64,000 bases of DNA from Clostridioides difficile (GTDB lineage Bacteria > Bacillota > Clostridia > Peptostreptococcales > Peptostreptococcaceae), in assembly GCF_900243075.1 (NCBI RefSeq), contig NZ_OEZH01000101.1:1-64000 (forward strand), given 5' to 3'. The notes under the pieces were generated by a model. It worked only from the letters and a program-made list of their open reading frames with translations, searched no databases and was not told where the DNA came from. Position 1 is the first letter of the stretch, and each line of letters opens with the position of its first letter. The translations under genes and the position numbers were made by a program. Of the stretch, positions 1-64,000 are shown one piece after another.

Positions 1-1
1 A

Positions 2-1129
2 ATATATATAATATATAAGAATATTAAAAACTATGACTATAATCTAAAAGATAGGTCTATAACATACATATTCTTTTCGGGTTTATTTAGCATCTATAAT
101 AAAAAAACTACAAATAAAAAATTAGCAATAATCTTTTTAATATCTATTGCTATACAATCAATTATTCAATATTTAGTTTTGAGATTGTTTATGTATATAT
201 ATTATGCTGAAGCAATGGCTATAGTAATTTTATTTACACTTGTAAATACAATCTTTCACTTTTATATATATAACTTTTTATCTTCCAAGTTTAATTACAT
301 AAATAACATATCAAAAAATATAAAAAATATTGAAAATGGTAACTTGAAGTATAAATTAGAAGTTATAGGAAATGATGAAATATCTGCCTTATCTAAAAGT
401 ATAAATAATATAACAGATGGTCTTGAAGCTGCTGTAAATTCTAATATAAAAAATGAAAGGATGAAAACAGAACTTATTACAAATGTATCTCATGACTTAA
501 AAACTCCACTTACATCTATATTAAGCTATGTTGATATGTTAAAAAATAATGACTTTGATAAAGAAACTATAAACGACTATATAAATATTTTAGATAAAAA
601 ATCACAAAGATTAAAATTATTGATAGATGACATATTTGAAGCATCTAAGCTCAGTAGCGGTGACGTAGAATTTAATATAACAAAAACTGATATAAGAGAA
701 CTTTTAATTCAAAGTATCGTAGAGTTTGAAGACAAAATTCAAAGTAGCAATTTAGACTTTATAATAGAAACACCTGAACATGCTATTTTTACCATGATAG
801 ATGGGAAAAAAACTTGGAGAGTTTTTGAGAATCTAATTTGCAATATACTAAAATATTCTATGCCAAATACTAGAGTTTATATAGATATGATTATAAAAGA
901 AGAAAATATTCTATTAACATTTAAAAATATTTCAAATGATAAACTAAATCTAAAACCAGAAGAGTTGATAGAAAGATTTAAAAGAGGTGATATATCTAGA
1001 AAAACAGATGGCTCTGGCCTTGGTTTATCAATTGCTCAAAATATAATCGAATTAGAAAATGCAGACATGGAAATAGTTATAGATGCTGATTTGTTTAAAG
1101 TAATACTTACTTTCAGAAAAATTAATTAA
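2..1129 (+). CDS. sensor histidine kinase, 3' part (5' end outside window)
   Basis: Membrane sensor kinase of a two-component system. The open frame runs back to the window edge without a stop, so the true start lies upstream; a TTG at 179 is probably internal. The visible part has hydrophobic segments at about nt 120-290, a HAMP-like linker (about 290-440), the H box SHDLKTPLTS near nt 488 with the phospho-accepting His, an N-box region (FENLICNILKY, about nt 820-855) and the G box GSGLGLSIAQ near nt 1010-1040. The layout resembles VanS-like kinases with a multi-span N-terminus. The response regulator would be upstream of the window. The signal is unknown. Family is certain, specific role not. 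Confidence 0.88.
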   Translation: MYIIYKNIKNYDYNLKDRSITYIFFSGLFSIYNKKTTNKKLAIIFLISIAIQSIIQYLVLRLFMYIYYAEAMAIVILFTLVNTIFHFYIYNFLSSKFNYINNISKNIKNIENGNLKYKLEVIGNDEISALSKSINNITDGLEAAVNSNIKNERMKTELITNVSHDLKTPLTSILSYVDMLKNNDFDKETINDYINILDKKSQRLKLLIDDIFEASKLSSGDVEFNITKTDIRELLIQSIVEFEDKIQSSNLDFIIETPEHAIFTMIDGKKTWRVFENLICNILKYSMPNTRVYIDMIIKEENILLTFKNISNDKLNLKPEELIERFKRGDISRKTDGSGLGLSIAQNIIELENADMEIVIDADLFKVILTFRKIN

Positions 1130-1144
1130 TCTAAAATTATATAG

Positions 1145-1214
1145 GGTTGTAAATTACAAGACAGCTTTTATTTCACATTACATGGTTAAAATAGTTAACT
1201 TGCAACTTACAACC
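1145..1214. repeat. imperfect inverted repeat after the kinase gene
   Basis: Arms GGTTGTAAATTACAAG (1145-1160) and CTTGCAACTTACAACC (1199-1214) pair at 14 of 16 positions around a 38-base spacer. There is no T-run directly after either arm, so it is not a classic terminator. It could be a processing or stability hairpin at the 3' end of the kinase mRNA. Confidence 0.5.
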
Positions 1215-1227
1215 TTATAAAACTCTT

Positions 1228-1407
1228 TCAAATAAATTCATCTCCTCCATACCTTCCAGAAAATAAATAACGAGATTTAAATGATTGAACTATATGACCT
1301 ACTGCACTTATGACTTCATTCTCTACTAATATCCATACATATATATCATGATATCGTATATTTGTTTTAAAAAATGAAAATACATCTACAAATAATATAT
1401 TTTTAAG
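1228..1407 (-). pseudogene. remnant of a GGDEF (diguanylate cyclase) domain
   Basis: On the minus strand an open stretch of 59 codons with no proper start encodes LFVDVFSFFK near its N-terminus and SGRYGGDEFI at its end, followed at once by TGA. The signature GRYGGDEF and the preceding LFVD segment are those of a diguanylate cyclase catalytic domain, but the domain stops right after the signature and the metal-binding part around LFVD is degenerate (a normal domain has D-x-D/N-x-F-K). It cannot be a working cyclase. It is best read as a decayed fragment of a c-di-GMP synthase gene. Confidence 0.62.
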
Positions 1408-1420
1408 TTATTTAAACAAG

Positions 1421-1446
1421 AAAAAAACCTCCTTAGAGGTCTTTTT
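1421..1446. terminator. short bidirectional terminator-like hairpin
   Basis: ACCTC (1427-1431), loop CTTA, GAGGT (1436-1440), with an A-run before and CTTTTTCT after. The stem is only 5 bp. The rest of the 1130-1691 gap contains the GGDEF remnant and two inverted repeats; no intact gene was seen there. Confidence 0.5.
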
Positions 1447-1604
1447 CTAAATGTTGGGGTTTATATTTACATATTTTTTGATTATACCTTTTTGGTGTGA
1501 TATTAATACATTTTAAATTATATTTCTCTATAATTCATCATGTATTTCATCTCTCTGTATTTATAATATCACATAGTGTTTCCATAATCAGTTACATCTC
1601 TGTT

Positions 1605-1643
1605 ACCTAAGATTACAATTTTGTAATATTTGTAATCCTAGGT
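1605..1643. repeat. inverted repeat downstream of the phosphohexomutase gene
   Basis: ACCTAAGATTACAA (1605-1618) pairs with TTGTAATCCTAGGT (1630-1643) with one mismatch around an 11-base loop. It lies about 50 bases after the stop of the minus-strand mutase gene but lacks a U-tract on that strand, so it is more likely a 3'-end stability hairpin than a terminator. Confidence 0.45.
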
Positions 1644-1691
1644 ATAAATTTACATTCATTCTTCAATATAAATATATGCTTTTTATTTACC

Positions 1692-3194
1692 CTAAAGACC
1701 TTTTAACTCATATTTTTCTAAGAAAAGTTTTAACTGAGAATAAATCTGTTCTGCTCCACCAATTTTATTTGATTCAATATTTAAAGCTAATAGTGGTTCA
1801 TGTAGTGATATTCTAAGTAAAAACCATCCATCTCCATTTGATTCATTACAATTAACTCTTATACCTTCAAAATTATTTGGTGCTACAGACCATCCATTCA
1901 CACTTCTAACATGAGAATCTAAATCCTTTAATATATCTTCTGCATATGGTCTAAAGTCTTCTTTATTAATGCCTATTCTAACCTCTTTTTCTTCCTTTGC
2001 TTCTTCAAGGTTTTCTATCAATTCTTCTATAGTCTTTCCTTCTAAAGATAGTTTTGCTACTTTTATTAAAATTTTAGCTATTAAGTATGCTCCATCATCC
2101 AAAAAATAATTTTCTTTTAAAGCAGCATGTCCAGATGTTTCTATAGCTAAATGACACTCTTCACCTTCACTATTTAATCTTATGGCTTCATTTATTACAT
2201 TTTTATATCCTCTTTTAAATCTATGATGTCTTCCTCCCAATTCACTTATGAACTTAGCAAGTCCTTCAGAAGTAATAGAATCAGTTACTATAGCTGTTTT
2301 TGGATGTTCTTCCAATATTATTGATGATATAACAGCTATAAGAGCATTTTTATTTATTGGTTTACCATTTTTACCTACAATGGCAGCTCTATCTACATCT
2401 GTATCAAATATTATTCCTAAATCGCTCTTATTATCAGACACAGCTTTACATATGCTTTCCATTGCTTCTTTATTTTCAGGATTTGGTATATGATTTGGGA
2501 ACATACCATCTGGGTCCAAAAACTGACTCCCTGTTGTATCTGCTCCCAGTATGTGTAAAACTTTTTCAGCAAAGAATCCACCAGCTCCATTTCCTGCATC
2601 AACTAATATCTTAAGTCCAGAAAAAGGCTTTTCATAATTTTTACTTGAATTTACACCTATTCTAATTTTATCTATCAATAAATTAGAATAATCTTCAATT
2701 AAATTTTTTACTATAACTTCACCTTTTTTATCTACTTCTTCATAATCCACACTATCATTTTTAACAGCTATATCCAACATTTCTTTTATATCAGTTTTTT
2801 CTAAACCACCATTTTCTGTAAAAAACTTTAAACCATTATAATAATAAGGTAAGTGACTAGCTGTAATCATAATCGACCCATCAGAATTGTATCCATCCAT
2901 AATAGTTGTCATAAACATTGCTGGAGTTGTAGCAATCTCACAATCAATTACATTGCAATTATTGTTAGTTAAAGTTTCAATAACAATACTTCTAAATTGG
3001 CTTCCTGTTATCCTAGAATCAGTTCCTATAGCAACAGTTACTTTATCTTTCTTAGTCTTTTCTTTTAGCCAAATATGAAATGCTTTAGCTATTTTTCTTA
3101 CTTCTTCTACAGTTAGGTTGACTTCTTTAGAATCATTTTCATACGCTATTCCTCTAATATCAGTACCATTTTGCAGTTTATATAGGTCTCCCAT
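1692..3194 (-). CDS. phosphoglucomutase/phosphomannomutase family protein
   Basis: Alpha-D-phosphohexomutase (500 aa), interconverting hexose 1- and 6-phosphates through a phosphoserine intermediate. Visible motifs: GTDIRG at the N-terminus, the phosphoserine loop TASHLP with S113, the Mg-binding loop DTDVDR (D264, D266, D268), and the sugar-binding segment ETSGH followed by FLDDGAY. Length and motif order fit the family. Substrate preference (glucose or mannose) cannot be read from the motifs. The start ATG follows a GGAGAA ribosome site. It is the last gene of a run that continues upstream as rpe-like and rpiB genes, so it may be co-transcribed with the pentose-phosphate block. Confidence 0.88.
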   Translation of the reverse strand: MGDLYKLQNGTDIRGIAYENDSKEVNLTVEEVRKIAKAFHIWLKEKTKKDKVTVAIGTDSRITGSQFRSIVIETLTNNNCNVIDCEIATTPAMFMTTIMDGYNSDGSIMITASHLPYYYNGLKFFTENGGLEKTDIKEMLDIAVKNDSVDYEEVDKKGEVIVKNLIEDYSNLLIDKIRIGVNSSKNYEKPFSGLKILVDAGNGAGGFFAEKVLHILGADTTGSQFLDPDGMFPNHIPNPENKEAMESICKAVSDNKSDLGIIFDTDVDRAAIVGKNGKPINKNALIAVISSIILEEHPKTAIVTDSITSEGLAKFISELGGRHHRFKRGYKNVINEAIRLNSEGEECHLAIETSGHAALKENYFLDDGAYLIAKILIKVAKLSLEGKTIEELIENLEEAKEEKEVRIGINKEDFRPYAEDILKDLDSHVRSVNGWSVAPNNFEGIRVNCNESNGDGWFLLRISLHEPLLALNIESNKIGGAEQIYSQLKLFLEKYELKGL

Positions 3195-3304
3195 AAAAAA
3201 TTCTCCTTACTCAACTAAAATTTTTATTAAATATTATAAAATTTCTTGTTTCTATCTAAACTTTTCACCATTAAACAGAAACATCTTATAATTTTGTTAC
3301 ATAG

Positions 3305-3970
3305 TTACTTTATACTTTCTTTTAGTTCTTCTATTTTATCTTTATATGAAGTTGGAGGCTTGTCATTAAATAAAGCTGAAGTACCAACAACATATATATC
3401 TACTTTTTTACCATTCATAAGTTTAATAGTATCCTTATTTATGTTTCCATCAACCTCTATAAATGGAGGATTATCATAATCTTTTAGTATCTCTGTAAGT
3501 TTATCTAACTTATCTAATACAGAAAGATTAAACTTTTGACCTGCAAATCCTGGATTTACTGTCATTACTAAGATACCCTCAACCAAACCTATATATTCTT
3601 CTATTTTATCCACACTTGTTTGAGGACTTATTGCTAACACTGGACCTATACCATAATTTCTTAACTTTTGTATATCAGCTTTTACATCTGTACTCGATTC
3701 TACATGAAAAGAAATATATTTTGGCTTTATATAAGACATCATATCAATATATTTATCTGGAGTTTCTGTGGCTAAATGAATGTCTAGGGGTATTGTTGTA
3801 TTTTCACTTATTGATTTTAATAACTCTGGTCCCATAGCCAAGTTTTTAACAAATATTCCATCCATAACATCACAATGAAGTAACTTTACACCTGCTTCTT
3901 CAAGAGCTTCTAATTCCTTTTTTAACTTCATTTGGTCTGCACACATTATTGAAGCACAAATAATAGACAT
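3305..3970 (-). CDS. ribulose-phosphate 3-epimerase family (possibly allulose-6-phosphate epimerase)
   Basis: TIM-barrel epimerase, 221 aa. Family motifs are present: CASIMCAD at the N-terminus, HCDVMDG (metal/catalytic His-Asp), PLDIHLA, and VNPGFAGQKF near residue 140, then VDGNIN. Classical ribulose-5-phosphate 3-epimerases usually have VNPGFGGQ; the FAGQ form seen here is what I associate with D-allulose-6-phosphate 3-epimerase (AlsE), so a hexulose phosphate substrate is possible. It lies directly downstream of rpiB, 31 bases away, and next to transketolase halves, which argues for a pentose-phosphate job. Family certain, exact sugar uncertain. Confidence 0.85.
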   Translation of the reverse strand: MSIICASIMCADQMKLKKELEALEEAGVKLLHCDVMDGIFVKNLAMGPELLKSISENTTIPLDIHLATETPDKYIDMMSYIKPKYISFHVESSTDVKADIQKLRNYGIGPVLAISPQTSVDKIEEYIGLVEGILVMTVNPGFAGQKFNLSVLDKLDKLTEILKDYDNPPFIEVDGNINKDTIKLMNGKKVDIYVVGTSALFNDKPPTSYKDKIEELKESIK

Positions 3971-4001
3971 AACGTTCCCCCCTGTTATAAATTTTAGATA
4001 T

Positions 4002-4448
4002 TTATAAATTTTCTTTTTCTATATCATCAATCATTTGTAATCTTCTTGCATGTCTTTCTCCATTATAACTTGAATTTAACCATTCTTCAACAATTCTCAT
4101 TGCCAATCCTTTCCCAATAACTCTTTCACCTAAACAAAGTACATTTGTATTATTATGTTCTCTAGTAGCTTGAGCTGAAAAACAGTCAGAAACAACAGCA
4201 GCTCTGATTCCTTTAAACTTATTTGCTGCAATAGACATACCTATTCCTGTTCCACAACAAAGTATGCCTAAATCTGATTTTTTACTTTGGACGTTTTGAC
4301 TTACCTTTTTTGCATATATTGGGAAATCTACACTTTCTTTTGAATTTGTACCCACATCTTCAACTTCTATACCTTTATTTATTAAATTTTCCTTTATATA
4401 TTCCTTTAATTCATAACCACCATGGTCACATCCAATAGATATTTTCAT
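4002..4448 (-). CDS. rpiB: ribose-5-phosphate isomerase B
   Basis: Isomerises ribose 5-phosphate and ribulose 5-phosphate (RpiB/LacAB family, 148 aa, the usual length). Motifs: IGCDHGGYELK at the N-terminus (catalytic-site Asp-His), CCGTGIGMS with the active-site Cys65, and the AQATREHNN segment. LacAB-type galactose-6-phosphate isomerases share the fold, but those come as two-subunit pairs and only one gene is present. An AGGTG ribosome site precedes ATG. It starts a set rpiB-rpe-pgm downstream of the transketolase terminator. Confidence 0.9.
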   Translation of the reverse strand: MKISIGCDHGGYELKEYIKENLINKGIEVEDVGTNSKESVDFPIYAKKVSQNVQSKKSDLGILCCGTGIGMSIAANKFKGIRAAVVSDCFSAQATREHNNTNVLCLGERVIGKGLAMRIVEEWLNSSYNGERHARRLQMIDDIEKENL

Positions 4449-4530
4449 TAAATAACACCTCTTTTTATAATTTTTTTCTTATCTTTATATTAATTTATAA
4501 TTATCATAAAAATAAAGTATTGTAAAAATA

Positions 4531-4577
4531 AAGCTGTCCCATTGTAGAAATTTCTTTCTATTTTTAAGACAGCTTTA
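4531..4577 (-). terminator. terminator after the transketolase genes
   Basis: On the minus strand AAAGCTGTC (4577-4569) pairs perfectly with GACAGCTTT (4539-4531), followed by ATTTTTAC. The spacer is 29 bases. It separates the PTS/transketolase operon from rpiB. Confidence 0.7.
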
Positions 4578-4621
4578 ATTGACTTATGTCAAATCAATTT
4601 GTTATTTAGACATATTTATAT

Positions 4622-5542
4622 CTATAACAACTCTTTTATATTTTTTACTATATCTTCTGTAGTTAATCCATAATGTTTTAATAAATCAGCTGGTGTACCT
4701 GATTGACCAAATACATCCTTAACACCAATTCTTCTAACTACTACATCTTTAGTTTCTGCTAAAGCTTCACATACAGCTGAACCTAAACCACCTATTATGC
4801 TGTGTTCCTCTGCTGTAACTACTTTTCCAGTTTTCTTAGCAGTTTCTTTTATTAAAGCTTCATCTAATGGTTTTATTGTAGAAATATTAACAACTTCTAC
4901 ACTTATCCCTTCTTTAGCAAGTTCTTCTGCTGCTTCTAAAGCCTTTGCTACCATTATTCCTGTAGCTATTACTGTTATGTCAGAACCTTCTCTTAAAACA
5001 GTTCCTTTTCCTATTTCAAATTTATAGTTTTCACTGTTTACATCAGGAGTTGCAGCTCTACCTAATCTTATATATACAGGTCCATTATAATCAATAGATG
5101 CAAGTATAGCTTGTCTTGCTTCTAAAGCGTCTGCTGGATTTAATACAACCATATTTGGTATACCTCTCATTAGAGATATATCTTCTATAGCTTGATGGCT
5201 ACCACCATCTTCACCTACTGTTACACCTGCATGAGTAGCTGCTATTTTAACATTTAAATTTGGATATGCTACAGAGTTTCTTATTTGCTCATAGCCTCTT
5301 CCTGCTGCAAATATTGCAAAAGTACTTGCAAAAGGTATTTTCCCACAAGTAGCAAGACCTGCTGCTGTACCAATCATGTCACCTTCTGCTATCCCCATAT
5401 CAAAAAATCTATCTGGGGCAACTTCTTTAAATGATATACTTTTTGTAGCTTTTCCTAAATCTGCATCTAATACTACTATATCTTTATTTTCTGCAAGTTC
5501 TTTTAACACTTGTCCGTAAGCTTCTCTAGTTGCTATTCCCAT
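4622..5542 (-). CDS. transketolase, C-terminal subunit
   Basis: C-terminal half of a split transketolase (306 aa): pyrimidine-binding domain plus C-terminal domain. Visible: VLDADLGKATKS, FDMGIAEGDMIGTAAGLA (the Glu that activates thiamine diphosphate), HAGVTVGEDGGSHQAIED, and later EEHSIIGGLGSAV. With the N-terminal subunit encoded just upstream it moves two-carbon ketol units between sugar phosphates. The start at 5542 is chosen because AAGGAGG precedes it and the protein then begins MGIATREAYG; it lies 2 bases after the stop of the N-terminal gene, so the two are translationally coupled. Confidence 0.93.
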   Translation of the reverse strand: MGIATREAYGQVLKELAENKDIVVLDADLGKATKSISFKEVAPDRFFDMGIAEGDMIGTAAGLATCGKIPFASTFAIFAAGRGYEQIRNSVAYPNLNVKIAATHAGVTVGEDGGSHQAIEDISLMRGIPNMVVLNPADALEARQAILASIDYNGPVYIRLGRAATPDVNSENYKFEIGKGTVLREGSDITVIATGIMVAKALEAAEELAKEGISVEVVNISTIKPLDEALIKETAKKTGKVVTAEEHSIIGGLGSAVCEALAETKDVVVRRIGVKDVFGQSGTPADLLKHYGLTTEDIVKNIKELL

Positions 5543-5544
5543 TC

Positions 5545-6357
5545 CTATAGACCTCCTTCTAAATCTTTCAATGCTTGCTCTGCTTGTTCTGCATTTGGAG
5601 CTGTTCCATGCCATGCAGCATTATTTTCCATAAATGAAACACCTTTACCTTTTACTGTCTTAGCTATTATTACAGTTGGTTTTCCTGTAACTTTTTTAGC
5701 TTCATCAATTGCATTTCCTATTTCTTCAAAAGAATGCCCATTTATTACCATTACATTCCATCCAAAAGATTTGAATTTGTCATCTACTGGATTTACATTC
5801 ATTACTTCTTCATTAGAACCATCTATTTGTAATCCGTTTAAGTCAACAAATGCAATTAAATTATCTAATTTGTAATGTGATGCTGTCATTGCAGCTTCCC
5901 ATATTTGACCTTCTTGGATTTCTCCATCACCTAATATAGTATACACTGTATAGTCTTTATTATCTAATTTCCCTGCAAGTGCCATACCATTTGCTGCAGA
6001 TAGACCTTGACCAAGAGAACCAGTAGACATATCGATTCCTGCTACTTTTTTCATGTCTGGATGACCTTGTAACTTAGAACCAAATTTTCTTAGTGTTAGT
6101 AACTCTTCTTCTGGGAAAAATCCTTTTTCTGCCAATGTAGCATATAACGCTGGTGCTGCATGACCTTTTGATAAAACAAATCTATCTCTGTCAGCCATTT
6201 TTGGATTTTCTACACATACATTCATCTTATCAAAATATAATACTGTTAACATATCAGCTATTGATAATGAACCACCTGGATGTCCGCTTTTAGCTTCTGC
6301 AACCATTTTTATTATGTTTTTTCTAATATTATTAGAATGATCTCTAAGAGTGCTCAT
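5545..6357 (-). CDS. transketolase, N-terminal subunit
   Basis: Thiamine-diphosphate-binding half of a split transketolase (270 aa). Motifs: [13 protein letters not shown] near the start, [12 protein letters not shown], the ThDP pyrophosphate motif [15 protein letters not shown] to DLNGLQ (GDG-x25-27-N type), and [12 protein letters not shown] at the C-terminus. It sits two bases upstream of the C-terminal subunit gene. Split transketolases are common in Clostridia and in sugar-catabolic operons, where an extra copy feeds pentose phosphates to glycolysis. Downstream of two polyol-phosphate-type dehydrogenases here. Confidence 0.93.
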
Positions 6358-6447
6358 ACTTTTTTCCTCCTGTTATTTTTTAAGACCTTACATTTTTTAT
6401 CCTACAGTAGATTTTACAATTTTTTTTTAAATAATACAAATGTTTTT

Positions 6448-7479
6448 TTAAGATTTTACTGCTACTTTTATTTCTTCTCCGTTCATTAAAGCTGTAATAC
6501 CCTCTTTAAATTCGTCTAAATCAACAGTTCTAGTAACTAAAACTTCTGTATTTACTTTTCCACTTGCCATTAAATCTAGTGCTATAACCCAAGAACTTGG
6601 CTTTTGTGATCTACTTCCTATATATTGTAACTCTCTTTGTATTATTGCTTCTTGGTCCATTTCATTTAATTTTTTAGCAAATATTCCAACTTGTACGAAA
6701 GTGCCTTTTTTTCTAAGTAGTCTTAAAGCTTCATTAACTGCTGGCATAAATCCAGAACAATCAAATCCTTTATTTACTCCATTTCCATCAGTCATTTCAT
6801 TTACTACATCTGCTAAACTTTCTTCCATTACATTTACTGTTCTATCTACTCCAAGATTCTTAGCTATTTCTAATCTCTCTTTATCTTTTGTAACACCAGA
6901 CATTATAACTGTAGCACCTTGAGATTTAACAACTTGAGCTAATAATAAACCAATTGGTCCTGGTCCTATTATTAAAACTGTATCAGTGCTTTCTATAGTA
7001 GTCTTTTCAAGAGCTGCATGAACACAACAAGCTAGTGGCTCTGTAAGGGCTGCTGATAATAAAGATACATTTTCAGGAAGTACATGTATACTTTCCTCTC
7101 TTGATAATACATACTCAGCAAAACTTCCATTTACTTGAGTACCAATACCTTTTCTAGTTGGGCATAAGTTATAATCTTTAGTTGCACAGTATATACATTT
7201 CTCACAAGTTGCAAAAGTAGTTTCTGATGTAACTCTATCTCCTACTTTTATATTTTTAACATCTTCTCCTACTTCTACAACAATTCCAGAAAATTCATGA
7301 CCTAATGTTACTGGAGCTTTTATATTTGCATATTCACCTTTAAATGAATGTATGTCTGAACCACATATACCACTATATTCTACTTTTATTTTAACCTTGT
7401 CTCCTGTAGCTTTTGGTTCTTCTACTTCTAACACTTCTACATTATCATAGCCTGGTTTAGTTTTAACTACTGCCTTCAT
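6448..7479 (-). CDS. zinc-dependent alcohol dehydrogenase, sorbitol/threonine dehydrogenase type
   Basis: MDR-family NAD(P)-dependent polyol or polyol-phosphate dehydrogenase, 343 aa. Motifs: SGICGSDIHSFKG (catalytic Zn Cys), GHEFSGIVVEVG (Zn His-Glu), the four-Cys structural zinc lobe CEKCIYCATKDYNLCP, and the Rossmann loop GPGPIGLL. It overlaps the upstream dehydrogenase gene by one base (stop/start ATGA type), so they are coupled. The protein has full-length domains with no missing zinc ligand. Together with the PTS genes it likely oxidises an imported sugar-alcohol phosphate; the exact substrate is not determinable here. Confidence 0.85.
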   Translation of the reverse strand: MKAVVKTKPGYDNVEVLEVEEPKATGDKVKIKVEYSGICGSDIHSFKGEYANIKAPVTLGHEFSGIVVEVGEDVKNIKVGDRVTSETTFATCEKCIYCATKDYNLCPTRKGIGTQVNGSFAEYVLSREESIHVLPENVSLLSAALTEPLACCVHAALEKTTIESTDTVLIIGPGPIGLLLAQVVKSQGATVIMSGVTKDKERLEIAKNLGVDRTVNVMEESLADVVNEMTDGNGVNKGFDCSGFMPAVNEALRLLRKKGTFVQVGIFAKKLNEMDQEAIIQRELQYIGSRSQKPSSWVIALDLMASGKVNTEVLVTRTVDLDEFKEGITALMNGEEIKVAVKS

Positions 7480-8531
7480 TATTTTTCAACCCCTTGCGGT
7501 AAAATTAATATTTTATTGAATTCTTCTTTTCTATCTCTTATCATTTCAAATGCTTTGTAAGTGTCTTCAAGTGAGAATCTATGAGATACCATTTCCTTTA
7601 ATTTTATTTTTCCTTCGTTAACTAGATTGATTCCCTTAGTCCACTCTTGCCCTGGGAATGGTGCAGAATAAGAATTCCAGAAACCTTTTAATTCTAGTTC
7701 TTTTCTAAATATATTTTCAAATGCTTCTTCTGATAAAGTTATATCTGAATATGCTATTCCTAAAAATCCTATTTTACTTTTCTTTTTAGTTATAAGTAAA
7801 CATTGTTCTTGAGTTATTTTTGAGCCTGCACATTCAAGAGCTATATCAACACCTTTACCACCAGTAAGTTCTTTTATTTTTTCTACTGGGTTAACATCTT
7901 TAGCATTGATTATTATATCAGCTCCTAATTCCTTTGATTCTCTTAATTTATTATCAGATATATCAACTGCTATAATTGTTCCTGCTCCTGCTATTTTAAG
8001 TCCTTGTATTACTAACTGTCCCATTGTTCCACTACCCATTACGGCTACAGTGTCTCCAACTTGAACACCTATATTAAGTACTCCATGCATAGCAACTGCT
8101 AGTGGCTCTATCATAGCAGCATCTTCAAAGTCCATATCTCCTATTGGAAGTACATTTGTAGCTTTTATATTTGCATACTCTGCAAAGGCTCCAAAGCTTT
8201 TAGCTCCTAACATTCCATGGTCATCACATAGTGAAAATAATCCTCTTTTACAATATTCACATTCATTACAAGGTATAAAAGGAATTGCAACTACTCTATC
8301 TCCAACCTTTACATTTTTTACATCCTTACCAACTTCAGCAATTACTCCAGAAAATTCATGTCCTGGTATAGCTGGAACTGGATATTTCCAATGTTTTAAT
8401 ACTCTTGGAGGATCTGACCCACATATTCCTGCTGCCATAACTTTTATTTTTACTTCATCACTTTCACATGGTTTTATTTCTATATCTTCAAATCTCATAT
8501 CATTTGTGCCATGTAATACTGCTGCTTTCAC
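7479..8531 (-). CDS. zinc-dependent dehydrogenase, galactitol-1-phosphate 5-dehydrogenase type
   Basis: MDR-family dehydrogenase, 350 aa, resembling GatD. Motifs: AAGICGSDPPRVL (catalytic-zinc Cys), IPGHEFSGVIAEVG, structural zinc CNECEYCKRGLFSLC, and GSGTMGQLV for NAD binding. The C-terminal FWNSYSAPFPGQEW segment is typical of galactitol-1-phosphate 5-dehydrogenases, which oxidise galactitol 1-phosphate to tagatose 6-phosphate. However, no tagatose-6-phosphate kinase or aldolase is in this cluster; transketolase, epimerase, RpiB and transaldolase are, so a pentitol phosphate is an alternative substrate. Confidence 0.82.
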   Translation of the reverse strand: MKAAVLHGTNDMRFEDIEIKPCESDEVKIKVMAAGICGSDPPRVLKHWKYPVPAIPGHEFSGVIAEVGKDVKNVKVGDRVVAIPFIPCNECEYCKRGLFSLCDDHGMLGAKSFGAFAEYANIKATNVLPIGDMDFEDAAMIEPLAVAMHGVLNIGVQVGDTVAVMGSGTMGQLVIQGLKIAGAGTIIAVDISDNKLRESKELGADIIINAKDVNPVEKIKELTGGKGVDIALECAGSKITQEQCLLITKKKSKIGFLGIAYSDITLSEEAFENIFRKELELKGFWNSYSAPFPGQEWTKGINLVNEGKIKLKEMVSHRFSLEDTYKAFEMIRDRKEEFNKILILPQGVEK

Positions 8532-8660
8532 GATAAATCTCCTCCTCTTGTATTTTGTATTTTTAAAAATTTATAAAAAATATTACTCTTTTCTAGTAGC
8601 TGCTAAATGTTAAATTTTCGCATACTTTACTAAAAAAGAGTAATCTCTATTAACTACATA

Positions 8661-9935
8661 TTAGAATATTCCAAATGAAGAAACTAATTGAGATAATTTC
8701 AATATTCCCCATTTTAGCAAGTTACCACCTGTATCTATACTTGTAACCATTGTTGTTCCTTTTGGCATCATATTTGCTTGTTGTAATAATTGTGTATGAA
8801 CATCTGCAAAGTTTGTAGCCATATAAAGTGATATAGCTATTACTATTGTTCCTGTTATAACTGATTGAACTATATTACCTTTTCTAAAGCACACTATAAA
8901 TGCCATATAAAATGGTATTGTCGCTAAGTCTCCAAATGGTAAAACTTTGTTTCCTGGTAGTATAACTGCTAGAAATAAAGTTATAGGAACAAGTATAAGA
9001 GCTGTTGATATAACTGCTGGATGTCCAGTTGCTACTGCTGCATCTAGTCCTATATAAAGTTCTCTGTCGCCATATTTTGCTTGTAAGAAATCTCTTATTG
9101 ATTCTGAAATTGGAATTAAACCTTCCATTAATATTCTAACCATTCTAGGCATAAGTAACATTACTGCACCCATTGATATACCTACATTGAATATTCCTGC
9201 TACATCATATCCAGCAAGTGCTCCAAGTATTATACCTAGTATAATACCCATCATCATTGGTTCTCCAAATATACCAAATCTTTTTTGTATAGAGTCTGGG
9301 TCTGCTTGTATTTTATTTATTCCTGGTATTTTTTCAACAAATTTACCTACTAAATATCCAAGTGGAGCAAATGAAGCTGTTGAACCAGTTGGTAATGCTA
9401 TACCTTCTAAATCATAAAACTCCTGAACATTTTTTGCTGTCTTTTCTGCAATAAATAGTACTAATAATTCCATTAATATTGCACAGAATATAGCCCAAAC
9501 ATAACTTCCTGTTACTATATATCCAACTGCACCTGCTACTATAAAGTGCCAATAATTCCATATATCAACGTTTAATATCTTTGTTTTATTGAAGTATAAT
9601 AATAGTAAGTTTACTAATAAACAAACTGGTATTAATATTGGTGCAACTGGTGAAGCCCATGTTGCTGATGCTGTTGTTGGCCAACCAACATCTATTACTG
9701 TTAAATTAAGTCCAAATCTTTCAACCATTCCTTGAGCTGCTGGACCTAATGTTGATGTTAATAGATTTACAACTAAGTTTATACCCACAAATCCTATACC
9801 AATTGTAAGACCTGACTTTAAAGCTTTTGTAAACTTAATTCTAAATATCATTCCTAGTACTACAATTGTTATTGGTAGTATTACTGTCGGTCCCATATTT
9901 AAAATGTACTGTACTACTGCTAATAATTTATCCAT
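8661..9935 (-). CDS. PTS galactitol-family transporter, subunit IIC
   Basis: Membrane channel of a galactitol-family phosphotransferase system (424 aa), translocating and helping phosphorylate a sugar alcohol. Multiple hydrophobic segments span the protein from the first residues (VQYILNMGPTVILPITIVVLG). The GatC signature stretch GLNLTVIDVGWPTTASATW is visible near residue 75-95, and ATGHPAVISTALILVP around residue 300. It is preceded by the IIB and IIA genes in the same direction, giving a complete IIA-IIB-IIC set. The family handles galactitol and also pentitols. Confidence 0.9.
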   Translation of the reverse strand: MDKLLAVVQYILNMGPTVILPITIVVLGMIFRIKFTKALKSGLTIGIGFVGINLVVNLLTSTLGPAAQGMVERFGLNLTVIDVGWPTTASATWASPVAPILIPVCLLVNLLLLYFNKTKILNVDIWNYWHFIVAGAVGYIVTGSYVWAIFCAILMELLVLFIAEKTAKNVQEFYDLEGIALPTGSTASFAPLGYLVGKFVEKIPGINKIQADPDSIQKRFGIFGEPMMMGIILGIILGALAGYDVAGIFNVGISMGAVMLLMPRMVRILMEGLIPISESIRDFLQAKYGDRELYIGLDAAVATGHPAVISTALILVPITLFLAVILPGNKVLPFGDLATIPFYMAFIVCFRKGNIVQSVITGTIVIAISLYMATNFADVHTQLLQQANMMPKGTTMVTSIDTGGNLLKWGILKLSQLVSSFGIF

Positions 9936-9993
9936 TTATAAATCCTCCTTTTTCTGTTTTATAAAATATGACTTCAATGTATTTATGATAGGA

Positions 9994-10269
9994 TTATTTT
10001 AAAGCATCTAATATTTTTTTATCTAATGCTGCTGTATTTACTCCAGTTATATACGCTGTTGCTTTTATTGCTGGTATATTATAAGTTGTTGGTAATATAG
10101 TTGTTGATACTATTAAATCTGCTCCTTCTTGCTTTGTTGCACATTCAGCTATTTTGCATTGTATAACTTCTGCTTGTATATTATTTTCCTTAACTAATCT
10201 CTCTACCTTGTCACAAACCACTGTTGATGTTGCTATTCCTGCTCCACATGCTACTAATATTTTTTTCAT
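9994..10269 (-). CDS. PTS galactitol-family subunit IIB
   Basis: Cytosolic phosphotransfer protein, 91 aa. The phospho-accepting cysteine loop is at the N-terminus: ILVACGAGIATSTVVCDKV, with Cys9 the expected phosphocysteine. It receives phosphate from IIA (upstream gene) and gives it to the sugar bound to IIC (downstream gene). The length is normal. AGGAGG precedes the ATG. Confidence 0.92.
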   Translation of the reverse strand: MKKILVACGAGIATSTVVCDKVERLVKENNIQAEVIQCKIAECATKQEGADLIVSTTILPTTYNIPAIKATAYITGVNTAALDKKILDALK

Positions 10270-10328
10270 TTTTATTTCCTCCTAATAATTTTATTTTTCT
10301 ATTTTTTATTTTTAGTACTTTTTTATTT

Positions 10329-10787
10329 TTATAAAGACTTTATTGTCTTTAAAACTTCTTCTTTATCAGTAGAATTCATTAATTTATCAACCAACGCTTT
10401 ATTTTGCATAATTCCCATTAATTCTGTTAATACAGATAATTGACTATGTGGTTGATTAAGTCCTAATACGAAAGCCAAATTTACAGGTACTTTTTCATCT
10501 TGGTCTTCCATAGAACTAAATACTACTGGTTCATTAAAAGTACAGACTGCTATAAATTGTTCTTTAATATATTCTGCATCTGTATGTGGTATGGCTACTC
10601 CATAATCACCTAGATTTAAACCTGTTGGAAATACATTTTCTCTTCCTAATATTTTTTCTCCAAATTCTTCTTTTACAAAGCCTAATTCAAAAACTTTATT
10701 ATGTATTTCTTTAAAGAAATCTTCTTTTGTTTTACACTCCATTTTAAGGTTTATAACTTTATCACTTACAAAATTTATAAACTCCAT
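10329..10787 (-). CDS. PTS subunit IIA, fructose/mannitol/galactitol type
   Basis: IIA phosphotransfer protein, 152 aa with the start chosen at 10787, where TAGGAGGTGTAAAT gives a strong ribosome site; a longer reading from 10808 would put that site inside the gene. The active-site segment GDYGVAIPHTDAEYI contains the phospho-accepting His. It is the first gene of the operon IIA-IIB-IIC-dehydrogenase-dehydrogenase-transketolase and lies about 55 bases downstream of a sigma-54 promoter. Confidence 0.9.
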   Translation of the reverse strand: MEFINFVSDKVINLKMECKTKEDFFKEIHNKVFELGFVKEEFGEKILGRENVFPTGLNLGDYGVAIPHTDAEYIKEQFIAVCTFNEPVVFSSMEDQDEKVPVNLAFVLGLNQPHSQLSVLTELMGIMQNKALVDKLMNSTDKEEVLKTIKSL

Positions 10788-10842
10788 ATTTACACCTCCT
10801 AATTGCACTTATCTTACATCTGGTTTTCTTGTCTTTATATAA

Positions 10843-10858
10843 AGCATGTCGTGTGCCA
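10843..10858 (-). promoter_or_regulatory. sigma-54 (-24/-12) promoter of the PTS operon
   Basis: Minus strand TGGCACACGACATGCT has the invariant GG and GC separated by exactly 10 bases and an almost complete TGGCAC-N5-TTGCT consensus. It lies 56 bases upstream of the IIA start codon. A sigma-54-dependent activator with a GAYTGA loop is encoded nearby at 12118-15042, as expected for this promoter class. Confidence 0.88.
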
Positions 10859-10883
10859 AAAAGTGGCTCTTTTTGTGAAACAC

Positions 10884-10899
10884 GAGAAAATGTTTTCCC
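10884..10899 (-). promoter_or_regulatory. possible activator binding site upstream of the -24/-12 promoter
   Basis: GGGAAAACATTTTCTC is a near-palindrome 26 bases upstream of the -24 element. Position and symmetry fit an enhancer site for the LevR-like activator, but there is only this copy close by and no independent evidence. The rest of 10900-11068 is T-rich with nothing recognised. Confidence 0.3.
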
Positions 10900-11068
10900 T
10901 AAAGCAATGCTCTCATATAGGATTTTAGCTGACTTTCATTGATAAATTTTTTTTAATTTTTATTTTAATTTTTACTTGTTAATCACTTAACTAGCCATAC
11001 TTTTTTATATTTTTTGTGGTTTTTTTTGTTACAGAAATGATTTTTTTGTTTTTTATAAATGGTTTTTT

Positions 11069-11389
11069 ATGTTTAACAACTCCTCAAAAATAAAAATATC
11101 TGTGATATACAAAAACGAAAATTCATACAGAAATTATTATATAAATTCTCTTTCAAAAGATTTCCATAATCACTATATTGTTTTTAGTTATCAAAAAGTT
11201 AAGGCAACAAATATTTCATCAAACTTAAGTAAAGGAAATTCTCTTTATGTGGTAAATAGTGTCTTACAAGAAATAAAAGATGGAAAGGTTATATGGCAGT
11301 TGGAAAATATTTTTAACCCAAAATATGGGAACTTAATTTGCTCATTTAGAAATTTAGATGAAGTTATAAAATTGGATAGGAAAACATGA
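11069..11389 (+). CDS. hypothetical protein, doubtful
   Basis: A 106-codon reading frame not recognised as any family. It begins MFNNSSKIKISVIYKN and has no signal peptide, membrane segment or cysteine motif. No convincing ribosome site precedes the ATG. It is the only plus-strand frame in this minus-strand region. Between it and 11544 there is a 10-codon open frame (11421-11453) behind a good AGGAGG site but nothing longer, so the area may be decayed. It may be a short orphan gene or chance. Confidence 0.3.
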   Translation: MFNNSSKIKISVIYKNENSYRNYYINSLSKDFHNHYIVFSYQKVKATNISSNLSKGNSLYVVNSVLQEIKDGKVIWQLENIFNPKYGNLICSFRNLDEVIKLDRKT

Positions 11390-11544
11390 GAAATTATTTG
11401 GACACTAGGAGGATTAAGTGATGAGTTTAAATAAAATTAAAAGTTTATTTTAAGTTTTCATTCAAAAGTGGTGAAAACATGTATAGGTGTTATAAAATCA
11501 AGTAGCACATATTTAGAAAAAATAAATTTCTAAAATATACAATA

Positions 11545-11589
11545 AATCCTGCAATAACAATAAAAATATCCATGTTTACTTGCAGGATT
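11545..11589. terminator. hairpin between converging frames
   Basis: AATCCTGCAA (11545-11554) pairs perfectly with TTGCAGGATT (11580-11589). On the plus strand it is followed by ATTCATTTTTC. It fits a terminator for a plus-strand transcript and perhaps both directions. Confidence 0.6.
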
Positions 11590-11601
11590 ATTCATTTTTC
11601 A

Positions 11602-11943
11602 TCAATCACTATTTTTTGTAAAACTCACACTTCCTTTAGCTTTCTTCCCTGTAACAGTAATTTTATATGTTCCACTTTCATTAACCTTTACTTGAAATGT
11701 ACTTGTCTTAAGATTATTTCCTTCGAAAACAGGGTTTTTATCATCTTCTTGTATTACAACATCTAATTTTCCAGAGTCATTAACTATTTCCACATCTATT
11801 ACATCGTCTTTTTCTAAAGTTAACAATTGTGAATCTGTAGTATTGAACATACTATATTCCATTACAAGTTCACTATCACTTCCTGTACGACTACCATTAA
11901 ATTCACTGTATTTACAAGATACCAGAAAAACACCTAAAATCAA
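11602..11943 (-). pseudogene. probable truncated lipoprotein gene
   Basis: An open frame of 113 codons encodes an LVSC lipobox-like sequence at residues 7-10 followed by an acidic, beta-rich domain (VDVEIVNDSGKLDVVIQ, SGTYKITVTGKKAKG). The only possible start is a TTG with no ribosome site and no positively charged signal-peptide region, and the DNA just upstream is the U-tract and stem of the terminator of the regulator gene. The body resembles small secreted proteins that sense or bind extracellular ligands, but I do not recognise the family. Likely a gene that lost its 5' end; expression would need a TTG start. Confidence 0.5.
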
Positions 11944-11976
11944 TATAAAAAAAGATTATATATTCTATTTATCAAT

Positions 11977-12028
11977 AAAAAAGCTAATCCTATAAAATCA
12001 TATAAATAAATTTCATAGAATTAGCCTT
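11977..12028 (-). terminator. terminator of the sigma-54 activator gene
   Basis: On the minus strand AAGGCTAATTCTATGAAAT (12028-12010) pairs with ATTTTATAGGATTAGCTT (11998-11981) with a bulge, and the following bases are T-rich. It lies about 90 bases after the activator stop codon. Confidence 0.75.
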
Positions 12029-12117
12029 ATACCAAGTAATTAACTGCTTAGCAATTAAGTAGTTTTAAATTTTATACTAAATCAAATTTTTTACATCTCT
12101 CTTTTCTATACTAATAG

Positions 12118-15042
12118 TTAGCTTAAAATTTCTTTTATTTCATTTTTATCTTCAGTATTTAATAAAACTTCTAGAGTCTGCTGGTCATTAATCTTTGAAA
12201 ATAAGCTTCGTATTTCCTTCTTATTATTTTCTTTAAGTGCCAATAGTACAACCAAATCCACCATAAATTTATTGTCCCATACTATAGGCTTATTCAACCT
12301 TGCGATTGCTATTGCAGGCTTTATAACGTTTTCTGGAAGTCCATGTGGCACAGCTACCTTAGAAGCCATCACGACACTTCCCATTGCCTCTCTTTTATAT
12401 ACACTTAATATATATTTTGAGTCCACATATCCACCTTCTTCAAGCTTTGAGACAAGGGTATCAATTATATATTCCTTTGAAATTCCTTCGAAATTATATA
12501 AAATCAAATCTTCATGTATTAAATTATTCAGCTGGTTTTCAGTATTTAAAGCTGGTTGTTTATTATTTAAATGCTCTAATACTTTATTGATACCATTTTT
12601 TCCAAGTACCTCATTATAAGAAATAAAAGGTACATTTTTATAATCTATATCAATAGTTCCACAGATAGCAATAATATTGTATTCAGCTTCAATATCATTT
12701 AACTCTTCTTCTAAATTGTTATTTAAAAAAGCAATTGGCTTTACTTCAATTGAAGTATCATATTCCTTAATTTGTTTTTCTATATGCTCTTTTAGATTTA
12801 AAGCTGTACCTACACCACTCAAACACAGAGTAATGATTACATTTTTCTTTCCATACTCATTTTTTCTATAACTAAATTTATTTGTATTTATCATGGCATA
12901 ATTTTTATTTTTCTTTAAATCTGCTATTATACCATCCAAACTTTTACCTTCAATAGTTGCAAGTTTTCCTGCTTCCATTGCCAATAATGTATCTACTCTA
13001 TTTACAGTTTTACATCTAATGCCAAGTCTTTTTTCAACCTCATCACCAAGAATTACTAAAGACCCCATATCAATTAGAACTAGAATACCTTTTCTAGCTT
13101 CTATCTTTTGAAGCTCCTCTAATACATGTTCTATGCCTTCTGATGGTGAATCTGTAAGCGCTATTTCTATACCTAGTGTACATTCTATACCAAGAATATG
13201 ATTTACAACTTTAGACATTTCAATGCCAACTTTACCATGTGTGACTATTACTACCTTTACTTTATCTTTTATACTTTCCTCATTATAACAAAATTTATTT
13301 ATATAGTAAGCCAAATATCCAAGTTCATCCTCTGGAAATGTTACTTGTGTTAAATCTTCCACTATACCCATTATATATCTTGATAGCTCATATTCCATTG
13401 GCATTGACGCTTTTATTTTATCTAAGCTCGGATTTATTATAGTTTTTCCATCTTTTATCCTACCTATAGCATGTTCAATGTGAATTGCTAGAGCCAAATA
13501 CAAGCCTTGATTTACATGTTTAAACTGCTCCTTAATAAATACAATTACCTTATCCATTATCTCCAATGTAGACTCTTTTAACTGTCCTCCCCAATCTATT
13601 CGACTTCTTCTATCAGATAAATTTTTATTATTTTTAATAGCATTAAACTTCTTATCTAACTTTTCTATAAATGCATTTTTTAATTCCTCTTCTGAAAAAC
13701 ATTTACTTTCTAGAACTTTAAGCTCTTTTTCTGCATAATTATATATCTCACTTATCTCATTATCAGATAAAATTCTATTTTTCCCACTCACCAATTCACT
13801 GATATCTATATATATATCTTCAACTGAAAACTCAGAATACTTTTCACTTTTACAATTACAATCATAATATCCACTTTTTATATAATCCCTTAAACTATCT
13901 AAATCTATAATTACCTTGTCACTAGAAAATATCGATTTACTAAAAGCTCTAGCACAAGTTACTTGTATATCACTCTTTAGCTGACCTATATTTCCAGTAC
14001 ACTTATAATTCATAAGTGCACACATAACTTCTTTAGTTATTATAAAATTCTTGTTTACTCTTTTTGCTTCTCTTTCAAAAAATTTTATTATTATTTCATA
14101 TCTTTCTGATTTTGGTCTTTCGCTCATGTTAGGTAAATTTATTACCATTGGTATACGTCTTCTAAACGTTTGAAGTAAATTAGAATCTGGATTTTCTGTT
14201 GTGGCACTTATTATGAGAACATTTGCCTTTCTATTAGAGCTACTTTCTCCTAATCTTCTAAATTCGCCTCTATCTATTAATGAAAATAAAATCTCTTGCC
14301 CAGCAGCAGGCAATCTATGAATTTCATCCAAAAATAAAATTCCATTATTGGCTTGTTCTACAAGCCCTTCTCTATTTGCATCAGCTCCTGTATATGCACC
14401 CTTTACTACTCCAAATAGTTGAGCTATCAATAGATTAGGATTTTCTGCATAATCTGCACAGTTAAATACTATAAATGGACTGTTCTCTTCTTTAATATTG
14501 TTTTTTACAGCATATTTATACATACATGTAGCTAGTTCACTTTTACCTACACCTGTCTCTCCATATATTATTGTATGAAGACCATTAGGAGGATACATTA
14601 TTGCTGACTTAGCTAGGTTTACCTTTTCTTTTAAGCTTCCCTTTATACCGATTAATTCCTCAAACCCATCTTCTTCTACAGCCTTACTTACCTTTACATA
14701 CTTTCCTGATGATGCTAGGTCTTTATCTTTAATCCCGCTCTTTGACTGATTCAAATTCTCTTCTTTTAGTAATTTGGACACTGCACTTCTTGATATGTTA
14801 TATCCATTTTCTATTAGTATCTCTGTTATTTTTCTTTCAGACATTTGAGGATTTTCACTTACAATTTTTGATATATCTTTTATTAATATTTTTTTTCTTC
14901 TTTCTCTCGAATCTAAAATATTATTTTTTTTTCTAACTGCTATTACTTCAGACCTAGCTACATTTAACATTTCAGCAAGTTCTTGGTCAGTATATGGATT
15001 TTTTTTATCTTCTCTTTGTATCTCTCTTAATATTTTATCCAT
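12118..15042 (-). CDS. sigma-54-dependent PTS regulator, LevR type
   Basis: Activator for sigma-54 RNA polymerase controlled by PTS phosphorylation (974 aa). Order: N-terminal helix-turn-helix segments (two repeats in the first 110 residues), AAA+ domain with Walker A GETGVGKSEL and sigma-54 loop GAYTGA, a PRD, an EIIA-Man-like domain (VIVTHGKVGIEM), a IIB-Gat-like domain (TLCLSGVGTALNL), and a C-terminal IIA domain with VAVPHGLPE. Start 15042 is preceded by GAGGAGG; a reading from 15057 would cover that site. The divergent operon just beyond carries a -24/-12 promoter and galactitol-type IIA/IIB/IIC, so it is the probable target. Confidence 0.92.
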   Translation of the reverse strand: MDKILREIQREDKKNPYTDQELAEMLNVARSEVIAVRKKNNILDSRERRKKILIKDISKIVSENPQMSERKITEILIENGYNISRSAVSKLLKEENLNQSKSGIKDKDLASSGKYVKVSKAVEEDGFEELIGIKGSLKEKVNLAKSAIMYPPNGLHTIIYGETGVGKSELATCMYKYAVKNNIKEENSPFIVFNCADYAENPNLLIAQLFGVVKGAYTGADANREGLVEQANNGILFLDEIHRLPAAGQEILFSLIDRGEFRRLGESSSNRKANVLIISATTENPDSNLLQTFRRRIPMVINLPNMSERPKSERYEIIIKFFEREAKRVNKNFIITKEVMCALMNYKCTGNIGQLKSDIQVTCARAFSKSIFSSDKVIIDLDSLRDYIKSGYYDCNCKSEKYSEFSVEDIYIDISELVSGKNRILSDNEISEIYNYAEKELKVLESKCFSEEELKNAFIEKLDKKFNAIKNNKNLSDRRSRIDWGGQLKESTLEIMDKVIVFIKEQFKHVNQGLYLALAIHIEHAIGRIKDGKTIINPSLDKIKASMPMEYELSRYIMGIVEDLTQVTFPEDELGYLAYYINKFCYNEESIKDKVKVVIVTHGKVGIEMSKVVNHILGIECTLGIEIALTDSPSEGIEHVLEELQKIEARKGILVLIDMGSLVILGDEVEKRLGIRCKTVNRVDTLLAMEAGKLATIEGKSLDGIIADLKKNKNYAMINTNKFSYRKNEYGKKNVIITLCLSGVGTALNLKEHIEKQIKEYDTSIEVKPIAFLNNNLEEELNDIEAEYNIIAICGTIDIDYKNVPFISYNEVLGKNGINKVLEHLNNKQPALNTENQLNNLIHEDLILYNFEGISKEYIIDTLVSKLEEGGYVDSKYILSVYKREAMGSVVMASKVAVPHGLPENVIKPAIAIARLNKPIVWDNKFMVDLVVLLALKENNKKEIRSLFSKINDQQTLEVLLNTEDKNEIKEILS

Positions 15043-15108
15043 TTTTCGCCTCCTCACTTAAAAAATTAATCTACTTCAATATATTTGTTTCAATATATTA
15101 TACACCAA

Positions 15109-15140
15109 AATAAGACTAGGCAAAATAGCCTAGCCTTATT
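15109..15140. terminator. terminator between transaldolase and regulator genes
   Basis: AATAAGACTAGGC (15109-15121) pairs with GCCTAGCCTTATT (15128-15140) with one mismatch and a 6-base loop. On the minus strand, the direction of the transaldolase gene, it is followed by TTGGTG, so the U-tract lies within the stem end. Confidence 0.65.
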
Positions 15141-15193
15141 ACTTAGAATTTCCATAATAACCTCTTTAATATATTTATAATTGCATCTTTTAA

Positions 15194-15844
15194 TTATAAT
15201 TTTAAAGAAGCACCTTCCCAATCCTTCATAAAGCTATCTATTCCTTTGTCTGTCAAAGGATGCTTAATCATTTGGTTTATAACCTTAAGAGGAATTGTTG
15301 CTATATCTGCTCCCATTCTAGCAGCTTGTAAAACATGTATTGGATTTCTAACACTAGCAACTATTATTTGAGCCTCAATACTATTCACACTAAATATGTC
15401 AACGATTTCTTCAATTAAATCAAGACCATTTTGTGATATATCATCTAATCTTCCAACAAAAGGACTTACATATGTAGCCCCAGCTCTAGCAGCTAAGAGA
15501 GCTTGTCCAGCAGAGAATATAAGTGTAACATTAGTCTTTATACCTTTATTTGATAGTACTTTAACTGCCTTTAGACCTTCTGCTGTCATAGGTATCTTTA
15601 TAACTATATTTTTATGTATCTTAGATAATTTTTCTGCTTCTTCTATCATTCCTTTATGCTCTAAACTTATTACTTCTGCACTTATTGGTCCATCTACTAT
15701 TTCACTTATTTCTTTAACTACCTCTATAAAATCTCTACCTTCTTTAGCTATTAGAGATGGATTAGTAGTCACTCCACATATTACGCCTAAATCGTTTGCT
15801 TCTTTTATTTCTTCAATATTAGCTGTGTCTATAAAAAATCTCAT
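15194..15844 (-). CDS. transaldolase / fructose-6-phosphate aldolase family
   Basis: Short TalC-type enzyme, 216 aa, moving a dihydroxyacetone unit between sugar phosphates through a Schiff-base lysine. Visible: [35 protein letters not shown] (the catalytic Lys lies in this strand), [28 protein letters not shown]. The size is that of the short transaldolase/FSA group. The neighbouring transketolase, epimerase and RpiB genes make the pentose-phosphate role likely. Confidence 0.9.
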
Positions 15845-15907
15845 AAAAAATCCTCCATAATTACATAATTAAAATACGTGCTAAACACAAGTATATAATA
15901 TCATAAA

Positions 15908-16480
15908 TTACCTAAATTTTACAGTTCCATTATCTATAGATTCAACTACTGCTAAAGACTCTAATCTTACATCATTAGCCTTTAAAAGTGCTCCTCCAGC
16001 TTGGAAGCCTTTTTCAATTACAATTCCTACTCCAACTAAGTTTGCCTCTGCTTGCTCAATTAAATCTTTAAGTCCAAGAGCAGCTCTCCCATTTGCTAAG
16101 AAATCATCTACTATCAATATATTTTCACCTTTGTTTATGTACTTTTTAGAAACTTTAACTGAATATTCTTTTGCTTTAGTAAATGAATATACATTAGTTT
16201 CATATACATCTTTATCCAAGTTTTTAGATTCCGATTTTTTTGCAAATACTACAGGTGCATTTTCAAAATACTGTGAAACAATTGATGCTATAGCTATTCC
16301 TGAAGCCTCTATTGTAAATATTTTATCCACCTTTTCTCCTTTAAATCTCTCTTTGAACTCTCTTCCTATTTCGTTTAAAAAAGCCACATCAATTTGATGA
16401 TTTAAAAAACTATCAACTTTTAGTATATCATTTCCAGAAACACTGCCTTCTCTTAATATCTTTTCTTGTAAAGCTTTCAT
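15908..16480 (-). CDS. xpt: xanthine phosphoribosyltransferase
   Basis: Purine salvage enzyme converting xanthine and PRPP to XMP, 190 aa. The PRPP loop is [17 protein letters not shown] (residues about 121-137). N-terminal [22 protein letters not shown] is typical of Xpt. Expression is under a guanine riboswitch with terminator in the leader. It is monocistronic as far as visible, with transaldolase following after about 60 bases. Confidence 0.94.
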
Positions 16481-16579
16481 TGAACTTCCACCTAAACCTT
16501 TCTAAAATTATATTAATAAAAAAATTATATTTGCTCTAACTTTGCTATCTATATTGTTATCATTTTATATTAAAATACT

Positions 16580-16614
16580 AAAAAAGCTCCTGTCTATATC
16601 ATAGACAGGAGCTT
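16580..16614 (-). terminator. riboswitch-controlled terminator of xpt
   Basis: Minus strand AAGCTCCTGTCTAT (16614-16601), loop GAT, ATAGACAGGAGCTT (16597-16584), then TTTT. The 14-bp stem is perfect. Its 5' arm contains CTCCTG, which can pair with CAGGAG of the riboswitch P1 3' strand, giving an antiterminator when guanine is absent. Confidence 0.9.
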
Positions 16615-16677
16615 AAAATTCAAAGTAATTAACTTAATATATAATTTAAAATAAGTATAAACTATATCTTCTTCACT

Positions 16678-16744
16678 CCTGTAGTCAAGCTATTAATGGT
16701 AGCTTAGTAGAAACATTTGAACCATATTATCAAAAATATACAGG
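16678..16744 (-). ncRNA. guanine riboswitch (purine aptamer) upstream of xpt
   Basis: Minus strand order: P1 CCTGTA (16744-16739), TATGG, GTTTCTAC core, P3 AAGCTA-loop CCATTAA-TAGCTT, then TTGACTACAGG closing P1 (TACAGG, 16683-16678). The core GTTTCTAC and GACTAC are the purine aptamer signatures. The C in GACT (position 74 in standard numbering) predicts guanine or hypoxanthine rather than adenine specificity. Ligand binding would stabilise P1 and let the downstream terminator form, switching xpt off. Confidence 0.92.
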
Positions 16745-16868
16745 TAAATATATTAATTTATTCTTTTTAATTATATATTATAATTCTCTATTATTCAACA
16801 AATAATTCAAACTGTGTAGAGTAATATATTATATCTAATTTAGCATAATTCAATTTTTTCAAGCAAAT

Positions 16869-18017
16869 TTATAAATTTTCCATAAATATATAACTTTTTT
16901 CGATATTATTTAAAAGTTCATCATCGTTTATATTAGCTATCTTAGCAATAGCTTTTTTTACTCCATCAGACTTTATTAATTCTTGTAATTCTACACTTTG
17001 GACATCTTCATTATTGTTATAATGAAGTGCTGCACCTATTCCAAGAATCAAATTGTCAACTGATAGCCCATATGATTTTGCTGTCATTAGAGGTTTAATC
17101 AATCTATCTTTATCACTTAATTTTCTTAATGGCTCTCTTCCCACTCTTACTACATCATCATTAAGATATGGATTTTTGAATCTATTTAAAATCTTATCAA
17201 TATACTTATAGTGTGCTTTTGAATCAAAATTATATTTTTTAATTAATCCTTCTCCACTTTCTGTCATTGCATTCTTAACTATATTACAAATATATTCATC
17301 CTTTATACTTTCTTCTATAGTCTTGTAACCTTTTAGATATCCTATATAAGCTGTTATAGCATGACCTGTATTTAGTGTAAACAACTTACGTTCTATATAA
17401 GCCATAAGATTGTCAGCTAAATTCATTCCAACTATATTTGGTATTTCTCCTTTAAATCCTTGCTTCTCAACATTCCATTCATAAAAATTTTCAACTGTTA
17501 CATCAAGAGGATTTTCATTTTTGCCAGGAGGAACTATTCTATCAACTGAACAGTTCGGAAAACCAACATAATTCTCTAAATATTCTACTTCTTCCTTATT
17601 TAAATACTTAATTACTTCTTCTTTTAAAGAAGAACTTGCATATATTGCATTTTCACAAGCTATTATATTTAAATTACTTGTTAATCCCTTTTCTTTTCTA
17701 GTCTTTATACCTTTTGCAATTGTAGAAGCTATTTTAGTCAAAACTAAAGGTCCAACTGCTGTAGTTATTATTTCAGCCTCTACAATCTCGTCTATTATTT
17801 CTTCTTTTATAGATGAAACTGCACTTATATTATCAATTACTTCATCTATACATTCTACATCTCTTATGTGTATAGTATATTTTTTATCTTTGTTTATTGA
17901 GTTCAATATCTCTTCGTTTACATCAGCAAATACTACATGATAGCCTGATTTAACTAACAAACCCCCAATAAATCCTCTTCCAATATTTCCTGCTCCAAAC
18001 TGAATTGCCTTTTTCAT
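16869..18017 (-). CDS. mtlD: mannitol-1-phosphate 5-dehydrogenase
   Basis: Oxidises mannitol 1-phosphate to fructose 6-phosphate with NAD, 382 aa, the normal length. Motifs: FGAGNIGRGFIGGLL (NAD-binding), the family segment AVGPLVLTKIA, FPNCSVDRIVPP, and ERKLFTLNTGHAITAYIG carrying the catalytic Lys-x4-Asn-x2-His. Last gene of the mtlA-mtlR-mtlF-mtlD operon, 18 bases after mtlF. GGAGG precedes the ATG. Confidence 0.96.
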   Translation of the reverse strand: MKKAIQFGAGNIGRGFIGGLLVKSGYHVVFADVNEEILNSINKDKKYTIHIRDVECIDEVIDNISAVSSIKEEIIDEIVEAEIITTAVGPLVLTKIASTIAKGIKTRKEKGLTSNLNIIACENAIYASSSLKEEVIKYLNKEEVEYLENYVGFPNCSVDRIVPPGKNENPLDVTVENFYEWNVEKQGFKGEIPNIVGMNLADNLMAYIERKLFTLNTGHAITAYIGYLKGYKTIEESIKDEYICNIVKNAMTESGEGLIKKYNFDSKAHYKYIDKILNRFKNPYLNDDVVRVGREPLRKLSDKDRLIKPLMTAKSYGLSVDNLILGIGAALHYNNNEDVQSVELQELIKSDGVKKAIAKIANINDDELLNNIEKSYIFMENL

Positions 18018-18035
18018 TTTAAGTTCCTCCTAAGA

Positions 18036-18458
18036 TTAGTTGGCAAAAGCTTCCATAAAAGCTTGTTTGTCATTTGAATTTTTTAGTCTTTCTGTTAAGT
18101 CATCATCCAAAACTACTGCTATATTAGATAGTATTTCCAAATGTTCATCTCCAACACCAGCTATACCTATTAATAAATATGCTTTTTCCCCATCAAAATC
18201 TATACCATTAGGGAATTGTAATATAACTATTCCTGAAGATAAAATTTCTTTTTTTGCTTCATTTACACCATGTGGAATAGCAACACCCATTCCCATATAT
18301 GTAGTCATTACTTTTTCTCTTTCTAACATTGCTGGTATATATTCTTCTTTTACATATCCATTTTCAACCAATTTTCTTCCTGCTAAAGTTATAGCTTCTT
18401 CCTTTGAAACACTATCTAATCCTAAAAATATATTATTCTCATTCAACACTTTACTCAT
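18036..18458 (-). CDS. mtlF: PTS mannitol subunit IIA
   Basis: Phosphotransfer protein for mannitol uptake, 140 aa. Begins MSKVLNENNIFLGL; the active-site sequence GMGVAIPHGVNEAK carries the phospho-accepting His. It lies between mtlR and mtlD. Separate IIA is consistent with the IIBC-only mtlA in this operon. Confidence 0.95.
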   Translation of the reverse strand: MSKVLNENNIFLGLDSVSKEEAITLAGRKLVENGYVKEEYIPAMLEREKVMTTYMGMGVAIPHGVNEAKKEILSSGIVILQFPNGIDFDGEKAYLLIGIAGVGDEHLEILSNIAVVLDDDLTERLKNSNDKQAFMEAFAN

Positions 18459-18487
18459 AATATCAACCTTCCTTTTTAATATTAATT

Positions 18488-20626
18488 TTATTTATCTATA
18501 AATGTTTTCAATTTGTTTGTATAAAAATTAAAAACTATATCTTTTATTTCTAATGACATCTCTTCTATAGAAAATTTATTTATTTTTTTAGTAAAAATTA
18601 TATTGTCTATTAGTGAACCACTTATTTCACTCATTATTTGTCTTTGATAACTTGGTGAATTTTTAGGAAGTAGCATAAAAACTACATTGTCGATTTCTTC
18701 ATTTGAATCTAGCATTATTCCATTATCTAGTTTTATTATTGCTAACTTCATAATATCTATTCTTTCACTCATACAATGTAACAATAGAATTTTGGATTCT
18801 TCTATATATGGAATTGAAATTTTTAATCTTTCTTCTAAAGATTCTTTTATAGATATTATATCTTCACTAGATTTTGCAAATATTTTTGATGAGTCCATAA
18901 TAAGCTCACTTAAATCTTTACTTTTAAATTGTTCAAATTGAATTTCCTCTAAAAATTGAAGAATATCTTTTCCTATATTCATGCTTTCTGTTATCTGTTC
19001 ATGCACTTTATTTTTACTTTTAGTATCAGTTTCTACATTTAAATTGATTAATTTATTTTGAGCTATAGATTTTATTCTTTCTTTGATTATCTGTTCATCA
19101 TCTAAACTCATAAATGGACCTACACATATATAATCTAAGTCTGTATTTAACTCCACTGTAGATACAATTAAATCAACCTCTTTTTCCTTTAGATAATCTT
19201 CATCTATATTTATAGCTGATATGGTTTCAAGTATATTTAGATTAGGAAATTTATTTTCAATCTTAGTTGATAGAAATCTTGAAGTACCTATTCCAGTGGG
19301 ACATGCTACAACAATATTTATATTAGTATACATCATTAAATTTTTTTCTATGGCTGATGCAAAGTGCATTGCAATATATCCTATTTCAGATTCAGGTATT
19401 GAATTTATATTTAGTTTATCTTTTATAATTCTAGAAATTTTTTCAACGCCATCATAAGCATATGAATACTTGCTTTTTATTTCATCTAAAAGAGGATTTC
19501 TTATTTCTAAACCCATATTCAACCTATTTATAGAAGGTCCTAAGTGATTTGCGAGGTCTTTAAACAATCTCTCGTCATTTTTTAGGCTTATTTTAAATTC
19601 ATCTTCAGCTAAATCTATCATCTTATTTGTAATGTCCATTACTTCTATATCATCTAAGTTTAATGCCTTATGATTTGAAGATGACCTTTGCTTTGCACCT
19701 CTTATGTGCATAGTTATATATCCAACCTCATCCAGTGGTATATCCATACTAAAATCTACTTCCATACCTTTTACGATTTCTTGGGCTAATTTAAACTCTT
19801 CTGTCATAGATAATTCTTTTAGAAACTCTTTATCCATAATTATATTTTCACCATTTTTTATCCTCTGTAAGGCCAATGAAATATGAACTACAAGCCCTAT
19901 ATATGCACTATCAGCTAAATTTACATCTAAATCTGAAAGCTTCTTTGTTAGTGTACTTTCAACTTTTCTTATTATGCACCTATCCATTAAATTTAAAAGT
20001 CTATTTTCACTTAAAATTTCTATCGTTTTATCTGTCTGTATATTCTCACTTATATTTCTGACCATATCTAGTATTTCTTTTTCATTGAATGAATCATATA
20101 TAAGGTTCACATATGCCTCTCTAAAACTTTTTTCTTGACCTTTTAGGTACACACCAAGTCCTGGTTTTCTAACAAGCTCAATACCAAATCTTTCTAGCCA
20201 TTTACTTGCTAAGACAAAGTCATTATTCAGTACTCCTTCAGATACCTTTAATATTTTTGCAAAATAATAAGATTTTACTGGCTCATTAGAAACTAGTAAC
20301 TTTGATAATATAATTAAATTTCTTTCTTCCTTACTATATTCTTTTTCTATTTTTTCTTCTTCTAACAACTCAACTATAAAGTTTTGATTCTCTACATTTT
20401 CTTCTAAAATCAATCCCACTCCTGGTTTTTTTACAAAATTAAAATCATTTTCATCAAACCATTTTTCAATTCCAGACATATCTCTAAGTACAGTTCTTGA
20501 ACTTAACTCCAACTCTCCTGCAATCTCAGAAATAGTTATTGGGACGTTTTTCTTTGAATTTTCTACTATCATCAATATTATCTTTTTTTGTCTAGATGTA
20601 ATCTTCTTTTTTTTCAAATTATCCAC
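18488..20626 (-). CDS. mtlR: mannitol operon activator, PRD/BglG type
   Basis: PTS-regulated DNA-binding activator, 712 aa. N-terminal winged helix-turn-helix pair (KITSRQKKIILMIVENSK; ELSSRTVLRDMSGIEKWF), two PRDs with conserved His (IGLVVHISLALQRIKNG and VGYITMHIRGA; FKDLANHLGPSINRL and IGYIAMHFASA), IIB-Gat-like domain with ACPTGIGTSRF, and a C-terminal IIA-like domain (ILLLHCMSERID region, degenerate His environment). The domain order matches MtlR of Gram-positives, which is activated when mannitol IIBC dephosphorylates it. Encoded between mtlA and mtlF. Confidence 0.93.
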   Translation of the reverse strand: MDNLKKKKITSRQKKIILMIVENSKKNVPITISEIAGELELSSRTVLRDMSGIEKWFDENDFNFVKKPGVGLILEENVENQNFIVELLEEEKIEKEYSKEERNLIILSKLLVSNEPVKSYYFAKILKVSEGVLNNDFVLASKWLERFGIELVRKPGLGVYLKGQEKSFREAYVNLIYDSFNEKEILDMVRNISENIQTDKTIEILSENRLLNLMDRCIIRKVESTLTKKLSDLDVNLADSAYIGLVVHISLALQRIKNGENIIMDKEFLKELSMTEEFKLAQEIVKGMEVDFSMDIPLDEVGYITMHIRGAKQRSSSNHKALNLDDIEVMDITNKMIDLAEDEFKISLKNDERLFKDLANHLGPSINRLNMGLEIRNPLLDEIKSKYSYAYDGVEKISRIIKDKLNINSIPESEIGYIAMHFASAIEKNLMMYTNINIVVACPTGIGTSRFLSTKIENKFPNLNILETISAINIDEDYLKEKEVDLIVSTVELNTDLDYICVGPFMSLDDEQIIKERIKSIAQNKLINLNVETDTKSKNKVHEQITESMNIGKDILQFLEEIQFEQFKSKDLSELIMDSSKIFAKSSEDIISIKESLEERLKISIPYIEESKILLLHCMSERIDIMKLAIIKLDNGIMLDSNEEIDNVVFMLLPKNSPSYQRQIMSEISGSLIDNIIFTKKINKFSIEEMSLEIKDIVFNFYTNKLKTFIDK

Positions 20627-20645
20627 TCCTAATCAGTGGTACTTT

Positions 20646-22067
20646 TTATTTAGATTCTAATCTTTTAAACAATGTATCTAAATTTGGGTCATTTAAAAAG
20701 TTGTTTATTGAAACTATCTCTACACTTGAATTATTCTTAGCAACTCTTTCAACTAGCGTATTATGAGTTACTACTATTTGCGTATCATCTGGAAGATTAT
20801 CAACAGATGAATTTGTAATTTCTATATTTAAGTCTAAGTTTTTTATTCTATTTTTAAATCTAGAAGCTCCCATTGCACTAGAACCCATTCCTGCATCACA
20901 TGCAAATACAATTTTCTTAATTTCATTTACTCCAAATTGCTTTTCCTCAACATTTTTATCAGAATTTTTACTAGCAGATTTCATATCACTCATTTTTGCT
21001 TTAGCTTCCTCTAAAGTACTATCTTCTTCGCTTTGGTTTACAGAAGCTCTCTTAACGAATGGTGCTGCTACTAAGAATGATACAACTGTTGCCACTGCAA
21101 CTCCCGCTAATACTGGAAGCAATCCTCCCTTTGGAGCTAGTGCCATAAGTGCAAATATACTTCCTGGTGATGGTGCTGCTACAAGTCCAGCTCCTAATAT
21201 TGAGAAAGTTAATATTCCTGCTGCTCCACCTGCCATTGTAGCTAATATTAAAACTGGATTCATTAAAATATATGGGAAGTAGATTTCATGAATACCACCA
21301 AAGAAATGTATTATCACAGCTCCTGGTGCTGATTGCTTCACACTTCCTCTACTAAACATCCAATATGCTAATAAAACTCCTAAACCTGGTCCAGGATTAC
21401 TTTCTAATAAAAACATTATAGATTTACCTGCTTCTTTTGCTTCAGCTATACCTATAGGTCCTAATATACCATGATTTATTGCATTGTTTAAGAATAATAC
21501 TTTTCCAGGCTCTATAAATGCTGAAACTAAAGGTAATAAACTTTTGCTAACTATAAACTGAACTCCAGATTCTATAAGAGCTGTACCTGCTACTATAGCT
21601 GGTCCAATTGCATAGAATCCTAATATTGCAAGAAGCATACCTATTATACCTATTGAAAAGTTATTTACTAACATTTCAAATCCTGTTGGTATTTTACCAT
21701 CTACAAATTTATCAAATTTCTTGATTACCCATCCTGCAAATGGTCCCATTATCATTGCTCCAATAAACATTGGTATATCTGCTCCAACGATTACTCCCAT
21801 AGCCGCTGCTGCTCCTATTACTCCACCTCGTTGCCCTGCTATTGCTTTACCACCAGTATAGGCTATCAATAGTGGTAAAAGGTATTTTATCATTGGATCT
21901 CCTATAGTACTCAATTTTTCATTAGGCATCCAACCTGTTGGTATAAATAAGGCTGTTATAAGCCCCCATGCTATAAAAGCTCCTATATTTGGCATTACCA
22001 TACCACTTAAAAATTTTCCTATTCGCTGTATAGATGTCTTTATTGTCGATTGATTAGAACTGCTCAT
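20646..22067 (-). CDS. mtlA: PTS mannitol transporter subunit IICB
   Basis: Mannitol permease and phosphotransferase, 473 aa, in the cytoplasmic membrane. IIC part: GKFLSGMVMPNIGAFIAWGLITALF, GGKAIAGQRGGVIGA, NNAINHGILGPIG, GGIHEIYFPYIL (contains the key Glu of the GIHE motif). C-terminal IIB domain starts near residue 375 with VFACDAGMGSSAMGASRF, Cys being the phosphorylation site. No fused IIA domain, which is supplied by mtlF. First gene after the promoter at 22128-22156. Confidence 0.95.
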   Translation of the reverse strand: MSSSNQSTIKTSIQRIGKFLSGMVMPNIGAFIAWGLITALFIPTGWMPNEKLSTIGDPMIKYLLPLLIAYTGGKAIAGQRGGVIGAAAAMGVIVGADIPMFIGAMIMGPFAGWVIKKFDKFVDGKIPTGFEMLVNNFSIGIIGMLLAILGFYAIGPAIVAGTALIESGVQFIVSKSLLPLVSAFIEPGKVLFLNNAINHGILGPIGIAEAKEAGKSIMFLLESNPGPGLGVLLAYWMFSRGSVKQSAPGAVIIHFFGGIHEIYFPYILMNPVLILATMAGGAAGILTFSILGAGLVAAPSPGSIFALMALAPKGGLLPVLAGVAVATVVSFLVAAPFVKRASVNQSEEDSTLEEAKAKMSDMKSASKNSDKNVEEKQFGVNEIKKIVFACDAGMGSSAMGASRFKNRIKNLDLNIEITNSSVDNLPDDTQIVVTHNTLVERVAKNNSSVEIVSINNFLNDPNLDTLFKRLESK

Positions 22068-22127
22068 AATTTTACCTCCATTTGAATTATATTCTATATC
22101 GATATGATTCCCTTTTGTTATACTTTT

Positions 22128-22156
22128 ATTATAGAGTTTATATTTTATAGTAACAA
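22128..22156 (-). promoter_or_regulatory. sigma-A promoter of the mtl operon
   Basis: Minus strand TTGTTA (22156-22151), 17-base spacer, TATAAT (22133-22128). The expected start site is near 22121, about 54 bases before the mtlA ATG, which has a GGAGG ribosome site. Confidence 0.82.
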
Positions 22157-22161
22157 CTTTA

Positions 22162-22174
22162 AGAAACCGTTTCT
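22162..22174 (-). promoter_or_regulatory. cre-like palindrome at the mtl promoter
   Basis: AGAAACCGTTTCT is a perfect 6+1+6 palindrome with the central C-G typical of catabolite-responsive elements bound by CcpA. It lies 5 bases upstream of the -35 box. Function as a CcpA site is inferred from the form and position. Confidence 0.55.
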
Positions 22175-22175
22175 A

Positions 22176-22208
22176 TGTCACTTTAGATAATGACATTTGT
22201 CACTTTAG
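22176..22208 (-). promoter_or_regulatory. paired direct repeat, likely MtlR site
   Basis: TGTCACTTTAG occurs at 22176-22186 and again at 22198-22208, exactly 22 bases apart, which is two helical turns, just upstream of the cre-like site and the -35 box. This is the position expected for an activator. MtlR is the obvious candidate since it is encoded in the operon. From 22209 to 22566 nothing further was recognised. Confidence 0.55.
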
Positions 22209-22566
22209 TTTTTGTTTAATTTTATTTATGTAGTATTTTAAGGTATCTATTTTTATAAAATATTTAAATTTAATAGAAAATCCAACAATAATTCAATTAA
22301 ATAAATTTATTAGATGTAATTTTGGATATACTAATATAGACTTAATTTGCTTGTACTTTTGGTATTTATACACTCTATGACAATATTATCGACATAAAGT
22401 TTTACATGTATAATGAATAGATATCTAAAGATTAATTTCAAATTAGCTACTATCCAATATTAAACATTATTTAATATACAATTTTACCTTATAAGGCAAT
22501 ATATATTAAACAAATTCAATTAAAATAGTTTAAATTTTTCAAAAATCTCAATATTTGACAAAATAC

Positions 22567-22595
22567 TTTAATAAAATTAAAGAATAAGTTATAAT
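22567..22595 (+). promoter_or_regulatory. candidate promoter of the IMP dehydrogenase gene
   Basis: TTTAAT (22567-22572), 17-base spacer, TATAAT (22590-22595). The -10 box is perfect and the -35 weak. The gene start lies 50 bases downstream with AAGGAGTG as the ribosome site. Confidence 0.5.
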
Positions 22596-22644
22596 TAATA
22601 CTATCAATTATAAAAAGTATAAAAATATAAGGAGTGATTAAAAA

Positions 22645-24144
22645 ATGGCGTTTTATTTTGATACACCATCACATACTTTCAGTGAATACCTTCTTGTCCC
22701 AGGATTCTCTTCTACTGAATGTATACCTGCTAATGTAAGTTTAAAAACACCTGTTACTAAATTTAAAAAGGGCGAGGAAGCAGATATTTATATGAATATA
22801 CCTTTGACTTCTGCTATTATGCAATCCGTTTCCGATGACAAGATGGCTATTGCACTTGCTAAAGAAGGTGGTATTTCATTTATATATGGTTCTCAAACTA
22901 TTGAAAACGAAGCTGCTATGGTAGCACGTGTTAAATCTCACAAGGCTGGTTTTGTTGTAAGTGATTCAAATATTAAACCTGATAACACATTAAGAGACAT
23001 ACTTGAATTAAAAGAAAAAACTGGACATTCTACAGTTGCTGTTACTGAAGATGGAACTTCAACTGGAAAATTATTAGGTATTGTTGCAAGTCGTGATTAT
23101 CGTATAAGTCGTATGGATTTAGATACTAAGGTTAGTGAATTTATGACTCCTATGTCATCCATAGTTTATGCTAACAAGGATGTTACTTTAAAAGAGGCAA
23201 ACAACATTATATGGGACCACAAGCTTAATTCTCTTCCTGTACTTGATGACAATGGTAATCTTATGTATATGGTATTCCGTAAAGATTACTCTTCTCATAA
23301 AGAAAATCCACTTGAACTTTTAGATTCTTCTAAAAGATATGTAGTTGGAGCTGGTATTAATACTAGAGACTTTGCTGAACGTGTTCCTGCTTTAGTTGAA
23401 GCTGGTGCTGATGTTTTATGTATAGATTCTTCAGAAGGTTTTTCTGAGTGGCAAAAAATAACTCTTGATTTCATTCGTGAAAAATATGGTGATACAGTTA
23501 AGGTTGGAGCTGGAAATGTAGTTGACCGTGAAGGATTCCTTTACCTAGCTGAAGCTGGTGCTGACTTCGTTAAAGTTGGTATTGGTGGTGGTTCTATATG
23601 TATCACTCGTGAACAAAAAGGTATAGGACGTGGACAAGCTACTTCTATAATTGAAGTTGCTCAAGCTAGAGATGAGTACTTTGAAAAAACAGGTATTTAT
23701 GTCCCAATTTGTTCTGATGGTGGTATCGTTTATGACCATCATATAACTTTAGCTTTAGCTATGGGTGCAGATTTTATAATGCTTGGTAGATACTTCTCTC
23801 GTTTTGATGAGAGTCCAACTAACAAAGTTAATATAAATGGTAGTTATATGAAAGAATATTGGGGAGAAGGTTCTGCTCGTGCTAGAAACTGGCAAAGATA
23901 TGACCTTGGTGGAGATAAGAAACTTTCTTTTGAGGAAGGTGTTGACTCTTATGTCCCTTATGCTGGTTCTTTAAAGGACAACGTAACTCTTTCTTTAAGT
24001 AAAGTTCGTTCTACTATGTGTAACTGTGGAGCACTTAGTATACCGGAACTTCAAAAAAATGCTAAGCTTACACTTGTATCTTCTACTAGTATAGTTGAAG
24101 GTGGAGCTCATGATGTAATGTTAAAAGATAATAGAAATTTATAA
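22645..24144 (+). CDS. guaB: IMP dehydrogenase (unusual, protist-like type)
   Basis: Converts IMP to XMP with NAD, the first step of GMP synthesis. 499 aa: catalytic barrel interrupted by a CBS pair (about residues 105-225). Catalytic loop [18 protein letters not shown] with Cys319, flap WQRYDLGG, and [17 protein letters not shown]. Cys319, the order of motifs and long segments such as [17 protein letters not shown] correspond, from memory, to the Tritrichomonas foetus enzyme, whose catalytic residue is also Cys319. This is a distinct IMPDH subgroup from the usual bacterial GuaB of about 485 aa, so a second guaB may exist elsewhere. Single-gene unit with its own terminator. Confidence 0.93.
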
Positions 24145-24151
24145 TATAAAT

Positions 24152-24188
24152 AAAAGTGTAGCTGATTTTAAAATCAACTACACTTTTT
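24152..24188. terminator. terminator between guaB and the TelA gene
   Basis: AAAGTGTAG (24153-24161) and CTACACTTT with inner TGATTTTAAAATCA form a long stem, flanked by A- and T-runs. It serves guaB and probably also the opposing telA-like gene. Confidence 0.85.
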
Positions 24189-24204
24189 TATTTTATATAA
24201 TTTT

Positions 24205-25362
24205 TTATTTAACTGTAAATTCAAGAAGCTTACTTTTAAGTTCATTTTCTATTTTTGATAATTCAACTTCTGCCTCTTGTCTCTTTATTCTACCATCATG
24301 TTGTATCTTAACGACCTCATCAATAGTAGATATTAAAGATTGATTAGTTTTCTTAATTGTATCTATATCTACAATTCCTCTTTCTGATTCTTTTGCTGTT
24401 TCTATTGTTCCCATCTTTAAAGTTTCTGCATTCTTTAATAAAAGCTCATTTGTCATATTACTAACCTCACGCTGTGCTTTCATAGCTTGATTTAAGTGAG
24501 AAATTCCAAGAGCAAGTACTATTTGATTTTTCCATAATGGAATGGTATTTACTATAGTTGATTGAATCTTTTCTGCCATTAGATTATTACTATTTTGAAC
24601 CAATCTTATCTGTGGAGCCATTTGAAGTGATACCATTCTAGTTAATTCTAGGTCATGAATCTTCTTTTCAAATCGGTCACAAAGTGAAACCATATCATTT
24701 ACAGATTGAGCATCTTCTGTTGAACCAGACAAGCTGGCTTTTTCTCTTAATTTTGGCATCTCATATTCTTTCATATCTTTTAATTTTTGTTTTCCTGCTA
24801 TAATATACATAGTAAGTTCTTTTGAATAAGCTAAATTCAACTCATACATCTTATCAAGCATTGCTATATCTTTTAATATTTTAACTTGATGTTTTTGAAG
24901 TTCTTTACTCACTTTGTCTACATTTACTTCTGCACTATCATACTTAGTTTTTAAATTTGAAATTTTATTATTTGCCTTTTTAAAAATTCCTAAAAAACCA
25001 CTTTGTTCTTTTTCCTCTGCTGAAAATGCTTTTAAATCAGTAACTAGATTTGTAAGCATATCTCCAACTTCTCCTAAATCTCTAGTTTTAACACTCTTTA
25101 AAGCTGTTTCAGAAAAACCTGCTACCTTTTTTTGGGCACCAGCTCCATATTGTAAAATCATATTTGTGTTTGTAATATCTATCTTTTCTGCAAATTCCTT
25201 TACCATCTTACGTTCAGATTCAGATAGCTTTTCTTCTTCTGGGTCTTTTTCATCCTTTTTCATTAATAAGTCAGAATTATTTATATCACTTGTATTTGAT
25301 TCTTCTCCAAATGGGTCAAGTGTTAAAGTTGGCATAACTGGTATATCATCTAGATTATTCAT
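24205..25362 (-). CDS. TelA-family toxic-anion resistance protein
   Basis: TelA/KlaA family, 385 aa, no signal peptide or membrane segment, long helical coiled-coil-like body (for example LKTRDLGEVGDMLTNLVTDL and LMAEKIQSTIVNTIPLWKNQI, the latter a family hallmark). The family is linked to tellurite resistance and to envelope stress functions; its biochemical activity is not known. It follows an XpaC-type gene, a pairing commonly seen. The ATG has GAGGAGAG upstream. Confidence 0.88.
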   Translation of the reverse strand: MNNLDDIPVMPTLTLDPFGEESNTSDINNSDLLMKKDEKDPEEEKLSESERKMVKEFAEKIDITNTNMILQYGAGAQKKVAGFSETALKSVKTRDLGEVGDMLTNLVTDLKAFSAEEKEQSGFLGIFKKANNKISNLKTKYDSAEVNVDKVSKELQKHQVKILKDIAMLDKMYELNLAYSKELTMYIIAGKQKLKDMKEYEMPKLREKASLSGSTEDAQSVNDMVSLCDRFEKKIHDLELTRMVSLQMAPQIRLVQNSNNLMAEKIQSTIVNTIPLWKNQIVLALGISHLNQAMKAQREVSNMTNELLLKNAETLKMGTIETAKESERGIVDIDTIKKTNQSLISTIDEVVKIQHDGRIKRQEAEVELSKIENELKSKLLEFTVK

Positions 25363-25470
25363 TATATATTTCTCTCCTCTTTATTCATAAAGTACTGATT
25401 ATAATACAAAGTTTTATACTTTATGACTAATTAATTTTTTTTAAATAACAGAATATTTTTTCTATTAAAG

Positions 25471-26391
25471 TTAAAATTTACCACTCGTTAATCCCTCTTG
25501 AACTAACATATTCTCTAAAACAGTAATATCTGTAGATATGTCAATTGCTTCATCTTCAAACAAATAGTCTAATTGATTTTCAAAAGCTACTACAATCGTA
25601 CTCATTGTATTTTCAATACTTTCCATAGTCGTTGTTATATTTTCTCTATCTATTCCTTGCCCTTCCAATGTATGATATGAATTTAAGAGCTTCAAAGTGG
25701 TTGGAAGATAATAGTCCATAAATTTTTGTATTTGAGTAAGTTTTGATGGGTCATGTTTTACAACATCAAATATTTTACTTGTAACATCTTCTACTTGTAC
25801 AATTTTATTGCACATTGATTCTGACTGAATATTTTTATTAGCTTCTTTTATTTGTGTTAGATAATTCATTCCTTTATTTATAATCGTATCAACTTCACTG
25901 GCTTCATCATTTTTCTCTTCTTCTTTAACTTCGCATGCTATATCTTCATATGTTGGTGGAATGAAATCTTCATTTGTCAACACAATCTGATTATTTCTTT
26001 TATCAATATAAGTATTTATAAAGTAATTTTTGTCTATCATCTTTTGTACATCTTTTATTATAAAATTTAATGATTTAGATGTACTTTCTGCAATAAGCTC
26101 TACTGGAATAATATTTCTATTATTTATGATTGTACAATATTTTTTATAACGAGAAATTTGGTCTCCTAATCTCTTACCCTTAAAAATACAAACTCCACCT
26201 ATAATTAAAAACACTGCACATACTTGAATAGGAAGTATTACAGCCCATCCAATTATAATGGAAATAGTTGAAAGTACTAGAGCTGATAACGTAAATAAGC
26301 CTACCAAACCCCATCCAACTATTTTTAAAAATTTACTTAAAAATGAATTTATTAAGACAGATTTTTTGGAAAAATTTTCTGATTTATACAT
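25471..26391 (-). CDS. XpaC-like membrane protein
   Basis: 306 aa with two hydrophobic segments near the N-terminus (about residues 22-45 and 48-70), then a cytosolic domain with ISRYKKYCTII and a helical C-terminal region. It matches the XpaC (5-bromo-4-chloroindolyl phosphate hydrolysis) family in layout and in being next to a TelA gene. The family name comes from a phenotype and no enzymatic mechanism is known. Probably co-transcribed with the TelA gene, 108 bases upstream of it. Confidence 0.75.
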   Translation of the reverse strand: MYKSENFSKKSVLINSFLSKFLKIVGWGLVGLFTLSALVLSTISIIIGWAVILPIQVCAVFLIIGGVCIFKGKRLGDQISRYKKYCTIINNRNIIPVELIAESTSKSLNFIIKDVQKMIDKNYFINTYIDKRNNQIVLTNEDFIPPTYEDIACEVKEEEKNDEASEVDTIINKGMNYLTQIKEANKNIQSESMCNKIVQVEDVTSKIFDVVKHDPSKLTQIQKFMDYYLPTTLKLLNSYHTLEGQGIDRENITTTMESIENTMSTIVVAFENQLDYLFEDEAIDISTDITVLENMLVQEGLTSGKF

Positions 26392-26513
26392 AGTTTATAT
26401 CCTTTCATTTTCACTAATATTATTAATATATTGCAGTTTGATTATACAATTACTTACTTATTACTGTCAAGGAATTTGAAATTCTACAAATTATTTCAAA
26501 TAAAGTAATAGAC

Positions 26514-26557
26514 TTAAATATAAGTATATTTTAAATCAAAAATATACTTATATTTAA
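26514..26557. repeat. perfect 19-bp inverted repeat
   Basis: TTAAATATAAGTATATTTT (26514-26532) is the exact reverse complement of 26539-26557, loop of 6. It is AT-rich and not followed by a T-run on either side. It sits between the start of the XpaC gene and the terminator of the 4-hydroxybutyrate operon and could be an operator or a transcript-end structure. Confidence 0.7.
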
Positions 26558-26573
26558 CTCCATATAAAAATAA

Positions 26574-26607
26574 GAGAACTTAACTTTAATTAAATTTAAG
26601 TTCCCTC
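26574..26607 (-). terminator. terminator of the succinate/4-hydroxybutyrate operon
   Basis: Minus strand GAGGGAACTTAAATTT pairs with AAAGTTAAGTTCTC around a short loop and is followed by TTATTTTTAT. It lies about 70 bases after the 4hbD stop codon. Confidence 0.75.
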
Positions 26608-26675
26608 ATTTTTATTTGTACATAAATATAATTAGCATTGTTTATGTTAGCTATACATATAAATGAAAAATTGTA

Positions 26676-27803
26676 TTAATAAAGATTTGCAAATATCTCT
26701 CTTATTTCTTCTCTACTAAGCTCTACATAATTATTAGCAAGTAATCTTTGTTGATTTGCTATTGTACTATCTGTAAATTCATCTATCTGACTTTCTACCA
26801 TTCCATACTCTCTTAAAGCTTTTTTAGCAATTAATTTATTTAAAAACTTTTCTAATTCTCCATAAACATCACAATTAGGGTCACATTCAAGAGCATCTGC
26901 TAGAATTTTTGTACACTTTGTAATTTTTCCATTAGGATTTTTTCTAGAGTACATCTTAAATACTTCAGTAAAGAACTGATAATTTGCTTCACCATGTGCA
27001 ACATGGAAAGCTCCTCCAATTGAATAAGATAAAGCATGAACTGCTGCACAACCAGCATTTCCAAAAGCAATTCCTGCATAGTTTGATGCAAGTACAAAGT
27101 CTCTAAGATGATTAAATCTCTCTTCTTCCCCTTTATCAACTATCTTTTTATATCCATCCATAATCATTTTTATAGCTTGTAAGGAATACATCTCTGTGAA
27201 TGGACTTGCTTTTGGAGAAAGATAAGACTCAATAGCATGTATAAGAGCATCCACTGAGCTTGTTACAAAAAATTTATAAGGTAATCCTTTTACTGTTTCT
27301 GGAATTAATACTGCATAATCTGCATAAGTTTCTTCTACTGCAAGACCCTTTTTAGTATGCTTAGATTTTAACTCTGCAATAGCTACATTTGTTACTTCAC
27401 TACCTGTACCACATGTTGTAGGAACTACTACTAACTCTTTTACTTTTTTAGGTTCTATTTCTCCTTCAAATAAATCAATAGATTTATCTGGAACATCAAG
27501 TGCTAGTATCTTACATATATCAACTATTGTTCCTCCTCCAAATGCAATAATTCTGTCAAAATTGTATTTCTTCATTTCTTTTGTCATAGAATCTATCATT
27601 TCATCAGATGGTTCACCTGTTCCAAACTTTTCTTGAAAAATTAGATTTGTATCTATTCCAAGAGGCTTCATGTATGGCTCATATATAAATTCATTAGTAA
27701 TTACTAAATCATTTTTCCCTATTTTAAACTCTTCGTTAAATTCTTTGAATGTATCAAAATAAAATATTTTTGGAACTACTCTAAGCGCTTCCATTATTAA
27801 CAC
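26676..27803 (-). CDS. 4hbD: 4-hydroxybutyrate dehydrogenase
   Basis: NAD-dependent iron-containing alcohol dehydrogenase family, 375 aa, interconverting succinate semialdehyde and 4-hydroxybutyrate. Motifs: FGGGTIVDICK (nucleotide binding), VVPTTCGTGSEVTN, and the metal-binding His cluster near HALSYSIGGAFHVAHGEAN. It is the last gene of a run cat1-sucD-abfD-small gene-cat2-4hbD, which fixes its role in the reductive succinate pathway. Start ATG at 27803; the second ATG at 27794 is possible. Confidence 0.92.
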   Translation of the reverse strand: MLIMEALRVVPKIFYFDTFKEFNEEFKIGKNDLVITNEFIYEPYMKPLGIDTNLIFQEKFGTGEPSDEMIDSMTKEMKKYNFDRIIAFGGGTIVDICKILALDVPDKSIDLFEGEIEPKKVKELVVVPTTCGTGSEVTNVAIAELKSKHTKKGLAVEETYADYAVLIPETVKGLPYKFFVTSSVDALIHAIESYLSPKASPFTEMYSLQAIKMIMDGYKKIVDKGEEERFNHLRDFVLASNYAGIAFGNAGCAAVHALSYSIGGAFHVAHGEANYQFFTEVFKMYSRKNPNGKITKCTKILADALECDPNCDVYGELEKFLNKLIAKKALREYGMVESQIDEFTDSTIANQQRLLANNYVELSREEIREIFANLY

Positions 27804-27813
27804 CCCTCTACTA

Positions 27814-29121
27814 TTAATATTTCTCCTTAAATCTTTTTTGAAATTCTGTAGCTAGATTTTCTCTTACACTTGGATGAGCTATATTTATTAAATTTCTTGC
27901 TCTCTCTCTAAGAGATTTTCCTTTTAACTCTGCTATACCATATTCTGTTACAACATAGTCAACATCATTTCTTGATGTTGTTATAGGTGCACCTTCATCT
28001 ACAATAGAAACTATTTTTGAAATTACTGTACCATCTTTTTTTACAGTAATTGAAGGCATAGCTATAATTGCCTTTCCATCTTCTCCCATAGATACTCCAC
28101 GTATAAAGTCAACTTGACCTCCAACACCACTAAATTGTCTAAGTCCCATAGCTTCTGCAACTACTTGACCCATCAAATCAACTTGTATAGCAGAATTTAT
28201 AGAAACCATTTTATGTTGTTTCATTATAACTGCTGGATGATTTACATAATCTACAGGTTTTACTTCTACTGCAGGATTATTATTCACAAAATCATATAAT
28301 TTTTTCGTACCCATTAAAAAAGTAACTGTCATTTTCTCTTTATCAAAATTTTTATATTTACCATTTATAACGCCTTTTTCATAAAGAGCTAAAGTTCCAT
28401 CTGAAATCATTTCTGAATGAATTCCTAAGTCTTTTTTGTCTGTTAAAAATAGCATAACTGCATCTGGAATTCCGCCAATTCCAAGTTGTAAAGTAGAACC
28501 ATCTTCAATTAATGAAGCACAATTCTTGCCAATAGCTTCTTCTACTTCTCCAATCTTTGCAGGTTGTAATTCATATAAAGGTTGTGATTTTTCCACTATA
28601 TAGTCAAACTCTGATACATGGATTACTTCACCATAAGTTCTAGGAAACTGGTCATTCACTTGAACAATTACTGTTCTAGCAGTTTTAATAGCTTCATAAG
28701 TATAATCAACTGATGTTCCTAAGCTACAATACCCGTGTTCATCTGGTGGAGTTACCTGAGCTAAAACAACATCACATTTTAATCTCTTTTCTCTAATTAA
28801 CTTTGGTACTTCATGAAAGAATACAGGTGTAAAATCACCATCTCCGTTTTCAATTGCTTTTCTTACATTTCCACTTACAAACATTGGATTTACTCTAAAA
28901 TGAGCTTCCATTCCCTTAGCAGTATATCCACCACTACCTAAGCTTACCATATGTTTAATCTCAACATCTTTATATTGTTCAGCATTTTCAATCATAGCCT
29001 CTACTAGTGCAGGAGGTTCACCTACACAATGTGCAAGTACTACAGTATCTCCATTTTTAATCTGCTTTACAGCTTCTGTAGCACTACATAATTTACTTTG
29101 ATACAATTCTTGCCAACTCAA
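27814..29121 (-). CDS. cat2: 4-hydroxybutyrate CoA-transferase
   Basis: Transfers CoA from acetyl-CoA (or butyryl-CoA) to 4-hydroxybutyrate, 435 aa. I place the start at the TTG 29121: GGGGGG lies 6 bases before it and the protein then starts M-S-W-Q-E-L-Y, matching the family start. The longer reading from 29172 overlaps the upstream gene. Motifs: VVLAHCVGEPPALV, LQLGIGGIPDAVM, FSGVGGQVDFIRG, and the Glu-containing HSEMISDG. 4hbD follows 10 bases later. Confidence 0.9.
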   Translation of the reverse strand: MSWQELYQSKLCSATEAVKQIKNGDTVVLAHCVGEPPALVEAMIENAEQYKDVEIKHMVSLGSGGYTAKGMEAHFRVNPMFVSGNVRKAIENGDGDFTPVFFHEVPKLIREKRLKCDVVLAQVTPPDEHGYCSLGTSVDYTYEAIKTARTVIVQVNDQFPRTYGEVIHVSEFDYIVEKSQPLYELQPAKIGEVEEAIGKNCASLIEDGSTLQLGIGGIPDAVMLFLTDKKDLGIHSEMISDGTLALYEKGVINGKYKNFDKEKMTVTFLMGTKKLYDFVNNNPAVEVKPVDYVNHPAVIMKQHKMVSINSAIQVDLMGQVVAEAMGLRQFSGVGGQVDFIRGVSMGEDGKAIIAMPSITVKKDGTVISKIVSIVDEGAPITTSRNDVDYVVTEYGIAELKGKSLRERARNLINIAHPSVRENLATEFQKRFKEKY

Positions 29122-29146
29122 TGAAATCCCCCCATTTAACTCTTTT

Positions 29147-29422
29147 TTAAGTTTCACAAATTGCTGATTCAATTATATTTATAACTCTTTCTATATGGCT
29201 AAAATCCCACATCTTAATACATTCATTTTTCACTTTATATTGTTGGTAGGATGCGCATAAAGTTGCGCATCCTCCAATTATAAGTAGCAAATCATACTTT
29301 ACATCCTCTTTTGCTATACTAAAATCTACTCTACCATTGAAGTGCTCTTTGATTATTGTAAGAGCCTTCCCTCTTTCGTATCTAGGGTTACAGCCCCCAC
29401 AAAATCTAACTCCACAGGTCAT
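29147..29422 (-). CDS. small cysteine-rich protein of the 4-hydroxybutyrate operon
   Basis: 91 aa, unknown function. N-terminal MTCGVRFCGGCNPRYERG has four Cys in a CxxxxCGGCNPRY arrangement, and a second cluster GGCATLCASYQQ follows at about residue 50. The pattern suggests a metal or iron-sulfur site or a redox protein. It sits between abfD and cat2 in the same direction, so a role in maturation or electron supply for the oxygen-sensitive 4-hydroxybutyryl-CoA dehydratase is possible but unsupported by homology I can name. Confidence 0.75.
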   Translation of the reverse strand: MTCGVRFCGGCNPRYERGKALTIIKEHFNGRVDFSIAKEDVKYDLLLIIGGCATLCASYQQYKVKNECIKMWDFSHIERVINIIESAICET

Positions 29423-29556
29423 GTGTAAATTCTCCTTATAAAAAATTTCTTGATTTAACTAAAAACCACTATAATTTTATAATTATCTCTTATACTCCAT
29501 ATTTTTTCATTAATTAATACATGTCGATACATATTTCCCTTTTATATATCAACTTT

Positions 29557-31053
29557 TTATAAATTTAAAGCTTCCTCTTTTTTTATCCCTGCAATCGTCT
29601 TAGCTAATTCTTTCTTTTGATTTATATTTCCTTGTCTTGAAATCATTATTCTTTGGGCTTGTGGTGAACCTGCACCATGCATTGACTCAGTTCTATAGCC
29701 AACAGCAGCTGAACCAAGGCATATATTTTCTAAGAATCTTAATATTCTCATTCTTTCTTCTGTTGAAGCCACTGAAGAAGCTTTAAAATACTTGTTACAT
29801 ACTTCGCCAATAGTCATTCCGCTTGTTCCAACTTTAAGGTCTGATTTAAAGTCTTTTTCTGAAGGCATAGTAACCATAAGCCCTCCAGCTATATCTTCTG
29901 CAAGTCTTACTATTTCATAAGGAAATCTAGTTACATTTTGTTTACATACATTTGCAAGAAGTAAATCTATTTGATAGTTTCCAGCTTCTGTCTTGTGACC
30001 TTCTGATGAACATGCTATACCACAACAATATAAGCTTTCATTAAGGTGAGTCATTTCTATTAGTTTATCTTTTATATGTGAAGCTTTATTTGCTCCATTA
30101 TAATCAGCTGCTAAAGCTGCTGCTCCTATTATTACATCACCTACTCCTACTTTACATCCACCATAACTTTGTCTATGGTATCCTGCAAATCTTTCTACTA
30201 ACATGCCAGAGAAATCCCATTCTCCACATAAGAAAATTCTATCATTTGGAACAAATACATTGTCAAATACTACTAAAGCTTCTTGACCTCCAAATTCCTT
30301 ATTTCCTAAATCAACATCTGCACCTTCTTCTAATTTTCTAGTATCGCAAGATTGTCTTCCATAAATCATAAACACTCCTTCAGCATCTGAAGGAACTGCA
30401 AATGATACAGCATAGTCTTTATCTGCTTCAGTCATGCTTATAGTAGGCATTATAAGGTGTTCATGTGAGTTTATTGAACCAGTTTGATGTGCCTTTGCTC
30501 CTCTTACAATTATCCCATCTTCTCTTCTTTCTACTATATGAAGAAACATATCTGGGTCAGGTTGAGCACTAGGTGATAAACTTCTATCTCCTTTAGGGTC
30601 AGTCATAGCCCCATCAACTACTAAATCGTTTTCTTGTATATAAGTTAAGTATTTTACAAAATTATCATGATAATTAGTTCCATGGGCTTTATCACATTCA
30701 AATGTTGTTGAATACACTGCATTAAATGCATCCATACCAACACATCTTTGGAAACAAGAAGCTGTTTTTTGACCACATAATCTTTGCATTTTTACTTTTT
30801 TTATCAAATCATCAGTACTTTGATGAAGATGACCAAATCTATTTATTTTTTCACCTGTAATATTTGAAGTAACTGTCATTAAATCTGCATATTCTGGGTC
30901 ATGAGCTAAATCATAAGTTGCTGCTACACAATTTATAGATGGTCTAATCATAGGATGGTCAACCCAATTCTTAACCTCCTCACCAAACATATAAACTTTA
31001 GTATTTAACTTTCTCAAACTTTCAATATATTGAGCTCCTGTCATTAATGCCAT
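29557..31053 (-). CDS. abfD: 4-hydroxybutyryl-CoA dehydratase / vinylacetyl-CoA isomerase
   Basis: Oxygen-sensitive [4Fe-4S] and FAD enzyme dehydrating 4-hydroxybutyryl-CoA to crotonyl-CoA, 498 aa. The cluster ligands known from Clostridium aminobutyricum (C99, C103, H292, C299) appear here one residue later: C100 and C104 in ASCFQRC, and H293 and C300 in YHRQSYGGC. Full length, no frameshift. It links succinate reduction to the crotonyl-CoA to butyrate route. Confidence 0.95.
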   Translation of the reverse strand: MALMTGAQYIESLRKLNTKVYMFGEEVKNWVDHPMIRPSINCVAATYDLAHDPEYADLMTVTSNITGEKINRFGHLHQSTDDLIKKVKMQRLCGQKTASCFQRCVGMDAFNAVYSTTFECDKAHGTNYHDNFVKYLTYIQENDLVVDGAMTDPKGDRSLSPSAQPDPDMFLHIVERREDGIIVRGAKAHQTGSINSHEHLIMPTISMTEADKDYAVSFAVPSDAEGVFMIYGRQSCDTRKLEEGADVDLGNKEFGGQEALVVFDNVFVPNDRIFLCGEWDFSGMLVERFAGYHRQSYGGCKVGVGDVIIGAAALAADYNGANKASHIKDKLIEMTHLNESLYCCGIACSSEGHKTEAGNYQIDLLLANVCKQNVTRFPYEIVRLAEDIAGGLMVTMPSEKDFKSDLKVGTSGMTIGEVCNKYFKASSVASTEERMRILRFLENICLGSAAVGYRTESMHGAGSPQAQRIMISRQGNINQKKELAKTIAGIKKEEALNL

Positions 31054-31173
31054 AATAAAACCACTCCTTCTCTTTTATAAGATTTTTTATTTTAAATTAT
31101 AATACTTCCTTGTTTTAACTGTATCTTAATATCTTAAATTTGTCTTAATATTTTAAATATTGTAACATAAATT

Positions 31174-32565
31174 TTATCCCCAAAGCTCTTCATCTGTAGG
31201 AACTTCATTTTCTGGCATATAATAAGCAATCCTAGAAATATTAATTAAATGTTTATAATCAAGATTTTCAGAAATACTGTTATTTCCCCAAGACCCACAT
31301 CCTAGAGTATTAGTAGGTGCAAGACCATTGAAGAAACTTCCTCCAGCACTAGTAGCACAGCATTGATTAATAACAAATCTTGATACTTCTATATTTTCTC
31401 CTGCATATTCTATATTCTTAACTGTATTTGAATGTATAGATACACTATGCCCTTTTCCTTCTACATTTAGATTTGCTTTTGCAATAGCTACACCTTCTTC
31501 AAAGCTTTTATACTTGTATGCAGATATAACCGGACACATTTTTTCTTTTGCAATGATATCCTCTTCTCCTGGTCCATCAGCCTCTATTACTATTATTTTT
31601 GTATCTTCTGGTATCTCAACACCTGCAATTTTTGCAATTGTATGAACTGATTGACCTACAGCATCTTTATTCATAGATTTATTTACAAACATAGCATTTC
31701 TAAAAGCCTCTTTTTGTGCTTTATCTCTAACTATGAAACCTTTATTATTTTTAAATTCATCCATTATTTTATCAAACATTTCTTCTGCTACAATCACTGA
31801 TTGCTCACCTGAACAAATTATACCATTATCAAAAATTCTTCCTGCTATGATTTTAGGTACTGCTTCTTTAATATCTACATCTCTATCTATGATACATTGA
31901 ACATTTCCTGCCCCTACTCCAAGTGCTGGCTTTCCACTTGAGTATGCAGCTTTTACCATTCCCATTCCTCCAGTAGCAATTACTACATCTGCTGATGAGA
32001 TTAAATTTCTTGTATTTTCTCTTGATTGTTGGTCAAGTATTTGTATTAAATTTTCTGGTGCTCCTATTTTTTCTAATTCTTCATTAATCATCTCAACAGT
32101 TTTTGTACTACATTTAATTGCTTTATGGTGTGGTGTGATAATGATTGCATTTCTTCCTTTAAGTGCAAACATTGCATTACTCATAGGCGTAACAATTGGA
32201 TTTGTACAAGGAGTTATTGCCGCTACTACTCCAACTGGTTTAGCTACCTTTGTTATTCCAGTTTCTCTATCTATATCAATTATACCAACTGACTTTTTAT
32301 CTTTTAGGTTGTTATATATAACTTTTGCTTTACTTTTATTTTTAGCTACCTTATCTTCATATACTCCCATTCCAGTTTCTTCTACAGCAAGTTTAGCTAA
32401 GTATTCAGCATTATAATACACTACTTTTCCAACTATTTTTACTATTTTATCCACTTGTTCTTGAGTATAACATTCAAACTCTCTTTGAGCTTTTCTAGCT
32501 CTTTCAATATAACCATTAATGTATTCCTTACTTAAATCTTCAAAGTTTTCTATTGCTTTTTCCAT
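31174..32565 (-). CDS. sucD: CoA-acylating succinate-semialdehyde dehydrogenase
   Basis: Reduces succinyl-CoA to succinate semialdehyde with NAD(P)H, 463 aa, aldehyde dehydrogenase superfamily lacking an alcohol dehydrogenase domain. Visible: AAITPCTNPIVTPMSNA, GGMGMVKAAYSSGKPALGVGAGN, and FDNGIICSGEQSVI with the catalytic Cys. It comes right after cat1, giving the order of the pathway. GGAGG site before the ATG. Confidence 0.93.
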   Translation of the reverse strand: MEKAIENFEDLSKEYINGYIERARKAQREFECYTQEQVDKIVKIVGKVVYYNAEYLAKLAVEETGMGVYEDKVAKNKSKAKVIYNNLKDKKSVGIIDIDRETGITKVAKPVGVVAAITPCTNPIVTPMSNAMFALKGRNAIIITPHHKAIKCSTKTVEMINEELEKIGAPENLIQILDQQSRENTRNLISSADVVIATGGMGMVKAAYSSGKPALGVGAGNVQCIIDRDVDIKEAVPKIIAGRIFDNGIICSGEQSVIVAEEMFDKIMDEFKNNKGFIVRDKAQKEAFRNAMFVNKSMNKDAVGQSVHTIAKIAGVEIPEDTKIIVIEADGPGEEDIIAKEKMCPVISAYKYKSFEEGVAIAKANLNVEGKGHSVSIHSNTVKNIEYAGENIEVSRFVINQCCATSAGGSFFNGLAPTNTLGCGSWGNNSISENLDYKHLINISRIAYYMPENEVPTDEELWG

Positions 32566-32596
32566 TTTAAATCTACCTCCAATTTATTAAATATTT

Positions 32597-34141
32597 TTAT
32601 AATGCACTTTTAAAAGTTTCAGACTTTTTCATTGTACCTGTACTCATAAAATTACTATGCCATGATAAAGCTTCATCCAATATATGAGGTGTTTGTTTTG
32701 CTCCACTTTGACAGGCTCTATTTAAATAATCCCTAAGTTGTTCTTTATAATCTGGATGAGCACAATTTTCTATTATTTTTATAGCTCTTTCTCTAGGTGC
32801 AAGACCTCTTAAATCAGCATACCCCTGTTCTGTTACAATTACCATTACATCATGTTCAGTGTGGTCTACGTGAGATACCATAGGTACTATTGATGATATA
32901 TCCCCATTTTTTGCAATTGACTCAGTACTAAATATAGTTATTGCTCCATTTCTAGCAAAATCACCAGAACCACCAATCCCATTCATCATCTTTGAGCCCA
33001 TTATATGAGTAGAATTTACATTTCCATAAATATCAACTTCAATTGCAGTATTCATTGCAATTACACCAATTCTTCTGGCTATTTCTGGATTGTTACTAAT
33101 TTCTTGAGGTCTTAATATAATCTTATCCTTAAAGAAATCAATATCATTTTCAAATTTTATTAGGCCTTCTGGTGATGGACTTACAGACGTAGTAGATGCC
33201 ATTGTAACTTTACCCATTCTTATTAAATCCAACATAGAATCCTGTACAACCTCTGTATAACAAGTTAGATTTTCAAATTCAGATTCACATAATCCATATA
33301 ATACTGCATTTGCTACACTTCCTACACCAGATTGAAGTGGAAGTAGATTCTTTGACAATCTACCTGACTTTACTTCTTCTTTTAAAAAAGCAATAATATT
33401 ATTTGATATTTTTTTTGAAGCTTCATCTACAATACCCAATGGACGTGTTTTATCCTGCATATTAGTTATTACTATTCCTGCAATCTTATTCAAGCCACAA
33501 GGTATATATGTCGTTCCAATTCTATCTTTAGGATGGTTTATTTCTATTGGTTTTCTGTTTGGTGGATTTTCAGTAATATATATATCTGCCATTCCTTCCA
33601 TTTCCATTGGTTTTGCAAGATTTATCTCTATTATTACTTTATCTGCACTTTTTATAAAAGATGGTGAATTCCCTATACCACTAGTTGGTATAATATCCCC
33701 ATTTTCAGTTATTGCAAGTGCTTCTACTATAGCTACATCTACTTTAGGTATAGTTCCATAATTTAAAAATTGAGTAGAATGACTTAGATGCATATCTATA
33801 TAATCAACAACACCTTTATTAATATTGTTTCTAAGTATTGAATTAGTTTGATAAGGAAGTCTTCTTTTAATTATACCTGCTTCTGACCATGCTCCATCAA
33901 CTTCTGGACCTAGAGATGCTCCTGAATATACAGTTAATTTTATCTTTTCTCCATTTTTAGCTCTCTCTGAAACTGCTAGTGGCACTGCCTTTGGATACCC
34001 AGAAGGTGTAAATCCACTAAGCCCAACAACCATCCCATCTTCTATAATTTTAGCAGCCTCATCTGCATCCATGATTAAATCACACAATGCTTTATTTCTT
34101 AATCTTTCACTTAAGTCTTCAAATACGACTCCATTATTCAT
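32597..34141 (-). CDS. cat1: succinyl-CoA:acetate CoA-transferase
   Basis: Activates succinate by CoA transfer, 514 aa, Cat1 family (acetyl-CoA hydrolase/transferase fold). Visible: VVGLSGFTPSGYPKAVP, LQSGVGSVANAVLYG, the segment AMNTAIEVDIYGNVN and MNGIGGSGDFARNGAI. It opens the enzyme section of the succinate reduction operon; a permease gene precedes it by 26 bases. CoA donor assignment follows the family name. Confidence 0.92.
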   Translation of the reverse strand: MNNGVVFEDLSERLRNKALCDLIMDADEAAKIIEDGMVVGLSGFTPSGYPKAVPLAVSERAKNGEKIKLTVYSGASLGPEVDGAWSEAGIIKRRLPYQTNSILRNNINKGVVDYIDMHLSHSTQFLNYGTIPKVDVAIVEALAITENGDIIPTSGIGNSPSFIKSADKVIIEINLAKPMEMEGMADIYITENPPNRKPIEINHPKDRIGTTYIPCGLNKIAGIVITNMQDKTRPLGIVDEASKKISNNIIAFLKEEVKSGRLSKNLLPLQSGVGSVANAVLYGLCESEFENLTCYTEVVQDSMLDLIRMGKVTMASTTSVSPSPEGLIKFENDIDFFKDKIILRPQEISNNPEIARRIGVIAMNTAIEVDIYGNVNSTHIMGSKMMNGIGGSGDFARNGAITIFSTESIAKNGDISSIVPMVSHVDHTEHDVMVIVTEQGYADLRGLAPRERAIKIIENCAHPDYKEQLRDYLNRACQSGAKQTPHILDEALSWHSNFMSTGTMKKSETFKSAL

Positions 34142-34167
34142 AAATATCCCCCCATATAAAATCTTAT

Positions 34168-35553
34168 TTACATTGGAAGTTTGTGTAAAACTATAACCAA
34201 TATAACTTTAGTTAACAATGCAAATGGATACGTGGCACCATATCCTGCTGCTGGGTCATCACTATCAAGAGCATCAACAGCAGCTCCAAGTCCTGGTGTT
34301 GATGTCATACCACCACATACAGCTCCGGATAGTAAAATCCAATTTAGTTTAAATATATATTTACCAACTAAGAATCCTATCATCATAGCTGTGATACCTA
34401 CTGCTATTGCTACTAAAGCTAGATGCATACCAGATGTCATAATTGAATCAACTACTTTCCCACCATATCTTAACCCAACTATTGCTAAGAAAAATACTAG
34501 ACCTATTTGCTTTAAAATATTTAAAACCTTTTCTTCCATTCTGAAATTTACTACCCCTATCTTACCGATATATCCAAGAATTAGAGATACAATTAGTGAA
34601 CCCCCTGTTGCTCCTAGTGTGAAGTACCCTAGCGGCCCCATAAACACATGTATTCCTCCAACTAAGTATCCAGCCAAACATGTCAAGAAAAATGTTATTG
34701 TGTTAAATGGAACTTCTGGTATCGTTTTACCAGCAACACTATCTCTTGCTTCCTTCATTTCCTTCTCGTACTTTCTTCTTTCTTCTTTAAGGTCCATCCT
34801 AAATATTTTTGGAAGAAAATTTACACCTAGGATTACTATTAAAACTCCAAAAGGATATGCAACTGCATGACCTATACCAACACCAGCTTCAGCGTATGCA
34901 ATATACTTATCTATTTGCTCTTGAGTCAGTGATGTCGTTGTGTTCACATCTAATTTTCCTTCTGGGTCAACTACCTTTAAAATCTCTTTTTTATCTTCTA
35001 TTGAAGCTTTTTCAAATTCTTTTGATACATCTTCTGCATGTTTACCAGCTGTTTCTAAAGCAGCGGCTAATCCAGGTGAACTTGTCAATGCTCCTGTGTA
35101 AACACCAGAAACTTCATAAGCGCTACTTCCTTTATCACTTGATAGTAAAGTCATCGCATAAGTCATAGAGCCACCTATGAAAGTTATAAGAACTCCTAAA
35201 ACTACAAATCTTGCTCCATACTTCTTTAATACAGCTTTCATATCTTTTGCTGCCAATAAACCAACTGCTGCAACAAATATTATTAAAAAGAAATCAAAGA
35301 AGTCAGGAGAAATAATTCCATTCCCCATCATTACAGTTGCTGCCTTATATCCCGCTGCTGTTTCTCCTTTTGCTATTGTTGAATTGCCCAAGCTATATGC
35401 AAGCCATCCAATAAACAATCCTGTAAATAATGCTCCTGATACCCCAAAATTAAACTTCCCAAATTTAATTTTTCCAAATAAAATTCCTGTAATTACGGCA
35501 GCAAACATAAGGACAAAAGGATTCATTAAAAAATCCATTAATTCAAACTTCAC
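34168..35553 (-). CDS. AspT/YidE/YbjL-type antiporter, likely succinate or organic acid carrier
   Basis: Multi-span membrane protein with two internal repeats of the AspT/YidE duplication domain (461 aa from the GTG at 35553, which has AGGGAG upstream; ATG at 35571 is also open). Hydrophobic segments run from residue 10 to about 165 and 270 to the end, with a polar central loop (about residues 160-215). The signature SGAVCGGMTSTPGLGAAVD near the C-terminus mirrors YTGALTSSPGLAAALE in the first half. Position ahead of cat1 suggests transport of succinate or exchange of a product. Confidence 0.75.
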   Translation of the reverse strand: MKFELMDFLMNPFVLMFAAVITGILFGKIKFGKFNFGVSGALFTGLFIGWLAYSLGNSTIAKGETAAGYKAATVMMGNGIISPDFFDFFLIIFVAAVGLLAAKDMKAVLKKYGARFVVLGVLITFIGGSMTYAMTLLSSDKGSSAYEVSGVYTGALTSSPGLAAALETAGKHAEDVSKEFEKASIEDKKEILKVVDPEGKLDVNTTTSLTQEQIDKYIAYAEAGVGIGHAVAYPFGVLIVILGVNFLPKIFRMDLKEERRKYEKEMKEARDSVAGKTIPEVPFNTITFFLTCLAGYLVGGIHVFMGPLGYFTLGATGGSLIVSLILGYIGKIGVVNFRMEEKVLNILKQIGLVFFLAIVGLRYGGKVVDSIMTSGMHLALVAIAVGITAMMIGFLVGKYIFKLNWILLSGAVCGGMTSTPGLGAAVDALDSDDPAAGYGATYPFALLTKVILVIVLHKLPM

Positions 35554-35574
35554 CAAATCACTCCCTTTCATTTT

Positions 35575-35592
35575 TTGTTATTAAATTAACAA
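35575..35592. promoter_or_regulatory. Rex-like operator, site 1
   Basis: TTGTTATTAAATTAACAA matches the clostridial Rex consensus TTGTTAA-N4-TTAACAA with one mismatch. It lies about 20 bases before the permease start codon, between a probable promoter and the gene. Confidence 0.75.
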
Positions 35593-35637
35593 TTATTAGT
35601 AAAAAATATATCTCTCCCTTCTTTATAAAATCCTATT

Positions 35638-35655
35638 TTGTTATTAAATTAACAT
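35638..35655. promoter_or_regulatory. Rex-like operator, site 2
   Basis: TTGTTATTAAATTAACAT, the same sequence as site 1 except the last base, exactly 63 bases away, about six helical turns. On the minus strand TTAATT inside the site can act as a -35 element for a TTATAA box near 35628, so binding would block the promoter. Confidence 0.65.
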
Positions 35656-35825
35656 TTCTATTTAAAAAAATTTCCTTTTTCTATTATTAGTCTTTTTTGT
35701 TACAATTTAGTTAATAATTAAATTGTATAAATACTAATTATTTTCAAATAGTTAAATTTTTAATATTTGTTGATATAACTATGTTTTAGATGACTTATCA
35801 CTAAATTACGTTAGCTGTTATCTTT

Positions 35826-35841
35826 TGTTAATTTAATAATA
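35826..35841. promoter_or_regulatory. Rex-like half-matched operator, site 3
   Basis: TGTTAATTTAATAATA is the reverse complement of sites 1 and 2 with one difference in 16. It is closer to the LysR gene, about 150 bases before its ATG. Confidence 0.45.
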
Positions 35842-35989
35842 GCACTATTCTTAATAGATTGAAAATATCAAAAACTTATGATATGATAGTTTAAAACTAT
35901 TCTATTTTTTTACAATAATATACAAAACTTATATTGTTGTTAATTATATACTTGTCACTAATTACATAAATGAAAGGAGTTATTATCCA

Positions 35990-36862
35990 ATGAACATAAA
36001 TTATCTATATTATTTTCAAACTGTTTGTAAATATAAAAATATGACTAAAGCAGCAGAAAGCATTCACATTTCTCAGCCTTCTATTACCTTAGCTATTAAA
36101 GAATTAGAAAAAGAATTAGGTTTTGAACTTTTTTTTAGAATAGGCAATAAAATAGATTTGACTCCAGAAGGAAAGGTTTTTTTAGATAAATCAAGAAATT
36201 TCACAAGACAATTTGAAGATTTTCAAAGCGATGCACTAGACTTAGGGAAAAAAAGAAAGGCCTCTCTTAAAATAGGAATTCCTACAGTTTTAGGGACTTT
36301 TTTACTTTCGAAAATACTACCTAGATTTAATGTAATTTATCCAGATATTGAGCTTAAGATTTTTGAAGTTCCAACTTTTATTGGTGCAAAAATGATTGAA
36401 GAATCTACACTTGATTTTTGTATTGGTATAATTGATAGTGATATTTATGATGATATAGATTCAAAAACAATCTATAAAACAGAATTATATTTAGTTACAA
36501 ATTCTAAAAATGAATTAGCGAAACAATCCATTATTTCAAACTATATGTTAAAAAATATACCTTTTGTTATACTCTCTGAGGGCTCTTATCACTATAAGAT
36601 TATTACAAAAAGACTTGAGAAGGTTAAACCAAATATAATTTTACATTCAAATCAACTTTCTACTATACGTTATTTGTTAGAAAACGATTTAGCTTCAACA
36701 ATATTATATAAAGAAATATTTCAAAATACTGAAAATCTCTGTTCAATCCCTTTAGAACGTGCAATTACTGCCAACATAGGTGTTCTTTGGAGAAAACATC
36801 AATACATATCCCATAGTATGAGACTTTTTATTGAATATATGGCATCTATTCATATAAATTAA
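35990..36862 (+). CDS. LysR-family transcriptional regulator
   Basis: 290 aa: N-terminal winged helix-turn-helix (NYLYYFQTVCKYKNMTKAAESIHISQPSITLAIKELEKELG) in two parts, with the LysR hallmark of QPS-x-ItxxIK-LE, then a substrate-binding-like effector domain (KIGIPTVLGTFLLSKILPRF). Divergent from the permease-cat1 operon, so probably its regulator, with an organic acid or pathway CoA ester as effector (inference). AAGGAGTT ribosome site. Confidence 0.92.
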   Translation: MNINYLYYFQTVCKYKNMTKAAESIHISQPSITLAIKELEKELGFELFFRIGNKIDLTPEGKVFLDKSRNFTRQFEDFQSDALDLGKKRKASLKIGIPTVLGTFLLSKILPRFNVIYPDIELKIFEVPTFIGAKMIEESTLDFCIGIIDSDIYDDIDSKTIYKTELYLVTNSKNELAKQSIISNYMLKNIPFVILSEGSYHYKIITKRLEKVKPNIILHSNQLSTIRYLLENDLASTILYKEIFQNTENLCSIPLERAITANIGVLWRKHQYISHSMRLFIEYMASIHIN

Positions 36863-36916
36863 TATTGATATATATTCTGTAAATACAGTATTAGAGGTAT
36901 TTTAATATTGATAAAT

Positions 36917-36954
36917 TTAAGCCCTTTTTACTAAGGTATGTAAATAGGGCTTAA
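36917..36954. terminator. hairpin between the converging LysR and peptidase genes
   Basis: TTAAGCCCT (36917-36925) pairs perfectly with AGGGCTTAA (36946-36954). The downstream plus strand is not T-rich, so its strength as terminator is uncertain. Confidence 0.5.
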
Positions 36955-36962
36955 TGGTAAAA

Positions 36963-36996
36963 TTACAATAATATTTTATATAAAGTATTATTGTAA
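36963..36996 (-). terminator. terminator of the peptidase gene
   Basis: TTACAATAATA (36963-36973) is the exact reverse complement of TATTATTGTAA (36986-36996); on the minus strand it is followed by TTTTACC. It lies 8 bases after the peptidase stop. Confidence 0.65.
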
Positions 36997-37003
36997 AATA
37001 AAA

Positions 37004-38082
37004 TTATTTGTCTAAAATCATCAAATTTTTAGGGAATTTAGTTAGTCTTTCAGGACCATTTTTTGTAATTAAAACAGTATCTTCTATTCTAACGCCTCCC
37101 CATCCTGGAAAATAAATACCTGGCTCCATTGTTATTATACAACCTTCTTGTATTATCTTATCTCCATAATTACCAATGAAAGGCTCTTCATGAACATCTC
37201 TACCAACACCATGCCCTATACCTTGATAATAGTAATCTTCATATTTCTTAACAATCTTTCTTATTTCTATATCTGGAATTGTAGCATGTACACCAATCTT
37301 CATGTTTTCAACTCCAACATCTTGTGCTTCCTTAACTAAATTATAAATTTCTAATTGTTTTTCAGATGCTTCTCCAACTATAAAAGTTCTAGTTGTATCA
37401 GAAATATATCCATTATACATAGCTCCATAATCTACAAGCACAAAATCACCTTTTTCTATAACCTTATCACTTGGTTTACCATGAAGTAATGAAGTTTTTG
37501 CTCCTGATATCAATATAGTTTCAAATCCTATATTTTGAGCTCCATTCATTTTCATAAAGTATTCTAATTTTGTAGCTAATTCAATTTCAGTAACACCAGC
37601 TTTTATATGTGGAATCAATTCTTCTAATGACTTATCTGCTATTTCACAAGCTTTTCTTGTATTTTTAATTTCTTCTTTATCCTTCACATATCTAAGTGTC
37701 TCTATGATATTTTCTGTAGGTATTAATTCTCCTCCATTTTTTTCAACTAGATTTTTAAGTTCTTCATATTTATCAAATACTATATTTGTTCTTTCAAATC
37801 CAAGTTTCTTTATACCTACTTTATCACACACACTCTTAACTGCCTTTGCCACACTTCTGTCAAAATTATGCCAGTTTATAATCTCAAAACCTTCACAAAC
37901 ATTTTCTGCAAGTTCCATATATCTACTATCAGTAACTAAAAAATTCCATCTTTACAAATCACTGCATATGCTTCTTCATCAGGAAATCCACTTATGTAAT
38001 TTACATTTGTCTTTTTTGTTAAGTATAATGCATCAAGCCCCTTAGCTTCTAACAATTCTACTACTTTTTCCAATTTGCTCAT
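37004..38082 (-). pseudogene. Xaa-Pro peptidase (M24 family), frameshifted
   Basis: The minus strand encodes a proline-specific aminopeptidase in two frames. ATG at 38082, with GGAGG 7 bases before, starts MSKLEKVVELLEAKG and runs to CKDGIF then TAG; the other frame picks up as LVTDSRYMELAENV and continues to the end with the metal ligands of the M24 family (VDYGAMYNGY, GHGVGRDVHEEP, ITMEPGIYF). The two join exactly if the run of six A at 37938-37943 had seven. The intact gene would encode 359 aa, the normal size. Either a true one-base deletion in a homopolymer, phase variation, or a sequencing error. Downstream of the grd operon. Confidence 0.9.
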
Positions 38083-38375
38083 GATTTTGCCTCCAAAAAA
38101 TAAATTTTACTTTAATTATATTATATCATTAATAATATTATTTTTTATTTTATCAAATGCCTTATTTATAAAATTTTTTCACATATTATTAATCTTATTT
38201 AAATATTTATAATAATTTTTTATTCAGTGTAAGTAACATAAAATAAATAAGAAAAGTATCATTATTATCATAAAAATTCATTACATTTCGATTTTACTAA
38301 TTATAAGTTGTAAATATCTAATTGTCTTTATAACAATTATTTGAGTAATAAAAATAATATAAATTGAGTAACAAA

Positions 38376-38420
38376 AAGAACATATACTTATAACCTAAAA
38401 GACTATAACTATATGTTCTT
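38376..38420 (-). terminator. terminator of the glycine reductase operon
   Basis: Minus strand AAGAACATATA (38420-38410) pairs perfectly with TATATGTTCTT (38386-38376), followed by TTTTTG. It lies 22 bases after the grdD stop. The remaining 38083-38375 gap is AT-rich with nothing recognised. Confidence 0.8.
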
Positions 38421-38442
38421 CATTTACATGTATAATTTATAT

Positions 38443-39588
38443 TTATTTTGCGGTATATCCAGCTTTAACTAAAGTTTCAACTGCTAAATCCCCTTTAGCT
38501 TCATTTACTAAAACTATCGGACCTGTACAACCCATACCACTTTCAGCATAGATTCCATTTTTCCATAACTCAGACACTGCATCTTCTAAATCCATTATAT
38601 CAACACCAGCTATTTGACGAGTAACAACTTCTTTATCTGGCATTTTAACTTCTACTTTCTCAGTTTTAACTTCTTTTTTAGTAAGAGATACTATAATATC
38701 ATCAAATTTTGCTTTTTTAACCTTTGCAAATTCATTTCTTGCAACATTACTTATATCTCCCTTTACAACATCATAAGCATATTTTAACGCATTTGCTACT
38801 ACTGGAGAACCTGATGCTCTTGATACTATAAGTACCTTTCTATCATAGTCTTCTCCAACCCCAGGACCATATCCAAATCCTTGAGCTTCATAATCCCCAC
38901 CTGTAGTATATGAAGAGAATACTTTCATAAATATATTTCCAGATAACGTATCAGTAACCATAACATCAGGTGCACCCACAAGTAAATCATTACCTCTCAT
39001 TACACATCCACCATCTGCTCTAATTGAATCAGCAAATTCCATATCATATCCATTATCTTTTAATTCTTTTAAACATTTCTCAACTTGTCTTGCTCCATCA
39101 ACATTAAGTATTCCAACTTTTGGGCACTTATTACCCATTGATTTTGCTGTAGCAATACCATAAATAGCGTTTCTTACCATTGCTTCTATTCTATTAGTGG
39201 CACTTGTCCCTGTTGTTGTTGCAAGTATCATTTCTTTTCCTTTTGCTGGAGTTATTACTCTACCTACTGTAGACACTCCTATTGGAAAATTGTAATGCAT
39301 AGTAACACAAGCATCAATATATCCTGAATCTAATAATTCTTCCATTTTTGCATGCATTTCTTTTTCATCATTAACTTCAACCACTTCAAGGTCAGTTTCC
39401 ACCTTTGGTCCAATAAGTACTATATCAAATAAATTAGATTTTGCTAATTGTGCACCATTAACCATGTTCTCTACACCATGTTCACTTCCAAGTGTAGTCA
39501 CACCAATTTTTACTTTCTTGCCAAATTCGCCGCTTTCTATTGCATTAGCTACTTCTAAGAATACATCTGCGATTACTTTTTTTGACAT
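38443..39588 (-). CDS. grdD: glycine reductase complex component C, subunit alpha
   Basis: PlsX-like subunit of protein C, 381 aa, which takes the carboxymethyl group from protein A and forms acetyl phosphate. The C-terminal GMGCTGPIVLVNEAK contains a conserved Cys (C354). N-terminal half has GVTTLGSEHGVENMVNGAQLA and EMILATTTGTSATNRIEAMVRNAIYGIA. Last gene of grdX-trxB-trxA-grdE-grdA-grdB-grdC-grdD, 10 bases after grdC. Confidence 0.94.
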   Translation of the reverse strand: MSKKVIADVFLEVANAIESGEFGKKVKIGVTTLGSEHGVENMVNGAQLAKSNLFDIVLIGPKVETDLEVVEVNDEKEMHAKMEELLDSGYIDACVTMHYNFPIGVSTVGRVITPAKGKEMILATTTGTSATNRIEAMVRNAIYGIATAKSMGNKCPKVGILNVDGARQVEKCLKELKDNGYDMEFADSIRADGGCVMRGNDLLVGAPDVMVTDTLSGNIFMKVFSSYTTGGDYEAQGFGYGPGVGEDYDRKVLIVSRASGSPVVANALKYAYDVVKGDISNVARNEFAKVKKAKFDDIIVSLTKKEVKTEKVEVKMPDKEVVTRQIAGVDIMDLEDAVSELWKNGIYAESGMGCTGPIVLVNEAKGDLAVETLVKAGYTAK

Positions 39589-39598
39589 ATCCTCACCC

Positions 39599-41131
39599 CT
39601 ATTCTTCTAACATATCTAATGCTAGTTTTTTCATAGATTCAGCTATTATCTTCTTAATTTCATCCTTAGATATTCCTGAAGTTTCTTCAGTAATACCTGT
39701 ATTTCTTTCAGCTATGAAAGATACTCCATCAAATAAGTTAGTCATTCTTCCTAAGAATAAGCTACCTTTTCCAACTATCATAGCTCTATTTCTATTTCCT
39801 GTAGTTAAATCATCTATTAAAAATCCTATATAAGGAGCTCCTGATGGTATATGACCTTGAGTTGGTGCCCATCCTGGTAATCCTTTATTAGAAACAAAAT
39901 CTTTTAACGCTTTCTTTTCTAAATCTCCACGCTTAACAGCAAGTGCTCCTATCATTTTGTAGTTTGCTTCTGGAACATCTCCTGCTCCTGCTGGCTTAGT
40001 TATATCTGGGTTTTGCATTTCAACTGAATATACATCAACATCTGTTATTTTTAAATTAGCTCTATCAAGACCTGAAGTTATAAGTGCTGTCATAACTGCT
40101 TGAGGTGAAGAACCAGTTCCAACAGTATGCTTACCTGTTAAATCCGTTCTTATAACTGGATTTACACCATCATTCTCAGATACAAGTACTGCAAATCCTC
40201 CAACAACATCTTCAAGTACAGGAAGACCTTTTTTAACATGGTCTTTAGCATTCATTCCAAGTTTAGCACTTGCTCCACCTGCTACTACCATTACATTTTT
40301 ATGTATTCCAGCTTTTACTAAAGCTGCTGCTTGAATTAATGCATGTGTTGGTGCTGCACAAAATCCTCTTGTGTCAGAGCCAGTTGCATTTTGAAGTCCT
40401 ACTATCTCAGCTATTGATTTAGCAAAGTTTCCTCCACCTCTTTGGTTTATATCTCCACAAGCTTCTTCTGAACACTCAATAACATAATCTATTTCAGCAG
40501 GGTCTATTTTGCTATGTCTTAGCATTTGAATAGCAGATAAAACTCCAGATGCTTTTACTACTAGATTTTCAAACATTGTATGGGCATTTAAGTTAACATC
40601 TACATCATGTGCTCTTTTTACATAACCAACGAATTTTCCATCATGGTATAATCCTTCTGCTATGTGTGTTGCTACTAATTCTTTACCTTCTTCTATATCA
40701 TCACCCTTTAATTTACCTACAAATGGTGCAATTTCAGGGTAGTTATTTTCAATTTTTGGTTTTACTTCATCAATAAATTCTTGTGATAATTTTACTAAAT
40801 CAAATGCATCACTTATTTGCATTAAAGCTATGAACTCATCTTGAGGCATTATTTCTCCAAATTTACCATTTCTAGTTCCCTCAATCTTTTGTTCACACCA
40901 TGGCATTGGTAAATCTCTTAATTCTTCTGGTCTTCTATTTCCTATATAAACTTGATTTGGCATGTAGTTAACTACATCTTCGTAACTTCTTATATGATTA
41001 CTTACTTCTTTTAAAAATTCTGAATCTGGATTTGTTGCTCTTTCAACTGTACAAGTACTTCCATTTTGCACTATCATATCTGGAGTATGAATAAGTACAT
41101 AGCCTGCCCCTTTTAAAACTGGATAAGTCAT
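39599..41131 (-). CDS. grdC: glycine reductase complex component C, subunit beta
   Basis: Thiolase/ketosynthase-III-like subunit of protein C (510 aa) that forms the Cys-bound acetyl thioester from the selenium-carboxymethyl ether. Start 41131 is chosen because GGAGGTGCACAAA precedes it and the protein begins MTYPVLKGAGYVL as in other GrdC; the reading from 41161 puts the ribosome site inside. Visible: DTRGFCAAPTHALIQAAALV (catalytic Cys region) and VVAGGASAKLGMNAKDH. A hairpin lies in the 250-base gap to grdB. Confidence 0.94.
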   Translation of the reverse strand: MTYPVLKGAGYVLIHTPDMIVQNGSTCTVERATNPDSEFLKEVSNHIRSYEDVVNYMPNQVYIGNRRPEELRDLPMPWCEQKIEGTRNGKFGEIMPQDEFIALMQISDAFDLVKLSQEFIDEVKPKIENNYPEIAPFVGKLKGDDIEEGKELVATHIAEGLYHDGKFVGYVKRAHDVDVNLNAHTMFENLVVKASGVLSAIQMLRHSKIDPAEIDYVIECSEEACGDINQRGGGNFAKSIAEIVGLQNATGSDTRGFCAAPTHALIQAAALVKAGIHKNVMVVAGGASAKLGMNAKDHVKKGLPVLEDVVGGFAVLVSENDGVNPVIRTDLTGKHTVGTGSSPQAVMTALITSGLDRANLKITDVDVYSVEMQNPDITKPAGAGDVPEANYKMIGALAVKRGDLEKKALKDFVSNKGLPGWAPTQGHIPSGAPYIGFLIDDLTTGNRNRAMIVGKGSLFLGRMTNLFDGVSFIAERNTGITEETSGISKDEIKKIIAESMKKLALDMLEE

Positions 41132-41253
41132 TTTGTGCACCTCCATAAATTTTATGAACACTTATTTTTTAATCTCATTAAAAACTCTAATTATTCTATT
41201 TTTATTATTGTATATTTGATTCTATTATTTTTTATGTATTTTGGCATTTTTTA

Positions 41254-41298
41254 AGATTTCATGAATGAATAACTCCAATTTATCCATTCACGAAATCT
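41254..41298 (-). repeat. intercistronic hairpin between grdB and grdC
   Basis: AGATTTCGTGAATG pairs with CATTCATGAAATCT (minus strand) at 13 of 14 positions. On the minus strand no T-run follows, so it should not terminate; it may stabilise or separate the upstream grdX-grdB message. The 250-base gap has no other gene. Confidence 0.6.
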
Positions 41299-41381
41299 AT
41301 ATTATTTTTTTGTGTATAGTTATTTTTTATTTTTAGTGTGTGTTTATATTTTTATCTATATAATGTATGTGTGTGTTATTT

Positions 41382-42692
41382 TTATTTTTCAAATACTGTT
41401 TGACCATCTACTTCTGTAGTTAAAGCATTTAATGCTTTTTCTACAAGGCCTCTTCTTAAGGCTTTTTCTTCTGTAGGGTCAAGTGCTGGATTTCCAAGTG
41501 GATGAGGTATTGCTATAGTTGGAACTATTCTATTAGCCCCTACTGTTAATGAAATAGGTACTACTGTACACATATGAACTACTGGAAGTCCAGTTTTTTC
41601 TATTTCTTTTACCATCGTTGCCCCGCAACGAGTACAAGTACCTCATGTAGAAGTTAAGATTACTGCATCTACACCATCAGCTACTAATGCTGCTCCAATT
41701 TCAGAAGCATATTTTTTAGAATTTGCAACAGATGTACCATTACCTACAGTTGTATAGAAAGTCTCATGTAATTTTCCAATTACACCTTCTTTTTCTAAAT
41801 CTCTAAGAACATCAACAGGTAATACTCTATCTGCATCTAAGTTTGCATACACTGGGTCATATCCACCATGTGCAGTTTCATAAGTCTCTTCTGTTAAATC
41901 CATAACTCCTGCTATAGAATAAGTTCCATATTTAGAAGCTGAAGAAGACTCTATTCTATCTGGATTTCCTTTTGGAACTATACCACCAGAAGTAACTAAA
42001 GCTATTTTGCATTTTGATAAATCTTTTACAGCTTTACTTGGGTCAACTCTATCAAAGTTTGGCATTGGGTATTCAGTTTCAAATGGTTCACCTTTTATTT
42101 TCTTAACTAACATGTCAACAGCTCTCTTAGAACCTCTGTCTTCATGGAAGTAGTTAACTCTTATTCCTCTAGCTATGTATCCTTCATCTTTAGGAGTTCC
42201 AATTTCTTCTCCATTCGCAAGTTTTACTGCAAGTTTAGCTATCTTAGGAAGTGCTTTTCTCATACCTGCTGCAGAATCAGAAGTTTCTACTACATAAACA
42301 TCCTTTTTAAACATATCTGCTCCTGGATTTTCAATATACATACCTGTTAAAGCTGGTATATTTAAAGCATCTTTTACAACTTTAGTTATTGTTCCAGCAG
42401 CAACTCCATATCTACCAGCATTAAATGCAGGACCAGCTATGAAAAGTTGTGGTTCAAAACCTTTTACCATTGATAAAACTTCTTCACTTGCACTATCAAT
42501 ATTTTCATTAAAATAGCTATCTCCACAAACTACTGTTCCAACTATTTCAATATCTTCACCTAATAATTTATCAAGTTGTAAACTTATTGGAGGTAAAGTT
42601 TCTGCCACATGTGGCTTAGTATCAGCTTTTTCTTCTCCACCTATACCAGCAAAGAACTGATTAATATAATGTACTGCTTTTAGTTTTCCCAT
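41382..42692 (-). CDS. grdB: glycine reductase component B gamma subunit (selenoprotein), with in-frame UGA
   Basis: Substrate-specific selenoprotein that activates glycine. The frame has a single in-frame TGA at 41645-41643, codon 350, which must be read as selenocysteine: TST-U-GTCTRCGATM is the GrdB signature around U350. Reading through gives 436 aa, the normal length. A stem CGTTGC-GGG-GCAACG begins 12 bases after the UGA and can serve as SECIS. Conventional gene callers break it at 41643. Start at 42692 has a GGGTGAAA ribosome site. Confidence 0.96.
41616..41645 (-). promoter_or_regulatory. SECIS-like hairpin of grdB
   Basis: Directly after the UGA at 41645-41643, CGTTGC (41630-41625), loop GGG, GCAACG (41621-41616) is a perfect 6-bp stem. 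Bacterial SECIS elements sit just downstream of the Sec codon with G residues in the apical loop, which fits. Confidence 0.75.
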
Positions 42693-42723
42693 CTCTTAGT
42701 TTCACCCCTTTTGCTTTTAGGCA

Positions 42724-43197
42724 TTAAAATTTACAAAATTCTTCTCTTATACCAGACATTTCTTCTTCTATTTCTTCAACTTCTAAAACCATTTCCATCA
42801 TACTTATTTGGTCTTCATATACACTTTCATCAAATAATGATTTTATTGGTTCCTCAACAACGTGGTAAACACTTAATCCTAAGGCAACTCCAGCAAGTGG
42901 TCCAGCGAAAGTTGGATCTCCAGCAGTTACTGTTTCGGCTGCAAGACCTGCAGCTTCGGCTTCAGCAGCACCTAGTAAAATCACAACATTTTCAGCTCCG
43001 AATTTATCAGCAGCTTCTTTAACTCTGTTTTGATTTTCTAAGTCCATAGCCCCAGCAGCTGTTCAGACAAAGCATTCTGTAGATGAGAAAACAACCTCTG
43101 CTCCTTCTACTGTTTTTACACATTCTTCTATCGCAGGTCCTGGTATACCATCACGGTCACCTATTATAAGAACCTTTTTATTACTAAGTAAACTCAT
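42724..43197 (-). CDS. grdA: glycine reductase protein A (selenoprotein), with in-frame UGA
   Basis: Small selenoprotein carrying the Se-carboxymethyl intermediate between protein B and protein C. Start ATG at 43197 with AGGAGG upstream, [17 protein letters not shown]. Codon 45 is TGA at 43065-43063: TECFV-U-TAAGAM is the GrdA signature with Cys at 42 and Sec at 45. Read through it is 157 aa, the usual size. No other stop interrupts. Directly precedes grdB by 31 bases. Confidence 0.96.
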
Positions 43198-43309
43198 AAT
43201 AATCCTCCTTATTATATTTCTAATATATTTTTTTACCTCTATAACACTTATTATAATATATCTATAATATGTTTAATTAACATTACTCAATCGTTTAATG
43301 GAATACTTT

Positions 43310-44596
43310 TTAATATCCTTTAGCAGTTAAATGACCAAATCCTGTTTCATTAGTTGCACCTGTTATAGCTTGGATTTCAACTTCAATAGTTCCATCAGCT
43401 TTTAAACTTCCATCAGAACCACCAGCTATTACATCCACTACTTCTAAATGACCAATTACTTTGTCTAGCTTAGGAAGCACTACAACTTGGTTAGCATTTC
43501 CACCTGTTACAACAGCATCAGCTCTTACATCTGCATCTGCAAGTGATTGAGAACCTCCATCACGTCCAGCATATTCATCTGTAACTATAACTGTTTTAAC
43601 ACCTTGCATTTCTATCTTCTTACAGTTCATTATAAGGTCAGTATCAGGATTTCCAAAACCTTCTTGTGAAACTATAACTGCATCTAATCCTAAATATTTA
43701 CATAATTTAGAAGTCCAGTTTGAAGATCTTTCTTTATCTGCTAGGTAAACATTTTCATTCGTTATAATTACACCTACAAAGTTTATATCTTTGCCATGTC
43801 TTGCATATAAATCTTCAACAACCCCATTATTTATGTGAACATAACTTGGGTTTTTATCACATGCAGAAACACAGTTACCACTTACAATTGCTCCGTCCAT
43901 TAATTCTGTTGGATATAATAAAGTTGGTACTATTTGTTTTGCATCTACTCCATACACATAAGTATCATGTAATAAACCTTGAGTCTGAAGCATATAAACA
44001 TATCCTACTTTTGGAAGCTCTGGATATTCTTTTATTGATTCAAGAAGAGGTTTAGTTTCATATACTGAAACTTCATCTGGAGTAAGATTTCTCGCTACTT
44101 CTCCTAAATACATTGCTGCTTTGAATCCTATCATTCTAACAGCTTTTTCATGAGCATATTGTTTTAAACCATCAATAGGTTCAGCTATTACTACTACATT
44201 ATTTAATTTAGAAAATGGAGTGTACTTAGCTCCTTCTCCAGTCATATCTATTATACCTTCTTGGAAACCTACTATTTTTCCAGTAGTTACAACAGCTACA
44301 CCTTTTAAAGCATGAGTTTTTCCTTCTCCTACAGTGTCAACTTTAGACATGATGCCTGGGAATATTCCCCCATTACCTTCAACTTTTACTCTTGGCTCAA
44401 TAACATCTTTTACAGGTGTTATTCTTACGCTTTCACCTGGACGAGCTAATTCTATATCTATAGATTTGATATGCTCATCTCCACCAATTTCTTGTAGCAT
44501 CTCTTGCTTATTGATGAATAATACTCCATCTTTTACTTCTGTTACATCACCAAATTGAATATCTTTTATAAAGATTTTCCCTAATTCAAGACGCAT
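43310..44596 (-). CDS. grdE: glycine reductase component B, alpha/beta precursor
   Basis: Proprotein of 428 aa that cleaves itself into two subunits of protein B, the new N-terminus becoming a pyruvoyl group which binds glycine as a Schiff base. The cleavage Cys is C242 in VSGNCVSACDK, the same number as in the Eubacterium acidaminophilum protein as I recall it. Full length, between trxA and grdA. The gap of 261 bases to trxA has no feature recognised. Confidence 0.95.
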   Translation of the reverse strand: MRLELGKIFIKDIQFGDVTEVKDGVLFINKQEMLQEIGGDEHIKSIDIELARPGESVRITPVKDVIEPRVKVEGNGGIFPGIMSKVDTVGEGKTHALKGVAVVTTGKIVGFQEGIIDMTGEGAKYTPFSKLNNVVVIAEPIDGLKQYAHEKAVRMIGFKAAMYLGEVARNLTPDEVSVYETKPLLESIKEYPELPKVGYVYMLQTQGLLHDTYVYGVDAKQIVPTLLYPTELMDGAIVSGNCVSACDKNPSYVHINNGVVEDLYARHGKDINFVGVIITNENVYLADKERSSNWTSKLCKYLGLDAVIVSQEGFGNPDTDLIMNCKKIEMQGVKTVIVTDEYAGRDGGSQSLADADVRADAVVTGGNANQVVVLPKLDKVIGHLEVVDVIAGGSDGSLKADGTIEVEIQAITGATNETGFGHLTAKGY

Positions 44597-44857
44597 ACTT
44601 GCACCTCCTGTTATTTAATTTGTGTATATGCATTTGAGTTTTTCTCAAAATTATATCATTTTACAACTTATCTTAAAGATATTTTTATATTCTGTTTTTA
44701 TGTTTCAAATATTTATTTCATTAATAAAAATATTTATTGTAAAAAAATTATTTTATCTAAAATTATTTTTTTAACAAACTTAGACATAAAAACACTTTTC
44801 TTTTATCTTCAGACTAAAATAAATTTTTTCTTTTGATGTTAATACTTTATCAATGTA

Positions 44858-45175
44858 TTAAAGATATTTTTTAATCATTTCTTCTATATTAGAAACTGTA
44901 GCATCATCCTTAGTAACTTCATCTACTTTTTCCCCATCTTTGTATATAGCCATAGTTGGAAGACCTAATACTTTTTGTTTTATAGCTAATCTTCTAGCTT
45001 TTGTTGTATCCATCTTACAGAATTTTATCTTATCTCCATAAGTCTCAGCTAATTTATGAACATCTGGCATTAAAGCTTTACAAGGCTCACAACCTTCACT
45101 CCAAAAATCAACAAATACAAAACCTTCTGCATTTAAAACTTCTTCTTCAAATGTAGCCTTATCTAAATCTAACAT
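44858..45175 (-). CDS. trxA: thioredoxin of the glycine reductase operon
   Basis: 105-aa thioredoxin with active site [10 protein letters not shown] (C-E-P-C rather than the common C-G-P-C). It reduces protein A and B, passing electrons from TrxB. The C-E-P-C motif is seen in the thioredoxins of glycine-reducing clostridia. Second gene after grdX and trxB. Confidence 0.95.
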
Positions 45176-45242
45176 TTTCTTATTCCCCCTTGAAATTTTT
45201 ATTTTATTTTAAATATTATTTATTGAATTTAATTTACAGACT

Positions 45243-46190
45243 CTAGTTTCCAAATTTTTCGTCAATATATTTCTCAGCTACTATAGATGCAATTGCTCCA
45301 TCATTAGTTGCAGTTACAACCTGTCTTAGAGTTTTAGATCTGCAATCTCCTGCTGCAAATACTCCTGGTATATTAGTTTTCATATCTTCATCAGTTATTA
45401 TATAACCTTTTTCATCCATATCAACTTTGCCTTTGAATAAATCAGTTTGAGCATCTAATCCAACGAAAACAAATACTCCCATTGTTCCATCTTCTTCATC
45501 TGCAAAGTATTCATGAGTTTCTCCAGTAACTTTGTTTTTGAATACAACTGACTCTAATATTCCATCACCTTTGATTTCTTCTATTACTGTATCTAATAAA
45601 AATTCTATCTTTGGATTAGCTTTTGCTTTTTCTTCAACACTTTTAGCACATCTAAATCCTTGTCTTCTATGTACAATTGTTACTTTTCTAGCAAATTTAG
45701 TTAAATACATCGCTTCTTCTAATGCACTATCTCCTCCGCCTACAACAAATACTTCAAAATCTTCAAAGAAATCTGCATCACAAGTTGCACAGTATGAAAC
45801 CCCTTTACCAGTAAGTTCTTTTTCTCCAGGACAACCAATTTTTCTTGGAGTTGCTCCTGTTCCTATTATTACTGCTTTTGCTCTATATTCTGCTTTTTCC
45901 CCTTTTAAAACTTTTATATCTCCATCTAGTTCAGTATCTACAATGTTGTCTCTTAGCATCTCTGCTCCAAACTCTTTACATTGTTCAACCATTCTAGCTA
46001 TTAAACTTGGTCCTGTTGCATTTGGAACTGACCCTGGATAATTTGCAATCTCATGTGTTATTACAATTTGTCCACCAGTCTTGTCTTTTTCTAGGATTAG
46101 AGTTTTCAACTTTGCTCTTGCTCCATAAAGACCTGCTGCAAGCCCTGCTGGTCCTGAACCAATTATTACTAAGTCATACACATTTTCCAT
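45243..46190 (-). CDS. trxB: thioredoxin reductase
   Basis: FAD-dependent NADPH:thioredoxin reductase, 315 aa. FAD loop IIGSGPAGLAAGLYGARA, active site SYCATCDADFFE (C-A-T-C), NADPH loop VVGGGDSALEEAMYL, and C-terminal GVFAAGDCRSKT. Supplies electrons via TrxA to glycine reductase. A 95-base gap separates it from grdX. Confidence 0.96.
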   Translation of the reverse strand: MENVYDLVIIGSGPAGLAAGLYGARAKLKTLILEKDKTGGQIVITHEIANYPGSVPNATGPSLIARMVEQCKEFGAEMLRDNIVDTELDGDIKVLKGEKAEYRAKAVIIGTGATPRKIGCPGEKELTGKGVSYCATCDADFFEDFEVFVVGGGDSALEEAMYLTKFARKVTIVHRRQGFRCAKSVEEKAKANPKIEFLLDTVIEEIKGDGILESVVFKNKVTGETHEYFADEEDGTMGVFVFVGLDAQTDLFKGKVDMDEKGYIITDEDMKTNIPGVFAAGDCRSKTLRQVVTATNDGAIASIVAEKYIDEKFGN

Positions 46191-46285
46191 TTTGACTTAT
46201 CCTCCCCAATTAAATTTCTCATTTTATTTAATATTAAATTAGATTTAATATTTAGGCTGTTTTAACAACTTTTTAACAAACTTAT

Positions 46286-46657
46286 TTATTCATACTGCAT
46301 TCTTTGTATTGTATTATAGAATATATCATAATCAATTACTCTAAAGTCATCTTGAACACTTTCTGTCCATTTTGGAGTCTTTTTATTATTCTGAAATTTA
46401 CTTGCAGTGATGATTGCTTCTTCAATTAAGGTCAAAGAGTTTATATCCAAACGATTTCCTCTCTTTAGTATAACAGTTCTGTAAGGTGTTTCATTTGGTT
46501 TTACACTCCCATAGAGTGGATGAGATAAAAGTTCATACCCTTCATGTATCAAATCTCTACTTGCTTCTAAGATACCAATATAAGTTGTGTCTTTAAACAA
46601 AACTTCTCTGTCTTGAACTTCTTCTTTTACTTTTGGATTATTTGTAATTATTATCAT
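46286..46657 (-). CDS. grdX: GrdX protein
   Basis: 123 aa, first gene of the operon, conserved in glycine-reductase operons but without an established function. Begins MIIITNNPKVKEEV; GAGAG lies 8 bases before this ATG at 46657. Longer readings from 46777 run through the riboswitch terminator and were rejected. C-terminal VIDYDIFYNTIQRM. Confidence 0.9.
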   Translation of the reverse strand: MIIITNNPKVKEEVQDREVLFKDTTYIGILEASRDLIHEGYELLSHPLYGSVKPNETPYRTVILKRGNRLDINSLTLIEEAIITASKFQNNKKTPKWTESVQDDFRVIDYDIFYNTIQRMQYE

Positions 46658-46699
46658 TTTTTTACTCTCTTTCAAACTTTTATTTATTACTTGATAAAT

Positions 46700-46740
46700 A
46701 AAAAACAGGAAAAACAAATCTCCCAATTTGCCTTCCCTGT
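46700..46740 (-). terminator. riboswitch-controlled terminator before grdX
   Basis: Minus strand ACAGGGAAGGCAAAT (46740-46726), loop of 6, ATTTGTTTTTCCTGT (46719-46705), then TTTTT. All 15 pairs form, three of them G-U. It sits between the glycine aptamer and grdX, so transcription into the operon needs antitermination. Confidence 0.9.
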
Positions 46741-46752
46741 TAAAATCATTTT

Positions 46753-46870
46753 CAGAGCCCCGTCCAAGTACAGTCATCTTTACCTGAGAATTTCATCTAA
46801 TCCTTTGGGTAAATAAGATTAAATTTGTCCCTTCGGTCGCTTTTTTATAAAGCAGTCTCCCATACTCTTC
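46753..46870 (-). ncRNA. glycine riboswitch upstream of grdX
   Basis: The minus strand has the conserved glycine-aptamer blocks in order: GGGAGACTGC, GCGACCGAAGGGACAAA, a long P3 stem, then TTCTCAGGTAAAGATGACTG and GGACGG. CCGAAGG and TCTCAGGTAAA are the signature blocks. Only one clear aptamer copy is visible. A terminator follows. Glycine should prevent termination and turn on glycine reductase. Confidence 0.9.
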
Positions 46871-46961
46871 AGCCGGATTATTATTTTTTTCAGAAAATTG
46901 AAAATTAAGCAATTTATCCTTTGTTTTTTATAAATAGCTTTTTTCTATCTCTGTTGACTTA

Positions 46962-46990
46962 AGTATATAAACATTCTATAAAATTTGCAA
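46962..46990 (-). promoter_or_regulatory. sigma-A promoter of the grd operon
   Basis: TTGCAA (46990-46985), 17-base spacer, TATACT (46967-46962) on the minus strand, about 95 bases upstream of the aptamer. No other recognised feature lies between 46991 and 47203, which is AT-rich. Confidence 0.75.
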
Positions 46991-47203
46991 TAGTTTTTTT
47001 ATATGTATTTTGTATACATTTTTACTTTTTTTTCCAAGTGTTGATATTACATATTTCCTGTATTTTCTTTTTTTTTAAAGTTCAAACCTTTTTTGGTTTA
47101 TTTTATCAGATTGGTTAAAAATAAGACTATTTTTAAAACAAATATTTATTTTTTATGTGTTTTTTAATTTTTCACATTTATACAATAAAATTCTCATAAT
47201 TTT

Positions 47204-48898
47204 TTATAATTTGCTGTCATTTATTTCATCAAACCAAGATTTAACATCACCTATAATAGATTTAATACAATCATCATCAAATGGAGAATACAAATTTCCC
47301 ATACTCACAATGTCTAAAAATGATTTTGTTCCTCCAACTTTACAGATATTTATATAATCTTGCCATCCTGCATCCCTATCTTGAATCATTTTTTTCCAAA
47401 ATTGTAATGCACAAATTTGAGCTAGTACATAATCTATGTAATAAAACGGATTTTTAAATATATGACCTTGCTTAAACCACCAACAACCTCTCTCTAAAAA
47501 AGAATTATCATCATACTTTCTATGAGGTAAGTATTTTTTCTCTAAAAATTTCCAAATTTCTTTTCTTTTTGACTTATCCATATTAGGATTTTTATAAACA
47601 TAATGTTGAAATTCATCAACAATTACTCCATAAGGTATAAATTTAATTGCAGATGATAGATGAGTGAATTTATATTTATCTGTATCTTCTTTAAAAAATA
47701 AATCCATCCATGGCCATGTTATAAACTCCATACTCATTGAATGGATTTCACAACTGTCAAGTGTTGGAAAATTAATTTCTGGCATATCAATCCATCTAGA
47801 CATATACAACTGAAATGCATGTCCTGCTTCATGTGTTAATACATCTATATCATCAGCTGTTTGATTAAAGTTAGAAAAAATAAATGGTGACTTGTAATCT
47901 GGTATATAGGTACAATACCCTCCAGCTCCTTTTCCTTTCTTTGTTTCTAAATCCATAAGTTCATTTTCTAACATAAAATTAAAAAATTCATCTGTTTCTT
48001 CTGACAACTCAGAATACATTGTTTTACCATTTTGAACTATGTATTTTGAATCTCCCTTTAAACTTGCATTTCCTGTTAAAAATTCCACGCCTTCATCTAT
48101 GTAACTTAAATACTCTAGACCAATCCTTTTAGCTTGTTTTTCATAAAGTTCATTGGCCATTGGAACAACATATTTTAATACTTGTTTTCTAACATTTTTT
48201 ATCATATCTTCTCTGTAGTCACTTCTCATCATTCTAATGTATCCAAGCTCTACAAAATCTTCAAAACCTAGTTTTTTAGATATCTTATCTCTAACTTTAA
48301 CCAATTTATCAAATATATCATCAAATTTAGACTCATTTTCTTCAAAGAAATTATAATACGCTTTATTTGCTAGTTCTCTCGTTTTTCTACACTTAGAATA
48401 CATAAATTTCCCCATACCAGATAAATTTCTTTCTTCATCATCAAATATTATCTGTGCTGACGCTAAAAGTTTAGTATACTCTGAACACAATTTATTTTCT
48501 TCCTGCAATTCACTTATTATTTCTTTAGAAAAACTTTTTAAAGAATAGTCTACTATTGTGAAAAATTGCTTTCCAAACTCTTTTATCAAATCATATTTAA
48601 AATTTGAATTTACTATTGCATTATAAAAATGTGAATTTAATTCTTCATATAAAGGCATATATTCATCCCAATAATTTTTTTCTTCTTGGTAGAATTTATC
48701 AAGTGTATCTATACTGTATCTTATTGATGCTATGTTTGACAACGTTTCTATTTTATTTCTCAATGAATTAATCTTATATATATTTTTTTTCTGCTCTTTA
48801 TAGTCATTAGAGTTATTTATATCTTCTACACATCCCAAAAACTCTTTTTTTATACTATCATAATTGGGTCTTTCATACTTAAACTCTGAAAATTTCAT
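47204..48898 (-). CDS. M3 family oligoendopeptidase
   Basis: Zinc oligopeptidase, 564 aa, cytoplasmic (no signal peptide). The zinc site is VLTHEAGHAFQLY with H356, E357 and H360; downstream CEIHSMSMEFITW supplies the third ligand Glu. Length fits the PepF/M3-like group. Probably monocistronic; single gene between the grd riboswitch and a plus-strand HAD gene. Confidence 0.92.
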   Translation of the reverse strand: MKFSEFKYERPNYDSIKKEFLGCVEDINNSNDYKEQKKNIYKINSLRNKIETLSNIASIRYSIDTLDKFYQEEKNYWDEYMPLYEELNSHFYNAIVNSNFKYDLIKEFGKQFFTIVDYSLKSFSKEIISELQEENKLCSEYTKLLASAQIIFDDEERNLSGMGKFMYSKCRKTRELANKAYYNFFEENESKFDDIFDKLVKVRDKISKKLGFEDFVELGYIRMMRSDYREDMIKNVRKQVLKYVVPMANELYEKQAKRIGLEYLSYIDEGVEFLTGNASLKGDSKYIVQNGKTMYSELSEETDEFFNFMLENELMDLETKKGKGAGGYCTYIPDYKSPFIFSNFNQTADDIDVLTHEAGHAFQLYMSRWIDMPEINFPTLDSCEIHSMSMEFITWPWMDLFFKEDTDKYKFTHLSSAIKFIPYGVIVDEFQHYVYKNPNMDKSKRKEIWKFLEKKYLPHRKYDDNSFLERGCWWFKQGHIFKNPFYYIDYVLAQICALQFWKKMIQDRDAGWQDYINICKVGGTKSFLDIVSMGNLYSPFDDDCIKSIIGDVKSWFDEINDSKL

Positions 48899-49389
48899 TT
48901 AAAACACTCCTTTACAACTTTATTTTATTATATTTATAGATATAGCTTTACATATGCTATGTAACACAGTTTTATAAATTATTATATATATATTAAATAT
49001 TCTTTATATTGTAACCCTGTTGAATAATAACATATGATTAATGGAATTACAATATTTTATAATATAAAACTAATTACTATAACAAATTCTCATCAATATA
49101 TTTATTTAAAACTTTTAACTCTACAAAATAGATTTACATTAAATATGCAAACGATACCATTATTTGTAATTAACAATTCTGGAGTTATCAAAAATAAGTT
49201 TTTTACATTATCATCTCACGTAAGTAATATTTTTATCAAAAAATTAATATTATTAAACTTTCTAAATTGCTTATCTCTTGATATAATAGTATACAAAACA
49301 AATCATATTTTCCACTGAAATTTTGTTCAACACTAGTTGTGCCAACGTTTTCACAGGAAAATTGAGTATATAATTTATTGGAGGTTGAT

Positions 49390-50211
49390 ATGTACAAATT
49401 AATCGCACTAGATATTGATGGAACAATATTAAACACACAAAAAAGGATTACTCCTGAAGTATTTGAATCCATTCAAGAAGCAAAAAAGGCTGGAGCTAAA
49501 GTAGTTATAACAACAGGTAGACCTCTTCCTGGTGTAAAAGGGCTTTTAAATCAATTAAATCTAACAGATGAAGGTGATTACGTTATATGTTTTAATGGAG
49601 CCATTATTCAAGAGGTTAAAAGTGAGAAAATTATACACGATGTAGAAATGACTTTAGATGACTTTGATTTTATATATAATAACGTTTGTAAAAAATATAA
49701 TACTAAAATACACATAAATACAATGACAAATTTAATTACACCAAATGAAACTCCTGGAAAATATACACTTCATGAAGCGAAATTAAATGATATAGAAGTC
49801 GAATATATACAAAAAGATAAAATTGATGAATCTATTAAAATCTGTAAAATTATGATAGTTGACGAACCAGAAAGATTGGAAGAAATCATACAGCAGCTAC
49901 CTAAAAATTTATTCAATAAATATACTATAGTAAGGTCTGCTCCTTTTTATCTAGAATTTTTGGGTAAAACTACTAATAAAGGAACTGCACTTAAAACATT
50001 ATGTGCTAATCTAAATATACCTATAGAAAAGGCTATTGCTGTTGGTGATGAAGAAAATGACCAGCACATGATAAGGTATGCAGGTCTTGGTGTGGCTATG
50101 GGAAATGCACGCAATAGCATAAAGGAAATTGCCGATTATGTTACTGATACTAATAATGAAAATGGAGTTGCAAAGGTTATAAATAAATATATACTTAATA
50201 AAGCTATCTAA
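49390..50211 (+). CDS. HAD superfamily (Cof-type) sugar phosphatase
   Basis: 273 aa. Motifs: KLIALDIDGTILN (nucleophile Asp), TTGRPLPGVKGLL, and AVGDEENDQHMIRYAGLGVAMGNA with the C-terminal acidic motif. Cof-type HADs hydrolyse sugar and cofactor phosphates with broad specificity. ATG at 49390 with GGAGG before it; a TTG at 49378 is also open but would lack a site. The gap 48899-49389 has a TATAAT at 49282-49287 and nothing else recognised. Confidence 0.9.
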   Translation: MYKLIALDIDGTILNTQKRITPEVFESIQEAKKAGAKVVITTGRPLPGVKGLLNQLNLTDEGDYVICFNGAIIQEVKSEKIIHDVEMTLDDFDFIYNNVCKKYNTKIHINTMTNLITPNETPGKYTLHEAKLNDIEVEYIQKDKIDESIKICKIMIVDEPERLEEIIQQLPKNLFNKYTIVRSAPFYLEFLGKTTNKGTALKTLCANLNIPIEKAIAVGDEENDQHMIRYAGLGVAMGNARNSIKEIADYVTDTNNENGVAKVINKYILNKAI

Positions 50212-50258
50212 TCATGTAAAAAACTAAAAATATTTTTTATGTTTAAATATATTTAATG

Positions 50259-50304
50259 AGAGTGTCTCAAAATGAACTTTTTAGTTTATGAGACACTCTT
50301 TTTT
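50259..50304 (+). terminator. terminator after the HAD phosphatase gene
   Basis: AGAGTGTCTCA (50259) pairs with TGAGACACTCT (ending 50299), with additional inner pairs, then TTTTTTG. Classic rho-independent form on the plus strand. Confidence 0.85.
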
Positions 50305-50341
50305 GTATGAAATCAAATATATTTTCGTCATTTAAACAATG

Positions 50342-50376
50342 AAAAAGAGGCTTATCTCTATTTTGAGACAGCCCCA
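50342..50376 (-). terminator. terminator of the sao operon
   Basis: Minus strand GGGGCTGTCTC pairs with GAGATAAGCCTC (one bulge, one G-U next to it) around AAAATA, then TTTTT. It is 50 bases after the full-length saoL stop at 50428, but about 210 bases after the UGA in saoL, which supports read-through. Confidence 0.8.
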
Positions 50377-50427
50377 TATCTATAACTTTTATCTAAAGTT
50401 CATTTTTAGTTTTTCATATATGTATAT

Positions 50428-51069
50428 CTATAATAATACTTTTTGTTTGAGTTTAAATATTTTATATGATTCTACTATTGCTTCATTAAGATCTAAGCAA
50501 TATATATCTTCATCATCTGATAATCCCGCTTCATTTGTCCAAGCATCAAAATCACTCTTCGTCCAGAAGAAATTCATTATATTTCAGCAGCTAGCAGCCC
50601 AATTTGAATGCTTATCAAGATTTATATGAAGCACTCTTAAGTTCGGATTATTCACATACTCAATCTTTTCATTTTTTATAACTATTTCTATTTCTTTACC
50701 TGTAGCACTACAAATAGAGTTTATTCTTACATCTTGGTTAAATGTGCAAGAAGTTCCTATAGCATCTATAGCACACATTGCACTAAAACTTCGATTATCT
50801 CTCAAGGTTACTTTATGATTAGTTGGCAATGCTGATACAGGATATATAAAATTTATACTATCTCCATCAACAACCATTATATTTTTATCAATAAAATATT
50901 GTAGTGTATTTTTCATATATTGTTTTTCTGTCTTCAACTTTTTACTTATATATTCAGTCGCTTCTTGAAGCGTAATACTAGAACCCTTATCTATTATCAT
51001 ATCCATAATAGAGATTCTTATTTTTTGTTGTGTGTTATCCAAACTATTATATTTTTCTATTTGACTCAT
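50428..51069 (-). CDS. saoL: MerB-like organomercurial-lyase family selenoprotein, in-frame UGA
   Basis: Relative of alkylmercury lyase MerB, which cleaves C-Hg bonds. 213 aa with codon 162 (50586-50584, TGA) as selenocysteine, versus about 212 aa for MerB. N-terminal winged-helix-like domain; catalytic domain with MCAIDAIG (C99, D102; MerB C96 and D99), C120 (MerB C117), then C161-U162 followed by NIMNFFWTKSDFDAW, as in MerB C159 and the NFF segment. All catalytic positions are kept, and a Sec is added beside the second Cys. A stem TCTTC-TGGAC-GAAGA starts 13 bases past the UGA. Last gene of the operon. Name recalled from memory. Confidence 0.9.
50556..50586 (-). promoter_or_regulatory. SECIS-like hairpin of saoL
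   Basis: After the UGA (50586-50584) comes TCTTC (50570-50566), loop TGGAC, GAAGA (50560-50556), a perfect 5-bp stem with GG in the loop. Confidence 0.65.
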
Positions 51070-51081
51070 ACCTACTCCTCT

Positions 51082-51834
51082 TTAAACCTCATAACACTTT
51101 GATAAAGTATCAGTTAATTTATTTTTGTACTCTTCATATTTTTGACTTCCTCTAATCCTAGGTCTTGGAATATCTATATTTATATCATCAAGAATTCTTC
51201 CTTTATCTCTCGACATTACTATAACTCTATCACTCATATATACAGCTTCATCAACATCATGAGTTACCATTAAAGCAGTTATTTTCTTTTTTATCCATAT
51301 TCTTTCTAGTTCTTCTTGTAAGTTTTGTCTCATTTGAAAATCCACAGCTCCTAATGGTTCATCCATTAGTAATACCTCAGGATTACATGCTAAAGCTCTT
51401 ATCATGGCTACCCTTTGTTTCATTCCTCCTGATAATTGATGAGGAAACAGGCTTTCTTTTCCTTTCAAGTCTGACATAACCAAAAGTTCTTCTAACATTT
51501 CTTCTCTCTTTTCCTTTGGTATTTTCTGCTGTTTCATAGGAAATAGGACATTGCCTCTTATAGTTTTCCAAGGAAATAAAGCATAATTTTGAAATATAAA
51601 AGCTCTATCTATTCCCGGTTTTTTAACTTTTTTATCATTTATAAAAACGTCTCCACTTTCTGACTTTTGAAACCCACCTATTATAGTAAGTAAAGTTGTT
51701 TTTCCACAACCTGATGGTCCTAAAAGACAAACAAATTGTCCATTATCTATATCCATACTTATATCTTCTAAAACCTTTGTATGTACTTTATTATTTACAA
51801 ATGTCTTATTTATACCTCTTACACTTAGCTTCAT
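51082..51834 (-). CDS. saoA: ABC transporter ATP-binding protein of the sao operon
   Basis: 250 aa with the start at 51834; TAATG overlaps the permease stop and GGAGG lies 11 bases before. Walker A GPSGCGKTTLL, signature LSGGMKQRVAMIRAL, Walker B VLLMDEPLGAVD, and H-loop VTHDVDEAVYMSD. Similar to the nitrate/sulfonate/taurine (SsuB) type ATPases, as the permease is SsuC-like. Couples to SaoP and the two binding proteins. A reading 18 bases longer (51852) is also open. Confidence 0.93.
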   Translation of the reverse strand: MKLSVRGINKTFVNNKVHTKVLEDISMDIDNGQFVCLLGPSGCGKTTLLTIIGGFQKSESGDVFINDKKVKKPGIDRAFIFQNYALFPWKTIRGNVLFPMKQQKIPKEKREEMLEELLVMSDLKGKESLFPHQLSGGMKQRVAMIRALACNPEVLLMDEPLGAVDFQMRQNLQEELERIWIKKKITALMVTHDVDEAVYMSDRVIVMSRDKGRILDDINIDIPRPRIRGSQKYEEYKNKLTDTLSKCYEV

Positions 51835-52640
51835 TAATCTGCAAACCTCCATCTACAAAGGATTTTGTTTATAAACTTTAATACCCTATCTATTATAAAT
51901 CCTATTAAAGCTGCAAATATCATAAGTCCAATTAATACATCTGTATGCATTAATGTTTGGGCTTGTACCATTGAGTAACCGAGACCGGCACTCGTAGCTA
52001 TAAACTCAGCTCAGATAACAGACATCCAGCCTGTACTTATAGCAATTCTCGAACCAGTTAGTATATCTGGAAGAGACGCTGGAACGATTACATTTGTAAA
52101 TATCACAATTGATGATGCTCCCATACTTCTAGCTGCATTATAGTAATCTTTTGATATCGCTCTTACTCCCTGAATAGTGTTTAAAATTATAGGAAAAACC
52201 CCTGAAAAAGCTATTAAAAATATTGTTGGCCCATCTCCTATACCAAACCACACTATAGTAAGAGGAACCCATGCCATTATAGGAACTTGTCTTACAGAAT
52301 CTACTACTGGGGATAAAACTCTTTCAAAAGTTTTAGAAAATCCCATAATAAATCCTATTGGAAGTCCAAACAATAGTGCATACATAAATCCTTTAAGCAC
52401 TCTCTGTAATGTTATAAAAAGATTCGTAACTGTCTCTGCATCTGTTACACAATAGAAGAAACCTTTTATTACATCTACTGGCATAGGAAGTAACAAAGAA
52501 CTCCCTATATCTTTTGCTGCAAAATGCCAAACTAAAAATATAATAACTAATAGTATTATTTTATATAAAATATCCATACTACCATCAGATTTTTTCTTAG
52601 TTAATCTATCACTTTTATCTTTAGAAATTTTAATTTCCAA
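51834..52640 (-). CDS. saoP: ABC transporter permease selenoprotein, in-frame UGA
   Basis: SsuC/TauC-type permease, 268 aa with codon 210 (52013-52011, TGA) as selenocysteine. TTG start at 52640 with GGAGG 10 bases before it. Six membrane spans; the EAA loop is YYNAARSMGASS (about residues 166-177). Without read-through the protein stops right after GWMSVI; read through it continues AEFIATSAGLGYSM and the final TM helices to WRFAD, as in full-length homologues. The Sec replaces the Val/Ala found before AEL in SsuC. Overlaps saoB's end and saoA's start, so tightly coupled. Confidence 0.92.
51980..52013 (-). promoter_or_regulatory. SECIS-like hairpin of saoP
   Basis: CGAG (51994-51991), loop TGCCGGT, CTCG (51983-51980), 16 bases after the UGA. 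Short stem with GG in the loop; weaker than in the other Sec genes. Confidence 0.5.
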
Positions 52641-53398
52641 TTGTTTATTTCCTCCATATCTATATTTCTTATATTCTTGTACTCTTTTAATGCTTTCTTA
52701 AATGTAGCTTTATTATTTAAATCATCAACACTTTTATTGTAAAGTTTTATAAAATCACTATACGCTTTACTTTTTTTAAACTCTTTACTTACAACTAATA
52801 CATAGGTATCATAATCTCCTAATTCGGTCGTAGATTTTCTTTTACCTTCTGACCCAATCGACTTTATACAATCTATTACAACACCATCTACTAAATTACT
52901 TTCTAATCCATATGCTAGTGCAGTCCCTAATAAGGAAGCTATTTCCACATTCTTGTAGTATTTTTTCACTAATTCTGACTGGTAATCTCTATTTTGAGTA
53001 ACTCCCATTTTCTTAGGATTATTGTCACTTAATAGAAATATATCTGAATTTTGAACTACTGTACCAACAATTTCAAATCCACTATTTTTATTTACATACT
53101 GTTTTGCAGCATCTTTACATATGATTGCTATATCTATTTCCTCTGAACTCAGAGCCCACTGCATTGTACTTGCTCAGCAATCATTAATTGTAAAAATATC
53201 CATTATATCGCTTACTTTTATATTTTCAAAGTAATCTCTATTTTCCATATAATTTATTACAAAACCAGAGGTATCATCGGATACCCCTATTCTTAATTTT
53301 CCTTTTATTTCTTCTTTATCTTCAAAATTAAAAAATATTATAAATATACTTCCCAAAATAACGATAAAAAGTATTATTATATTTTTTATATTATCCAT
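52601..53398 (-). CDS. saoB: ABC substrate-binding selenoprotein, in-frame UGA
   Basis: 265 aa with codon 75 (53176-53174, TGA) as selenocysteine. N-terminal hydrophobic anchor (about residues 5-23, no lipobox Cys), then a periplasmic-binding-like fold: LRIGVSDDTSGFVINYME, TINDC-U-ASTMQWALSSEEIDIAIICK. The C74-U75 pair replaces the substrate-lining region at the end of the first lobe. Second lobe starts near GFEIVGTVVQ. Remaining Cys: ICKDAA and DCIKSIG. Start ATG 53398 is 4 bases after the previous gene's stop. Role: binds an organometal or soft metal for SaoP (inference). Confidence 0.92.
53141..53176 (-). promoter_or_regulatory. SECIS-like hairpin of saoB
   Basis: CTCTG-AGTT-CAGAG (53154-53141), a perfect stem 19 bases after the UGA at 53176-53174. 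Confidence 0.6.
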
Positions 53399-53402
53399 TT
53401 AT

Positions 53403-54494
53403 TTATAATACCTTTGCTTTCCAATCTTCATAGCTCATACCTTCAGGAAACTCTGGATTAACTTTTTCTTTTATAAATTTGTCAAAATCATCAGCTCCAC
53501 AAGAATCTAATAAACTTGTATCAATTGTATCTTCATATTTAGGTATATCATCTAATGCCTTTAAATCCTTATACATTTGTAAATTGTTTTTATACTCTTC
53601 TCCTGTAACTTTCCAAGTAAGAGTTCTACCCTCTCCAACTGTCTTTTTATAAATAGTTCTAAGTGCAACTTCTTCTTCTACATTATAATATTTTGCAAAT
53701 ATTTTAGCTGCTTCAGCTGGATTTGTATATATATATTCTATTGCTTTTGTATGGGCTAAAACCAATTTTTTTGCTAAGTCTGGATGCTCTTTTATAAAAT
53801 TTTTATTTAATGAAAATGAACAACAGTTATATTCTTTACCATTAGCTTTTTCTTTATATTGAGTAGAAGCTATTATTTTTCCTGCACCATCATTTTCAGC
53901 TACAGAACCCCAAGGGTCACAAGATGTAAAGGCTTGTATTTTCCCAGTTTTAAGAGCTAAATATTTATCTTTATCTGAATCCATATTTACAACTTCATAT
54001 TTTGATGGGTCAGTTGGTATACCTGTTTCTGGACCATAATCACTTGTCCATAAAAAATCACTCATATCTGTTGCAATTTTTTTACCTATCAAATCTTTAG
54101 GTTCTTTTATGTCTTTTGAAACTATTAAATATTCAGAACCACCAGTATGATTATTAGCTGCTATTGTTATTGGTGAACCCTTAGGTATAGCTCCCACTAG
54201 ACCTTTAGTTCCTATATAACCAGCATCCATTTTCCCTGCTGCCATAGCTTCAGGAACTTTACCATTTCCAACAGTTTTTACATTAAGACCTAAGTCCTTA
54301 TATATTCCTGCCGCTTCTGCTACTGGTCCAGCAGTCATATGGTCACAATTATAATACCCTACTGTTATCGTATAATCATCCTTTCCAGCCTTTGCTTCTT
54401 CCTTTTCTTTTGGTTTACTACTACATCCTGTTAGTATAGATGCTCCCATTACACTAACTAATATCAATGCTTGAATCTTCTTAGATACTCTCAT
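53403..54494 (-). CDS. second ABC substrate-binding lipoprotein of the sao operon
   Basis: SsuA/NMT1-type binding lipoprotein, 363 aa. Signal peptide with lipobox LTGC (C24). Family segments: DYTITVGYYNCDHMTAGPVAEAAGIYKDLG, VAEND and LTWKVTGEEYKNN. Cys are concentrated in putative ligand positions: C50 in YYNCDH, C192, C224-C225 in YNCCSF, and C332. Thus this protein, without any Sec, also has a thiol-rich pocket. It and saoB appear to give one ABC transporter two binding proteins. I recall a name SaoX for such a gene but am not sure. Confidence 0.85.
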   Translation of the reverse strand: MRVSKKIQALILVSVMGASILTGCSSKPKEKEEAKAGKDDYTITVGYYNCDHMTAGPVAEAAGIYKDLGLNVKTVGNGKVPEAMAAGKMDAGYIGTKGLVGAIPKGSPITIAANNHTGGSEYLIVSKDIKEPKDLIGKKIATDMSDFLWTSDYGPETGIPTDPSKYEVVNMDSDKDKYLALKTGKIQAFTSCDPWGSVAENDGAGKIIASTQYKEKANGKEYNCCSFSLNKNFIKEHPDLAKKLVLAHTKAIEYIYTNPAEAAKIFAKYYNVEEEVALRTIYKKTVGEGRTLTWKVTGEEYKNNLQMYKDLKALDDIPKYEDTIDTSLLDSCGADDFDKFIKEKVNPEFPEGMSYEDWKAKVL

Positions 54495-54528
54495 CTAAAA
54501 TTCCCACCTTTATGTATTATTTTTATTT

Positions 54529-54987
54529 TTAGCAACATTTGTCCATATCTTCACCAAATAAGTCAACAAACTTCTTATCTTCTACTCTGTAAATAGCATA
54601 TCCTACATTACCATTTTTAGAACCTGAAACTATTACTTCTATTGGCTGCTTATCGTCAATATTTTTAAAGGTTATAGTTTGATTCTCTATAGGTGCTGGT
54701 ATTGGTTTTGTTATATAATGGCTATTTTTGTTAGAAACTACAACTACCATTTCATTTGAACTATTACTTTTTTTATATATAACTACTAAATCTTTTTTCC
54801 CATCGTCATTTAAGTCTTCTTCAGCACAAGTTATTATATCTTCTTTATAATTTTTTCTAAAGTATTCTAATGTTTCTTTACTTACATTTGGAATAGAGGC
54901 ATCTTCTTTAAGATTATCATCCAATATTTTTGATAAAACTATTAATGCAACTACTATACAGGATATTATAACTATCTTTTTAAGCAT
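54529..54987 (-). CDS. saoC: small membrane-anchored protein ending Cys-Cys
   Basis: 152 aa. N-terminal hydrophobic anchor (MLKKIVIISCIVVALIVLS), then a polar extracytoplasmic domain with NDDGKKDLVVIYKKS, which resembles FG-GAP/VCBS-like acidic calcium loops. The protein ends in DMDKCC followed by a TAA stop, so two cysteines are the C-terminal residues. A vicinal thiol pair at a free C-terminus can bind Hg or As or take part in redox relay. Start overlaps the end of saoE by 8 bases. Confidence 0.85.
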   Translation of the reverse strand: MLKKIVIISCIVVALIVLSKILDDNLKEDASIPNVSKETLEYFRKNYKEDIITCAEEDLNDDGKKDLVVIYKKSNSSNEMVVVVSNKNSHYITKPIPAPIENQTITFKNIDDKQPIEVIVSGSKNGNVGYAIYRVEDKKFVDLFGEDMDKCC

Positions 54988-56065
54988 GATTTCCTATGAC
55001 CTCTTTCATCTTTGGTATTATTGATTTAAGTGCAAATAAAATAATCAAAATCGTACACACATATTCAAAACTATTAGGTATATTTAACATTAGTTTATTT
55101 GCCAACTGTATAGAAGAATTTGTTGTATCTAAATTTACTGAATTGTTGTCCACTAAAAGTAGATTTGTTATATATCCAATTATTATTGAAGATAGTGTCA
55201 AAGTTACTGAATATATAATAACAGTTCTTTTTCCAATAAGTTTAAACATACTTATAAGTTCTGGTAAGTTTGTAGCTGCTCCAGCTATTAAAAATGTTAT
55301 CGCTATCCCAGGAGCTGCTCCACTTGCAACAAGAGCTGCTATAAATGGGATATGTCCTACAGCACATACATACATGATGCAGGCAAGTATTGCTATACTT
55401 CCAAGAGATAGTAAACCTGGGTTACCTAAATATTTTTGAATTATACTATCTGGAAAAATTGTTGTTATAAAACCTGCAAAAATCATTCCCATTACTACAT
55501 ATTTACTAATAGTAAGAGCTAACTCTCCAAAAGACCATTTAAGACCATCAATCATATTTTCTATAAAACTTCTTTTTTCTTCTTCTAATTCTATTACGTC
55601 TTCATCTGAATCATTATGCAAAGATAATTCTTCTTTCCCAAAACAATTTCCTAAAAATCCTACTAAAAACGGCACTAAAAAACCAGATATTAGATAAATG
55701 ATTGTAACTTTAGGTCCTAAAAGACCCAAACAAAGAACTACAGCTATTGGATTTATTATTGGAGTTGATGTCATAAAAGCAAGTACTGGCCCTAAGTATG
55801 CTCCTGAATAATACATACTTATACCTAATGGTATTACCCCACAACTGCAAATTGGTAAAAACATTCCTGAAATAGTACTTTTAATCAACGAAGAAAATTT
55901 CTTATTTCCAAGTTGTTTTTGAAACCTTTTGGGAGTTAAAACATTATGAAGGACACCTGCCAATATAAAACTTATCATAAGCCATCCTGATGCTCCATTC
56001 AATGTAACTATAGAAGCTACTATAGTCTCTTTAACTCCGTTTAAAACAATTTCTAATATATTCAT
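54980..56065 (-). CDS. saoE: ArsP/DUF318-type permease, predicted efflux
   Basis: Multi-span permease, 361 aa. Visible: MFLPICSCGVIPLGISMYYSGAYLGPVLAFMTSTPIINPIA (given in part: the CSCGVIPL motif has C73 and C75) and LIAGAATNLPELISMFKLIG. The family includes ArsP, which exports trivalent organoarsenicals, and other metal-related permeases. A central hydrophilic loop (about residues 145-170) separates two halves. AGGAGC before the ATG. In this operon it would export the cleaved organic or metal product (inference). Confidence 0.88.
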   Translation of the reverse strand: MNILEIVLNGVKETIVASIVTLNGASGWLMISFILAGVLHNVLTPKRFQKQLGNKKFSSLIKSTISGMFLPICSCGVIPLGISMYYSGAYLGPVLAFMTSTPIINPIAVVLCLGLLGPKVTIIYLISGFLVPFLVGFLGNCFGKEELSLHNDSDEDVIELEEEKRSFIENMIDGLKWSFGELALTISKYVVMGMIFAGFITTIFPDSIIQKYLGNPGLLSLGSIAILACIMYVCAVGHIPFIAALVASGAAPGIAITFLIAGAATNLPELISMFKLIGKRTVIIYSVTLTLSSIIIGYITNLLLVDNNSVNLDTTNSSIQLANKLMLNIPNSFEYVCTILIILFALKSIIPKMKEVIGNHA

Positions 56066-56082
56066 TTTGCTGCTCCTAATTT

Positions 56083-56340
56083 TTAACTATTATTTATAGC
56101 TTCTACTATTGCCTTTTCAATTGTATCTTTATTTAATCTATCATATTTCTTTTTTTGATTTATTATTAAAGTTCCTTTTGTTATAATTCCATATTTTTTT
56201 ACATATGAAAAATCTTTACCTGCTTGATATAATTTTATTTCCAATTTGTCAGTATACTTTTCTGACATTTTTTTTATAAACACTCCATGCTCATCACAAG
56301 ACGGTCAAGTATTTATAAATTCAACTAAAATTTTAGACAT
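56083..56340 (-). CDS. saoT: thioredoxin-like selenoprotein (UxxC), in-frame UGA
   Basis: 85 aa with codon 12 (56307-56305, TGA) as selenocysteine. Starts MSKILVEFINT-U-PSCDEHGVF, a glutaredoxin/thioredoxin-type beta strand followed by U-P-S-C: the Sec takes the place of the N-terminal Cys of the CxxC motif. Without read-through the only open frame begins at 56283 and lacks the motif. It ends IEKAIVEAINNS. Located between saoD and saoE. Likely reduces a Sec or Cys site in SaoB, SaoP or SaoL. Confidence 0.9.
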
Positions 56341-56429
56341 TTGTTCATCCCCTACTCTAAATAATTTTCCTTTTACTTAAAATAATCCACAGAAAATAAA
56401 TTTTTCTATGGATTGTATGCTTTACTATT

Positions 56430-56762
56430 TTATAATGTTATAACTTGGTCTACACCTGCACTACCTAAACAAGCATATAAGTTTGGGAAACATCCAATTG
56501 TAGCTCCATCAACCAAATTATTCTCTATACCTCTCTCTATAGCACACTGATCACAAGCCATTATTATCATATCTGTTTTTTCATGTAATTTACTTAGTTT
56601 TTCTCCTACAGGATTACCTTTAGATAAAAATAAGGTATTATCCATAAAGAAAAACATCCCTAAAACATCTACTCCGTGAGTTCCTTGTTCCAATTGTGGT
56701 ATTATCATTTTGTCTAGAATTTTATGTGTATTAGTACTATTAAAAATATACGCTACTTTCAT
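56430..56762 (-). CDS. saoD: DsrE-like protein, first gene of the sao operon
   Basis: 110 aa, DsrE/F-like alpha-beta fold: MKVAYIFNSTNTHKIL, IIMACDQCAIERGI, GATIGCFPNLYACLG. Four Cys (C70, C73, C91, C98), two as a CxxC. DsrE-type proteins shuttle sulfur or thiol groups on a conserved Cys. GGGGG ribosome site 8 bases before the ATG. Confidence 0.88.
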   Translation of the reverse strand: MKVAYIFNSTNTHKILDKMIIPQLEQGTHGVDVLGMFFFMDNTLFLSKGNPVGEKLSKLHEKTDMIIMACDQCAIERGIENNLVDGATIGCFPNLYACLGSAGVDQVITL

Positions 56763-56816
56763 TTTTATTCCCCCTATATTTTTTACATTTATACAAAATT
56801 TTACATATACAAGTAT

Positions 56817-56846
56817 ATTATAAGTTTATTCTTATTTATCTGTAAA
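56817..56846 (-). promoter_or_regulatory. promoter of the sao operon
   Basis: Minus strand TTTACA (56846-56841), 18-base spacer, TATAAT (56822-56817), 54 bases before the saoD ATG. No operator palindrome was recognised near it and no regulator gene lies in the operon. Confidence 0.75.
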
Positions 56847-56933
56847 ATAGATAATAACTATATCATCAAAATACAACATAGCATTTATCTATATATATTT
56901 AATTATTTTTTAATTTTCGTTAATTATAGTAAA

Positions 56934-56986
56934 TAAAAAATAGATTACTTAAAGGTATATAGTGCCCTTAAGTAATCTATTTTTTA
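56934..56986. terminator. terminator of the nad operon
   Basis: TAGATTACTTAA (56941-) pairs with TTAAGTAATCTA (-56979), flanked by AAAAAA and TTTTTT. Serves nadC on the minus strand and is symmetric. Confidence 0.85.
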
Positions 56987-57026
56987 TTTACTATATCATT
57001 AAACTAAATCCATTTTAATATAAAAT

Positions 57027-57863
57027 TTATATATTTCTTAAATTTTTCATACTTATATCAAGAGCTTTAACAGAATGTGTAAGTGCTCCTACAGAAACAA
57101 CATCCACACCAATTTTTCCTATAGATTCTATAGTATCTAAATTTACATTTCCAGAAAATTCTACAATTGCTCTTCCATTTATAATATCTACAGCTTGTTT
57201 TGCCATTTCTAAACTCATATTATCCAACATTATTATATCTGCTTTTGCTTCTATAGCTTCTTTTACCATATCTAAAGTTTCCACTTCTACTTCTATCTTT
57301 CTGACAAATGAAGTGTTTTTTCTAGCTAATTCAACTGCATTCTTAACACCACCAGCAGCTCCAATATGGTTGTCTTTAAGCAATATTCCATCAGATAAAT
57401 TAAATCTATGATTGCATCCTCCACCTACTTTAACAGAATATTTATCTAATATTCTAAGATTGGGTATCGTTTTTCTACTATCTAACAACTTTGTATTTGT
57501 ACCTTCAAGCTTTTCAACATACTTACTTGTAATAGTAGCTATACCGCTCATTCTCTGTAAATAATTTAATGCTACACGCTCTCCTACAAGTAAATTTCTA
57601 GTATTACCAGTTAATACAGCTATTTTTTCACGATTCTTTACCATATCACCATCATTTTTATATAATTCTACATCCACATCTCCAAGTATATCAAAAACCC
57701 TCTTAAATACGCCTAGACCAGCTATTATCCCATCTTGTTTGCAAATTAAATCTACAGTAGATTTAGAATTTTCATCCACAATAGAATTAGTTGTTATATC
57801 TTCACTTGGAACATCTTCTATTAAAGCATCCTGTATCATTCTATCAATAATCAAATAATTCAT
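57027..57863 (-). CDS. nadC: nicotinate-nucleotide diphosphorylase (carboxylating)
   Basis: Quinolinate phosphoribosyltransferase, 278 aa, last step of the de novo nicotinate mononucleotide pathway. Visible: VGERVALNYLQRMSGIAT, LLDSRKTIPNLRILDKYSVKVGGGCNHRFNLSDGILLKDNHI in part, VEVETLDMVKEA, IVEFSGNVNLDTI. I chose ATG 57863, after GAGG, overlapping the nadB end by 20 bases; a longer reading starts at 57890. Confidence 0.94.
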   Translation of the reverse strand: MNYLIIDRMIQDALIEDVPSEDITTNSIVDENSKSTVDLICKQDGIIAGLGVFKRVFDILGDVDVELYKNDGDMVKNREKIAVLTGNTRNLLVGERVALNYLQRMSGIATITSKYVEKLEGTNTKLLDSRKTIPNLRILDKYSVKVGGGCNHRFNLSDGILLKDNHIGAAGGVKNAVELARKNTSFVRKIEVEVETLDMVKEAIEAKADIIMLDNMSLEMAKQAVDIINGRAIVEFSGNVNLDTIESIGKIGVDVVSVGALTHSVKALDISMKNLRNI

Positions 57864-59145
57864 CGCCAAAATCCTCACTTGTTCTTTCAATTTCTTTTAT
57901 AACTAATATTTTATTCTCTTTTTTTACCTGTTCTATATCTATATCCATATCTGGTATATCCATAAATTTAACTTTTATATTATCTATAACTGAGTTTATA
58001 TTTTTAGCTGCTCTCTTTGAAAATACAAGCCCTTCAAGTAATGAATTACTTGCCAATCTATTTGCGCCATGAACACCTGTACAACTAATTTCACCAACTG
58101 CATACAAATTTTCCATAGATGTTTTTGAATCCAAATCTACATGTATCCCACCCATAAAATAATGTTGTGCAGGAGATACCTTTATATATTCTTTCGTTAT
58201 ATCAGTTCCTCTAGCTAAACATTCATTGTAAATGAAAGAAAATCTATTAATTAAGTACTCACTTCCTAGATGCGTTGCATCTAAATACACATAAGGCAAA
58301 TTGTCTTTTTCCATTTGTTCAAAAATAGCTTTTGAAACTACATCTCTAGGAAGAAGTTCATCGACAAAGCTTTCTTTATTTTTATTTAAAAGCTTAGCTC
58401 CCTCTCCTCTTAATGATTCAGATATAAGCATTCTCCTACCTTCACTATTCTCTTCATAAAATGCTGTAGGGTGTATTTGAATATACTCTAAATTTTCTAT
58501 TTTAATATTATTTCTTAGGGCTATGGCAATTCCATCCCCTGTAAGATGTCTTTGGTTAGTAGAGTTTTTGAAAAGCCCACCAATTCCACCTGTAGCTAAA
58601 ACTACTACTTTTGAAAAAACATGAATCTCTTTTTGGGACTTGAAAATTCTAGCTCCGATACATTTATTGCCATCTTTTAATATATCTAAAAGATAGGCAT
58701 CTTCTATAAGAGTTATATTTTCTCTAGCTCTAGCTTCTTTTAATAGAGTCTTAAAAACAACCTCTCCAGTATTATCCTTGCTATGAACTATTCGATTTAC
58801 ACTATGAGCTCCTTCTCTTGTGTAATCTATCTCTCCATTTTCTTTGTCTAAAGGCATACCATACTCTACTATCTGCCCTACATTTTCTATAGATTCATCT
58901 GCGAGTACTTGAACTGCCTCAACTCTATTTTTATACTGTCCAGCCTTCATTGTGTCTTCTACAAAAGATTCTATATCATCAATATTTCTAGCAGTTGAAA
59001 TTCCACCTTGTGCAAGATATGTATTGTTGTTTTCAATTGTTGATTTTGATACTACTAGTACATTTAAATTTTCATCTAAATTTAATGCACAATATAATCC
59101 TGAAACACCACTTCCAACTATTAAAACATCTTGTTCTAAATTCAT
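57844..59145 (-). CDS. nadB: L-aspartate oxidase
   Basis: Oxidises aspartate to iminoaspartate for quinolinate synthesis. FAD loop VGSGVSGLYCALNLD; YLAQGGISTA; HSKDNTG; LLPRDVVSKAI; HYFMGGIHVDLDSKTS; and GVHGANRLASNSLLEGLVF. At 433 aa it lacks most of the C-terminal helical domain of about 530-aa NadB proteins. In anaerobes fumarate can be the electron acceptor. It ends in TGA followed at once by TAG, an ordinary stop. 12 bases after nadA. Confidence 0.92.
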   Translation of the reverse strand: MNLEQDVLIVGSGVSGLYCALNLDENLNVLVVSKSTIENNNTYLAQGGISTARNIDDIESFVEDTMKAGQYKNRVEAVQVLADESIENVGQIVEYGMPLDKENGEIDYTREGAHSVNRIVHSKDNTGEVVFKTLLKEARARENITLIEDAYLLDILKDGNKCIGARIFKSQKEIHVFSKVVVLATGGIGGLFKNSTNQRHLTGDGIAIALRNNIKIENLEYIQIHPTAFYEENSEGRRMLISESLRGEGAKLLNKNKESFVDELLPRDVVSKAIFEQMEKDNLPYVYLDATHLGSEYLINRFSFIYNECLARGTDITKEYIKVSPAQHYFMGGIHVDLDSKTSMENLYAVGEISCTGVHGANRLASNSLLEGLVFSKRAAKNINSVIDNIKVKFMDIPDMDIDIEQVKKENKILVIKEIERTSEDFGDELFDY

Positions 59146-59157
59146 AAGTCTATCCCT

Positions 59158-60072
59158 CTATCCTTCTGCTAATCTGTGCATGTTAAGCAGTGAATTTAAA
59201 GCCTTTTCCATAATTTCATCTTCTACAATAACTTCATTTTCCATATTTTTAAGTGTACTGTATAGATTTTCTAATGTTGTCTTTTTCATATCTGTACATA
59301 ATATTTTCCCACCAGGTATATAAAAGTTTTTATTAGGATTATTCTTCTTTAATTCGTGTAATATGCCTTCTTCTGTTGCTATTATAAAATCTTTATTTCC
59401 ACTATTAGTAGCATATTTTATTATTCCTGATGTACTACCTACATAATCTCCTAAATCCCTTATCTCTTTTTTACATTCTGGATGCACTAATACTTCTGCA
59501 TCTTTATACTTATCTTTTAACTCAATTATTTCTTCTACCTTTATATTGTTATGGTATTTACAATATCCGTCCCAAAATATAAAGTTTTTATCTGGAAATT
59601 TCTCTGCAATATATCCTCCTAAATTTTTATCTGGAAGGAATATGATTTCTTTATTATTTATATTTTCTAATATTTTAATTGCACTAGACGATGTAACGGA
59701 AACATCACAATGTGCTTTAACTTTAGCTGTAGAGTTTATATAACATACAACCAAAGCATTTGGATACTGTTGTTTTAGTTTTATCACGCCTTCTTCATCT
59801 ACCATATCTGCCATAGCACACCCAGCGTTACTTACTGGCATCAATACAGTTTTTTCAGGTGATAATATCTTAGCACTTTCTCCCATAAATCTTACTCCAC
59901 AAAATACAACCACTTCTTCTTTACAATCTCTAGCAATCTCACTTAAATAATATGAGTCGCCAACTGCATCTGCTAATTCTTGTATTTCTGGTGGTTGATA
60001 AAAATGGGCAAGTATTATTGCATTTTTTTCTTTCTTTAGCTCTTTGATTTGATATGTTAAATCTTTATCCAT
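59158..60072 (-). CDS. nadA: quinolinate synthase A
   Basis: [4Fe-4S] enzyme condensing iminoaspartate and DHAP to quinolinate, 304 aa. Three cluster Cys expected in FCGVRFMGESA, HPECKKEIRDL and GGKILCTDMKKTTL are present. First gene of nadA-nadB-nadC. Start ATG 60072 with GGTGC upstream. Confidence 0.95.
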   Translation of the reverse strand: MDKDLTYQIKELKKEKNAIILAHFYQPPEIQELADAVGDSYYLSEIARDCKEEVVVFCGVRFMGESAKILSPEKTVLMPVSNAGCAMADMVDEEGVIKLKQQYPNALVVCYINSTAKVKAHCDVSVTSSSAIKILENINNKEIIFLPDKNLGGYIAEKFPDKNFIFWDGYCKYHNNIKVEEIIELKDKYKDAEVLVHPECKKEIRDLGDYVGSTSGIIKYATNSGNKDFIIATEEGILHELKKNNPNKNFYIPGGKILCTDMKKTTLENLYSTLKNMENEVIVEDEIMEKALNSLLNMHRLAEG

Positions 60073-60093
60073 AATTGCACCGCTTTCTATATG

Positions 60094-60115
60094 TACTAGT
60101 GTATATACACCTGTA
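60094..60115 (-). promoter_or_regulatory. palindromic operator of the nad operon, NiaR-like
   Basis: TACTAGTGTATATACACCTGTA is a 22-bp palindrome with two mismatched pairs (TACAGGTGTA type arms). It covers the predicted start site, as expected for a repressor such as the niacin-responsive NiaR. The match to NiaR sites is by my recollection of the TACAGGTGTA half-site. Confidence 0.55.
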
Positions 60116-60120
60116 AACTC

Positions 60121-60149
60121 ATTATATCACTTGACTATTCTTTCTTCAA
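60121..60149 (-). promoter_or_regulatory. sigma-A promoter of nadABC
   Basis: TTGAAG (60149-60144), 17-base spacer, TATAAT (60126-60121), minus strand, with start near 60114 within the operator. From 60150 to 60489 no further gene or clear signal was seen. Confidence 0.85.
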
Positions 60150-60489
60150 GAATTTTAGACCTCTTAATATTGTTAAGATATAGACATTTACATTATCAAT
60201 TGATTTATCTTTTTTCCTTGTCTATTTAAACTATTTTTTATGTTTTTTAATTTTTTTGTAATATATTATCAGAATTTTGTTTATATTCTTTATTAGTATA
60301 ATATTGAAAATTTTACCAAATACATGTATACTAAGTACATGGTTATGTATATGTATTTATTCCTGAAATTATATTAGTTTTAGTACTTTATAGAATTTGT
60401 AGCTTGTCTAGAATTAAATTTTATATAAGCCTACACATTTAGACAATATGTATACAGAATCCAAAAAATTTTATAAATGGGGTGATATT

Positions 60490-61947
60490 ATGACAACATT
60501 CTTAATCGGCTTGGCTATATTACTAATAGGAGGTGCTTTATACGGCGCTTATTGTGAAAAAGTATTTGGTCCAGATGACAGAAAAACACCTGCACTTGCT
60601 CAAAGTGATGGAGTAGACTATGTTCCAATGAAAAAGTGGAAAAATAGTCTAATTGAGTTACTTAATATAGCTGGTACAGGACCAATTTTAGGGCCTATCC
60701 AAGGTATATTATTTGGTCCAATAGCATTTATACTAATCCCAATTGGTTGTGTATTTGGAGGAGCTTTACATGACTATATGAGTGGAATGATTTGTATAAG
60801 AGAAAAAGGAGCACAAATGCCTTCCCTTATCAGTAGATTTTTAGGTAATAAAGTATTTCAAGTCTATAATATATTCCTTTGTCTTTTAATGCTTTTAGTT
60901 GGTGCAGTTTTTATTTACACACCTGGGGATTTAGTTGTTACTCAAATCTTGAATATGAAATCAACTATAAATAATCCTGTTGTCTGGATAGTTTACGGAA
61001 TTATTTTTGTATATTATTTATGTGCAACACTATTTCCAATTGATAAAATTATAGGAAAGATATATCCAATATTTGGAGCCATTCTGCTTTTGTCTGCTGC
61101 TGGTGTTGGAATTGGTATATTTACACAAGGTTATGATTTAGCTAATCTAAGCATTGCAAATTGGAAGGGTATTCATCCTGATGGAATTCCTCTTATACCT
61201 ACATTCTTCGTTACAGTTGCTTGTGGTATAGTTTCTGGATTCCACTCAACTCAAGCTACTCTTATAGCAAGATCCGTTTCAAATGAAAAAGAAGGAAAAA
61301 CTACTTTTTATAACATGATGATTTTAGAAGGTTTAATTGCAATGATTTGGGCTGCAGCTGCTATGGGTATTTACAATAAAGGAATACCTAAAGAATTAAT
61401 AGGTTCTCCTGATGTAATAGGTTTAGTTGCAAGAGATTTACTTGGCTCTATTGGTGGTATCATAGCTATAATAGGTGTTATTGTTTTACCAATAACTTCT
61501 GGAGATACAGCTTTAAGATCTCTAAGATTGATGCTTGCAGATTACTTTAATTATGACCAGAAGGAAAAGAAACATCGCGTTATATTATCAATCTGTATAT
61601 TTATTCCTGTCATAGCCATCCTCATATTTGCAAAGCTTAGCGCTTCTGGATTTAATATATTGTGGAGATACTTCTCATGGAGCAATCAAACTATTGCTAT
61701 ATTCGCATTTGCAATGATTACAGTTTACCTTATAATAAAAGGAAAGAATTATATTATAAGCTTAATTCCAGGTATGTTTTATTCTTTTGTTATATTCAGT
61801 TATATATTTAATGCTCAAATTGGATTTAATTTAAATATAAATATATCATATGTTTTAGCTGCTATATTTACTGTATTGTATGCTGTTTTAACTGTACGCT
61901 CTGGTAGAAAGTTAAAAAGCAAAGCAGATACCAAACTAGCTGACTAA
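60490..61947 (+). CDS. cstA: carbon starvation protein A-type peptide/amino acid transporter
   Basis: CstA family, 485 aa, many membrane spans. The start 60490 follows GGGGTGATATT; a reading from 60448 adds a polar non-conserved tail. Visible: CstA N-terminal GGALYGAYCEKVFGPDDRKTPALAQSDGVDYVPM in part, IAGTGPILGPIQGILFGP, GGALHDYMSGMICIREKGAQMPSL, and GIVSGFHSTQATLIARSVSNE, GDTALRSLRLMLAD. The family imports peptides or pyruvate. Independent unit with terminator. Confidence 0.93.
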   Translation: MTTFLIGLAILLIGGALYGAYCEKVFGPDDRKTPALAQSDGVDYVPMKKWKNSLIELLNIAGTGPILGPIQGILFGPIAFILIPIGCVFGGALHDYMSGMICIREKGAQMPSLISRFLGNKVFQVYNIFLCLLMLLVGAVFIYTPGDLVVTQILNMKSTINNPVVWIVYGIIFVYYLCATLFPIDKIIGKIYPIFGAILLLSAAGVGIGIFTQGYDLANLSIANWKGIHPDGIPLIPTFFVTVACGIVSGFHSTQATLIARSVSNEKEGKTTFYNMMILEGLIAMIWAAAAMGIYNKGIPKELIGSPDVIGLVARDLLGSIGGIIAIIGVIVLPITSGDTALRSLRLMLADYFNYDQKEKKHRVILSICIFIPVIAILIFAKLSASGFNILWRYFSWSNQTIAIFAFAMITVYLIIKGKNYIISLIPGMFYSFVIFSYIFNAQIGFNLNINISYVLAAIFTVLYAVLTVRSGRKLKSKADTKLAD

Positions 61948-61992
61948 AGTTAGGTAAAATAACATTTAGACTAAATTTTAATAAAAAATGAT

Positions 61993-62031
61993 AAAAAAGA
62001 GGCATCTCAAGTTAGAGATTGGCTCTTTTTT
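61993..62031 (+). terminator. terminator after cstA
   Basis: AAAAAGAGGCATCTC and GAGATTGGCTCTTTTTT pair with internal bulges around AAGTTA. T-run follows. Confidence 0.8.
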
Positions 62032-62168
62032 ATTTAATACAGCAATAAATATTTAAGTATTTACTCCTTGTTGGAATATTTATCCTATACTTCTAATATA
62101 AATAAATAAAAGTTTTAAAATAATCTATACATTTATATACTTAAAATAAATTTTTTGGAGGAATACTT

Positions 62169-62597
62169 ATGAATAATAAATTACATGAACTAGAAAAAAA
62201 TCTACCAGAAACATCTTGCTCTTTTTGCACACATCTTTCATTTAAGGGGCCTAGCCTAGACTATAGATATGATATTAGATGTGTTATTTCAGATACAAAA
62301 CCTGACTTTAGAGGATGTTGTGAATATTTTGAACCAGAATATACAGAGTTAAATACAGGAGATTTAGACAATTTATACATAAACTTTCTTGAGACATGCC
62401 TCAAGGTAAATTATAATGATTACATCAATTCTATGTACTGGAAGTTATTTAAAGAAAGAACTTTACTAGAAAACAATTTTAAGTGTTCTATATGTGGCTC
62501 AACTGAAAATATTGATGTATATCATGTTAATAAAAATTTAGGAAGGGAGACTTCCAAAGATGTAGTTGTTAAATGTGATAAATGTAATTGTAAATAA
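62169..62597 (+). CDS. small zinc-binding protein with HNH-like C-terminal part
   Basis: 142 aa. N-terminal CSFCTHLSFKGP with CxxC and CVISDTKPDFRGCCEYF (Cys-rich), then a helical middle and FKCSICGSTENIDVYHVNKNLG followed by VVKCDKC. CxxC-x-His-CxxC is the pattern of HNH-type zinc ribbons; the catalytic His-Asn pair is only partly visible. I do not recognise the family. GGAGG ribosome site, likely in a unit with the following gene. Confidence 0.7.
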   Translation: MNNKLHELEKNLPETSCSFCTHLSFKGPSLDYRYDIRCVISDTKPDFRGCCEYFEPEYTELNTGDLDNLYINFLETCLKVNYNDYINSMYWKLFKERTLLENNFKCSICGSTENIDVYHVNKNLGRETSKDVVVKCDKCNCK

Positions 62598-62656
62598 GTG
62601 TATAAAATTCAAATAACTCCACATAATAAGTTTAAATAAAACTTAGGAGGTTATTT

Positions 62657-62965
62657 ATGAAAAATAATAATTTAAATTGTGCTGCTACTAATTGTGCTTA
62701 TAATACTAGTGGATACTGCTATGCTGGTAGCATAAAAGTAGACGGAATGCAAGCAACTACTACAGAAAATACTTATTGTGCTTCTTTTGAAGACAAATAT
62801 ACGTCTGGAATAACTAGTCGTTCTAATGAAACTAACCAAGTTGACACAGATAACATTCATTGTGAAGCTGTAAAATGTAAATACAATAAAAATGAACTTT
62901 GTAAAGCTGAAAAAGTTCATATAAATGAAAGAAATGCAAGTTGTGAAACTTTTGAAATGAAATAA
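62657..62965 (+). CDS. DUF1540 domain protein with two repeats
   Basis: 102 aa containing two copies of a Cys-rich DUF1540-type unit, NLNCAATNCAYNTSGYCYAG...CASF at residues 4-44 and IHCEAVKCKYNKNELCKAEKVH...CETF at 66-100. Each has the C-x5-C-x7-C pattern and a terminal Cys, likely binding a metal. Function unknown; such proteins are common in sporeformers. AGGAGG ribosome site. Confidence 0.82.
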   Translation: MKNNNLNCAATNCAYNTSGYCYAGSIKVDGMQATTTENTYCASFEDKYTSGITSRSNETNQVDTDNIHCEAVKCKYNKNELCKAEKVHINERNASCETFEMK

Positions 62966-63008
62966 ATTTCTTTTTATTTAAATTTATAGTGTTATAAAAA
63001 TCAAAATG

Positions 63009-63062
63009 GAACCTATCAAATAGACGTCTTTATTAATGATGCCTAATTATAGGTTCTTTTTT
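63009..63062 (+). terminator. terminator after the DUF1540 gene
   Basis: GAACCTAT (63009-63016) pairs with ATAGGTTC (63049-63056), 32-base spacer, then TTTTTTT. Confidence 0.75.
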
Positions 63063-63110
63063 AAAGCGAATCATAATCCATATATACAAATAAATTATTA
63101 TTTTGATATA

Positions 63111-63239
63111 TTACCTAGAAGTAAATTTAACACCCAAAATATCCATAAGGAACATAAATATTGGAACTCCAATTAATAATCCCCATACCCCTAAATAGCG
63201 CTCTCCACAAGTAAAATAATAAAAATACTTATTAATTTT
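63111..63239 (-). pseudogene. C-terminal remnant of an AI-2E-type transporter (PerM family)
   Basis: The minus strand encodes 42 codons ending GERYLGVWGLLIGVPIF and MFLMDILGVKFTSR then TAA, with no start; a stop precedes at 63240-63242. GxxxLGVWGLLIGVPI is the C-terminal membrane segment typical of AI-2E transporters. No upstream part exists. Likely a deletion remnant. The rest of 62966-63311 is the terminator above and AT-rich DNA. Confidence 0.6.
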
Positions 63240-63311
63240 TCATAAAACAATATTAAAATTTAGAGAAGATAAATTTTAAATACTCATACTTATACTGAAA
63301 TCTGCGTCACA

Positions 63312-63818
63312 TCATATGTTTAATTTATTATTATCTATATCAGATAGTAATTCGTATATTTCTGGATACTCAAAAAACAAACCATCTTCTAACAATTGTC
63401 TTATTTCATCTGTACTTACCCATTTTATGTCACTTACCTCTTCTTCCTGTAAAATAGCTTTTGATATATCATACTCCTTTTTAACTAAATATACATCCCA
63501 AAAAGTATCACCATGAATCATACTTCTAAAAACCTTCATTTCATCTTTAGATATATCTATCCCTATCTCTTCCTTTGCTTCACGAATTGCACCTTCTAAA
63601 CTATTCTCTCCAGAAACAATACATCCTGTTGTCATTCCCCACATGTTAGGTAGTGTCTTTTTATTTTTAGACCTTTTCTGAATTAAAATTTGAGAGTCGT
63701 TATTTAAAATCCATACTTCAACTGCTAAATGGTAATAACCTTTTTTAATAGAATTACCTCTCTCTATAACATTTCCTGTTTTAATTCCATCAGCATTATA
63801 TAAATCCCATAACTCCAT
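63312..63818 (-). CDS. Nudix hydrolase, IPP-isomerase-like
   Basis: 168 aa. Nudix box GCIVSGENSLEGAIREAKEEIGI (G-x5-E-x7-R-E-x2-E-E-x-G-I) with metal-binding Glu. N-terminal ELWDLYNADGIKTG and HLAVEVWILN are typical of the YfcD/isopentenyl-diphosphate-isomerase-like Nudix clade, usually house-cleaning hydrolases. Its ATG at 63818 follows AAGGAGAT. Confidence 0.9.
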   Translation of the reverse strand: MELWDLYNADGIKTGNVIERGNSIKKGYYHLAVEVWILNNDSQILIQKRSKNKKTLPNMWGMTTGCIVSGENSLEGAIREAKEEIGIDISKDEMKVFRSMIHGDTFWDVYLVKKEYDISKAILQEEEVSDIKWVSTDEIRQLLEDGLFFEYPEIYELLSDIDNNKLNI

Positions 63819-63877
63819 TTTAAAATCTCCTTGCCTTTACTATAAATTAACTAAACTACAAATATATTTTATACTAA

Positions 63878-64000
63878 TTAATTTTGCTCATTTTTTATTG
63901 CAATACCTGATTTACATTTATGCTCATCACTTCTCTTTTCTTTCCATTCTTTTATATCATCTATAATAAATCTATGTTTCAGTGATTTTGTATCAAATTT
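63878..64000 (-). CDS. 3' end of an unidentified gene (runs off window)
   Basis: Minus strand open frame of 40 codons from the window edge to TAA at 63878: ending in HKCKSGIAIKNEQN. No family recognised from so short a part. It lies 59 bases from the Nudix gene's start, in the same direction, so may be in one transcript. Confidence 0.5.
   Translation of the reverse strand, partial: KFDTKSLKHRFIIDDIKEWKEKRSDEHKCKSGIAIKNEQN

Follow-up and report, generated by a model that had tools for sequence, protein, structure and literature searches.

A four-selenoprotein SAO operon in Clostridioides difficile: conserved Cys/Sec sites, predicted handling of organo-soft-element compounds, and selenium-related gene neighbourhoods

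Gene content and limits of the operon

The window analysed was a 64,000-nt stretch of Clostridioides difficile DNA. Nine co-directional open reading frames, overlapping or separated by short gaps, were found on its minus strand at 50428-56762, where an earlier sequence-only reading had placed them. Scored with TGA read through, the products (SaoD, T, E, C, X, B, P, A, and L) each exceeded the cut-off of a different NCBIfam equivalog of the SAO system, which bore out the protein families and the name Sao that this reading had proposed. The nine genes are a bona fide SAO operon making four selenoproteins.

From the upstream end, saoD (56430..56762) encoded a DsrE-related protein of 110 aa (NF040732, 189.8 bits, cut-off 169) with invariant Cys70, Cys73, and Cys91 (52/52). 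It was followed by saoT (56083..56340), for an 85-aa thioredoxin-like selenoprotein with the motif U12-P-S-C15 (NF040730, 127.6 bits, cut-off 65), and saoE (54980..56065), for a 361-aa ArsP/SO_0444-type permease (NF040736, 560.8 bits, cut-off 325). SaoE shares the Pfam ArsP_1 domain with the ArsP/SO_0444 permeases (PF03773, 177 bits), but it forms its own equivalog with an invariant CxC and a third Cys (Cys73, Cys75, and Cys234, 73/73). The product of saoC (54529..54987) was a membrane-anchored protein of 152 aa (NF040734, 186.7 bits, cut-off 80) ending in Cys-Cys-COOH, and both residues (C151 and C152) were kept in 69/69 copies. Two substrate-binding proteins followed: the lipoprotein SaoX of the SsuA/TauA class (53403..54494, 363 aa; NF040735, 500.7 bits, cut-off 300), with near-invariant C50, C192, C224, and C225, and the membrane-anchored selenoprotein SaoB (52601..53398, 265 aa; NF040727, 253.8 bits, cut-off 140), with D73-C74-U75. 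The ABC permease selenoprotein SaoP (51834..52640, 268 aa; NF040733, 431 bits, cut-off 295) carried W-M-S-V-I-U210-A-E-F; its start is uncertain, being either TTG at 52640 or an in-frame ATG at about 52577, where the family profile begins. The operon ended with the ABC ATPase gene saoA (51082..51852, 256 aa; NF040729, 436.2 bits, cut-off 360) and saoL (50428..51069), for a MerB-like selenoprotein of 213 aa (NF040728, 222 bits, cut-off 140) with C99, D102, C161, and U162. Near-invariant Cys was present in every non-ATPase component.

Haft & Gwadz (2023; J Bacteriol 205:e0025922, doi 10.1128/jb.00259-22) reportedly described SAO from C. difficile as the selenocysteine-assisted organometallic system, and organometal handling is their published hypothesis, as cited in PMC13188914. 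The system is thus already known, and the operon itself is of low novelty. All nine published families were found here, in the same genus, with Sec at SaoT UxxC, SaoB CUxxT, SaoL CU, and SaoP; six families are possible selenoproteins in the published system, whereas only four have Sec here, SaoX and SaoC having Cys. PADLOC returned no match. We know of no experiment on any SAO protein. To our knowledge, SAO is among the selenoprotein-richest operons known, and it is present here in the lineage of a human gut pathogen.

The flanking signals claimed by the sequence-only reading were borne out in part. The candidate sigma-70 promoter (TTTACA-18-TATAAT, 56817..56846, minus strand) matched the consensus at 11/12 positions, but promoter-like sites as a class were no commoner than in shuffled sequence (44 vs 43.4). 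The claimed terminator at 50342-50376 lay within a candidate hairpin followed by a T-run (50338..50384, minus strand) with a real folding energy (-15.7 kcal/mol, z -3.1), but it was not listed by the consensus scan.

The limits of the cassette were set at 50212..56878, a segment that two congeneric genomes lack as one block. In blastn, the corresponding regions of these genomes (G007 and G010) aligned only outside the cassette: the alignments stopped at 50211 and resumed at 56878 (G007) or 57028 (G010), and in both empty sites exactly the SAO segment was missing between nadC and a HAD gene. The cassette was therefore gained or lost as a unit. No plasmid or phage with the cassette was found at megablast level. 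The sao genes were kept as one cluster across 79 GTDB loci in seven phyla.

Selenocysteine at four in-frame TGA codons

The claim that four genes each hold one in-frame TGA was confirmed for saoT (Sec12, 56305-56307), saoB (Sec75, 53174-53176), saoP (Sec210, 52011-52013), and saoL (Sec162, 50584-50586), all of which ended with TAA or TAG. The sequence-only reading had named homologues with neither Cys nor Sec at these positions as a refuting observation, and none were found: among the 79 GTDB loci the aligned columns were exclusively Cys or Sec in SaoT (70/70 copies; 53C/17U), SaoB (72/72; 50C/22U), SaoP (73/73; 29C/44U), and SaoL (44/44; 3C/41U). The TGA codons are not there by chance. The SaoP tree required 6 switches between Sec and Cys. 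The genome itself encoded SelB (G000:C160, 348.6 bits, cut-off 242). Presence of SaoL showed no significant link with Sec in the other SAO proteins (p 0.31).

The TGA codons could alternatively be true stops in decayed or split genes. An Rfam search gave no SECIS match inside the operon, and the folds downstream of the four codons were no better than those of shuffles (z -0.9 to +0.8), which would agree with termination; bacterial SECIS elements are weakly conserved. Termination was nevertheless ruled out by the conservation of Cys/Sec-only columns over 70-73 copies each (44 for saoL) and seven phyla, and with the frame intact past each TGA and SelB in the genome, it retains practically no probability.

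Transport components, SaoL, and the predicted route

Both the binding-protein fold and the permease homology placed the SAO transporter in the sulfonate/nitrate class of ABC importers. The AlphaFold model of SaoX (pLDDT 87.7) matched TauA/SsuA folds, the SaoB model (pLDDT 87.2) was of the SsuA/TauA type, and SaoP was homologous to the NrtB/CmpB permeases. SAO thus resembles SsuABC/TauABC and NrtABCD/CmpABCD in the fold and homology of its binding proteins, permease, and ATPase, but it differs in having two binding proteins with near-invariant Cys/Sec, and in the alignment NrtB has Ala where the SAO permease has Cys or Sec (position 210).

SaoL resembled MerB at the catalytic centre. MerB Cys96, Asp99, and Cys159 have catalytic roles (PMC4525700), and in the alignment to MerB chains these residues matched SaoL Cys99, Asp102, and Cys161, with Sec162 at the position of Cys160. 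SaoL also scored 90.4 bits against Pfam MerB (PF03243). However, it differed from MerB by the Sec residue, by scores far below the NCBIfam MerB cut-offs (53.8 vs 193 bits and 49.7 vs 200 bits), and by having no MerA partner. An ordinary mer-type resistance, in which SaoL would cleave the C-Hg bond and Hg(II) would then be reduced to Hg(0), would draw on this homology and the retained catalytic residues. Against it, MerA was above cut-off in 0/50 SAO genomes, this genome included, no merA lay in the neighbourhood of the SAO operon, and HgcA was above cut-off in only 7/50 SAO genomes. A plain mercury operon is therefore unlikely; canonical organomercury resistance is disfavoured, and the mer-type reading is very improbable. 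Since SaoL was found in 43/79 loci and is missing from about half, MerB-type cleavage cannot be the sole chemistry of SAO. Replacement of SaoL by a molybdopterin oxidoreductase, which was near SAO in 12 loci, was not significant (Fisher p 0.57), nor was its replacement by the double-cubane reductase (Fisher p 0.53).

The four-selenoprotein operon probably imports, cleaves, and exports an organic compound that contains a soft element. In the predicted order of steps, SaoX and SaoB would use their invariant Cys and Cys-Sec sites to capture this compound, with its soft and thiol-loving element, on the outer side of the membrane, and SaoP/SaoA, as a TauABC/NrtABC-type importer with Sec/Cys in a conserved permease helix, would move it inward. 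SaoL would then cleave or strip it in the cytosol at the MerB-like Cys99/Asp102/Cys161 centre with its adjacent Sec; SaoT and SaoD may donate electrons or serve as carriers for the released element or for chalcogen; SaoE, as an ArsP/SO_0444-type permease, would export the element; and SaoC may offer its Cys-Cys tail. It is odd for a detoxification system to import a toxic organometal, which counts against this best explanation. Candidate soft elements include mercury, arsenic, and selenium, among others.

Selenium-related neighbourhoods and the remaining rivals

The present analysis contributed observations on double-cubane proximity, Se/S-carrier flanks, and confinement to SelB genomes. The double-cubane-cluster reductase (NF040772; DCCP/DCCPR) is not inside the present operon, yet in 35/79 loci, from six of seven phyla, no more than 3 kb separated it from the SAO core, and an activase was near SAO in 14 of the 79. 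Eight loci had Se_S_carrier (PF11823) in their flanks, and TIGR01977/SclA-like desulfurases of the Sec-lyase group were present at L060, L102, and L103 at least. A Pfam/NCBIfam scan of the operon-mates found little else recurrent besides two Se/S carriers. SelB was above cut-off in 45/50 SAO genomes, compared with 61/393 genomes in the class, and 8/10 all-Cys SAO loci sat in SelB genomes.

Because of this reductase, activase, Se/S carrier, Sec-lyase-group cysteine desulfurase, and SelB confinement, selenium chemistry or selenoprotein protection is an at least equally plausible purpose of SAO and a serious rival to mercury. SAO might capture organoselenium, such as methylated selenides, for selenium salvage or detoxification together with these partners. 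All of the above associations favour such a role, as does the organosulfur class of the importer. In the literature, Sao and DCCP genes occur in methyl-selenide gene clusters and Mlp2 transfers the Se methyl group in vitro (Kountz & Balskus, PMC10418091), and the same 2-hydroxyglutaryl-CoA-dehydratase-type proteins, activase, and DUF3343 are tied to Se use (Lin et al., PMC5322559). On the other hand, a C-metal bond fits MerB chemistry better than C-Se, an ArsP-type exporter fits a metal or metalloid, and genomic context is association only. The double-cubane family is also general: its genes were found in genomes without SAO, the SAO-adjacent proteins were not one clade (8 label changes), and in this genome the double-cubane and activase genes lay on another contig, adjoining adenosine deaminase and not Se genes. 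Organoselenium capture is accordingly a possibility that we hold only tentatively. Rather doubtful is the stronger proposal that SAO belongs to a non-mercury, anaerobic selenium metabolism, in which a Cys/Sec-lined organoselenium importer and cleavage would work with an ATP-driven double-cubane reductase and Se carriers.

Alternatively, SAO may protect the selenoproteome by clearing soft electrophiles, for example methylmercury or organotin, that are toxic to glycine reductase and other selenoenzymes. This role would account for confinement to Sec-using genomes, all-Cys SAO included. Selenols bind Hg and Sn with high affinity, and Sec-containing grd genes lie within the same window. The SelB association points in this direction, but it is explained by shared anaerobic ecology too, and SelB was undetected in 4/50 SAO genomes, all of them MAGs. 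We regard such protection as conceivable, though on the unlikely side. The Cys/Sec conservation map and the reductase/selenium-carrier neighbourhood point to organic compounds of Hg, As, Sn, or Se as concrete candidates for the substrate, and they tie SAO to an orphan double-cubane reductase. NF040772 is numbered beside the SAO models, which suggests that their authors may know of the double-cubane association.

Operon identity and signals

With TGA translated as selenocysteine (Sec), SaoD, SaoT, SaoE, SaoC, SaoX, SaoB, SaoP, SaoA, and SaoL, encoded by nine adjoining genes at 50428-56762 on the minus strand, each scored above the curated cut-off of a separate NCBIfam equivalog for the selenocysteine-assisted organometallic (SAO) system, which confirmed the nine-gene operon and the Sao assignment proposed in the sequence-only reading. 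Pfam matches (DsrE, ArsP_1, NMT1, BPD_transp_1, ABC_tran, and MerB) were concordant. SaoX shares 99% identity with its C. difficile CD160 counterpart, placing the window genome in Clostridioides. As the system was already published (Haft and Gwadz (2023), as cited in PMC13188914), the operon is a member of a described system in its founding genus. PMC13188914 names SaoL, SaoC, SaoX, SaoB, SaoP, and SaoT as selenoprotein families, mentions one operon with six selenoprotein genes, and states that the precise roles of Sao families need more study. To this, our analysis adds a test that quantifies Cys and Sec at 79 loci, an empty site, and the finding that MerA is missing, and it shows how strongly SAO is associated with double-cubane and selenium genes, an association already drawn in part by Kountz and Balskus (PMC10418091).

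The proposed terminator was backed by the folding energy of the 3’ hairpin. The proposed promoter is a good consensus match, but comparable matches were equally frequent in shuffled sequence. A second strong hairpin (50255-50302, z -5.1) separates saoL from the convergent HAD gene and is probably the latter's terminator. Two further selenoproteins are encoded by the glycine reductase operon (38443-46927, with a glycine riboswitch at 46761-46872): grdA (42727-43272; CFVU) and grdB (41385-42695; TSTUGTC), all on the minus strand, with Rfam SECIS_4 at 41605-41642 in grdB.

Selenocysteine columns and decoding

A genome scan yielded 79 SAO loci in Bacillota, Thermodesulfobacteriota, Actinomycetota, Fusobacteriota, Synergistota, Spirochaetota, and Chloroflexota. 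The four TGA columns were exclusively Cys or Sec (SaoT12, 53C/17U; SaoB75, 50C/22U; SaoP210, 29C/44U; SaoL162, 3C/41U). Homologues keep Cys or Sec where Sec had been proposed, so that the proposal of four Sec codons withstood its own refuting condition. The window genome encodes SelB (348.6 bits), but no SECIS elements could be shown for these TGAs. Sec occurred at SaoT residue 12 or 14, never both in one copy, and the SaoP tree needed at least six Sec/Cys switches, three of them forced by well-supported branches.

SelB exceeded the cut-off in 45 of 50 SAO genomes versus 61/393 in the class, and was fragmented in a 46th (G076). In the class sample, all five SaoX-positive genomes carried it. 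Among the 79 loci, 8 of the 10 that are all-Cys lie in genomes with SelB. In two MAGs (L103, Lachnospiraceae, and L105, Clostridiales), SaoP has TGA at the Sec position and SelB was not found; EF-Tu-level matches were absent there too, which likely reflects incompleteness. In a Tissierellia MAG (L046), saoX is present twice, and one copy has Sec in place of the invariant Cys50; saoX is also duplicated in L036, L044, and L055, and is in two pieces in L054.

Conserved residues and the mercury question

Models of SaoX (pLDDT 88) and SaoB (pLDDT 87) are those of SsuA/TauA-class binding proteins. In SaoX, C50, C192, C224, and C225 are near-invariant; by secondary structure, C50 follows the first strand in a loop, the others lie at strand ends, and all four may face the binding cleft, as such positions normally do in this fold. 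Invariant residues were C74, C/U75, and C94 in SaoB; C73, C75, and C234 in SaoE; and C70, C73, and C91 in SaoD, and SaoC ended in Cys-Cys in 69/69. SaoP shows homology to NrtB and CmpB, and its sole invariant Cys/Sec, position 210, takes the place of an Ala that precedes the conserved Glu in a permease helix.

By alignment, SaoL C99, D102, and C161 correspond to the catalytic C96, D99, and C159 of MerB (PMC4525700), and its Sec to MerB Cys160. A normal mercury operon, which retention of these residues might suggest, is nevertheless unlikely because MerA exceeded the cut-off in 0/50 SAO genomes and HgcA was present in 7/50. The proposed action on an organometal is plausible. In the simplest scheme, a soft element would be captured, imported, cleaved, and exported, with ligand exchange via Cys/Sec at every step; we infer this direction, order, and substrate.

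Genomic neighbourhood and gain or loss

Clustering of neighbour genes across the 79 loci showed that 35 of them, in six phyla, have a double-cubane-cluster reductase (NF040772) no more than 3 kb from the SAO core, 14 have its activase, and 12 a molybdopterin oxidoreductase; with about two reductase genes per 3 Mb genome, we estimate that fewer than one such adjacency would arise by chance in 79 loci. Se_S_carrier proteins (PF11823, DUF3343) flanked SAO at eight loci, and TIGR01977/Sec-lyase-like desulfurases at three or more. Published methyl-selenide clusters include Sao and DCCP genes (PMC10418091), and these reductase, activase, and carrier families have been linked to selenium use (PMC5322559). 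With the SelB association, these neighbours mean that selenium-linked readings deserve as much attention as an organometal function. However, SAO-adjacent double-cubane proteins fall in more than one clade, proteins of this kind also occur without SAO, and the window genome's reductase-activase pair lies on another contig with no Se genes beside it. In vitro, double-cubane proteins act as reductases of small molecules, their physiology being unclear (PMC11971306). At nine loci (L046, L049, L051, L062, L064, L068, L080, L082, and L110), mostly without saoL, a DMSO-reductase-family molybdopterin oxidoreductase lies about 0.4 kb or less from the core.

In two congeners (G007 and G010), nadC directly adjoins the HAD hydrolase gene; the missing segment runs from 50211 to 56878 or 57028, respectively. 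Within the window's family, SaoB was present in 24/24 SaoL genomes; SaoB occurs without SaoL in one genome only (G024), whose cluster contains a double-cubane reductase.
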